Of a stretch of 32,394 nucleotides of DNA, positions 1 through 32,394 are shown one piece after another. Each line of letters starts with the position of its first letter. Position 1 is the stretch's first letter. The position numbers and the translations under genes are program-made. The notes beneath the pieces are model-generated. The model had not been told where the DNA came from. It saw only the letters and a program-made list of their open reading frames with translations, and did not search any database. Origin of the DNA: a virus; the IMG/VR virus record IMGVR_UViG_3300013306_000372, positions 1-32,394 of that record. One strand, written 5' to 3'.

Positions 1-64
1 GCCAAGTGCCCGTTTGTCGCCTTGCCGTCTTCGGCTGGAGGCGTCACAAATACCGAGGTTAGAC

Positions 65-136
65 ATGTCCACCACTCCTGCGCCGGCCAATCCAAAGGTT
101 GGCTTCGTATCCCTGGGTTGCCCTAAAGATATTTAA
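65..136 (+). pseudogene. rimO: rimO 5' fragment, displaced host start (23 codons)
   Basis: The frame from ATG at 65 begins MSTTPAPANPKVGFVSLG and then CPK, the conserved start of RimO, the radical-SAM enzyme that methylthiolates an aspartate of ribosomal protein S12. After CPK it reads D, I and stops at TAA (134-136), because prophage DNA follows. Only the first residues, before the Fe-S domains, remain, so the peptide is not functional. It should still be transcribed from the original host promoter, upstream of or inside the first 64 bases. The rest of the gene, with a different start, lies at the right end of the prophage. Confidence 0.9.
107..128. other. attL: attL core within rimO
   Basis: This 22-bp block aligns without gaps to 32260-32281. 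They match at 18 of 22 positions, and the four differences fall at third codon positions of the shared rimO frame (V-S-L-G-C-P-K). A serine integrase needs only a 2-bp identical crossover, so imperfect core identity is expected. The exact crossover dinucleotide cannot be fixed; it must lie in a stretch common to both sides. A 13-bp AT palindrome at 129-141 (ATATTTAAAATAT) follows directly on the phage side and may be part of the attP arm. Confidence 0.8.
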
Positions 137-572
137 AATATACACATGGTGCCAGTGCTCCTAGGGAGCTTCTCAAGCTGATAATGAGGATTCTATTCCC
201 TTCACCCGGTCCACTATTTTCGAGGCATCCAGCGCAGTCCACGGACATCCAATCGCGTCTGGTGAGAGTTTCAGTGACAGTTTCTAAGAGCCCACCTCCC
301 CCCATGCTTACACGAACAAGCAGCATGGTCGGAACGTGAGAGCCTCGGCCGTCAGATACCCTTCCCGCCCGGACAGATTCCACTTTTGACGGCCTTCCTG
401 AATTCCCTTCTGTTTCGCTCCTGAAAAAAGCGGTTAGGCGCTCTTTGCGCTAATCTCGGGTTCAGCTAAAACGGAATGCAAAAGCCGCACTCCACAACAA
501 CGGTACTCGCTCGTTCGTGGAGGACGTTCACTAAACCATACCAGGGTGATACGCACCCATTAGGGACTAAAG
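137..572. other. Non-coding stretch between attL and the first cargo gene
   Basis: I see no convincing gene here. A minus-strand open frame at 123-383 has low-complexity, non-protein-like composition and no good ribosome binding site. The stretch should contain the phage-side attP arm next to attL, one copy of an imperfect direct repeat (177-206), and the promoter of the DUF2971 gene, which I could not place with confidence. Confidence 0.6.
177..206 (+). repeat. Imperfect direct repeat, left copy flanking the DUF2971 gene
   Basis: GCTGATAATGAGGATTC at 177-193 matches 1549-1565 with one mismatch. CCCTTCACC at 198-206 matches CCCTTCGCC at 1565-1573 with one mismatch. The right copy lacks about five bases between the two blocks. 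The pair brackets the DUF2971 gene. Confidence 0.6.
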
Positions 573-1520
573 ATGCCGCGCGATTTGGCTAGTCTGGAGG
601 CGACTCTTGCAACATTGAGGGAGTCCATTGCCACCTCACTGAAGGCTACACAGCCAGAACCTCCTGAATTGTTGTTTCACTATACAAATTCAGGCGGTTT
701 GCTCGGAATTCTTAACTCATCGCGTCTTTGGGCTACTAATTTCAGATTTCTAAATGATGCTTCAGAGGTGGCCTACGGCGTCGGGTTGTTCGAATCGGTG
801 GTTAAAGAGCGCCTCGCAGATACGGAAAAGGATGTGATTTCAGTGTTTTTGGAACGTACCTTACGGACGGCAAACGCCTTCGACGGTATGTTTGATTTCT
901 ATATCGCGTGTTTCTGCGAACGTGACGATTTGCTAAATCAATGGCGCGTCTACGCTGGTTCGGGGGGAGGCTTTGCCATTGGTTTAAAAAGCAAGGAGAT
1001 TGGACGTAGGTGGGGTGACCTTGATCCGATACAAGACTTTGTACTGCGAAAGGTGATTTATGACGAGGTGGAGCAGAAAAGACTCATTTGCGAAATCATA
1101 GACTCAACTGTGCAAGCGCTTGATGAGGCGACTGAAGGTGCAACAATTGAAGAGTCCAATAACCTGATTGCCTACTGTTGCGGCTTTGTACGCAACAATA
1201 TTGCTGACTATCTCGTTAGTTTTAAGCATCCAGCTTTCGATGTGGAAAACGAGTGGAGGCTTTGCCATATCGTTTCTAGGTACCAGGAGGATCATGTTCT
1301 GTTTCGCGATGGCCCTTATGGGCTGACGCCCTATGTTTGTCTGGATCCTAGCCCAATGGCCGGCATAAACCACAATCGACTGCCAATCTCGCGTATCACC
1401 CATGGTCCAGTTTCAGATCCAGCCAATGCGCGCTTTGCGTTAGAAAAGCTGCTCAGAGCAAAGCAGTATCCGCATGTCGACATTGCTGGATCTAAATTGC
1501 CTATGCGCGTTGGACTCTAG
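573..1520 (+). CDS. DUF2971 family protein, prophage cargo
   Basis: This 315-residue protein has the DUF2971 signature near the N-terminus: residues about 34-65 read LFHYTNSGGLLGIL, then SSRLWATN and FRFLNDASE. A second conserved block lies at about 108-137 (FYIACFCERDDLLNQWRVY, then a glycine-rich turn), and an ENEWR motif lies at about 226. No signal peptide or membrane segment is visible, so it is probably cytoplasmic. The molecular activity of the family is not settled. The gene is AT-richer than the late genes and lies alone at the phage end, outside the morphogenesis operon, where temperate phages often carry accessory (moron) genes including anti-phage defence. A weak Shine-Dalgarno (AGGGA) precedes the ATG. 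It is not needed for a phage life cycle as far as I can tell; a defence or host-fitness role is inference only. Confidence 0.75.
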   Translation: MPRDLASLEATLATLRESIATSLKATQPEPPELLFHYTNSGGLLGILNSSRLWATNFRFLNDASEVAYGVGLFESVVKERLADTEKDVISVFLERTLRTANAFDGMFDFYIACFCERDDLLNQWRVYAGSGGGFAIGLKSKEIGRRWGDLDPIQDFVLRKVIYDEVEQKRLICEIIDSTVQALDEATEGATIEESNNLIAYCCGFVRNNIADYLVSFKHPAFDVENEWRLCHIVSRYQEDHVLFRDGPYGLTPYVCLDPSPMAGINHNRLPISRITHGPVSDPANARFALEKLLRAKQYPHVDIAGSKLPMRVGL

Positions 1521-1530
1521 AAGGCGTCGT

Positions 1531-1560
1531 CTCGTTATCACCTTCCAGGCTGATAACGAG
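1531..1560. terminator. Hairpin after the DUF2971 gene
   Basis: CTCGTTATCA (1531-1540) and TGATAACGAG (1551-1560) form a perfect 10-bp inverted repeat with a 10-base loop, starting 10 bases after the stop codon. No T-run follows, so it is at most an atypical terminator or an mRNA-stabilising stem. Its right arm overlaps the right copy of the direct repeat. Confidence 0.5.
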
Positions 1561-1573
1561 GATTCCCTTCGCC
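1549..1573 (+). repeat. Imperfect direct repeat, right copy
   Basis: Partner of 177-206. Together the copies bracket the DUF2971 gene and could mark an insertion or recombination boundary of a cargo cassette. Confidence 0.6.
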
Positions 1574-2056
1574 TTAGCTTGTTAGCGTGTGAAATGAGAC
1601 GAACACCCTGAAAGGCCCGCCCGCCAAGACTTCCAGTTGTTTTTGCGGATCCTCCGACTAAGCCGAAAAGCACACCAAGACGACCACTTCAGAATTCGAA
1701 TACACACCGAAAACCACATTTTTAATTTTTTCGCTCAATGAAACAGGGGTTTCCAGTGCTACCCCTCCTCAATCGCCCGGCAGCACCGCTGCGCAACCGC
1801 GCTGCATTTCGTTTCAAAACCTTGCACAAAATGAAATTGCCGATCGCCTGCGGAACCCTGCGGCCCGCCTGGGCTGCCGGTTCGTTTGCACTACATCCGG
1901 TTTTGCACAAAAAAAGGACACAAAGCCCGTCGGCGGGAGGGGGATAAGTGCTTTTTTATTGATTTTTTTTTTGCCGAGGCATTTTTTTGTAATGACGCGC
2001 AACACCAATTGATTGAGCGAAATTGTGTCACCCGTCGAAATGTCTTACGCACAAGA
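1574..2056. other. Non-coding stretch upstream of umuD
   Basis: I see no supported gene. Short frames on both strands (for example 1738-1947) have arginine/proline-rich, unprotein-like composition. Two copies of TTGCACAAAA occur at 1822-1831 and 1903-1912. Long T-tracts occur between about 1950 and 1990. One of them follows a small CCCG-TCGG-CGGG stem (about 1926-1937) and could end an upstream transcript. The open frame of umuD runs back through this region to 1886, but that extension is not credible as protein. Confidence 0.5.
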
Positions 2057-2085
2057 TTGACCGCGACTTGTCCGCCGCGTTTACT
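2057..2085 (+). promoter_or_regulatory. Candidate sigma-70 promoter of umuDC
   Basis: TTGACC (2057-2062) and TTTACT (2080-2085) are separated by 17 bp. The -10 element overlaps the start of the LexA box at 2084, so LexA binding would block polymerase. Confidence 0.55.
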
Positions 2086-2099
2086 GTATGTACATACAG
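2084..2099. promoter_or_regulatory. LexA (SOS) box upstream of umuD
   Basis: CTGTATGTACATACAG is a perfect 16-bp palindrome that fits the CTGT-N8-ACAG LexA consensus of Pseudomonas and enterics. It lies 23 bp upstream of the umuD start, so umuDC should be repressed until RecA-triggered LexA cleavage. Confidence 0.93.
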
Positions 2100-2122
2100 C
2101 AATTTCTTATTGGGTTTGCATC

Positions 2123-2554
2123 ATGAGTGTCACCATCCTTGGTCCGCTGTCAGAGGGAGGCGCAAAGCTTCCGTTCTATTCTTTCCAAATTCCGGCCGGG
2201 TTCCCGTCGCCGGCGGCCGATCACATCGAAAAGCACATCTCCCTGGACGAGCTGTTCGAGATCCGAGCCCCGCACGTTTATTTGGCAAAGATCGAGGGCG
2301 ACAGCATGGAAGGTGCCGGCATTTTTTGCGGGGACATGGTGGTGGTCAATCGCAGCCTGACCGCCGAGCACGGCGATATCGTGATCGCTGGCCTCAATGC
2401 CGAGCCGATCTGCAAGCGCCTGCACATACGCGATAACACCATCATCCTGATGTCTGCGAATACTAAGTATCCGCCGCGCTATGTGATGGAGGGCGACGAG
2501 CTGTTGATCTGGGGCGTGGTGACTTACAGCGTGCGCGACCATGCCAAGTCGTGA
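2123..2554 (+). CDS. umuD: UmuD/RulA-like S24 peptidase, polymerase V accessory subunit
   Basis: Starting at ATG 2123 gives 143 residues, the usual UmuD length; upstream in-frame sequence has no UmuD character. The RecA-stimulated self-cleavage site is Ala25-Gly26 in IPAGFPSPA. The catalytic serine is Ser61 (GDSMEGAGI) and the lysine is Lys98 (PICKRL). After cleavage, UmuD' joins UmuC to form an error-prone translesion polymerase. The gene overlaps umuC by 14 bp, so the two are translationally coupled. A perfect LexA box and a promoter lie just upstream. Similar operons (rulAB) are common on Pseudomonas plasmids and mobile elements; here the operon is prophage cargo at the end opposite the integrase. 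All residues expected for activity are present. Confidence 0.93.
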   Translation: MSVTILGPLSEGGAKLPFYSFQIPAGFPSPAADHIEKHISLDELFEIRAPHVYLAKIEGDSMEGAGIFCGDMVVVNRSLTAEHGDIVIAGLNAEPICKRLHIRDNTIILMSANTKYPPRYVMEGDELLIWGVVTYSVRDHAKS

Positions 2555-3821
2555 GCCGGTCTTTGCCCTGATTGACTGCAACAGCTTCTATGCCAGCTGC
2601 GAGCGCGTGTTCCGGCCTGACCTTGCCAAGACGCCAATCGTCGTTCTGAGCAACAACGACGGTTGCGTCATCGCGCGCAGCTACGACGCCAAACCTTTCG
2701 TGAAAATGGGCGCCCCGTACTTTCAGATCAAAGACGTGCTGCGCAAGCACGGTGTGCAGGTGTTCAGCAGCAACTATGCACTGTACGGCGACATGAGCGA
2801 ACGGGTCATGAGTATCATCGAATCCATGGTGCCCACCGTCGAGGTGTACAGCATCGACGAGGCCTTCGCTGACCTGACAGGCATACCCGGCGACCTGACC
2901 GCATTTGGGCGAACGATCCGCGCCGCCGTCTACAAAGGAACGGGCATTCCGGTAGGCGTAGGCATTGCTCCCACAAAAACCTTGGCCAAACTCGCCAACC
3001 ACACAGCGAAACGCTTGCAGGCGGAGACGGGCGGCGTCGTGGATATCTGCGACCCGGTCAAACGCGACTGGGTGCTGCGAAACACAGACGTAGGCGAAGT
3101 GTGGGGCGTCGGCCGTCGCATGAAAGCGCATCTCGAAACCATGCAAATCAAATCAGCGATGGATCTAGCGAAAGCCGACCCATGGACGCTCCGGCAGAAA
3201 TTCAGCGTGGTGATCGAGAAGACCGCGCGCGAGCTCACTGGAACGTCGTGCCTCGAGCTTACCGAGGCCGAACCGGCCAAGCAGGAGATCTGCAGCAGTC
3301 GCATGTTCGGCAAGCGTCTGACGACCATAGAGCCGATCAAAGAAGCGGTCGCCACCTACGTGCAGCGTGCGGCGGAAAAGCTGCGGGCGCAGAACTCGCT
3401 GTGCAAGAAACTGCGCGTCAGCATCCGCACCGGCATGTTCAGTCCGGAGGAAGCCAAGTACGCCAACGGTGCGCTGGTTGAACTACCCTACCCGACGAAT
3501 GACGTGAGGGTATTGACCAAGGCGGCGACCGAGGCGATTCACCGCCTATTCCGGCCTGGCTTCAAATACAGCAAGGCTGAAGTGCTGTTGATGGATCTGC
3601 GGCAGCCTGGGGAATTCACAGACGACCTTTTCGCCCAGTCGCAACCGCAAGCGGCTGAAAAAGTAATGAGTGTGCTAGATGAGATCAATCAACGATGGGG
3701 CCGGGGAACACTTCGCACCGGAGGGGTGCCAGCGACGCCTGATTGGGGGATGCGGAGGGAGATGATGAGTCAAAGCTTCACCACGAAACTTGATCAGCTA
3801 TGGGTTGTAAAATCCACCTGA
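2541..3821 (+). CDS. umuC: UmuC/RulB-like Y-family DNA polymerase V catalytic subunit
   Basis: This 426-residue protein has full UmuC length. The N-terminal palm carries the first metal ligand Asp12 (LIDCNSFYASCERVF) and the second pair Asp106-Glu107 (VYSIDEAFADLTG). The NNDGCVIARS motif (about 38-47) matches the fingers of UmuC proteins. The C-terminus contains the RWGRGTLR and DWGMRREMMS motifs of the UmuC C-terminal domain. It would copy past DNA lesions with UmuD' and RecA, giving SOS mutagenesis to the lysogen and possibly to the replicating phage. The gene is in one operon with umuD under LexA control. The next gene starts after a 71-bp gap holding a strong hairpin. No frameshift or missing catalytic residue is visible. 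Confidence 0.94.
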   Translation: MPSREPVFALIDCNSFYASCERVFRPDLAKTPIVVLSNNDGCVIARSYDAKPFVKMGAPYFQIKDVLRKHGVQVFSSNYALYGDMSERVMSIIESMVPTVEVYSIDEAFADLTGIPGDLTAFGRTIRAAVYKGTGIPVGVGIAPTKTLAKLANHTAKRLQAETGGVVDICDPVKRDWVLRNTDVGEVWGVGRRMKAHLETMQIKSAMDLAKADPWTLRQKFSVVIEKTARELTGTSCLELTEAEPAKQEICSSRMFGKRLTTIEPIKEAVATYVQRAAEKLRAQNSLCKKLRVSIRTGMFSPEEAKYANGALVELPYPTNDVRVLTKAATEAIHRLFRPGFKYSKAEVLLMDLRQPGEFTDDLFAQSQPQAAEKVMSVLDEINQRWGRGTLRTGGVPATPDWGMRREMMSQSFTTKLDQLWVVKST

Positions 3822-3846
3822 CAACCCGGTCGGTTGCGAAGCTGAC

Positions 3847-3888
3847 TCGCTCCTTCTACGCTCACACTTCTGTTATGAGAAGGAGCGA
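3847..3888 (+). promoter_or_regulatory. Hairpin containing the Shine-Dalgarno of the downstream gene
   Basis: TCGCTCCTTCT (3847-3857) and AGAAGGAGCGA (3878-3888) form a perfect 11-bp stem with a 20-base loop. The right arm contains AAGGAG (3880-3885), which sits 7 bases before the GTG at 3893. If the stem forms, the ribosome binding site is buried. There is no T-run, so a simple Rho-independent terminator is unlikely. Confidence 0.65.
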
Positions 3889-3892
3889 CGCA

Positions 3893-5002
3893 GTGAGCGC
3901 TGATGCAAGCAAAGAAGACTCGAATACAGGATTATTCCGCAAGCTAGTGGATGGGTTGAATTTAAATGCAGATGAGATTGAAAACATCACAAAGTTTTAT
4001 GAGCAACACTCAGATGAGTTAACCCATTTTTTTTCTCGCGACCTGTTCGAGTCTCTAGACTCCGGAAAAGATGAACTACTGCTTGAGCACTATGAGCTTC
4101 TTGAGGAATTCAGAAAGCGGCTATTTGACACTTGGGGGACGCCACTGAAAAGACTGGATAGTCTTATTTATATATGTATGGAAATCGTCAGTGACCTTAG
4201 AAAAGACGAAACCTACTTGCCACTCACCAAGAATAAAAAATTCAATGTCGCAACAAGGTTGCAGGCACGTTGCGTTCAAATCGGTAACGAAATCTCCCAC
4301 TTATTGCATGGTGGTTTTGCGGATGGCGCCTTCGCCAGGTGGAGAACGCTTCACGAGACGTCGACAACCACCAAATTTATTTGCGAAGGCGATGAAGACC
4401 TATCGACCAGATTCCTTGACTATCAAAGCATCATCCGCTTTGAAGGGGCAATGAAGTACAACGATAAAAACCTGCTGAATTTTGAACCAATCCCGGCTGA
4501 ACAGCTGGAGGAGTTCAGGGCGAAAAAGGATGAAATTTTAAAACAGTACGGCGCGCCCTTCGGAAGAAAATTTGGATGGGCACGAAAAGCGCTAGGTGAT
4601 ACATCAAAAGATAACTTAACTTTTCCAGCGATTGAAACATTTGTGAAACTGGACTTATTAAGGAATCACTTCAGCTTCGCCAACCAGTATGTACACGCCG
4701 GCATAGACAGTATTGGCTACAAGCTGGGGACGTCAATGTCTAACAAAGATCTTCTGTTGACAGGGCCGTCAAATGAAGGACTTATAGAGCCGATACAGTG
4801 CACTAGCCTATCTTTGATCTATGCAACAGAAGCGTTAATCAGAGCATTTCCAAATGATGAGTCTCTAATGACAATATCGATATTGTGGATGTGGCACGAT
4901 GCTTTGAAGCACGAAGTAGTTGATGCAACTGATGCACTTCAGGCTATAGGCGACGCTTTTAGCCAGGCAGTTATCGAGACCAGTGAATGGCCTAAAACAT
5001 AG
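3893..5002 (+). CDS. DUF5677-like protein, prophage cargo
   Basis: I chose GTG 3893 because AAGGAG lies 7 bases before it; the frame also runs back to 3800, inside umuC. The product is 369 residues. The middle part (QIGNEISHLLHGGFADGAFA, then RWRTLHETSTTTKFI) matches the DUF5677 pattern of helical proteins with a conserved RWRTLHE motif. No membrane segment or signal peptide is seen. The gene is markedly AT-rich compared with umuC and the late genes, which suggests separate acquisition. It follows umuDC in the same direction and may share the LexA-controlled transcript, with translation gated by the 3847-3888 hairpin. It converges on the late operon, whose last stop is only 17 bp away. The function is unknown; placement fits an accessory or defence gene, but this is not shown by sequence. 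Confidence 0.72.
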   Translation: MSADASKEDSNTGLFRKLVDGLNLNADEIENITKFYEQHSDELTHFFSRDLFESLDSGKDELLLEHYELLEEFRKRLFDTWGTPLKRLDSLIYICMEIVSDLRKDETYLPLTKNKKFNVATRLQARCVQIGNEISHLLHGGFADGAFARWRTLHETSTTTKFICEGDEDLSTRFLDYQSIIRFEGAMKYNDKNLLNFEPIPAEQLEEFRAKKDEILKQYGAPFGRKFGWARKALGDTSKDNLTFPAIETFVKLDLLRNHFSFANQYVHAGIDSIGYKLGTSMSNKDLLLTGPSNEGLIEPIQCTSLSLIYATEALIRAFPNDESLMTISILWMWHDALKHEVVDATDALQAIGDAFSQAVIETSEWPKT

Positions 5003-5019
5003 AACGTTTGCGAAAATTC

Positions 5020-5997
5020 TCAAAGCGTAATTGGTTTAAGTTTCATACTTAACTGTAGGGCCGTTGTCGCTTTCGCCTGAAATGCCGCTGCATCTGCCGG
5101 CGCCGGCGTTGGGCCTGGCACGTGGGTATGTGCAGCCAGTTGCGTGTTCATCTGGTGCAGCAGATCGAGCATGTCGCACACAACCTTGAATAAATTGACC
5201 GTTTCAGACCCGATCCAATTTTTCGGCGCTTGCAGCTGCTGACTGACACTGGCCACGCTTTTGCGCAGGCCTTGAATCCTTTCTTCCATATCGCCACCCA
5301 CCGTAGCGTTGTGCTTTTGCCCCACGACCAGGTTGAGATCCCGGCCAGTAGCCTGGTGCAGATCATCTACCGCCGCCAGGCTCGCGGATCCTCCCGACAG
5401 CAGCTTGAGCGCGCCCAGCGCCTCAATCTTCTTGATACCACCCACTGTCTCCGTCGAATGGTCGTCCACCGTCCTGGTGTGATTCTGGAACGTCTCGGTG
5501 TTGCCCAGGGCTTCAACCTCGCGCTCGATCGCCTTGTCCTGGATCTTGCCATCGGTCTGGCGCAGCCAGTTGCCGTCTGCGTCGACACGCTGCTGGCAGG
5601 CTTCACTGTGCTGCCACACCTGGTCGCCCTTTGGCACGCGGGGCAAGCTCAACCCGTGAGGCAGAATCTGCGTGATGAAGGGTTTGTGAGGCTTGCCGTA
5701 GGCAAAGCTGACCACCACGGTAGTGCCCTCCTCCGGAAAGCCAAACATGCCGGCTTCTTGCCCGCCCATCGGCGCCGGCAGCGGCAGGCCGGTCAGAATC
5801 GGTAGATCCGGATCCGGTTCGCCGTCCTCGCGTAGCACCTCGACGTCGACGCTGAAGCGCGGTCGGAAGTCATCGCACAAACTGGACACTGCAGGCGCGT
5901 CCGGAACCGCGACCACGCGGCCAAAGCGCGGCAAGTGATAACCGCCGCTCAGTTCAGGGAATTGGCGCGCTACGCTGCGCTTGATTGCGTCGTCCAT
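5020..5997 (-). CDS. Baseplate spike / assembly protein, gpV-like
   Basis: This 325-residue protein has an OB-fold-like N-terminal half (about 20-115) containing GFPEEGTTVVVSFAYGKPH, typical of gpV/gp5 tail spikes. A long polar central region is rich in short beta-type repeats. Near the C-terminus (about 289-298) AHTHVPGPTP contains the His-x-His motif that binds metal at the tip of P2-type spikes. It should form the trimeric needle at the centre of the baseplate that pierces the outer membrane. It is the last gene of the late operon and overlaps the gpD-like gene by 28 bp. It is longer than P2 gpV (about 211 residues), as seen in K139-type relatives. Confidence 0.8.
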   Translation of the reverse strand: MDDAIKRSVARQFPELSGGYHLPRFGRVVAVPDAPAVSSLCDDFRPRFSVDVEVLREDGEPDPDLPILTGLPLPAPMGGQEAGMFGFPEEGTTVVVSFAYGKPHKPFITQILPHGLSLPRVPKGDQVWQHSEACQQRVDADGNWLRQTDGKIQDKAIEREVEALGNTETFQNHTRTVDDHSTETVGGIKKIEALGALKLLSGGSASLAAVDDLHQATGRDLNLVVGQKHNATVGGDMEERIQGLRKSVASVSQQLQAPKNWIGSETVNLFKVVCDMLDLLHQMNTQLAAHTHVPGPTPAPADAAAFQAKATTALQLSMKLKPITL

Positions 5998-6674
5998 TTG
6001 ATCGCCATTTGATTGCCGGCAAGGGTCACACTGGTGATCCGCTCGCCCTGGTTGATGGTTGCACCTGGTCGAAGCCCTGGAAGGGGCGCGATCATGGCGC
6101 TCTGATTGCCCTGGTAGCCGTCGAACAGTTCAACGGGCAACTGCAGGGCGGGACGGACTCCGAAAAAGCTGTCAGCCCAACTGCCCACGAACACTTCACC
6201 GTCACCCTGCTGCTGCCAGATAAAATCGGGAATGCCGAATACGCCGGCCAAGCTGTCCATGGCCAAATAGCCCGCCGCCAGGCTGTAGAAAAACGGTGCT
6301 TTGACCTTGGTGTAAGCCTTGTCAGGGATCCGGAAGCCGAGCCCGGTCTTGTTGCTGATCTCGGCCAACACCGCCTGCAGGTCGACATGCCGCAGGTTCA
6401 GCGGCAAGGGATTGGCCAGGATTGAGGACAGCTCACGGCAGGCGACCAGCTGCTGAGTGCTGTTGGCGGCAGTCGATCGCTCGACGTAGCCGATAAAGTG
6501 ACGCTGCAGCGTGCTGTCGTTGTAGCCAATATCGAGCGTCACCAGCCCCTTCAGGGCCTCGCTGGCTTGCACGGAGAATGTCGCACGCCCGGGACTTTTG
6601 ATGTCCAGGCGGACTTCATCTGTGATCAGCGGATACACGCGGCCGGCGATCGTCAAAACCTTATGCAACTTCAT
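5970..6674 (-). CDS. Baseplate hub protein, gpD-like
   Basis: This 234-residue protein has the pattern of late-control gpD / T4 gp27-like hub proteins. An N-terminal beta-rich part (RVYPLITDEVRLDIKSPGRA) is followed by LQAVLAEISNKTGLGFRIP, which resembles the conserved helix after the first hub domain. It is shorter than P2 gpD (387 residues), so the assignment rests on pattern and on its position directly before the spike gene. In P2-like phages the hub sits between the tape measure end and the spike. The start overlaps the preceding stop as ATGA, so expression is coupled. Confidence 0.65.
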   Translation of the reverse strand: MKLHKVLTIAGRVYPLITDEVRLDIKSPGRATFSVQASEALKGLVTLDIGYNDSTLQRHFIGYVERSTAANSTQQLVACRELSSILANPLPLNLRHVDLQAVLAEISNKTGLGFRIPDKAYTKVKAPFFYSLAAGYLAMDSLAGVFGIPDFIWQQQGDGEVFVGSWADSFFGVRPALQLPVELFDGYQGNQSAMIAPLPGLRPGATINQGERITSVTLAGNQMAIKWTTQSSAA

Positions 6675-7225
6675 GTTTTCGGCGCCAGGTAGTCATCCAG
6701 TTTTTTCAGGGTTTTTTCGAAACCGCTCAACTCCTGGCCGTTTCCGGCTTCGCCGCCGGCGCCGGCAGCACCACCAGAGCCACCCACTGCTTGACCAGGT
6801 GCTGACTGCGAGCTGACACCATTGGCCGCTCGCCGCTGCTCGACCTTCTCGGGGTTCGATTCCTTTTCCGACAGCGTGAACTGCACCAGCCACGCTGCCA
6901 GGGTGTCGTCTTCCCGCGCACTGATACCTTCGGAGAACTGCACCTCACGAATGCCGAACGCGGCGGCTGTGTCGTTGACGATCCGGTACATCTTCAATTG
7001 GCCACCGCCAGCGGTGGCTTCCGCCAGGCGCATGATCGTGCGCAGCTGCACCTGGTCGACGAAGGGAATCATCAGCGATACCGCCAAGGTTTTTGGCTTG
7101 AAACCTTTGTGCGCGGTCTGAGTGTTGCTGGTCTGCCCAGACATATCAGCGGCCTCGATCCGCAGGTTGCCGGTGACCTTCATCTTCTTGCCCAGGATCT
7201 GCTCGCCGTCGAGAAGTAGCGTCAT
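6671..7225 (-). CDS. Unassigned tail/baseplate protein
   Basis: I chose ATG 7225 because it overlaps the stop of the upstream gene by 4 bp (ATGA); the longer in-frame extension to 7300 lies inside that gene. The product is 184 residues. The first about 130 residues are beta-rich and soluble. The C-terminal third is a Gly/Ala/Ser-rich linker (GGSGGAAGAGG) ending in a short charged helix (FEKTLKKLDDYLAPKT). I do not recognise the family. Its place just before the hub gene suggests a small baseplate or hub-adaptor part. No enzyme motif is seen. Confidence 0.6.
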   Translation of the reverse strand: MTLLLDGEQILGKKMKVTGNLRIEAADMSGQTSNTQTAHKGFKPKTLAVSLMIPFVDQVQLRTIMRLAEATAGGGQLKMYRIVNDTAAAFGIREVQFSEGISAREDDTLAAWLVQFTLSEKESNPEKVEQRRAANGVSSQSAPGQAVGGSGGAAGAGGEAGNGQELSGFEKTLKKLDDYLAPKT

Positions 7226-8148
7226 AGGCCGACCAGCTCCCGAACAAAGCTCAAACCCTGCTGAGAACCGACCAGCAGCACCCCAGCAGACAACACCCAT
7301 TCATGACCTGGTGCTTCGCCCTCGAGCAGAAGCCGGCGCAACTCGCTGCTGTCGCCGGGGCCAACGATCCTTGCGCGCATGCTGGTGTCTGCGTTTCCGC
7401 CGGCCAGCAGCGCTTTCAGATCATTCAACTGCTGGTCGCGGCCCAACTGCTGGGCAGCCTTGCGGCTGGCCAATGCCGCCAGTTCACCCATCGGCGAGCT
7501 GTCGGCCGCATAGCTCTCCAGAACGGCGAGCTGGCCGGACATGGTTTGTTTGGCGGCTTTCACCAAGGTGCAGCGCTCGAGGGGCAAGGTCTGCCAACGC
7601 GGCAACGGTCCGGCGCTGGGAATTACCCACTTTTCCGTTTCGAGACGCGACAGGTTGCGAGCCCGGCGCTCGGTGCGTACCAGGTCGGGGATAGGCAGCA
7701 GCGCATTGAAGCGCGCTAGGGTTTCGGCGAACTGGTCGTAGCGCGTGCCCAGAAACATCAGCGACAGCGCAAATTGGGGTCCTGTTGGGCGCCCGGTATC
7801 ACCGGCGTCGACCAGTTTGCTGGCCAGCTGCTGCAGCAAGTTCGGCGCCGAAAGAAAACGTTGCTGACCGCGTCCCTGGCCGACACCGCTTTGAAACGGC
7901 GTAACCGTCAAACAGGCCGGGACTTCGCCCATCTGCCCGGCAAGCGCGGCGCGACCGGCAGCGATCGCGCTTTCAGCGGCAGCACCGACCGGCCCAGGGT
8001 TGGTGCTGGTCATCCCGTCCAGTCCCGCCAATCGTTGCGCGGTACTGGCCAGCTCACCACCGGCAAGATCTTTGGCAGCCGATAGCTCGCCCATCCAGTG
8101 CGTGGCCTGCTCCGGCCATTGCATGGTCACAGGCGCCCAAGTCGTCAT
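7222..8148 (-). CDS. Unassigned phage structural protein
   Basis: This 308-residue protein of unknown family is coupled by 4-bp overlaps to both neighbours. It is Ala/Leu-rich and mainly helical, with a repeated KLVDAG / LASRKAAQQLGRD style and a hydrophobic beta-like C-terminus (HEWVLSAGVLLVGSQQGLSFV). No signal peptide or clear membrane helix is present. Genes at this position, between tail-fibre assembly and baseplate hub, are found in K139-like prophages and are usually annotated as hypothetical. A baseplate or tail-tip role is the best guess from context. Confidence 0.6.
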   Translation of the reverse strand: MTTWAPVTMQWPEQATHWMGELSAAKDLAGGELASTAQRLAGLDGMTSTNPGPVGAAAESAIAAGRAALAGQMGEVPACLTVTPFQSGVGQGRGQQRFLSAPNLLQQLASKLVDAGDTGRPTGPQFALSLMFLGTRYDQFAETLARFNALLPIPDLVRTERRARNLSRLETEKWVIPSAGPLPRWQTLPLERCTLVKAAKQTMSGQLAVLESYAADSSPMGELAALASRKAAQQLGRDQQLNDLKALLAGGNADTSMRARIVGPGDSSELRRLLLEGEAPGHEWVLSAGVLLVGSQQGLSFVRELVGL

Positions 8149-8831
8149 TGAGGATCTGCCCAGGTCATTGCCTGAAGCGTCGCAAGATCGCCCGCCGCCA
8201 GTGCCTCATCCAGCTGCTGCTTCAAGCGGTTGCCTTGCTGCAGCATCTTGAGTTTGTAGTCCGTGAGATCGTCGCCGACCTGACGCAACTGGGCCACGGT
8301 GTGCAGGCGAAAGTCTCGCATGCCCTGCTCGTCCCGGCTTACATACGGGCCATCGATCCCGCGCAGGATCATGCCGGTGAGGTTCAGTTGATCGCTGAAC
8401 TCACTGGTGTATTGATGGGGCTCACCCAAGGCCGACGACCAGAAACCTTTGGTGATCGCGACGGCGCAGGCCTTGTTCACTTCGGCAACTTTCACCTCAT
8501 ACACTCGCCCGATATCAGCCACCCACTCGCCGCTCTGCCAATGGTGAGCCGGCGACGGTCGCGGGGTAGCTGTCAGTCCTGCAGGCAGCTCTCCCAGGTC
8601 GAGATGCTGCTGCTCGGATCCATCGACGGTGCTGTAGACCAAACCGCGCCGATCAACGATCTGCTTCGGCTTGCTTCCCACCAACGCCCAGGCAAAGCCT
8701 ATCGGTGGTGCCGACAGCGGTTTGGCCAACTGGATCGCGTTGCTCGGCAGCGAATCGCCAAGACCTGGAATAACTGGAAACTCTACCGGCCCCTGCAAGG
8801 CACCGGCGCTGTCGATCAAATAGCTAAACAT
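8145..8831 (-). CDS. Tail fibre assembly-like protein with DUF4376-type C-terminal half
   Basis: This 228-residue protein follows the tail fibre gene by 7 bp. The N-terminal half (about 1-115) contains prolines and the QSGEWV pattern of tail fibre assembly chaperones. The C-terminal half (about 120-228) contains VNKACAVAITKGFWSSALGE, then a TSEFSDQLNLTGMI pattern, typical of DUF4376 proteins found with phage tail fibres. It probably helps the fibre trimerise or attaches to its tip. It overlaps the next gene by 4 bp. Confidence 0.68.
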   Translation of the reverse strand: MFSYLIDSAGALQGPVEFPVIPGLGDSLPSNAIQLAKPLSAPPIGFAWALVGSKPKQIVDRRGLVYSTVDGSEQQHLDLGELPAGLTATPRPSPAHHWQSGEWVADIGRVYEVKVAEVNKACAVAITKGFWSSALGEPHQYTSEFSDQLNLTGMILRGIDGPYVSRDEQGMRDFRLHTVAQLRQVGDDLTDYKLKMLQQGNRLKQQLDEALAAGDLATLQAMTWADPQ

Positions 8832-8838
8832 GGTGACC

Positions 8839-10548
8839 TCAGATCAGTTTGATTCGGCCGGGATAGGCGATGTTGCGCGGACGGGTTTCCGTGGCAAATG
8901 TGCCGCTTGGATAACCGTCAAAAAACGTCTGCGCGGGAATGGTGTCGTTCGCCCATTTGTTCGGCAGGGCGAATGCCCAGGCGGTGTCGAGGATCAGGGC
9001 GGTACCGCCGTCGGCGCCGGCCGATGTAGGCAGGTAGTGTTGGTGATGCTGCAGTGCAGATCCTTGAGAGCTGCCGGCCACGCGGTTGAGATCCACAGCC
9101 CGGCTTTCATCCAGCACACGAAGAAACTCACCGCGACCCTCAGGGCCACGGAAGGTCAACGCACCGGTGCCGCTCGTCCAGCCGCCTTCCTTACCGATGC
9201 GCGCCGCCTCGGTGGTCAACATTCCCGATTGTTGTGCGTGATCCCACAACCATGGCCATTCGGCACGGACCAGCTCTCGACCGTTGAGCGGCCCGTAGCC
9301 TCCCGGATTGAACAGCGTTGTGGTCTCGAAAACCGGTCGACCGAGTGGCGTGTTGTCGTGCCGCGCGATCGGCCACCAACTGCCGGCGCCGTCACTGCGC
9401 AGGTGCCAAAAATCACCCGCGCCCATGAGCACAAAGAACGAATACCCGGCCGCGTTGAGGTGGGTGTGAAACTTGATCTTGTCGGTGCCTTGGGCAGCAA
9501 TCACCAGACGGTTTCCGGCGTTATCTACACGCCGAACAAGAATGTCCATGACGCCCAGGGCGGCATCAGCGACCGGCAACGTCACCGTGCGATTGGATGC
9601 GGCCGCATCGATCAGTACCAGCCCCCGGTTGAGTCCGGTCAACGTCGTGTCCGCCGCCAAACTGGTGACCACATTGCGAATCGCGAAGTGCTTCACCAGT
9701 GGTCCGCCGATCGGCTCCACCGGCCGGCGATCAGTCACGGTGTTTGAGTTCGGCAGATCCGCGATCGCCACACAGTAATGACGGACCCCGGCACTGTCGG
9801 TGTAATCGGCCTTGTCCGGACCAAACACCACTTTCCAACTGGCCACGACATCGTTCAGCTCGCGTTGCAGGCACACATCCAGCCACGCCGTGGTCGGAAA
9901 CGCCGGCGGCACCACGGCCAATACCGAGGAACGCTCAATCCGGATGCCTTCCAGATAACCGGTTCCGGGTTTGAGTTGATAGGTCGCCCCCACTTTCTCC
10001 AACTGCAGCGACGTGCCGAAAAAACATGCACGGCCAAACACATCGCGGTTGCTCATCCGCTCACGCTCATCGATGCCGGCCAGGCGCACGGTGAAGTCGT
10101 GTTGCCAGGTCTTGGCATCAATGGTGATACCAGTGATTGCCTGGGCACCGTCAAAGGCCACCAGGAAGTTTCGAGTCAGGTTGTTGCCGATCTGCAGCGG
10201 CGGGATGTTCCGGCGCTTCTGCTGCAGAGGCACGTAGGCGACCGCGAACAGAATGCCCTCAGCCGACTCCAGACCGATCCAGTTGAAATCCCAATCACCC
10301 ACGTCGGACCCGATCTGTGCGCTGTACACCACCTGGTTGGGGTTTACATAGCCGGCGTGATCCCCCGGAATTTCGTGCACATACACAATCTGAGCCGCGG
10401 CGGGTTTCGGCGCCGAGCGATTGACCGGACTGTTCGGGTCAAGTCCTGGAACTTTGGCAAAGATGAACCGACGCACTTCCAGCCCCTGCAGGGCTGCAAG
10501 TTTTTGCGCAATCAGGCTTTCGCCGGCGAGGGTAATACTGGCTCCCAT
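8839..10548 (-). CDS. Tail fibre protein (gpH-like, DUF3751 N-terminus)
   Basis: This 569-residue protein has a virion-attachment N-terminus (about 1-150) with the pattern of the phage tail-collar fibre family: GLEVRRFIFAKVPGLDP, then NWIGLESAEGILFAVAYVP. The middle contains beta-rich repeats. The C-terminal part carries NPGGYGPLNGRELV and LQHHQHYLP, which resembles the collar/tip region with His-x-x-His motifs seen in fibre tips. It is likely the receptor-binding fibre that sets host range. It follows gpI and precedes the assembly gene, as in P2 (I-H-G). Confidence 0.82.
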   Translation of the reverse strand: MGASITLAGESLIAQKLAALQGLEVRRFIFAKVPGLDPNSPVNRSAPKPAAAQIVYVHEIPGDHAGYVNPNQVVYSAQIGSDVGDWDFNWIGLESAEGILFAVAYVPLQQKRRNIPPLQIGNNLTRNFLVAFDGAQAITGITIDAKTWQHDFTVRLAGIDERERMSNRDVFGRACFFGTSLQLEKVGATYQLKPGTGYLEGIRIERSSVLAVVPPAFPTTAWLDVCLQRELNDVVASWKVVFGPDKADYTDSAGVRHYCVAIADLPNSNTVTDRRPVEPIGGPLVKHFAIRNVVTSLAADTTLTGLNRGLVLIDAAASNRTVTLPVADAALGVMDILVRRVDNAGNRLVIAAQGTDKIKFHTHLNAAGYSFFVLMGAGDFWHLRSDGAGSWWPIARHDNTPLGRPVFETTTLFNPGGYGPLNGRELVRAEWPWLWDHAQQSGMLTTEAARIGKEGGWTSGTGALTFRGPEGRGEFLRVLDESRAVDLNRVAGSSQGSALQHHQHYLPTSAGADGGTALILDTAWAFALPNKWANDTIPAQTFFDGYPSGTFATETRPRNIAYPGRIKLI

Positions 10549-10559
10549 TGACGGGGCTC

Positions 10560-11084
10560 CTAGAGGCTGGCAACCAGCGTTTGCTGGTCGTCGTTGAAGT
10601 CGACCAGCGCAATGCCCATTGGCACCGACGTGATGGTCACGAAGTCATAACGGCGGCAGGTGCGGCCGTATTGCTGGATCAATACGCGCAGCAGTTCGGG
10701 GTTTTGGGACAGTTGGGTGTCGGAGAACCGCAGCAGCACGACATCCCAATCCCGGTCGGGCATGCGCTCCTCGATCTCGACATAACCCACGCCCAGGCGT
10801 ACCAGAATGCGTTTCATGCCGGCCGTGCTGCCAGCGTCGACCGCGTTGATGAAGGCGAACTTCACGCGCAGCCGGTAGAGCGCTTCGGGCTCGCCCTTGA
10901 ACCGGGTGATGTCGCGCTGCCAAGCCAGCAGATCGAGCACGATCAAGTGGCAGGTGTCGGCATCCATCTGCAGCAACGGCCAGCGCAACCAGCCCTCAAC
11001 CTTTTCCCACCAGCTTTGCGCGGCATCTTTGAGTTTGGTCAGCTCGGTACCGGCCAGCCAGAACTTGAGGTTCAGCTTAATCAT
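10560..11084 (-). CDS. Tail protein I (gpI-like baseplate wedge)
   Basis: This 174-residue protein overlaps the baseplate J gene by 8 bp and precedes the fibre gene, the canonical J-I-H position. Residues about 20-100 (WWEKVEGWLRWPLLQMDADT, then LAWQRDITRFKGEPEALYRL) show the Trp-rich helical pattern of tail protein I, which joins the fibre to the wedge. No other motif is seen. Confidence 0.72.
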   Translation of the reverse strand: MIKLNLKFWLAGTELTKLKDAAQSWWEKVEGWLRWPLLQMDADTCHLIVLDLLAWQRDITRFKGEPEALYRLRVKFAFINAVDAGSTAGMKRILVRLGVGYVEIEERMPDRDWDVVLLRFSDTQLSQNPELLRVLIQQYGRTCRRYDFVTITSVPMGIALVDFNDDQQTLVASL

Positions 11085-12252
11085 GCAGGTGTACCTGCAG
11101 GCTGCGGATCCGGGGAATGTTCAACTCGGAGACGATGTCCGCGTTGGCGAAGTCCAACGACTCAATGCCAGCGAACTGCAGATGGAGTTCTTCGCCCAGG
11201 CGACTGAACGAAAAGCGCGACTGCGGATGGGTTCGCGTCGGCTGATAGTCGCTGGTCGAACTCTCGCGAAACGCGGCACGGATGAACTGGGTTACACCCT
11301 CCTCCAGCGCCTGCAGCTGCTCCGCTGTCAGGTAGGAGCGCGGCCAGATCTGGACGCTCACATCGTGCTGGGTTTCGGGCATCACCATCACCAGCAGATC
11401 GTCGCCATGGCCATGATTGCCAGAGTCTCGAATGTGCGCGTTGATTTGCTCCAGGTACGTGGCCGCCGGCACATCGGCCTCAAACAACACGTACGCGTTG
11501 GCACTGCCTGGGCCGCGTGGTGCGCCATGCTCGAAATACACACCGTCCGGGCTCACACCCGGGAATGCGGAGATCATGGCTCGATACACCGCGTCGGTGT
11601 GCCACTGGTTGACCGCTGAGAACTGGTTGCGGGTACGCAAGCGCAGATCCTCATTCGGCTCCGGATCTGCGCCTGGCTTGGTCAACCAGCCGTCAGCATT
11701 CACCACTTGGGCAATGCCCGGCAGCGGCTCCGGCAGGATCGCGTAATAACCAGGCGCCAGGTTGAAACCTGAGCCGCTTTCGATCGCCTCAACGGGGATC
11801 TGCAGCTGCATCAGGCCGTCCGTGAACAATCCCGGCGCCGTCGTCACCAGTTGATAGATGTGTCCATTGATCGCGGCGGACTGCACGACCGTGCGGGCAG
11901 GCACCTCCATTGCCCCGCCTGGGGCCGTTCGAGTGAACAGCAAAACGCCCTGTGCTTTGGTTGCGCCCTTGCGCTCGACATTGACCGCCCAGGCCAACAT
12001 GTCGAGCCAGCTGTCCACGGCGGTTTTCACAAAGAAGTTCGGCAGCACCGTGGCGACGAAAAAGTCGAGGATCCACAGCACGGGCTTGGTCACCAGTGCG
12101 GTGACAACCCGCCAGAACGGTGAGTACGCGCTGGTGTTGCTCAGCTTGCTGCCCTGGGCACTCACCTCGGCTTCCCACGCCTGGCGCAGACCCGCGTCGG
12201 TGGTTGGGATGCCGGCATCCGCGAGGGCCTGTTTGAAATCTACGTCGCTCAC
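11077..12252 (-). CDS. Baseplate wedge protein J (gp47-like)
   Basis: This 391-residue protein has the baseplate J layout. An N-terminal helical part includes a long hydrophobic stretch (about 48-75), then GATKAQGVLLFTRTAPGG and IPVEAIESGSGFNLAPGYY with the conserved beta-rich core, then PNEDLRLRTRNQFS. J forms the baseplate wedge that clamps hub, fibre and sheath. It lies between the DUF2590 gene (4-bp overlap) and gpI. Confidence 0.88.
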   Translation of the reverse strand: MSDVDFKQALADAGIPTTDAGLRQAWEAEVSAQGSKLSNTSAYSPFWRVVTALVTKPVLWILDFFVATVLPNFFVKTAVDSWLDMLAWAVNVERKGATKAQGVLLFTRTAPGGAMEVPARTVVQSAAINGHIYQLVTTAPGLFTDGLMQLQIPVEAIESGSGFNLAPGYYAILPEPLPGIAQVVNADGWLTKPGADPEPNEDLRLRTRNQFSAVNQWHTDAVYRAMISAFPGVSPDGVYFEHGAPRGPGSANAYVLFEADVPAATYLEQINAHIRDSGNHGHGDDLLVMVMPETQHDVSVQIWPRSYLTAEQLQALEEGVTQFIRAAFRESSTSDYQPTRTHPQSRFSFSRLGEELHLQFAGIESLDFANADIVSELNIPRIRSLQVHLHD

Positions 12253-12566
12253 AACGTTACCTCGATCTTGCCGAATTTCAGGGTGGTCGCCGTAACCAGG
12301 TACTGACCCGGCTGCAGCTGCGTGATCAACGCGGTGCCCGGTACCAGGCGTTCGTCTGCCTCCACCAGCAGTTCCATCTGCTGGATGCAGTCGCGTTGTT
12401 TAAGCCGATCGCGCTCCGCGACCAGCGTCACGAGCAGGCCGCTGTCGCGGATCATGTGAGCGATGTCCTGGGCGATGCTGGCCCGGTCATCGACGAGCAG
12501 CGGCTGGCGGGAAAGATCCAGCACCAGGTCGTTGTTCTGAATCAGCAGATCGATGTATTCGCTCAT
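12249..12566 (-). CDS. DUF2590 family tail protein (gpW/gp25-like position)
   Basis: This 105-residue protein starts MSEYIDLLIQNNDLVLDLSR and continues QPLLVDDRASIAQDIAHMIR, the pattern of DUF2590 proteins in K139-type phages and of small lysozyme-like wedge proteins such as P2 gpW. It sits between tape measure and J with 4-bp overlaps on both sides. A wedge role is inferred from position. Confidence 0.78.
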   Translation of the reverse strand: MSEYIDLLIQNNDLVLDLSRQPLLVDDRASIAQDIAHMIRDSGLLVTLVAERDRLKQRDCIQQMELLVEADERLVPGTALITQLQPGQYLVTATTLKFGKIEVTL

Positions 12567-14548
12567 CCCGGTACCGCCATGTTCACCATGTTTTCCATCT
12601 CCAGCTGAGTCATAGGCTTGCTGTTGTGGATCTCGACTTTCTCCACGTGCATGCCCCGGTTCTGGCTGCTGTTGTTGTTCTGAATGCTGGTCAGCAGGCC
12701 GCCCTGCGGTACCGCACTCGGCCGCACAGGTGACAAACTCGGGATGGCTGCATTGATGGTGTTTTGAGCCTTCTGCGCGGCGGCAGCGCTGTCGGCGTTG
12801 TTCACGCCGATGTCAGTGCCGGGCACCTCGGGCATGGCGCCGAATTTGGTCTCGATGTTGACGCCTGGGATCTTGTTCAGCATCTCGATCAGGTTGTTGA
12901 TCGAGGTGTGAAAGATCGCGACGATGCCGTCCCAAGCGGCCTTGGCCATGCCACTCCAGCCGCCCATCGACGTGAACCAGTCAGACAGTGCCGACAATTG
13001 ATCGCTGACCCACTTGAAGGCCTCACTGTTCATCAGCGCGGACGTCCATTCGTCCCAGTACACGACCGCCAGAGTGATCACGGCGATCAACGCCACAATC
13101 CCCGCGACGATCAACAACACCGGGTTGGCCAACATCGCGGCGTTGACCAGCCAGATTGCGGCTTGCCACAGCATCATGCCGGCTCGAATAACGCCCATCG
13201 TTGTGTACATCACCACCAGGCCCGCGACCAACAAGGCGATCACTGTCGCCTGCAGCAGAAAGCCTGCAATCGCCCGCAGGTTGAGCAGTTGAACGACTTT
13301 CCAGACAGTCACCATCGCGAGCCAGGCCATGCGGCTGATACCGACGGCTAAGGTCAGCAAAGACATGGCGGCAATGATCGCCAGAATGGTCAGCGTGACG
13401 ATGCCGATCACGCGAGCGATGTTGGGAAAGATCTGCGCCCAGCGAGCCATGGTGCTGGCAATGCCGCTGAGTTTGGCCATCAGTGGCGTGAGTATCGGCA
13501 GCAACACCTGGCCGAACACGATGCGCAGCGCTTCAACAGCGGCAGTGAACTGCTGCCAAGGATCGACCATCGCATCAGCCATGTTCTTGGCGTCTTCGAG
13601 CCCGCGCACCTTGCCCAGTTTGTCCAGGCTGTTGCGCAAGCGATCGCTGTCCTTGGACAAGGCACCGATCACCTGGGCGCCTTCACCACCGAACGCTTCC
13701 ACCAGTTTTGCGCTGGCGGACGCGGTGGTCAGATCGCCCAACTTGCCTTCCAGCTTGGACATGATGTCCAACATCGGCAGGGCCTTGCCCTGGTCGTCGG
13801 TGAACTTCATGCCCATCTTCTCGGACGCCGCGCCGAGGTTTTCAAAGAAAGCCTTGTAGCGTCCGCCGGCGTCGCCGCCCTCCATGGTGCTGGACAGCGA
13901 ACCGATCACCGCGAACTGCTCGGCAATATCCACGCCGCTGGCCGTAGCAATGGCCCCCACTTCCTTGAAGGCGTCTTTAAGCTGGGCGCCGTCAGTGCGG
14001 AACAGCTGCACCGCGAGAGCAGTCTGGCCGCCCAACTTTTCGACCCACTCGCCTTTGCCCATCGCGTCTGCCTGGCCCTTGAACAAGTTGTACATGGTGC
14101 CCACGTAGGAGCCCATGGTTTCAGCGTCGGATTTGGTGGCCTTGGCCAGCAGGTTGCTGGTGTTGGTGAAGGTGGCCAACTGGCTGCCGGTCAGGCCCTT
14201 GATCGCGCCCTCGATGCTGTACGCCGAGGCGACAAAATCCCGGGCGTTCTCGCCGTAGTTCATCGAGAACTCAAGGGCCTTCTGATTCAGCGCCGTCAGC
14301 GCGTCTTCTGCCACGCCCAGGGATTTGACCTCGCCCAGGGCGCGGTTCATCTCCAGCGCTGGCTGCAACGATTCGTTGATACCGACGAACGCACCGGTAA
14401 CGCCCGCCAAGCCCATGCCCATCGTCTTGATGTTCTTTTCGCTTTGCTCGGTCAGCTCGGAAAAGCTCATTTTCACCTTGCCCAGTGGTGCGGTGACCTT
14501 GTCGGTCAGGGCCAGGATGAAGTCCAGGCGGGCGCTACGGTCGGCCAT
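12563..14548 (-). CDS. Tail tape measure protein
   Basis: This 661-residue protein is the second longest in the prophage after the terminase frame. The N-terminus (LDFILALTDKVTAPLGKVKM) is typical of phage tape measure proteins. Long helical, alanine-rich segments lie at about 50-350, followed by several hydrophobic segments at about 365-510, as in proteins that set tail length and help DNA cross the inner membrane. It begins 7 bp after the end of the frameshifted tail chaperone frame, with AGGA as Shine-Dalgarno. The length predicts a tail somewhat shorter than P2 (815-residue tape measure). Confidence 0.92.
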   Translation of the reverse strand: MADRSARLDFILALTDKVTAPLGKVKMSFSELTEQSEKNIKTMGMGLAGVTGAFVGINESLQPALEMNRALGEVKSLGVAEDALTALNQKALEFSMNYGENARDFVASAYSIEGAIKGLTGSQLATFTNTSNLLAKATKSDAETMGSYVGTMYNLFKGQADAMGKGEWVEKLGGQTALAVQLFRTDGAQLKDAFKEVGAIATASGVDIAEQFAVIGSLSSTMEGGDAGGRYKAFFENLGAASEKMGMKFTDDQGKALPMLDIMSKLEGKLGDLTTASASAKLVEAFGGEGAQVIGALSKDSDRLRNSLDKLGKVRGLEDAKNMADAMVDPWQQFTAAVEALRIVFGQVLLPILTPLMAKLSGIASTMARWAQIFPNIARVIGIVTLTILAIIAAMSLLTLAVGISRMAWLAMVTVWKVVQLLNLRAIAGFLLQATVIALLVAGLVVMYTTMGVIRAGMMLWQAAIWLVNAAMLANPVLLIVAGIVALIAVITLAVVYWDEWTSALMNSEAFKWVSDQLSALSDWFTSMGGWSGMAKAAWDGIVAIFHTSINNLIEMLNKIPGVNIETKFGAMPEVPGTDIGVNNADSAAAAQKAQNTINAAIPSLSPVRPSAVPQGGLLTSIQNNNSSQNRGMHVEKVEIHNSKPMTQLEMENMVNMAVPG

Positions 14549-14555
14549 GTGTTTC

Positions 14556-15013
14556 CTATCCGTTCAACGCATGGGCAATGCCGTTGGCTACGGCAAATTC
14601 CATGCGCTTCCAGTGTTCGTCATCCAGCCACTTGGCCGTGCCCATGTTTTCAATGCTGGGCTCGGCACCGGGTAGCCAGCGCATGGTCAGGGCCATCAAC
14701 TGGCCCAGACCGTCCTCGGTCAGGCGCTCGGCGTATTCGAGGGCTTTTTTACGATGATCTCGACGTCAGGCGCGTACTCCTCGAGCAGCGCACCGACGAT
14801 CTGCATGGTCATCACCGGGTTCAACATGGTTTCGCGCAGTTCCGCTTTCTGTGCAGGCAGTACGGTGCCGCTCAGCAAGTTGAAGGACGGTGCAACCTTG
14901 TTGGTGGCGGTCATGGCGTTGAAGTACTTGGTGACGTCCTGAGGCGTCAGGGTGAAAGTGAATTCTTTGCTGCCGACTTCCAGGGTGATTTCACGGGATT
15001 GGATCTGGCTCAT
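14556..15013 (-). CDS. Tail assembly chaperone, -1 frameshift fusion (gpE+E'-like)
   Basis: Ribosomes slipping -1 at 14744 would make 90 zero-frame residues plus 62 new ones, beginning ALEYAERLTEDGLGQLMALT and ending at TAG 14558-14556. The -1 frame is open across the whole gap to the tape measure gene and reads as natural protein (TMRWLPGAEPS, then AKWLDDEHWKRMEF). This mirrors P2 E/E' and lambda G/GT, where the longer form is a minor product needed for tail assembly. It has no start of its own. The fusion is inferred from the slippery site and open frame. Confidence 0.82.
14708..14750 (-). promoter_or_regulatory. Programmed -1 frameshift site: slippery heptamer and downstream stem
   Basis: On the minus strand the zero-frame codons GTA AAA AAG contain the heptamer A-AAA-AAG (14750-14744), the most efficient bacterial -1 slippery site. 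A GACCG-AGGA-CGGTC stem-loop follows at 14721-14708, about 22 bases downstream, spanning the zero-frame stop. That spacing is longer than usual, so its role is uncertain. Confidence 0.8.
14720..15013 (-). CDS. Tail assembly chaperone, zero-frame product (gpE-like)
   Basis: ATG 15013 gives 97 residues; the frame extends upstream to 15067, but that extension overlaps the Rz stop and has a poor context. The beginning MSQIQSREITLEVGSKEFTF and the following VTKYFNAMTA fit the phage tail assembly chaperone family (DUF2765 type). It binds the tape measure before tube polymerisation. Residues 89-90 (Lys-Lys) are encoded on the slippery heptamer at 14750-14744. Without slippage, translation ends 7 residues later. 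Confidence 0.82.
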   Translation of the reverse strand: MSQIQSREITLEVGSKEFTFTLTPQDVTKYFNAMTATNKVAPSFNLLSGTVLPAQKAELRETMLNPVMTMQIVGALLEEYAPDVEIIVKKPSNTPSA

Positions 15014-15054
15014 GTTCGTGTCCGTTGTGGTGGTTGATTGAAGGGTGATTCGGG

Positions 15055-15510
15055 TTAGCGCAGGCACACCTGGCGCACGTAGTCCTGCAGCCCCAGGATC
15101 ATTTGCCGGCTGAGGGCAAGCTGGTCTCTGAGGGTGAAATAATCCGGTCGAGCGTCTGCTGCGAGTTCGGCGGTGCCTGCATCAGCCAAGCCGCCGGCGC
15201 CGGTGGCGTCTGGCGTGGTGGTGCTGCAGGTGCCTTTGAAGCGCAGCCGCTGACGGCCATCGGCAACATCAAGGCGCAAAGTGTCGATTTCAGTGCGTGC
15301 ATGGTTCAGTTCCTGGGTGCGGGCTCGATCGATCTCATCGCGGGCGGCGAGCATTTCGCCGCTGATCCGGGCGGCTTCACGCAGGCCGCTGGCTTCGTAC
15401 TGGGCGGCATCACGTTCGTCGCGTGCGGTGTCGCGCTGGCCTTGCAGGATGTCGAATCCAACGAAGGCCGCGAGGCACAGCAGCAGCGGAAACAGGATCT
15501 CGCGCAACAT
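15055..15510 (-). CDS. Rz-like i-spanin
   Basis: ATG 15510 overlaps the lysozyme stop as TGATG and gives 151 residues. One N-terminal membrane helix (about 4-23, ILFPLLLCLAAFVGFDIL) is followed by a long charged coiled coil (about 24-90), the layout of inner-membrane spanins. With the embedded Rz1 lipoprotein it should fuse inner and outer membranes in the last lysis step. Two cysteines near the C-terminal half (GTCSTTT and RQVCLR) are noted but unexplained. An alternative annotation is LysB of P2. Confidence 0.85.
   Translation of the reverse strand: MLREILFPLLLCLAAFVGFDILQGQRDTARDERDAAQYEASGLREAARISGEMLAARDEIDRARTQELNHARTEIDTLRLDVADGRQRLRFKGTCSTTTPDATGAGGLADAGTAELAADARPDYFTLRDQLALSRQMILGLQDYVRQVCLR
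15099..15302 (-). CDS. Rz1-like o-spanin lipoprotein, nested inside Rz
   Basis: This 67-residue frame lies wholly within the Rz gene in another reading frame. It starts MHALKSTLCALMLPMAVSGC: a signal peptide with a lipobox ending at Cys20, followed by a proline-rich mature region (APAAPPRQTPPAPAA). These are the hallmarks of Rz1. After processing it would sit in the outer membrane and bind the C-terminus of Rz. Confidence 0.88.
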   Translation of the reverse strand: MHALKSTLCALMLPMAVSGCASKAPAAPPRQTPPAPAAWLMQAPPNSQQTLDRIISPSETSLPSAGK

Positions 15511-16043
15511 CAAAGACCCTCCGCGCACATAGCCGCTTCGGCACGCCGGCGAGCGTGCAGCCCTGGCACAAACTTTTTGCGGCCCTGGGCATCGGTGACG
15601 GAGGACCAGACCGGTGTCTTGCCATCAGGCCCCCACGCGAGCGCCTTGCAGCCCTCGGCAATCCGGCCGTCGTTGATCAGGCCGACGGCCCGACTGGCGC
15701 AGGTTCTTGGCAGGCCGAAGTTGTGACCATGGCTGCTCAGCGCGTCGAATGTGTTCTGCCCGATCGCAGGATTGGTCAGGCAGTCGGCAAGAGCCAACTG
15801 ACCCTTCTCGACCACCAGCTGTTCCACCTCGGCGCAGCGCGCCGGCGACCAGTAGTCACCCACCACCAACGGATAAGGGCTGGTGTAACGGGTGATGCCC
15901 TTGCACACCGTAGGCAGACCACGGGCCAACTTATCGGCGTACACAACGTTCTGGCCGTCGCCTTCCCAATTGCCCAGGAACGCTAGCAGCGGAGCGCTGG
16001 CCAGTACGATCGCACCGGTGGCGATCTTGTTACGCAGGCTCAT
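15510..16043 (-). CDS. Lysozyme (GH24-like), SAR-type endolysin
   Basis: This 177-residue protein starts with a short basic segment and a weakly hydrophobic, Ala/Leu-rich helix (about 8-24), typical of signal-anchor-release endolysins. It is followed by the Glu-Asp-Thr catalytic pattern: Glu27 (NWEGDG), Asp37 (VVYADK) and Thr45 or Thr51 (PTVCKGIT). It would be exported by Sec and held inactive in the membrane until the proton motive force collapses, then cleave peptidoglycan. Cys47 and other cysteines could take part in disulfide control. It overlaps both neighbours by 1-4 bp. Confidence 0.85.
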   Translation of the reverse strand: MSLRNKIATGAIVLASAPLLAFLGNWEGDGQNVVYADKLARGLPTVCKGITRYTSPYPLVVGDYWSPARCAEVEQLVVEKGQLALADCLTNPAIGQNTFDALSSHGHNFGLPRTCASRAVGLINDGRIAEGCKALAWGPDGKTPVWSSVTDAQGRKKFVPGLHARRRAEAAMCAEGL

Positions 16044-16336
16044 GGGAACAGCACCCGCAGCAAGGCCGGCCCAACCATCTGCGCCACGACGCCCAGCACG
16101 GTCAAAACTGCGAGCATGCGGGTCACCTTGGTGCCGATGTCGGACACCGTGGCTGTGAGCTCGCGCTGGCCGTCATTCAGATCCGAGAGCTGGACGGCCA
16201 TGTGTTCAAACTCGCCTTCCAATCGCGTGACGCGCGTCGGCACGGTTTCATGACGATCTTCCAGATCGCTCACACGGTGCTCGAGCACAGCGAAACGGCT
16301 TTCCAGACTGGCTTTGGGCGTGGCGCGAGCGTTCAT
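16040..16336 (-). CDS. Coiled-coil membrane protein, XhlA-like; possible holin
   Basis: This 98-residue protein has a charged heptad-rich N-terminal region (about 10-70: LESRFAVLEHRVSDLEDRHE). One C-terminal membrane helix (about 74-96: MLAVLTVLGVVAQMVGPALL) follows. This layout resembles XhlA-type haemolysin/holin-partner proteins. It is the gene directly before the endolysin and the only membrane candidate for a holin or pinholin in the lysis block. A SAR endolysin only needs a pinholin, which fits. The function is inferred from layout and position. Confidence 0.65.
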   Translation of the reverse strand: MNARATPKASLESRFAVLEHRVSDLEDRHETVPTRVTRLEGEFEHMAVQLSDLNDGQRELTATVSDIGTKVTRMLAVLTVLGVVAQMVGPALLRVLFP

Positions 16337-16545
16337 CGGCGCTGTCCTTGTTCAACAACGGTTTGGCACGGCACGCAGCGGGTGATGCCGCCCAGCGCCT
16401 GGCGTTTATCCGGGATCGGGTTATCGCAGTCTTCACAATGAGTCAGGCTGGGCCCGCTCGGCCGCGCTTGGGCGAGCTGGGCGGCAATCGCCTGGTCACG
16501 CTGACGTTGCTCCAGCGCCTGGGCACGATCGAACGGGCAAACCAT
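16333..16545 (-). CDS. TraR/DksA-type C4 zinc-finger protein
   Basis: This 70-residue protein has four cysteines arranged CEDC...CVPC (about 37-60) around PIPDKRQALGGI, the C-terminal finger pattern of DksA/TraR proteins. Short phage and plasmid TraR-like proteins bind the RNA polymerase secondary channel and mimic ppGpp/DksA. The N-terminal helix (DRAQALEQRQRDQAIAAQLA) would enter the channel. K139- and P2-like phages often carry such a gene between tube and lysis genes. It overlaps the tube stop by one base. Confidence 0.85.
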   Translation of the reverse strand: MVCPFDRAQALEQRQRDQAIAAQLAQARPSGPSLTHCEDCDNPIPDKRQALGGITRCVPCQTVVEQGQRR

Positions 16546-16994
16546 CAGCGCAGGCCCTCGATCTCGGCCGCAGCCAGATATGGCACGCCGTTGATGCGGA
16601 TAAAGTCTGGACTGGTGACCTCGAAAGGCACTTTGTGCTTGGTTTTTTCCCCGCCTTTAGGGTCGATACTGAGCAAGCTGGACACCTTCAACTTGCAGCC
16701 GAAGGCCTCAATACGCAGTTCCTCGTCTCCAGCTTTTGCAAAAAACACCACATCGAAAGGTTCGAGCTGGCGATAGCTGCCAGCAGAGCGCGCCGATTCG
16801 ATCAGCAGATTGAAGTTGCCGCTGTCGAACTCGAACTCGCCGCTGGCGGCTACGTCACCGTCGACGTGGCCGTTGGGTACGCCACGCGATTGCGCTACGG
16901 CGGTGTTGTCGGTGATGTCCAAGCTGCAGCTTTCGATATGGATCTGTCGATCACCCAGGTTGATGTCGAAGTTTTTTCCGCCAATACGGGACAT
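16545..16994 (-). CDS. Tail tube protein (DUF2597 type)
   Basis: This 149-residue beta-rich protein starts MSRIGGKNFDINLGDRQIHI and contains NTAVAQSRGVPNGHVDGDVA, the DUF2597 pattern of K139-like phages. Its place right after the sheath gene and its size match P2 FII (172 residues), the tail tube. The gap to the sheath stop is 5 bp. Confidence 0.8.
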   Translation of the reverse strand: MSRIGGKNFDINLGDRQIHIESCSLDITDNTAVAQSRGVPNGHVDGDVAASGEFEFDSGNFNLLIESARSAGSYRQLEPFDVVFFAKAGDEELRIEAFGCKLKVSSLLSIDPKGGEKTKHKVPFEVTSPDFIRINGVPYLAAAEIEGLR

Positions 16995-16999
16995 AGGGG

Positions 17000-18115
17000 T
17001 TACTCCGAATCGTCGTTGGAAAGATCCAGGGCGATGTTCGCCGTAAGATCTTTAGGGCAGTTGAGCGGGCGGATCTTGATGTAGATCTCGACCTTGGTTT
17101 TGCTGGTCCAGGTCAGGACGATATCGCCGTCCTTGGGGGACTCGATTTCACCTGGGAACACCTGACCCGCGAACGTGGTGGACTTGGCCATCTGGCGCAG
17201 TGGCTTCATGAATGCGCTGACGGCGGCGGCCATGCTGTTGGGCGAATTGTTCAGGCGGCGATCACCGACGCGACGGATCAACAGCGGGCGAATCTGGCGA
17301 GCGGCCTTATCGGCAAGACGCAGGTACTCGACCACCAGGTAGTCGCTCGCCGGCGCGTCGAGCATGTTGCCGTCCCCCCAGAAAACACCCGGATAGTCGG
17401 GATAGGTCTGCGACACGGAGAAACGAGCGCTATCCAGCTCGGCGCGGATCGAGGACGGCAGCGGAACGTCGTCTTTGTCGACCGGAACCGGCCCCAAACC
17501 GAGCAATGCACCCGAAGCAACGCGCATAGGGCTGTCTGCAATGCTGACAGCGGCGTCTGCCAGTCGGCCCGCCAGTACGCCTTGGTCGTTACCGTGCAGT
17601 TGCGGCACAACCAGGACACGCGGCGCTGCCAGGCCCTCTGTGATTGCCTTCTGCTCGAGCAGGTAGTCCGACCAGGTCTGCTGCCCGGTGATACCTGCAC
17701 TGCAGGCCATGACGAAGACACGACGGCCGTATTTGTTGTTCAGCGCCACGGCAGCGTCATGCATGACCGAAAGCTGTGCACCGGCTGTCACCGGTTTGGT
17801 GATTGCCACCGCTTCAACGGAGAAGCCTTTCTGCTGGGCCAACTCGAGGGCATCGGCCCATTCGCCGTCTGCCGCGATCGGAGCCGCCAGGCAAGCCCAA
17901 CGGTCACCGCCGTTCTGGCGTGCTGCGGTGATCTGGGTTTTCAGATCGCTCGACGGAGCGCCCAGCATCAAGTCCAGATCGCTGTCGGTATTCAAAGGAA
18001 TCAGGCTACCGACGCTTTTCGCGCCAGGCCCGATGAATAGGAAATAGCGCTCGATCTCGGTCACGGCGCCCTGGCCGAGGTTGAGATTGTTTACGCTGAC
18101 TTTGCCAAGTGCCAT
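17000..18115 (-). CDS. Tail sheath protein (DUF2586 type)
   Basis: This 371-residue protein is similar in size to P2 FI (396). The start MALGKVSVNNLNLGQGAVTE, the DYPGVFWGDGNMLDAP block (about 240-256) and the C-terminal KTKVEIYIKIRPLNCPKDLT region match the DUF2586 sheath family and general sheath C-terminal domains. It forms the contractile sheath around the tube, so the virion should be a myovirus. It precedes the tube gene in the same operon. Confidence 0.85.
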   Translation of the reverse strand: MALGKVSVNNLNLGQGAVTEIERYFLFIGPGAKSVGSLIPLNTDSDLDLMLGAPSSDLKTQITAARQNGGDRWACLAAPIAADGEWADALELAQQKGFSVEAVAITKPVTAGAQLSVMHDAAVALNNKYGRRVFVMACSAGITGQQTWSDYLLEQKAITEGLAAPRVLVVPQLHGNDQGVLAGRLADAAVSIADSPMRVASGALLGLGPVPVDKDDVPLPSSIRAELDSARFSVSQTYPDYPGVFWGDGNMLDAPASDYLVVEYLRLADKAARQIRPLLIRRVGDRRLNNSPNSMAAAVSAFMKPLRQMAKSTTFAGQVFPGEIESPKDGDIVLTWTSKTKVEIYIKIRPLNCPKDLTANIALDLSNDDSE

Positions 18116-18126
18116 GCAGTGCCTCG

Positions 18127-18807
18127 TTAGCGGGATGTGTTAAGAATTTGTTCAAACACCTGGTTAACCAGCTGACTGGTTTCCTGTCCGGTGCTGACGC
18201 CCAGGAACTGGCGCTTGGGCAGGATGATTTCCCAGCTCTGCTTGCCGGCGCCGTCAGCTTTTTCGCCTGACAAAATGCGGATCAGAAGCCCCGCCTTGGC
18301 ATAACTCACGTGCTGCTGAATCCAGGCTACGGCCGGCCGCTTCGCGGTTTTTTTGCCGGCCTGGCGCACCTTGAACCCCAGATTTCGTAAGCGCTTGGCC
18401 TGCTTGTCGGTTGCTGCCAAACCTTCCGGCACCCGGTTCCACTGGCGCATCTGCGCGGCGGTTCGGCGCTCAGACGCACCGTGGTGTTGCTGGGCGGCGA
18501 CCCAACTGGTCAAGCCGTTACGCCAGCCCAAGGTCGCGCTGTCGGGGGTCAGGTTGGTGACCTGGAGCAACTTGCCCAGGCCGGCCTCCATCTTCTTTTT
18601 GCCCTTGCTGTCGCCTTTGCGAGCATCGAACGGTGAGCCGTCCAGGTTCTGCTGTTCGCGGATCCGCTTGCGGCTTATGGTCCGGACTCGCTTGCTGACG
18701 TTGTTCAGCAGTCGCCGGCGCAACTGCGGCGCAAGACTCAACAAGGCCAGTTGCGCGTCCACGCCCAACTGCCCCTGCAGGTCGAGTTCAAGAGCACTAC
18801 TCGCCAC
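18127..18807 (-). CDS. Virion morphogenesis / tail completion protein gpS-like
   Basis: I chose GTG 18807, overlapping the gpR end by 11 bp with GAGG upstream; the longer frame to 18879 lies inside gpR. The product is 226 residues and basic. LLSLAPQLRRRLLNNVSKRV followed by RTISRKRIREQQNLDGSPF is the classical start region of phage virion morphogenesis protein S. It is longer than P2 gpS (150), with extra sequence in the middle (about 100-160). It should act with gpR to finish tails or heads. Confidence 0.85.
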   Translation of the reverse strand: MASSALELDLQGQLGVDAQLALLSLAPQLRRRLLNNVSKRVRTISRKRIREQQNLDGSPFDARKGDSKGKKKMEAGLGKLLQVTNLTPDSATLGWRNGLTSWVAAQQHHGASERRTAAQMRQWNRVPEGLAATDKQAKRLRNLGFKVRQAGKKTAKRPAVAWIQQHVSYAKAGLLIRILSGEKADGAGKQSWEIILPKRQFLGVSTGQETSQLVNQVFEQILNTSR

Positions 18808-19243
18808 GGTTACGCACCTCGCCGCGCTCGGCCGTCCAAAGATCAAACGGCACCAGACCCCACTTTTTGCCAAACGCATCGACCAGGCCGTCAGGATCCT
18901 CGGCCAGGTGCTGGGCCTCGACGAACTCCAGCGTCAGTTCCAAGTCGGCTTCGTCGGGGGTGATCTGGTCGACAGCAAAGATCGGCGCCGGCAGGTCGTC
19001 GTCGCGGTCGGGATCGTTGGATTCCAGCCAGCCGCCGAGCAGCGCCATAAGCAACGCCGGGTTGCCCGCGAATCGCTCGATCTGGATTACGGCGCGGTAA
19101 CGCATGTCGCCCATGTGCAGGCCTTGGATGCCCGGTTTCCAGATCAGATCGAGGTTGACCTGCTCGGCCCAGCTGTCGATCTGCTCCGGCAGCACCAAGT
19201 TGAGGCTGATCAGGTAGGTGGTCAGGGCGCGAAGCTTGTTCAT
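18797..19243 (-). CDS. Tail completion protein gpR-like
   Basis: This 148-residue acidic protein begins MNKLRALTTYLISLNLVLPE, the pattern of P2 gpR (155 residues), which caps the tail tube. It lies between gpL and gpS, as in P2, with a 4-bp overlap to gpL and 11 bp to gpS. Confidence 0.85.
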   Translation of the reverse strand: MNKLRALTTYLISLNLVLPEQIDSWAEQVNLDLIWKPGIQGLHMGDMRYRAVIQIERFAGNPALLMALLGGWLESNDPDRDDDLPAPIFAVDQITPDEADLELTLEFVEAQHLAEDPDGLVDAFGKKWGLVPFDLWTAERGEVRNRGE

Positions 19244-19710
19244 AGCAGTGCCACCGTGATGCGGCCACGCCCCTGCAGCGAGCGGACGGCCTGCTGACTG
19301 AACTCAAGAAACGTTTCTTTGCGTTCAGGGGCTTCCTTGCCCAGGTTCTCGGCGCTGTCGCGGCGGATGACCGTGGCGAACTGAGTGAGAAGGCTCGCTT
19401 TCGCTCGGGTGTAGACAGCGCGCTTGTAGAGCATGACCTTGTAGGCATAACTCCACTGCGCAGGGGTATCCGCGCCTGCTGCAGCTTCCAGATTCGACAC
19501 ACCCGCGACCTGCAGGATGGTTTTCACGTTAGCCAGGTCGGTGTTTACCTCGATCATCGCCGTGGTCAAATCAGTGACCAGCATGTCTACCAGGTATTCC
19601 GCCGGCAGGCGGTAACCCTTCTGGAACTCAGTCACAGAGAGGCCAGGCCAAAAGCCGTCGCTCTCGATCGCCTGATCCACAAGGGTCGTGGGTTTCCCGG
19701 AAAAGCTCAT
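19240..19710 (-). CDS. Head completion protein gpL-like
   Basis: This 156-residue protein starts MSFSGKPTTLVDQAIESDGF, followed by WPGLSVTEFQKGYRLP, a close fit to P2 gpL (169 residues), which plugs filled heads before tail joining. It lies after gpM with a 99-bp gap (19711-19809) that contains a run of eight G (eight C on the coding strand) but no gene. Confidence 0.86.
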   Translation of the reverse strand: MSFSGKPTTLVDQAIESDGFWPGLSVTEFQKGYRLPAEYLVDMLVTDLTTAMIEVNTDLANVKTILQVAGVSNLEAAAGADTPAQWSYAYKVMLYKRAVYTRAKASLLTQFATVIRRDSAENLGKEAPERKETFLEFSQQAVRSLQGRGRITVALL

Positions 19711-19809
19711 TGCTGGGCACTCAATTAGGGGCGGGAAAACTGCTTCAGTGGGTCAGGGCCATAAATGGTTGGCTCACATTCACAGTTTCTCGCCGGGGGG
19801 GGAGTCGGG

Positions 19810-20526
19810 TTATTCGGCGGCTTGGGTAGCCAGTTCTTTTGCCAGCGCCTTGCGAGCGCCTTCCAAGCGAGTACCCACACCAACAGCGGCGTGCAGCTCA
19901 GTGGCACGTTCAAAGTGCGTGATAGCCTTAGTCCACTCCCTGGCGTCGAGCGCACGGATCCCGAGCAACTTGTGGTACTTCGCTGGGATCTGCTCGGTGA
20001 GTTGCCAATCGCCATCGACACGCGGCAGCAGATCGGACACATACGGCTCCGGGCTGCGACCGGCCTTCTGCTCAGCCTCGGCCCACTCGATCACCGCATC
20101 CGCAACAAACGTCGGCACATCGCGTCTGAAGCGCTCAGGCATCGGCTGGTTTTGCTCCATGGCAAAGTTCGCCAGGTCCAAGCCCGCTTCGAATTGCACC
20201 GTGTCGAACAGCCAAACCAGAACCTGCATCACCACCGAGTTCGGGAAGCTCAATCCGGAATCGCGGTAGCGCTGCACATAGTCCAGATACTTGGGCAGCA
20301 GCTCGTCACGCTTGAGTTGCTGCCGCAGTTCGCGGCTGTTGATCGCGCTCACGCGCTCCAGATCCTGGGCCAATGCGTCTTCCATCAGCTTCAGGTGTTT
20401 CTTCGCGTTGGCTGGGCTGGACAGCGCGGTGGCGGATGAATACGCCACCGCTTCGGCACCGGCGCGTACAGCAGCGGCTGGGCCTTTGGCTTGAACGCGG
20501 CGCTTGTGCGCCAGTGCCAGGCTCAT
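19810..20526 (-). CDS. Terminase endonuclease (small) subunit gpM-like
   Basis: This 238-residue protein is close to P2 gpM (247). Central sequence ELLPKYLDYVQRYRDSGLSF followed by PNSVVMQVLVWLFDT is typical of gpM. It cuts cos DNA with the gpP ATPase to give packaged linear genomes. It overlaps the capsid stop by one base. Confidence 0.86.
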   Translation of the reverse strand: MSLALAHKRRVQAKGPAAAVRAGAEAVAYSSATALSSPANAKKHLKLMEDALAQDLERVSAINSRELRQQLKRDELLPKYLDYVQRYRDSGLSFPNSVVMQVLVWLFDTVQFEAGLDLANFAMEQNQPMPERFRRDVPTFVADAVIEWAEAEQKAGRSPEPYVSDLLPRVDGDWQLTEQIPAKYHKLLGIRALDAREWTKAITHFERATELHAAVGVGTRLEGARKALAKELATQAAE

Positions 20527-21542
20527 CAGATCAACTCCACGTTTTCAGCGGCCGCGAATTTCTCCAGTTGCTCGATCACATAGCCTTCGTTACGGCCGTT
20601 GTAATCCTCGACGCGCGAGCGTTTCGGGTTCTCGAGCAGGTGACGACGCCAGCTGCTGTCCTGGAAGTAGATCGACAAGTTGTCCCAACTGGTGACAACC
20701 ACGGCATTAACCGGGAAGTGCGGCACGGTGAAGGTCGGCAGGCCGCCGTAAGTGGCGATCACCTGGGCGCTTTCGATGCGTTCTTTCTCAGTAGGCTTAC
20801 CCGCCTGGCTGGAATACAGCTTGGCCTTATCGGCCGCCAGCAGATCACTGCCGACGATCGCCACCAAGTCACCGCCATCACGAAACACGGAGCTGATCAT
20901 TTGCTTGGTGTCATGCACCAGGGCGTCGAGGTTTTCGTAATCGCCGCCAGCGCCGAGGGTGATTTTTCCTTCGGTCGCGCCTTCGTGCAGCACCTGTTCA
21001 GCAATCTGCTCACGGGCGATTTGAAGCCAGCCCTTGTTAACGTCCTGCAGCATCGGGTGGGTGGCCAGGTCAGTCTGGATTGCAGCGGTAACACCGTGCC
21101 AGCCGATCATGATGCGGTCCAAGGCGATCTGCTTTTGCACCGCCGCCGAGTAGCGATCGGCGAAGTCTGGGAACTTGGCCCAGCTGTCGATCTTGGCGAA
21201 CGGCAAGCCAACATCAGATTCGGTGGCGTACAGCTCGTAGCCCAGACCGTTGAGATCTGAAACGTCCTTGGCTTCGCGATCGGTGGTCTTGGTGTTGGTA
21301 CGGCTAGTCACCGGACCGTTAACACCGAACATGACCTTCTGGCCCTTGATTTCGGTCACCGGCACGACGTTGATGCGCTCGAGGAAATCGGCGCGCTCGG
21401 TGATCTTGTCGTTCAGTTCTTGAGCGATGCTCGGCTCGACGTTGAACTGACGAGTGACGTCGACGCTGTAGGTTTCGCCGATCGCTTCACGCAGAGCGGC
21501 GTACTGCTTCAAAGCACGATTGGACAGAGATTGTTGGCTCAT
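20526..21542 (-). CDS. Major capsid protein gpN-like
   Basis: This 338-residue protein (P2 gpN is 357) has FNVEPSIAQELNDKITERAD near the N-terminus and MIGWHGVTAA plus LQDVNKGWLQ in the middle, diagnostic of P2-family capsids. It forms the HK97-fold shell on the gpO scaffold, which should also trim its N-terminus. It is separated from gpO by one base. Confidence 0.9.
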   Translation of the reverse strand: MSQQSLSNRALKQYAALREAIGETYSVDVTRQFNVEPSIAQELNDKITERADFLERINVVPVTEIKGQKVMFGVNGPVTSRTNTKTTDREAKDVSDLNGLGYELYATESDVGLPFAKIDSWAKFPDFADRYSAAVQKQIALDRIMIGWHGVTAAIQTDLATHPMLQDVNKGWLQIAREQIAEQVLHEGATEGKITLGAGGDYENLDALVHDTKQMISSVFRDGGDLVAIVGSDLLAADKAKLYSSQAGKPTEKERIESAQVIATYGGLPTFTVPHFPVNAVVVTSWDNLSIYFQDSSWRRHLLENPKRSRVEDYNGRNEGYVIEQLEKFAAAENVELI

Positions 21543-21543
21543 A

Positions 21544-22455
21544 TCACAGCACCCGCGCTTTGGTGCCGGCAGGGCCGGTGGAGCGCGGCAGCTGACGGCC
21601 TTGCGGAGTGTTCAACAGCGTGTTGAATTGCTTCTGCAGTGCAGCAACGCTGGCAAGCACGGCTTTGTTGCCGGTCTTCTGGCGGCTGAGATTTTTCTCC
21701 TCCTCGGCCGTATTCACAATCGCATCGACCGCTGCCTGAACGTCATCGATCGGCTCCGGATCCCGCTCTTCTTCGGTAACGATCGGCTCAATCAATACTT
21801 GCAGGCCGGCGGCCACAATCATCAATTGCTCGATCAGGGCCTTCACAGCCTTGGCTGTAGCTTCATCCATTGGGGGTTTGCTCTCGGTGGGGGTTTGCGG
21901 GTCTGCTGGGGGTTCTTCGATACCAAAGCGCTTGAACAGCCCGGTGAACATGCCCAGGAGCTTGGTCAATTCGCTTTGCGGCTGGTCGTCACGTAGAGGG
22001 CCAAGCTCAAGGGAGGCGGCGAAATACGCGGCCTTACTGGTCTTCTTCGAGAAGTAGAGTTCTTGGGTGCCCAGACTGGCGGGTTCGTCAGTCACCGCGA
22101 GGCCGGTCAGGTAGGCTTTGCCGGTGTTCGCGAAGTTGGGGGTGATCTCGATGCTGGTGAACAGCTTTTCGCCTTGGTCGTTGAGCCAAAGCAGTTTGTC
22201 GTTGGGCTTCAACTGAGCCTCAAGGGCGATTTGCCCCGGAACCAGGTCGTCGCCCTCTTCCACAAGACGTACCGCATAAACGGTGCCGTGGGAGCCGTAC
22301 CAGCGTTCGTGTTCGCACCAGATCACCGCCGTATAAGTGGCGGCTTTATAGGTCTCAGCGATATCACGCAGTTCCTGGGGAAGGATCTCGCGACCATCTA
22401 CGGTCGGGCCGCTGGTGGCGACACGTTTCCAGAACGAAACAAGGGAACGGGGCAT
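21544..22455 (-). CDS. Capsid scaffold and maturation protease gpO-like
   Basis: This 303-residue protein (P2 gpO is 284) has an N-terminal serine protease half. Asp20 (PTVDGR), His49 (IWCEHERWYG) and Ser127 (TDEPASLGTQ) are where the catalytic triad is expected. The C-terminal half (about 160-290) is helical and acts as scaffold. It is the first gene of the late operon, facing terminase across a 162-bp divergent region, as in P2. Confidence 0.87.
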   Translation of the reverse strand: MPRSLVSFWKRVATSGPTVDGREILPQELRDIAETYKAATYTAVIWCEHERWYGSHGTVYAVRLVEEGDDLVPGQIALEAQLKPNDKLLWLNDQGEKLFTSIEITPNFANTGKAYLTGLAVTDEPASLGTQELYFSKKTSKAAYFAASLELGPLRDDQPQSELTKLLGMFTGLFKRFGIEEPPADPQTPTESKPPMDEATAKAVKALIEQLMIVAAGLQVLIEPIVTEEERDPEPIDDVQAAVDAIVNTAEEEKNLSRQKTGNKAVLASVAALQKQFNTLLNTPQGRQLPRSTGPAGTKARVL

Positions 22456-22617
22456 GGGCGATAACTGCGCTCAATCGGTGATTTGAGCCGCCACGATAGG
22501 GAGCTGATCCATCCCAAACAAACGGTTCAACTGCGCGTTTCTCCTATATCCGCGATCTAGGTGAAGAGCGGAATTTAACCTCGCGTTTTCACAGTTTTCG
22601 CCGCATAGACTGCGGCC
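22456..22617. promoter_or_regulatory. Divergent late control region between gpO and gpP
   Basis: This 162-bp region should hold two late promoters pointing outward. An inverted repeat GCTCAA-N8-TTGAGC lies at 22469-22488, 15-35 bp upstream of the gpO start. I looked for the P2 Ogr site TGT-N12-ACA and found none, so the Ogr homologue at 25526 may use a different site. No strong sigma-70 pair is evident, as expected for activator-dependent late promoters. Confidence 0.55.
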
Positions 22618-24672
22618 ATGCCATACGCCCCCGAACTTAAAGAAGCCGCCAAACGCCTTTATTTACGCCGCTGCAAGCCGCGTGAAATTCAGGCGCAACT
22701 GTCCCTGCCCAACATCCGGATCGTTTACTACTGGATCCGCCAGGGTGAATGGGACGACATGCTGTCGGACGAAGAGCCGCTGACCGCCGTCGGCCGGCGA
22801 ATCACCCTCCTCCTGGACAAAGCCACGTCACTGACCAAGTCCGACTTGGACGAGCTCGATCGACTGACCACCGTTCGCGAACGCCTGTTGAAGCAATCGG
22901 CGAAACCGGCACCGGCGCCGATCGGAGATCCGCCGGCGGATGATGGCCCGCGCCGAGACACCCAGCGCAATGAGCGCCGGGACCGAGGCGACAAGGGCGG
23001 CAAGAAACGCGATAAGAAAGCCAAAAACGAAGTCGGCGACCTGACGGAAGTCGACTTTCTCGACAAGTTCATCAGCAAGATGTACGGCTACCAGAAGGAG
23101 CTGTTCGCTGCAAAACAGAACCCGCTGACAGCGCGGATCCGCAACATCCTGAAAAGCCGTCAGGTGGGCCTCACTTATTACTTTGCCGGCGAAGCGTTCA
23201 TGGACGCCGTCCTCACCGGTGACAACCAGATATTCCTATCGGCCAGCCGCGCCCAGTCGGAGATTTTCCGTAGCTACATCGTGTCGTTCGCCCAAGAGTG
23301 GTTCGGCCTCGAGCTGACCGGTAACCCCATCGTGCTCAGCAAAGACGGCAAGCCATGGGCCGAGCTGCGCTTTCTCAGCACCAATAGCAGCACCGCTCAG
23401 GGTCACCATGGTCACGTCTACGTCGACGAGTACTTCTGGATCCGCGACTTCGAGAAACTGAACACCGTCGCCAGTGCCATGGCCACACACAAAAAGTGGC
23501 GCAAAACCTACTTCTCAACGCCCAGCGCCGTGTCGCACCAGGCTTACCCGTTCTGGACCGGCGAGAAATTCCGCAACAGCAAACGCAAAAACGCCAAGGA
23601 TCCTTGGCCGAGCGAAGCGCAAGCCGCAGCTGGCTCGCTGTGTCCGGACGGGCAATGGCGCAAGGTCATCACCATCCTCGACGCCATTGCCGGCGGCTGC
23701 GATCTGTTCGACCTCGAGCAGTTGCAGCTGGAGTACGACGAGGACAAATTCCAGCAGCTGTTCATGTGCAAGTTCATCGACAGCACGCAAAGCGCTTTCT
23801 CCTTGGTCGACCTCGAGCGCTGTTACTCCGACCTGTCGTTGTGGACCGACTACGACCCGGATGACCCGCGTCCATTCGGCAACAGCCCGGTGTGGATTGG
23901 CTACGACCCAAGCCGCACCCGCGACGATGCCAGCTGCGTGGTCATCGCCCCGCCGCTCGAGGACGGCGGGAAGTTTCGGATTTTGGAAAAGCACAGCTGG
24001 CGTGGGCAGTCGTTCAAGTACCAAGCCGAGCAAGTCAAGAAGCTCACCGAGCGTTTCAACGTCCAGCACATCGGCATCGATACCACGGGAATCGGTTACG
24101 GCGTGTTCGACCTGGTGCGCGACTTCTACCCGCGTGCGACCTCGATCCACTACAGCCTCGAAACCAAAAACACATTGGTGCTCAAAGCGCAGGACACGAT
24201 TCAGGGCAGCCGGATCGAGTGGGACGCTGGATGGAACGACATCGCTCAGGCCTTCCTGACGATCAAGCGGGGCACTACTGGCGGTGGCCAGGTTACCTAC
24301 AGCGCGTCGCGCACCGACGCCTCCGGCCATGCCGATATCGCCTGGGCAATCATGCACGCCCTGGCCCACGAACCTCTCAACACCAACAAACAGCGGCGCA
24401 GCCGCTACACACTCAGCGGACCAAGCAGCCATGGGCAAACCAGCAAAAAACCAGCAGCAAAAACCGGAACCAGGTCCGATGCGGGCGTTTTCATTCGGCG
24501 CACCGGAACAGGTTCTTACCGAGAACATCGGGCACTACCTGGGCGTGTTCGCCACCCACGACGGCAAGACATACACGCCGCCAGTGTCACGCCAAGGCCT
24601 GGCAAAGCTGCTGCGCGCCAATGCTCACCACGGGGCCATTCCCGGATTCAAACGCAACTTGCTGCTGCGTGA
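22618..24672 (+). CDS. Terminase large (ATPase) subunit gpP-like
   Basis: The open frame is 684 residues; P2 gpP has 590. The N-terminus (ELKEAAKRLYLRRCKPREIQ) is the usual small helix-turn-helix. The ATPase has a variant Walker A region at about 177-190 (ILKSRQVGLTYYFAGE) and Walker B VYVDEYFW at about 265-272. The RNase-H-like nuclease has Asp-containing strands at about 425 (VWIGYDPSRTRDDAS), 480 (HIGIDTTGIGYGVFDLV) and 566 (SGHADIAWAIMHALAHEP). Recognisable homology ends near residue 600. The last about 80 residues are read out of frame over the first 242 bp of the portal gene and look unnatural, so the normal stop seems to have been lost or frameshifted. The enzyme core is complete. Confidence 0.9.
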   Translation: MPYAPELKEAAKRLYLRRCKPREIQAQLSLPNIRIVYYWIRQGEWDDMLSDEEPLTAVGRRITLLLDKATSLTKSDLDELDRLTTVRERLLKQSAKPAPAPIGDPPADDGPRRDTQRNERRDRGDKGGKKRDKKAKNEVGDLTEVDFLDKFISKMYGYQKELFAAKQNPLTARIRNILKSRQVGLTYYFAGEAFMDAVLTGDNQIFLSASRAQSEIFRSYIVSFAQEWFGLELTGNPIVLSKDGKPWAELRFLSTNSSTAQGHHGHVYVDEYFWIRDFEKLNTVASAMATHKKWRKTYFSTPSAVSHQAYPFWTGEKFRNSKRKNAKDPWPSEAQAAAGSLCPDGQWRKVITILDAIAGGCDLFDLEQLQLEYDEDKFQQLFMCKFIDSTQSAFSLVDLERCYSDLSLWTDYDPDDPRPFGNSPVWIGYDPSRTRDDASCVVIAPPLEDGGKFRILEKHSWRGQSFKYQAEQVKKLTERFNVQHIGIDTTGIGYGVFDLVRDFYPRATSIHYSLETKNTLVLKAQDTIQGSRIEWDAGWNDIAQAFLTIKRGTTGGGQVTYSASRTDASGHADIAWAIMHALAHEPLNTNKQRRSRYTLSGPSSHGQTSKKPAAKTGTRSDAGVFIRRTGTGSYREHRALPGRVRHPRRQDIHAASVTPRPGKAAARQCSPRGHSRIQTQLAAA

Positions 24673-25453
24673 GTTCATTCCCTCAGAAGGCTGTTCGGTC
24701 CAGACCATGAGCCGAGCAGGGTTGGACTTCATGGTTTTTGGCGAGGCGTACTTTCTGCGCAATCGCAATGCGTTCGGCCAGGTGCTGCAAATCGAACACC
24801 TGCCGACGATCAACATGCGGGTCAGGGTTGGTGGCGGGTTTGTGATGCTGCTGCCGGACGGCAAGGAAGTGGAGTTCGAAGAAGATGAAGTCGAGCACGT
24901 AATGAATTACGACGTGGAACAGAACATCTACGGCGTGCCCGACTACCTCGGCGGTATGCAGGCGCTGTTGCTCAATGAGGCCGCTACCCTCTTTCGCCGC
25001 CGCTACTACAGCAACGGTGCACATGCGGGTTACATCTTCTACACCAACGACCCAAACCTGACCGAGGAGGACGAAGAGTCCCTGCGTGATCAGATAAGCG
25101 CGAGCAAGGGTGTGGGTAACTTCAGATCGATGTTCGTGAACATCCCAGGCGGTGCAGAGAAGGCAATTCAGATCATCCCCGTGGGAGATTTCCAGGCCAA
25201 GGACGAGCTGGAGAAGGTCAAGAACATCACCCGCAACGACGTGATCGCCGCATGGCGAATGAACCCCGCACTTGCCGGCATCATTCCTGAAAACAGCGCC
25301 GGCTTTGGCGATATTGAAAAGATCGATCGGGTGTACACCAGCAATGAGATTCGGCCGATCTGCCAGTTGTTCAACCAGGTCAATGACACTTTGCGCGAAG
25401 ACAGGAGAATTAGCTGGAAAACGCCAAATGAAGAAGCCAATACCACTGAATAA
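24431..25453 (+). CDS. Portal protein gpQ-like
   Basis: ATG 24431 gives 340 residues (P2 gpQ is 344); upstream in-frame sequence overlaps terminase and is not portal-like. The beginning (MGKPAKNQQQKPEPGPMRAF, then SFGAPEQVL) and the central blocks MNYDVEQNIYGVPDYLGGMQ and RRYYSNGAHAGYIFY are highly typical of P2-family portals, which form the dodecameric DNA channel. The first 242 bp overlap the terminase frame. Ogr follows after 72 bp. Confidence 0.92.
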   Translation: MGKPAKNQQQKPEPGPMRAFSFGAPEQVLTENIGHYLGVFATHDGKTYTPPVSRQGLAKLLRANAHHGAIPGFKRNLLLREFIPSEGCSVQTMSRAGLDFMVFGEAYFLRNRNAFGQVLQIEHLPTINMRVRVGGGFVMLLPDGKEVEFEEDEVEHVMNYDVEQNIYGVPDYLGGMQALLLNEAATLFRRRYYSNGAHAGYIFYTNDPNLTEEDEESLRDQISASKGVGNFRSMFVNIPGGAEKAIQIIPVGDFQAKDELEKVKNITRNDVIAAWRMNPALAGIIPENSAGFGDIEKIDRVYTSNEIRPICQLFNQVNDTLREDRRISWKTPNEEANTTE

Positions 25454-25474
25454 ATGGACAGTATCTAGTGATTA

Positions 25475-25496
25475 TCACCGCAGGTGACGGCATAAT
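25475..25496 (+). promoter_or_regulatory. Candidate ogr promoter with palindromic operator
   Basis: TCACC-GCA-GGTGA (25475-25487) lies immediately upstream of a -10-like CATAAT (25491-25496). No good -35 is present, which suggests an activated or regulated promoter. The palindrome resembles a repressor or activator half-site pair but differs from the TTAGCC-type operators of the switch. Confidence 0.4.
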
Positions 25497-25525
25497 GATG
25501 GCTCTAAAACCCTGGGGAGGGAAAC

Positions 25526-25786
25526 ATGCGAATTTACTGCACGGCCTGCGACCACAAAGGGCGCATCAGTTCTCGGGAAGAAATTACTCGGGGCTATGTG
25601 AAGCTTTACTGCCAGTGCTTGGACGCGCAGTGCGGGCACACCTGGGTATCCGAACTGACTTTCAAACATTCATTGCGGCCACCGGGACAACGCATCGACA
25701 CGCTCCTACTAGAGAGGATCAGAAATTTGCCAGCGGAGCAGCAGCAAGAACTGTTCCTGCAGGTCAGCTCCTCGCAACCAGGCTGA
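25526..25786 (+). CDS. ogr: Ogr/Delta-like zinc-finger late gene activator
   Basis: This 86-residue protein begins MRIYCTACDHKGRISSREEI, with YCQCLDAQCGHTWVSELTFK at about 31-50. The CxxC and CxxxxCGHTW spacing is diagnostic of Ogr/Delta activators, which bind zinc and recruit RNA polymerase alpha to P2-type late promoters. The Shine-Dalgarno GGGAGG lies 6 bases before ATG. In P2 the gene sits near attP; here it directly follows the portal gene. It should switch on the late operon and terminase. Confidence 0.92.
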   Translation: MRIYCTACDHKGRISSREEITRGYVKLYCQCLDAQCGHTWVSELTFKHSLRPPGQRIDTLLLERIRNLPAEQQQELFLQVSSSQPG

Positions 25787-26087
25787 GCGCAGTACCCTGT
25801 TCGCAACCTCCCCGACGCGACCAAGCCCCTCCGTTCCAGTGCCCCCAGTGCACATCTCTCGACATACACACCGGAATGCCTGCAGCGCAGGCATATAAGC
25901 CGCAAACCCAACCTCAGCTGATACCGACAATCTTAGTGCGGCGGAACCCGCGTAGCGGCCGGTTGTCGGACAAATTCGCACCAGAAACTCTCAGCAGCGC
26001 CGGCCGATCCTGCCCGCGAGCGCTGCCCGTGAAATTTGCAGCTCACCTCGGCGCGCCCAATTGCCGCTTTGTGCCCGCTGAATGGCT

Positions 26088-26157
26088 GGCACGAAGTGCC
26101 GGGCATCCAGCATGGGTGCAGGGCACTGCCCTGCCGCTGGGCGGGCGCGTAGCCCGC
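26088..26157. repeat. Cluster of three perfect hairpins
   Basis: GGCAC-GAA-GTGCC (26088-26100), GCAGGGC-ACT-GCCCTGC (26118-26134) and GCGGGC-GCGTA-GCCCGC (26141-26157) follow each other within 70 bp. None is followed by a T-run. They could be primosome or initiator structures, terminators of convergent transcripts, or packaging signals. Confidence 0.6.
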
Positions 26158-26245
26158 GATCCTCATAAAAAGCTGAGCGCAGCGAACTGAGCCTTTGGGC
26201 GAAGGCATCATCTTGTACCCAACACACCGCCCCTGTGGACACCTC

Positions 26246-26315
26246 GAAAGCCTCTTTTTATACCCAACGGGGGTGCTGAGGGGGGTATAAAATTCCATTT
26301 AATTCAAAGGCTTTC
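26246..26315. repeat. Nested inverted repeat with AT-rich flank
   Basis: An outer pair GAAAGCCT (26246-26253) / AGGCTTTC (26308-26315) encloses an inner perfect 10-bp pair TTTTATACCC (26256-26265) / GGGTATAAAA (26283-26292). The 15-base stretch between the right inner and outer arms (26293-26307) is AT-rich and could be a DNA-unwinding element. Confidence 0.65.
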
Positions 26316-26489
26316 TGGTTGCCCCGCTTGCGCGCCGGCGGCGCGGCTAAATTGCGCTGTAACGGAGACGTACACATGGCGAATTGCCGCCGTGGCGATG
26401 CTAGGCGGAAGGTTGGGGGCTGAGATAGAGTGTTTTCTTGACTGCCAGACGTAGCCTGGCCTCGCAGGGGATGCGATCGCTTCGGGGGG

Positions 26490-27398
26490 TTAGGTGTCTT
26501 TCTTTACCTGGACGTTGCGCAGCAGGCGTGCCAGGGATTCGTCCACGCCACCAGGCCTACTATCGGGCTCCTGAGGAGCCCTACTGCGACCAGGAGAATT
26601 GCCCTGCTCTGGCATCTCACCTTGGCTGTGAGCCACCTTGCGTGCCTCACTACGCTCCCAGTTGGTACGTGACTGCTCGCGGCGCAGGGCTTCCAAGGAC
26701 GCCTTCTCCTGACGCGCCAGGCGAAGCCCGCTAATGTTACGGAGCTCCTTTTCACGCTTCTTCAGTGCTGCCTTTTTGGCCCGATACCAGAGGTACCGTA
26801 CACCGAGGTCAGCAAAGAACTTTTCAGTGAATCGCACCAGGACACGAGTTCGCACCAGGTTAAGCCCAGCTTCGTCCTTTTCCTCCAGACGGATTTTCTC
26901 GACACGCCGGTAAACATAGTCAGCCAGCTCCATGCTGTGCAGCAGACGATTGAAGGATGCAGCAGAAACGCCGCTATCCTCTGCGACACCGCACTGGGTG
27001 TTGAGAAAAAACTGCCCCCGCTCGACGTCGAGCCATCCCATAACGCCCGTGGCCAGATCCAGACGCAACAGCATCTGCTCTGCAACTTTGGCCAGCGCGT
27101 CGAATTTCTCGGACCGTGTACGGCGGCCACCGTGGATAGTGTCCAGATCGCGTAAGTACATACCGCGCAGGTCGCCGATTTGACTAAGACGCTTGAACGC
27201 CATCCGCAGTAGGGGGTTTTTAAGCTGCTGGCCAGTCAGCCGTCGCGGAGCGGAATACCTTGGTGTTCGAGCAGGCGCTCGTAGAGCCGCGTGGGGATCT
27301 TTCTTGTCGCGATGAACGACAACAGGCCGGCCTTTGTTAGGTCCGACCTTTCGGCTGCTTGCCGATCGCGACTGGATGTCCTTGTCCTGATGAGTCAC
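26490..27398 (-). CDS. RepA-like replication initiator (IncFII RepA pattern)
   Basis: This 302-residue, very basic protein starts at GTG 27398. Residues about 60-220 follow the IncFII RepA layout. A helical block (NPLLRMAFKRLSQIGDLRG) comes first, then a winged-helix-like segment NTQCGVAEDSGVSAASFNRL with LHSMELADYVYRR, then RTRVLVRFTEKFFADLGV and a long basic helix YRAKKAALKKREKEL. The C-terminus is a disordered charged tail. No P2 gpA rolling-circle nicking motif (paired tyrosines) is seen anywhere in the window. It is third in the cro operon, so it should be made on induction and start theta-type replication at a nearby origin. Family membership is judged by pattern only; it could be a distant RepA relative. 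Confidence 0.68.
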   Translation of the reverse strand: MTHQDKDIQSRSASSRKVGPNKGRPVVVHRDKKDPHAALRAPARTPRYSAPRRLTGQQLKNPLLRMAFKRLSQIGDLRGMYLRDLDTIHGGRRTRSEKFDALAKVAEQMLLRLDLATGVMGWLDVERGQFFLNTQCGVAEDSGVSAASFNRLLHSMELADYVYRRVEKIRLEEKDEAGLNLVRTRVLVRFTEKFFADLGVRYLWYRAKKAALKKREKELRNISGLRLARQEKASLEALRREQSRTNWERSEARKVAHSQGEMPEQGNSPGRSRAPQEPDSRPGGVDESLARLLRNVQVKKDT

Positions 27399-27403
27399 AG
27401 AGG

Positions 27404-28027
27404 CTAGTTCACCTGGGACAGGTGGGGCATTTGAGGCTGCTCAAGCAGAACATTCTCGGCGCGCGTGCGCAGTTCACTGCAACGAGCCTCGACCGAACGT
27501 AGGCGATCGACAAACTCAGGCAGCTTGTCCAGATCCTCGATGTCGATGCGCCCGTCCGCTAGGATCTCGCTGCCGAGAGCAACAGTATTTCCCAGTCGAG
27601 CCACTAGCTGGCCGAACGCCCCTACCGGGTTGCCATCGCCGTTCAGCTCACGCGCTCCAGTAAGACCATGACGATGAGCCAGCTCGTTGATGCAACAATC
27701 TTTGAAGTCACCTTCCAACGCACCTACCCATGACTCCTCGATCCAACTCGGCAGATCGACCTCACCACTGAGCCAGCGCCCGACGCGGCGTAGCCAGGCG
27801 CCTGATGCTCTAAGGAACGACGCGCTGTCGTTGCTCTGGGCAAGCTTCTCGAAGTCGGGCACGTCCTTAATGACAGCCTTGGCGGGGATCTGACGATGCA
27901 GGTTGCAACTCAGCGCCTGGGCGAAATCGTCCTGGCTCAAACCTGTGCGGGCAATCATCTCGGCGGCATGAGCGACGAGCACTTGATCGCGAGAAATGGA
28001 CAACTGTCCGTGTATGGACGTGGTCAA
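27404..28027 (-). CDS. Unassigned early protein between cro and repA
   Basis: This 207-residue protein begins at TTG 28027, whose TTGA overlaps the cro stop, so translation is probably coupled; no clear Shine-Dalgarno is seen. The N-terminal part (about 10-55) contains LVAHAAEMIARTGLSQDDFA, then QALSCNLH, which has a helix-turn-helix flavour. The rest is helical and acidic, ending in a likely coiled coil (LRSVEARCSELRTRAENVLL). I do not recognise the family. Position between Cro and the initiator suggests a replication partner, copy-number control or a CII-like regulator. No enzyme motif is visible. Confidence 0.55.
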   Translation of the reverse strand: MTTSIHGQLSISRDQVLVAHAAEMIARTGLSQDDFAQALSCNLHRQIPAKAVIKDVPDFEKLAQSNDSASFLRASGAWLRRVGRWLSGEVDLPSWIEESWVGALEGDFKDCCINELAHRHGLTGARELNGDGNPVGAFGQLVARLGNTVALGSEILADGRIDIEDLDKLPEFVDRLRSVEARCSELRTRAENVLLEQPQMPHLSQVN

Positions 28028-28284
28028 GGAAGTTCACCGCACTTAGGCTGCCCCAACGCTTTCCCATGGCTGGATTTAGCGCCATCGGAAGACCCCGCAT
28101 GATCCTGAGAAGGGAACGGGCGAGTTTCCTGAGCTGCACAAGCACCATCGTCACCAATTGTCACGGTGATGTTGCGATGAGTTCTTATAGCTTTCGCGAT
28201 AGACGCAGGTTTTACACCCAGCGCCCGCGCGACAGGAGCCTGACCCATCCGCTGGACTAGATCACTAAGGGACATCTTTTCCAT
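28024..28284 (-). CDS. cro: Lambda Cro-like repressor
   Basis: ATG 28284 has AGGTG six bases upstream and gives 86 residues; a GTG at 28293 is an alternative. The sequence SLSDLVQRMGQAPVARALGV, followed by KPASIAKAIRTHRNITVTI and ETRPFPS, aligns along the whole length of lambda Cro, including the helix-turn-helix and the C-terminal PFPS motif. About 20 extra residues follow. Cro would shut off repressor synthesis and favour lytic growth. It is the first gene of the minus-strand early operon with the 27404-28027 gene and repA, divergent from the repressor. Confidence 0.87.
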   Translation of the reverse strand: MEKMSLSDLVQRMGQAPVARALGVKPASIAKAIRTHRNITVTIGDDGACAAQETRPFPSQDHAGSSDGAKSSHGKALGQPKCGELP

Positions 28285-28315
28285 GTCATACACCTAAGAC
28301 TGATGAATGACCGAA

Positions 28316-28344
28316 AGATTAACCGCTAACATATTTATTATCAA
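28316..28344 (-). promoter_or_regulatory. Early promoter for the cro operon (PR-like)
   Basis: On the minus strand TTGATA (28344-28339) and TAATCT (28321-28316) are separated by 17 bp. The operator position at 28343-28357 touches the -35 and the one at 28319-28333 covers the -10 edge, so repressor bound there would block transcription. Confidence 0.72.
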
Positions 28345-28381
28345 TGCCTACGGCTAATCTTTAAGGTTAGCCAGCGGCTTA
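28319..28381. promoter_or_regulatory. Three-site operator (OR-like) between cro and cI
   Basis: A 15-bp motif TTAGCC-N3-GGCTAA is seen as TTAGCC-AGC-GGCTTA at 28367-28381 (one mismatch) and AATGCC-TAC-GGCTAA at 28343-28357. A poorer half-site, TTAACC-GCT-AACATA, is at 28319-28333. The starts are exactly 24 bp apart, like the lambda OR1-OR2-OR3 arrangement. The third site is supported mostly by spacing and one half. Confidence 0.7.
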
Positions 28382-28394
28382 TACTTCGACAATG
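28380..28394 (+). promoter_or_regulatory. PRM-like -10 giving a leaderless cI transcript
   Basis: TATACT (28380-28385) lies six bases before the ATG at 28392, so transcription should start at or within one base of the start codon. No Shine-Dalgarno is present. The -35 position is poor (ATCTTT at 28357-28362), as for lambda PRM, which is leaderless and needs CI activation. The operator at 28367-28381 overlaps this -10, giving negative autoregulation. Confidence 0.6.
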
Positions 28395-29111
28395 ACTAAA
28401 AAAAAGCCGATCGCCCCTGCCCTGTTCGCGGAATGCCAAGCAGCTCATGAGCTCTATCTTTCCAAGAAGAACGCTCTCAAGCTGAATCAACGGAAAATTG
28501 CCGATGCCGCAGGCATAACACCGGTTTCGGTGAACCATTATTTGAAGGGTATAAATGCGCTCAATGCCCGCTTTGCCTCGGTACTGGCAAAGCTGCTAAA
28601 CGAGCCGGTCGAGAGCTTCAGTCCACGCCTTGCTGCCGAGATCGAGGGCATGGCAGCTACAAGCAGTCACTCCAACATTTCCCCAATGCTGCAACCTCAC
28701 AGAGAGGCCCGAGAATACCCTTTGATTTCATGGGTTGCCGCCGGCGAGCAGATTGAATCTTCCGTCTGCTATCCGACCGGAATTGCAGACGATTGGCTGT
28801 CGTCTACGGAGAATGCAGGGCCACGTGGGTATTGGCTCAAGGTGAAGGGAAAGTCGATGACATCGGACACGCCGCCTAGCTTCCCGGAAGGCACTCCGAT
28901 ATTGATTCGCCCTGAAGGCTTTGACCTCATCAGCGGCAAGTTCTACATTGCCCGCCACACTGTCAGCGGCGAAACCACCTTCAAGCAATACAATCTTGAT
29001 GCTGGGGTGGGCTACCTGGTGCCACTCAATCCAGAGTACAAGGCAGTAGCTCTGGACGGTACTTGGGAAATTATCGGCCGTGCGATCGATGCGAAGATCA
29101 CCGGCATGTAA
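28392..29111 (+). CDS. cI: CI-like phage repressor, S24 self-cleaving
   Basis: This 239-residue protein has an N-terminal DNA-binding domain with a helix-turn-helix at about 32-58 (NQRKIADAAGITPVSVNHYL). The C-terminal LexA/CI domain has the cleavage site Ala117-Gly118 (ISWVAAGEQIES), catalytic Ser155 (KVKGKSMTS) and Lys198 (ETTFKQY). It should keep the prophage silent and self-cleave on RecA filaments during DNA damage. It is divergent from cro across a 107-bp operator region and probably translated from a leaderless mRNA. It ends 52 bp before the convergent unassigned operon. All residues required for SOS induction are present. Confidence 0.92.
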   Translation: MTKKKPIAPALFAECQAAHELYLSKKNALKLNQRKIADAAGITPVSVNHYLKGINALNARFASVLAKLLNEPVESFSPRLAAEIEGMAATSSHSNISPMLQPHREAREYPLISWVAAGEQIESSVCYPTGIADDWLSSTENAGPRGYWLKVKGKSMTSDTPPSFPEGTPILIRPEGFDLISGKFYIARHTVSGETTFKQYNLDAGVGYLVPLNPEYKAVALDGTWEIIGRAIDAKITGM

Positions 29112-29163
29112 CGTGGTTGAAACCAGCCGGCGTGCTTTGAAACATTCCGTCCAGCTTCGCAGC

Positions 29164-29457
29164 TCATCCTCTAGCCTTTCGTGGACATAGCTTGTCTGCA
29201 CGGCCTTGGGCTGATCCGGGCGGGGCACTGTGCACCACGATATGGCCTTGGCCAATCTTGAAGTTTTTCATCACAGCGATGCACACGTTCCACGCCTCTC
29301 TTGCAACAGCATCGCCGGCTTCGACCACATTGCCCTGGTCATCGATAATAGCTAGACGTGCAGGACGCCCATCGGCAGTGCTGAACTCGTAACCGCTGCT
29401 GACATTGGCACTGATACGGCCTAATTCCAACGTGCCCGTCTTCGGGATTCCGATCAT
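29164..29457 (-). CDS. Unassigned small protein, second gene of operator-controlled operon
   Basis: This 97-residue protein starts at ATG 29457, overlapping the upstream stop as ATGA with a GGGGGAAG Shine-Dalgarno. The N-terminal half reads as a beta-sandwich (LELGRISANVSSGYEFSTAD, then ARLAIIDDQGNVVEA), and the C-terminus is basic. I do not recognise it. It is convergent with cI. The operon lies between repressor and integrase, a typical location for lysogeny-linked accessory genes or superinfection-exclusion factors; its role is unknown. Confidence 0.6.
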   Translation of the reverse strand: MIGIPKTGTLELGRISANVSSGYEFSTADGRPARLAIIDDQGNVVEAGDAVAREAWNVCIAVMKNFKIGQGHIVVHSAPPGSAQGRADKLCPRKARG

Positions 29458-29963
29458 TGTCTTCCCCCTACTTCAACACCTACAGAGCACTTGTTCACGA
29501 TCAGAGCGATGGTGGCGGCGTGGAGATCACGGCGACTTTGGGCTGTGTGTATCGCGCTCCAATTTTCTTTTTCAATTGCTGTATCGAGTTCAGCGTTTGC
29601 ACTCCTATATCCCTCAATGCTTTGACTAAACAGTCGTTTCGCATTTAGCTCCAGGATGGAAATGGTTAGCTGCGCATCGGCCTCTGGCGGGATTCTCTGA
29701 TCGTTGCAAATAGCAAGCTCCTCGAGAAAGGCGGCAATTCTTTCGGCAACGTAATCAGTTTTTGGGATGGTCAGACTGTTAACTGAACTACCCAGTCTGA
29801 CCTGAATTGATACATCGTCTAGGCCCTGCTCAATGGCAACAATGGCCGTCGCGGAGCAGCGCCCGTCTTCTGCAAAAAAATGGTGCGAAAAAATGCCGTT
29901 CTGAGTGACCTGGTCTAATAACTGAGAGCGCGCATCCGGCGAAAGGCAAAGGGCGTACATCAT
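29454..29963 (-). CDS. Unassigned protein, first gene of operator-controlled operon
   Basis: ATG 29963 has GGAGG five bases upstream (ATG 29960 is equally possible); the frame extends to a TTG at 29975. The product is about 169 residues and acidic. A beta-rich N-terminal half includes DDVSIQVRLGSSVNSLTIPK. A helical C-terminal half includes ILELNAKRLFSQSIEGYRSA and a possible coiled coil. I see no known family, membrane helix or catalytic motif. The upstream promoter is overlaid by the phage operator motif, so expression should rise on induction or be tuned by repressor/Cro. Confidence 0.62.
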   Translation of the reverse strand: MMYALCLSPDARSQLLDQVTQNGIFSHHFFAEDGRCSATAIVAIEQGLDDVSIQVRLGSSVNSLTIPKTDYVAERIAAFLEELAICNDQRIPPEADAQLTISILELNAKRLFSQSIEGYRSANAELDTAIEKENWSAIHTAQSRRDLHAATIALIVNKCSVGVEVGGRQ

Positions 29964-30019
29964 GTAAACCTCCAAAGCGATCAGGGCACCGCAGCGCGAT
30001 ACCCTGAACTGATGGAAGT

Positions 30020-30048
30020 AAATTAGCCTCAGGCTAATTCTATGTCAA
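30020..30048 (-). promoter_or_regulatory. Sigma-70 promoter of the 29164-29963 operon
   Basis: On the minus strand a perfect -35 TTGACA (30048-30043) and TAATTT (30025-30020) are separated by 17 bp. The perfect 15-bp operator at 30023-30037 fills the spacer, a classic repressible arrangement. Confidence 0.75.
30023..30037. promoter_or_regulatory. Phage operator, perfect palindrome
   Basis: TTAGCC-TCA-GGCTAA is a perfect two-fold site of the same form as the operators at 28343-28381. It lies inside the promoter at 30020-30048. Confidence 0.75.
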
Positions 30049-30076
30049 ACACCTGCGGCATATTTTTTGATTTTTA

Positions 30077-30091
30077 TTAGCCGCTGGATAA
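30077..30091. promoter_or_regulatory. Second upstream phage operator
   Basis: TTAGCC-GCT-GGATAA differs from the perfect site by one base and lies 54 bp (about five helical turns) from it, directly after the DUF1654 stop codon. Cooperative binding by repressor is possible. Confidence 0.65.
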
Positions 30092-30346
30092 TCAGAAGGG
30101 ATGATGGTTGGTCCAGCTCAATTGCGCGACACCATCACCCAGAGGCTTCAAGCGCACGCTTTCCTCGTTATTCAATTGCTCAAGAAGTCGATCCCAATCA
30201 TCGGAGCGCTCGCCCGATAATCGCTGTATTAACGTTCGCCTCAGCACCTGGGCGGAGGCACTGTTGACCTGTCGATAGATACGGCAGGCAAGCTGGTCGA
30301 ATGGAGTGGACGGCTGCATTGGAAAAACGCGGTTTTGCTCAAGCAC
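30092..30346 (-). CDS. DUF1654 family protein, SOS-boxed
   Basis: This 84-residue protein starts at GTG 30346 with AGGA seven bases upstream; an internal ATG at 30319 lacks a ribosome site. TPFDQLACRIYRQVNSASAQ, followed by VLRRTLIQRL and DDWDRLLEQLNNEESVRL, matches DUF1654, a small family found in Pseudomonas and its prophages. The function is unknown. A LexA box (30365-30380) lies 19 bp upstream of the start, so it should be induced by DNA damage independently of CI. Confidence 0.82.
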   Translation of the reverse strand: MLEQNRVFPMQPSTPFDQLACRIYRQVNSASAQVLRRTLIQRLSGERSDDWDRLLEQLNNEESVRLKPLGDGVAQLSWTNHHPF

Positions 30347-30364
30347 AAAAGCATCCTGCTACTA

Positions 30365-30380
30365 CTGTATATTCAGACAG
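30365..30380. promoter_or_regulatory. LexA (SOS) box upstream of the DUF1654 gene
   Basis: CTGTATATTCAGACAG fits CTGT-N8-ACAG. On the minus strand a TATACT -10-like element (30383-30378) overlaps its edge, so LexA would block this promoter. Confidence 0.82.
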
Positions 30381-30413
30381 TATATAGGAAATATAACATT
30401 CCCAATATTTGGC

Positions 30414-32033
30414 CTAGCCCCAGTCCTCACTCGCCACCCAGTCGCCTGATTTCCTATGGATCCGAAGCAACCGGTGCTGTCCCGTGCGCGAGAATAGTTG
30501 CACATCGATGAATAGACCCTCTCGGTCGGTTGCGTCCACACCCCGCATGAAAATAACGATGCGACTGAATGTGTCCATAACCAACTGCCTGACACTATCT
30601 CTTGCTCCGTAATCTCCCGTCTCCACCTGGGCAGCCAGATCCGCCCATCGCTCAGCCTGGGCTGGTTGAGCGGCCCCTGCCGACATTGAACTCACTTCGT
30701 ATTCCAATGTTGAAACGCTTTGCTCAGCATCTCTAAGCTGTGATTCCAACTCCCTTGCCTTACGGACAAAGGCTAGAGGGGCGGCGCCACTCTCGTCTGC
30801 TAAAAGCGCATCAGTCACCTTGCCCAACTGACTCGTGATCTTCACAACAGCCGCCCTTGCATTCACAAGTTCACGATGGACAGCCTGACCGTCATCGCTT
30901 GGCTGCATCAGTCGCTGCAGGTTGAGCTGATCCGTGCAGAACTTGAGTAATGCTTGCTCAATTGGGACAACGCTGCAGCTGCCGCCGGCAGAGCAACCGC
31001 CGTTTTTGCTGTAAGAAGTGCAGTGCAACCTGCGATTGCCATCTGCAATGCTTCCATCAACACGCCTACGCTTCATTATGTTTTGCGCCACTAGCGCTGT
31101 GCCGCAGTAGCCACAGTAGGCCAATCCGACCCCGGTTATGATGCCTGGTATCTCCCCGGCTCCTCGACGACGCAACCGTTGACCCGCAAGGTGCTGCAGA
31201 TCATTCCATTCTTCATCTGACAGGATTCGCGGGTAGTACTCTTCGAGCTCGTAATCCTCGCCCTCCAGACTCAGTCTTTTGACACCGCGCAACGCAGGCA
31301 GCTTGATCGTCCGGTAAATCTGTAGTCCGGAGATTCCTCCCTCCGTCAGTTGAAATCCTTCTTCATGCATGATGTTTGCAGCACGGCCGGCACCGAGACC
31401 CAAACGGTAAAGCTCAAGAGCCCGCTTCACAGCAGCGACACGCTCTGGGATCAACTCCCACCCATCATTGGTCAAGCGTACCCACTGTGGGTCTTTACCG
31501 TTGCGGATCACGCCACGGAACGAACCCGACAACCACCCTTCACATTGACGACGGATTGCGGCTTTAACTCTCTTGCTCTTGGTGTCGGACTCTTCATGCG
31601 CCCTTATCATCACCAGGAGCGAATAAACCAAGTCCATAGGCTGAGCTTTCAAACCAGCCCTGTTGTACTCGCGGCCGTCGCTTGCGGTAACGACGGTAAT
31701 ACCTGCATTGATAATCTGGGCCAATTGAGCCTGAGCTTGAATAGGCTCTGCTCGACTCAAGCGGTCCAGGCCTTCCACCACCAGAACTGATCCACTAGCA
31801 ATCCGGCCGTCCTCGATCGCCCGAAGGAAAACCCCCAATGCCCCTTGTTTCACATGACGCTGGTGGTAGGCAGACAACCCTTCGTCTTTCAGTGTCAGCG
31901 TGGCGTCCAATGCCATGCCTCGTTCTGCGGCCCAGGACGCAGCGTAGGCAAGTTGGCGATCGGCACTGCTCCCTACTGCTTGGCGCGGATCCGAGAATCG
32001 CAGATAGCTATAAACTTGCCCGGTCATTTTCAT
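30414..32033 (-). CDS. int: Large serine recombinase, phage integrase
   Basis: This 539-residue protein has a resolvase/invertase catalytic domain at about 5-155 with nucleophile Ser14 (YSYLRFSDPRQ) and the VVEGLDRLSR motif at 85-94. The Recombinase domain is at about 185-290. A zinc ribbon has Cys307/Cys310 and Cys338/Cys347, and a coiled-coil-like helical stretch runs at about 385-450. It would cut attB in rimO and attP with 2-bp overhangs and exchange strands; excision needs a directionality factor I could not identify. The gene lies next to attR and reads toward the phage interior. P2-like phages normally use tyrosine integrases, so this module appears exchanged. Start 32033 has no strong Shine-Dalgarno; Met3 is an alternative. 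Confidence 0.95.
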   Translation of the reverse strand: MKMTGQVYSYLRFSDPRQAVGSSADRQLAYAASWAAERGMALDATLTLKDEGLSAYHQRHVKQGALGVFLRAIEDGRIASGSVLVVEGLDRLSRAEPIQAQAQLAQIINAGITVVTASDGREYNRAGLKAQPMDLVYSLLVMIRAHEESDTKSKRVKAAIRRQCEGWLSGSFRGVIRNGKDPQWVRLTNDGWELIPERVAAVKRALELYRLGLGAGRAANIMHEEGFQLTEGGISGLQIYRTIKLPALRGVKRLSLEGEDYELEEYYPRILSDEEWNDLQHLAGQRLRRRGAGEIPGIITGVGLAYCGYCGTALVAQNIMKRRRVDGSIADGNRRLHCTSYSKNGGCSAGGSCSVVPIEQALLKFCTDQLNLQRLMQPSDDGQAVHRELVNARAAVVKITSQLGKVTDALLADESGAAPLAFVRKARELESQLRDAEQSVSTLEYEVSSMSAGAAQPAQAERWADLAAQVETGDYGARDSVRQLVMDTFSRIVIFMRGVDATDREGLFIDVQLFSRTGQHRLLRIHRKSGDWVASEDWG

Positions 32034-32127
32034 GGTGAAACACCAGCATTGCTACCACATCCAGAGACGTCCTTTCGTCCTTCCAGTGCTTCAATAGCGG
32101 ACACTCCCTGACACTCCTTAAACATGA

Positions 32128-32142
32128 GAACAATACTTGTTC
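32128..32142. repeat. Inverted repeat upstream of int and rimO
   Basis: GAACAA-TAC-TTGTTC is a perfect 6-bp inverted repeat with a 3-bp centre, in the 199-bp region between the divergent int and rimO starts. It could be a regulator site for int. A short ACAATTGT palindrome lies at 32146-32153. Confidence 0.5.
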
Positions 32143-32155
32143 GCGACAATTGTTT

Positions 32156-32184
32156 TTGCGCATTTTTTGATCAACGCTTAGAAT
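32156..32184 (+). promoter_or_regulatory. Candidate phage-borne promoter driving rebuilt rimO
   Basis: TTGCGC (32156-32161) and TAGAAT (32179-32184) are separated by 17 bp and point at the rimO start 49 bp downstream. This DNA is on the phage side of attR, so it would replace the host promoter left at the other end. Confidence 0.55.
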
Positions 32185-32232
32185 CGCGCGCCACGAAATT
32201 CGGCCAGGGCGAACCCTGCAGGTAGTAAGTAT

Positions 32233-32394
32233 ATGAGTAATAATCCACGTGTAGGGTTTGTATCGCTAGGGTGCCCCAAAGCACTGGTCGACTCCGAGCG
32301 CATCCTTACCCAGCTGCGCATGGAAGGCTATGACGTTGTGTCCACTTACGAGGACGCCGATGTCGTGGTGGTCAACACCTGCGGCTTCATCGAC
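32233..32394 (+). CDS. rimO: rimO, ribosomal protein S12 methylthiotransferase with phage-supplied start (partial)
   Basis: The frame from ATG 32233 reads [20 protein letters not shown] and continues through [15 protein letters not shown] to the window end (54 codons). The CPK and NTCGF motifs contain cysteines of the N-terminal Fe-S (UPF0004) domain. RimO is a radical-SAM enzyme that adds a methylthio group to an aspartate of S12. The first 12 or so residues lie in phage DNA and replace MSTTPAPANPKVGFVS of the displaced start, with synonymous codons in the conserved part. The enzyme should therefore remain functional in the lysogen. The Shine-Dalgarno is weak (AGG eleven bases upstream). Confidence 0.93.
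32260..32281. other. attR: attR core within rimO
   Basis: Matches attL (107-128) at 18 of 22 positions; the differences are synonymous in the rimO frame. The host reading frame continues directly after it (A-L-V-D-S-E-R). Confidence 0.8.

Follow-up and report, generated by a model that had tools for sequence, protein, structure and literature searches.

The analysed DNA, a viral stretch of 32,394 nucleotides (hereafter the window), very probably comes from a P2-like Pseudomonas prophage lineage that has replaced gpA by a plasmid REx-R module, formed by the initiator RepJ and a core approximately 190 bp downstream, and uses this module for its replication. A preliminary description made from the sequence had proposed a plasmid-like replication module in place of gpA. 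This stood in part: a plasmid-type initiator was found in the place of gpA, but its family is RepJ and not IncFII, and the cognate plasmid-type origin located just downstream from repJ was not part of that description. The features of the region are listed in Table 1.

Table 1. Features of the repJ region and of the neighbouring phage genes (positions in the window)
Feature	Positions	Strand	Basis
Ogr/Delta late activator, convergent with repJ	25526-25786	+	PF04606, 9e-9
Putative origin region, non-coding, between repJ and ogr	25787-26489	-	Conserved in related phage loci
Second conserved palindromic block (GGGCAGTGCCC)	26113-26161	-	Locus comparison
Origin core (TAAATGGAATTTTATACCCC..CAG..CCCC..GGGTATAAAAAGAGGCTTTCGAGGTGTCCACAG)	26233-26305	-	Non-phage DNA HMM
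10-bp perfect inverted repeat TTTTATACCC / GGGTATAAAA within the core	26256-26292		Repeat analysis
repJ, 302-aa RepJ-family replication initiator (by homology)	26490-27398	-	Homology, model, dN/dS
CII-like regulator, directly upstream from repJ	27404-28027	-	PHROG 4834, 4e-32
Cro repressor, first gene of the early operon	28024-28293	-	PF09048, 7e-25
Operator-like palindrome TTAGCCAGCGGCTTA, cI-cro interval	28367-28381 (also 30023-30037, 30077-30091)	+
CI-type S24 repressor, divergent from cro	28392-29111	+	PF00717, 1.8e-19
Large serine integrase, beside host rimO (from 32233)	30414-32033	-	PF00239, PF07508, PF13408

The repJ gene and the family of its product

The repJ reading frame is uninterrupted and starts with GTG; inspection of the sequence located a ribosome site, AGGTGA, within the 3' end of the preceding gene. 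With a dN/dS ratio of 0.07-0.12, repJ is a real, intact gene under purifying selection.

The window protein shares 54% identity over 240 aa with RepJ of plasmid pPsv48C (E 4e-88). A tblastn search against plasmid sequences (PLSDB) matched 32 records from Pseudomonas and Azotobacter, with identities of 36-58%, among them pA506 and pPsv48C, the latter at its repJ gene. RepJ of pPsv48C has been shown experimentally to be a replication initiator (Bardaji 2017, PMC5304414), and a premature stop in its gene abolishes replication (PMC5304414). Homology to pPsv48C RepJ thus assigns the window protein to the RepJ family of Pseudomonas plasmid initiators. No significant match to it was obtained in Pfam, PHROGs, NCBIfam or PDB sequences.

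An AlphaFold model of the protein (pLDDT 74, pTM 0.57) predicted a winged helix at approximately residues 61-202, followed by a long basic helix (residues 200-257). Comparison of the modelled fold returned generic winged helices at best; the RepA_N-type winged-helix initiators 4pql and 4pt7 scored at that same level (Z 5.3), and the fold search yielded no specific initiator match.

The preliminary description had seen an IncFII RepA pattern in this protein and had asked for an HMM comparison with PF02387. This comparison gave no match at E<=10 in any of ten records, and a search of 369 gammaproteobacterial genomes for PF02387 relatives, from which a better profile could be built, returned none. 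The hhalign score of the window protein against R100 RepA was 18.4, inside the range of the shuffled controls (best of 150, 27.4). A remote relative of IncFII RepA, arranged as RepA/CIS/oriR, would resemble the window in the succession of initiator, spacer of about 190 bp and origin, as well as in the order of the domains, and the hhalign match is indeed collinear with the HTH region. However, the likeness concerns the general layout only, no sequence relation being detected, and with HMM, hhalign and shuffle controls all negative IncFII RepA identity was rejected; we regard this reading as barely credible. The true plasmid relative is RepJ.

The origin core downstream from repJ

The end of repJ and ogr are separated by 703 bp, and blocks of this interval also occur in plasmid repJ loci. 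A DNA HMM for a core of approximately 70 bp, built from 12 non-phage repJ loci, found a single match in the window (26305-26238, minus strand; E 2e-16), starting at about +188 from the repJ stop codon. Each of the 16 related phage loci that were searched had the core at the matching distance after repJ. It was also found in most repJ loci of a second batch, including all six of phage type; some of these loci came from genomes already sampled, so that not every one counts as independent.

The core occupies approximately 30708-30773 of pPsv48C, whose published minimal replicon extends to 30760 (PMC5304414), so that most of the core falls inside it. By the core HMM and this overlap, the window carries the downstream element needed for replication in RepJ/REx-R systems (the SaL4 region), and the coordinates suggest that the core is SaL4 itself. 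The inverted repeat of the window core has a DNA fold z of -1.84 and is imperfect in several relatives. The second palindromic block also occurs downstream from repJ in two other loci, L037 and L061. No DnaA boxes above chance were found, and no Rfam matches were obtained. In L061, RepJ (2817-3659) occurs together with the core; the contig is assigned to a cyanobacterial MAG and is probably Pseudomonas contamination.

The window resembles the RepJ replicons of pPsv48C and pA506 in its homologous initiator, in a core that overlaps the downstream part required for replication and lies at a closely similar distance, and in having no iterons. The plasmids, in contrast, possess REx-C (antisense RNA, leader peptide and SaL1-3), which the window lacks; in the window, repJ closes a cro-cII operon of a P2-like phage that integrates. 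An N-terminal extension of about 30 aa also differs between the proteins.

PSA3335_1080, a RepJ homologue located in a chromosome, is unable to replicate by itself but replicates once a REx-C module is supplied (PMC5304414), which means that its Rep-plus-downstream part needed only added control or expression signals. This homologue is unlikely to belong to the phage clade: its published size and its identity of 72.7% to RepJ are in keeping with the non-phage loci, of which L066 is an example. It probably lies nearer the plasmid clade, so that its replication result transfers to the phage module by homology. The RepJ homologue of L066 (9965-10807), found in P. avellanae amid polysaccharide and transport genes, has no REx-C match and a degraded core; it is likely of the PSA3335_1080 type of the 2017 paper.

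Phage context and control of repJ

The virion genes are of P2 type and follow the P2 order (portal, terminase, capsid, sheath, tape measure), in agreement with the preliminary description; together with ogr, these P2-order virion and packaging genes place the phage in the Peduoviridae. The absence of gpA that had been noted was confirmed: PF05840 matched none of 16 virus records, namely the window and 15 related ones, while the E. coli control was positive, and no gpA was found elsewhere in the genome. P2 gpA and RepJ are alike in functional slot only, and no sequence relation between them was detected. No recognised primase or helicase was found in the window. The sister Peduoviridae phages UFJF_PfPro and phi3 have the same order of virion and packaging genes, with TerL 71-77% identical; unlike the window, they carry a primase of approximately 900 aa (PHROG 1139) and a recombinase of the phage-integrase family, and neither has RepJ or, by the core HMM, the origin core. 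At the left end of the window lie a gene for a DUF2971 protein (573-1520) and a UmuD/UmuC-type operon (1886-3821), which may be phage cargo or host flank; a UmuC match was present in 3 of the 16 related virus records, the window among them.

The placement of the initiator in the cro operon was also borne out, the order being cro, CII-like gene and repJ, with repJ last. In another phage, PotUPM1, the CII homologue is followed by a gene for an O-like replication initiator, which supports an initiator slot at the position of repJ.

No significant match to REx-C was found at repJ in the window or in the phage loci tested, so that the window lacks this upstream element, which is restricted to clades I and II. 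Since clades III and IV do not conserve REx-C (PMC5304414), its absence bars membership among the complete plasmid replicons but not membership of the Rep family. Operator-like palindromes (TTAGCCnnnGGCTAA) occur three times in the window, against 0.46 expected, and 3 of 100 shuffles reach this number. From the absence of REx-C and the presence of such a palindrome in the cI-cro interval, we infer that repJ is expressed under CI/Cro control. A search by consensus for sigma-70 promoters and terminators yielded none. Two of the palindromes (30023-30091) are located upstream from a 173-aa gene (29454-29975), which suggests a second CI-regulated promoter at that site.

In the most likely course of events, CI would keep the early promoter silent in the lysogen. 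Upon induction, cro, cII and repJ would be transcribed and the winged helix of RepJ would bind the nearby AT-rich palindromic core. RepJ would then direct replication of plasmid type, not of rolling-circle type, during the lytic cycle, presumably with the helicase, primase and polymerase of the host, because the window holds no recognised primase, helicase or gpA.

The resemblance of the RepJ model to winged-helix regulators could also mean that the protein is a relic, a DNA-binding regulator, or an incompatibility or exclusion factor directed against RepJ plasmids, in a phage that replicates otherwise. This is very improbable: the cognate core is retained at a similar offset, repJ is under purifying selection, no other replication gene was recognised, and repJ occupies the position of the initiator in PotUPM1.

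A P2-like lineage carries here a complete plasmid module of initiator and origin where gpA or a primase is expected, and phage repressors would take over from the antisense-RNA control of the plasmids. The 2017 RepJ paper did not mention phages and left open the role of chromosomal RepJ homologues (PMC5304414); the present finding gives a role to those of the phage clade.

Distribution and the phage-plasmid question

The order of the module is kept in 34 IMG/VR loci and in 11 loci from Pseudomonas genomes, truncated loci on contigs that end early having been set aside. Phage-type RepJ, with 63-92% identity, occurred in 6 of 399 sampled Pseudomonas species genomes; in two of the six the element is present once per genome, on a contig of 5.5 Mb in one and of 6.5 Mb in the other. 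The tree sets the phage RepJ proteins apart from the plasmid clade almost completely, a single row (L059) being unstable, so that phage-type RepJ may have had a single origin.

The preliminary description had raised the idea that the genome persists as an episome. RepJ would then keep a low-copy episome in lysogens and integration would be optional, in line with the fact that RepJ replicons are stable plasmids (PMC5304414). Phage-plasmids are extrachromosomal and combine rep with par; in this element rep is present and no par gene was recognised. Wherever host flank was available, including the two chromosome-size contigs, the element was integrated near rimO behind the serine integrase, at the same site in relatives. 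No long exact att repeat was found. REx-C control is absent, and PLSDB contained no phage-type RepJ, the best match reaching 58%. Persistence as a phage-plasmid is thus not supported for this lineage, and we consider it unlikely.

For the RepJ family at large the idea keeps some sense, since three phage-plasmids carry distant homologues (36-37% identity): two from P. aeruginosa, pPAC1.3b and CP124676, and P. luteola FDAARGOS_637 unnamed2. These share contractile-tailed phage genes with the window, but are extrachromosomal records, all with a ParA-type gene, and their RepJ is only remotely related. The RepJ-like genes of these phage-plasmids are located at 36061-36894 (L046), 39157-40011 (L047) and 10043-10921 (L048). 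In the P. aeruginosa phage-plasmids the core HMM matched weakly (E 0.027) at +179, where the core would be expected, and it found none in that of P. luteola, a P2-order phage broken by a mercury transposon.

According to a 2024 review, no phage-plasmid has yet been seen to form through the acquisition of genes (PMC11652158); the integrating RepJ phages offer a testable intermediate between phages and plasmids. Tentatively, and with some doubt, RepJ and its origin might be seen as an exchangeable unit among conjugative plasmids, phage-plasmids and integrating P2-like phages, in which gain of REx-C could turn a prophage into a phage-plasmid and its loss a phage-plasmid into a prophage. In P. viridiflava (L067), a plasmid-type repJ is duplicated in tandem (10007-10846 and 12935-13774), with a REx-C match upstream from each copy.

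Follow-up and report, generated by a model that had tools for sequence, protein, structure and literature searches.

Genomic context and gene products

The window, meaning the whole 32.4-kb virus record analysed here (32,394 nucleotides), is a P2-like prophage of the Pseudomonas group that carries a lambda-style switch. The cro and cI genes are divergent and separated by a 107-bp region, a gene for a CII-like regulator lies downstream of cro, and a second set of putative operators, a predicted promoter (PL) and two small genes are located past cI (Table 1). The P2-family head genes include both a capsid gene (Phage_cap_P2, E 4e-115) and a scaffold gene (Phage_GPO, E 9e-48), and the right end of the window presumably holds the start of a rimO gene. 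A Y-family, UmuC-like polymerase (IMS, IMS_C and DUF4113 domains) is encoded at 2541–3821 on the + strand, on the left side of the prophage.

The protein encoded by cro matches the complete PF09048 model (positions 1–59 of 59, E 6e-25), the solved chain of lambda Cro (2ecs, residues 2–61, E 9e-11) and Pfl 6 Cro (2pij, E 3e-7), in agreement with the sequence-only reading, which had aligned it with lambda Cro over its whole length; approximately 25 C-terminal residues extend beyond the lambda Cro match. The same reading had assigned the repressor to the CI/S24 type, and this is borne out by matches to PF00717 (E 2e-19) and HTH_3 (E 1e-6) and by homology to lambda repressor over its length (3bdn, E 5e-36, residues 2–233; 39% identity to lambda CI as a full-length homologue). 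The Ala-Gly cleavage site, the Ser/Lys pair and the TKKKP arm all align with those of lambda CI. Glutamate 34 of lambda CI is a sigma-contact residue; in the alignment this position is arginine in the window CI, and D38 is kept.

Table 1. Coordinates of switch-region features and the integrase gene in the window. Operators, promoters and the leader hairpin are predicted; ranks are those given by the held-out matrix.
Feature	Position	Strand	Description
CII-like regulator	27404–28027	−	downstream of cro; phrog_4834 'CII-like transcriptional activator', E 4e-32
cro	28024–28284	−	86 aa; ATG at 28284; lambda-Cro family, PF09048
PR	28316–28344	−	TTGATA-N17-TAATCT; −35 at 28344–28339, −10 at 28321–28316; predicted +1 at ~28309
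OR1	28319–28333		TTAACCGCTAACATA; degenerate in this clade; rank 7 of 32,380
OR2	28343–28357		AATGCCTACGGCTAA; centre −42 from cI ATG; rank 4
OR3	28367–28381		TTAGCCAGCGGCTTA; overlaps PRM −10 by 2 bp; rank 1
PRM −10	28380–28385	+	TATACT; six bases, then cI ATG at 28392
cI	28392–29111	+	239 aa; N-terminal arm TKKKP, HTH, S24 domain with A117-G118 and S155/K198
Second PL gene	29164–29457	−	97 aa; no family match
First PL gene	29454–29963	−	169 aa; N-terminal part conserved, C-terminal part exchanged
PL leader hairpin	29964–30019	−	5′ arm pairs with SD of first PL gene
PL	30020–30048	−	TTGACA-N17-TAATTT; reads towards cI; predicted +1 at ~30013
OL1	30023–30037		perfect TTAGCC-N3-GGCTAA; in PL spacer, overlaps PL −10 by 3 bp; rank 2
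OL2	30048–30062		weaker, CC-N3-GG core; 25 bp from OL1, adjoins PL −35; rank 17
OL3	30077–30091		1 mismatch; rank 3
Serine integrase	30414–32033

Operators and promoters between cro and cI

The three predicted operators of this region, OR1, OR2 and OR3, begin at successive steps of 24 and 24 bp, and their centres lie at −66, −42 and −18 relative to the cI ATG, compared with −66, −42 and −19 in lambda (J02459). The sequence-only reading had placed three operators at these positions with this spacing; the coordinates check, and relatives back them above chance. The motif proposed with them, TTAGCC-N3-GGCTAA, holds for OR3 with a single mismatch and is poorer at OR2 (three mismatches) and OR1 (more than three), with none at OL1 and one at OL3. 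Most of the right half-site of OR1 is missing in the window, so that OR3, not OR1, is nearest to the consensus. This half-site decays stepwise among relatives, reading GGCATA in L009, GACATA in L008 and AACATA in the window, and a perfect TTAGCCGGCGGCTAA is found at the OR1 position in L017. The description of this OR as complete stands for its three sites, their spacing and the placement of PR; OR1 itself is degenerate, and only the relatives make its 15-bp register clear. A reading of OR1 as an 11-bp palindrome (TTAACCGCTAA) was set aside because the 15-bp site is kept there in L009, L017 and L044. If affinity follows the match to consensus, the order in which OR is filled would differ from that of lambda.

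On the − strand, the predicted PR with its 17-nt spacer was confirmed over the first two operators, its −10 overlapping OR1 by 3 bp and its −35 overlapping OR2 by 2 bp, and it is supported by the column consensus across 17 loci. The −10 noted six bases ahead of the cI ATG is likewise present, and this predicted PRM has a good −10 and a poor −35. A TANNNT hexamer exactly 6 nt before the ATG occurs in 15 of 17 loci of the window's clade and 22 of 28 overall, compared with at most 6 of 28 at any other offset from 0 to 15. No in-frame start was found upstream of the cI ATG, and the SD of cI is weak (−1.7 kcal/mol), that of the first PL gene being strong (−10.0). Taken from this sequence, the cI mRNA most likely starts at the AUG or within approximately 2 nt of it, which predicts a leaderless transcript; PMC3017554 names lambda cI as the first leaderless case to be described. 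The built-in promoter scan returned none of PR, PRM and PL, and all three rest on position, conservation and operator overlap.

Support from relatives

Relatives of CI were collected from viral contigs (42 loci), named genomes (7 loci) and 398 genomes of one genus (72 genomes at E ≤ 1e-30). Before the OR counts, near-copies (L002–L007, L015, L045, L046, L052 and L053) and the longer fetches L083–L089 were dropped, and partial matches that covered the S24 domain alone or began past model position 6 were skipped; the counts drew on 17 loci representing the CI clade of the window and on 11 more remote ones, lambda among them. The P2 capsid was found in 9 of 15 virus records tested, including all eight CI-clade records longer than 26 kb that were tested; it was not found in L020 and L033, both outside the clade. 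The mosaic of a lambda-style OR with a P2-type body that had been pointed out in this phage is thus upheld by the head genes, as a stable combination of the phage group and no one-off.

The idea that the spaced repeats are a chance pattern draws on the motif itself, since the printed 15-bp motif at up to three mismatches gave 11 matches in the whole window against 9.0 (sd 2.9) expected, which is not above chance. The motif by itself was accordingly rejected as evidence, and the above-chance support comes from relatives. Over the 17 loci, the arrangement −18, 24, 24 was the best of 12,000 (score 148; mean 40, sd 17.5). A held-out matrix, built from six loci that do not belong to the clade of the window and with the relatives' OR3 among its training sites, placed OR3, OL1, OL3 and OR2, in that order, in the first four of 32,380 positions and OR1 seventh. 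The 24/24 triple at 28319 was first of 32,332 (score 47.0), and the best triple not overlapping the region scored 0.5. The matrix ranks of the sites and of the triple refute a chance pattern at the sequence level, the arrangement score and the conservation of OL described below also speak against it, and we give it next to no credence. The loci are related and their counts are not independent, so these numbers are strong but are not probabilities.

A second operator cluster and an inverted PL

The sequence-only reading had treated the switch as OR alone, and this does not hold: a second operator cluster, OL (30023–30091), absent from that reading, and its promoter PL are located 1.6–1.7 kb past the cI start. 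OL1 is the sole perfect operator in the window, and its register to the PL −10 is the same as that of OR1 to the PR −10. The core of the weaker OL2 is kept in relatives: both cores were matched in 14 of 16 loci, and the OL1–OL2 step in these is 22–25 bp. Among relatives the distance between the cI start and the cluster ranges from 1.6 to 5.1 kb; for L016, OL was not found within the stored flank. A DUF1654 gene (30092–30346, − strand) ends at OL3, between PL and the integrase gene.

PL, its leader and its genes are on the − strand past the + strand cI, a direction opposite to that in lambda. In a search restricted to that strand, 21 further leaders likewise run against cI. The window yielded no N-like match. 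A crude terminator scan recognised no intrinsic terminator in 27900–30120, with shuffles giving 2.2 on average; with none recognised between PL and cro, a PL transcript might run on into cI antisense and cro sense. In L044, L010 and L015, a 212-aa open frame lies on the cI strand directly after cI, approximately 745–1385 bases past the cI start, the position occupied in lambda by the rex genes.

The first PL gene and its homologues in 15 other loci share a conserved N-terminal part, whereas their C-terminal parts are of at least two different kinds. The P. aeruginosa phages vB_Pae_U5, Haddon and LPPA36 encode a distant homologue of the N-terminal part, and it adjoins cI in U5 and LPPA36. The structure predicted for the first PL protein (pLDDT 77, pTM 0.47) gave matches with query TM-scores all below 0.4, and no function is therefore claimed.

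A candidate leader RNA

Following the PL −10, the RNA is predicted to form a conserved hairpin in which an arm of the TCTCC type (TTCC in the window) is paired to the GGAGG SD of the first PL gene. Across 18 loci, the share of paired cells is 90.7%, compared with 86.1% in shuffles and 31–48% when slid, and 16 cells are altered on both sides against 6.0 in shuffles. Leader pairs with a two-sided change (5 vs 3.1) and pair types (18 vs 16.5) are both within reach of shuffles (40 and 94 of 500, respectively). The pair adjoining the SD is A-U in seven loci, G-C in six, G-U in two and broken in three. In all 18 loci a purine stands at the predicted PL start, 7 or 8 bases past the −10; this start directly follows the arm, so that mRNA from PL would lack the arm. 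Computed openness of the SD is 0.05 in read-through RNA against 0.27 from the PL start and is higher from the PL start in 18 of 18 loci, with both values near zero in L009 and L044 and arm-shuffled RNA at 0.16. On this modelling, the occluded PL leader is a lead and not a result.

An Rfam search of 26000–32394 at E ≤ 5 gave no match. A covariance model of the leader, run on the 398 genomes of one genus, matched 35 at E ≤ 0.01, five of which (G001, G184, G379, G369 and G154) hold this CI clade. Half of the other 30 matches were inspected: 14 (L096–L109) closely resemble one another and look like coding sequence, presumably for valine-tRNA ligase, and L095 looks unrelated. A wide distribution of the leader is thus unsupported, and what we know of it here comes from this phage group alone. 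No leader was obtained for L014, L020, L033, L047, L084, L088 and L089; the model gave no significant match in L014, L033, L020, L088 and L089 and matched L084 and L047 only at E ≥ 0.5. It also misses the leader of the distant homologue in vB_Pae_U5, where by eye the SD lies within a short hairpin as well.

Variation in spacing and recognition

Read by eye, the 24/24 spacing is kept in 10 of 17 loci, and strict conservation is rejected by the seven that deviate. In L014 and L055 the spacing is 24 then 33, and in L012, L013 and L056–L058 OR is widened and holds as many as four sites, at approximately −18, −43, −75 and −108. The cro start in L012 and L013 is also more distant from cI.

Operator half-sites are of two types, GGC and GGT. 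All 13 loci of the GGC type encode a CI recognition helix reading P[VA]SV[NS], and all four of the GGT type (L010, L014, L016 and L055) encode PAAVA, an agreement of helix with half-site in 17 of 17 loci as read by eye. The Cro helix shifts in parallel where it was read, from PASIA to PAA[IV]H in L010 and L014, and OL is of the GGT type, like OR, in L010, L015 and L046. The two distant places switch type together, which ties OR and OL to the same proteins. Binding of CI and Cro to the OR and OL operators is predicted. Placing the GGT type on the CI tree takes two changes, and a single origin of this type may still apply.

Proposed mechanism and alternatives

The gene families, the operator positions and their conservation, the helix co-variation and the agreement with lambda geometry make it very probable that this region is a lysis-lysogeny switch of the lambda CI/Cro type, carried by a P2-type prophage of the Pseudomonas group. 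From these we infer occupancy, filling order, activation, looping, cleavage and start sites. CI and Cro would bind one set of 15–17 bp operators at OR and, approximately 1.7 kb away past cI, at OL. PR would be shut by CI at OR1 and OR2, and PL by CI at OL1 and OL2. The centre of OR2 lies 42 bp ahead of the predicted PRM start, as it does in lambda, and CI bound there would activate PRM; CI or Cro at OR3 would shut this promoter. DNA damage would lead to RecA-stimulated cleavage of CI at A117-G118.

The same layout may work differently. With OR3 and OL1 strong and OR1 nearly dead, CI would mainly repress PL and its own promoter, leaving lysogeny poised or leaky. The mismatch counts, fewest at OL1, OR3 and OL3, and the visible steps of OR1 decay point this way; the likeness of OR3 to the consensus, however, comes partly from the −10 that it overlaps, the relatives' OR3 sites were among those that trained the matrix, and cooperativity at the 24-bp spacing could rescue OR1, and we consider such a switch unlikely, if well worth keeping in mind. 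Still less probable is that cI is made mainly from a leadered, PRE-like transcript driven by the CII-like regulator, with PRM minor. The CII-like gene downstream of cro would suit this route, whereas the weak SD at the cI AUG and the distance of 6 nt from −10 to AUG in 22 of 28 loci argue against it; both routes exist in lambda, and the two are not exclusive.

To the lambda-type switch may be added, tentatively and at rather long odds, an inverted OL/PL arm with two locks. Loss of CI from OL would let PL transcribe through the two small genes, cI antisense and cro sense, giving a push to lysis. In the lysogen, read-through RNA coming from the side of the integrase gene would carry the anti-SD arm and be poorly translated, and PL mRNA beginning just past the arm would be translated; this would be the T4 gene e device placed under operator control. 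For T4 gene e, PMC3014915 describes an SD occluded in longer upstream transcripts, with promoter-initiated transcripts lacking the 5′ part of the structure. Gene e serves lysis in a virulent phage and is transcribed from late promoters, whereas the promoter here is early, operator-controlled and predicted only.

Relation to known switches and significance

With lambda (J02459) the region shares homologous CI and Cro, three operators with a CC-N3-GG core, a three-site OL and a −10 six bases before the ATG. It differs in the outer operator bases, in the OR spacing (24/24 here, 24/23 in lambda), in the degenerate OR1 and in the direction of PL, which reads towards cI here and away from cI into N in lambda; no N homologue was identified here. 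The LESphi2-type phages of P. aeruginosa (L032–L043) have a CI N-terminal domain 45% identical to that of the window, the −10 six bases before the ATG and three ACC-N3-GGT-type sites, but a different CI C-terminal domain and, in the one record tested (L033), no P2 capsid. Rules relating the Cro helix to OR half-sites were reportedly set out by Hall, LeFevre and Cordes in 2005, and the co-variation of recognition helix and half-site seen here is of the same kind.

Prophage 06 of Pseudomonas fluorescens Pf-5 is presumably the source of 'Prophage Pfl 6 Cro' (2pij). It is described as lambdoid, with a length of 56 kb and a phiE125-like tail module (PMC2647930); it resembles the present phage as a Pseudomonas prophage with a protein of the lambda-Cro family, but its body is not P2-type. 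In the immB region of telomere phage PY54, a leaderless cI mRNA has been mapped by RACE; PY54 differs in that its Cro binds a single operator site and its prophage is a linear plasmid (PMC4488713). No paper in the literature searched was recognised as dealing with the operators of this phage group.

The switch is therefore known in kind, a lambda-type switch on a P2-type phage, and the inverted PL with its RNA leader makes it a variant; OL and PL, the inverted direction, the co-variation and the leader are additions to what had been read from the sequence before. On a P2-type body, the lambda distances of OR1 and OR2 to the cI AUG have been kept while operator letters and recognition helices changed together. 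The phage group thus offers a natural series of CI, Cro and operator sets for studying recognition rules and operator spacing (24/24, 24/33 and the wider OR). With its OL/PL arm the group also has an RNA leader open to testing and a convergent promoter not present in lambda, and the two-lock PL leader, if true, would be an RNA element not in Rfam.
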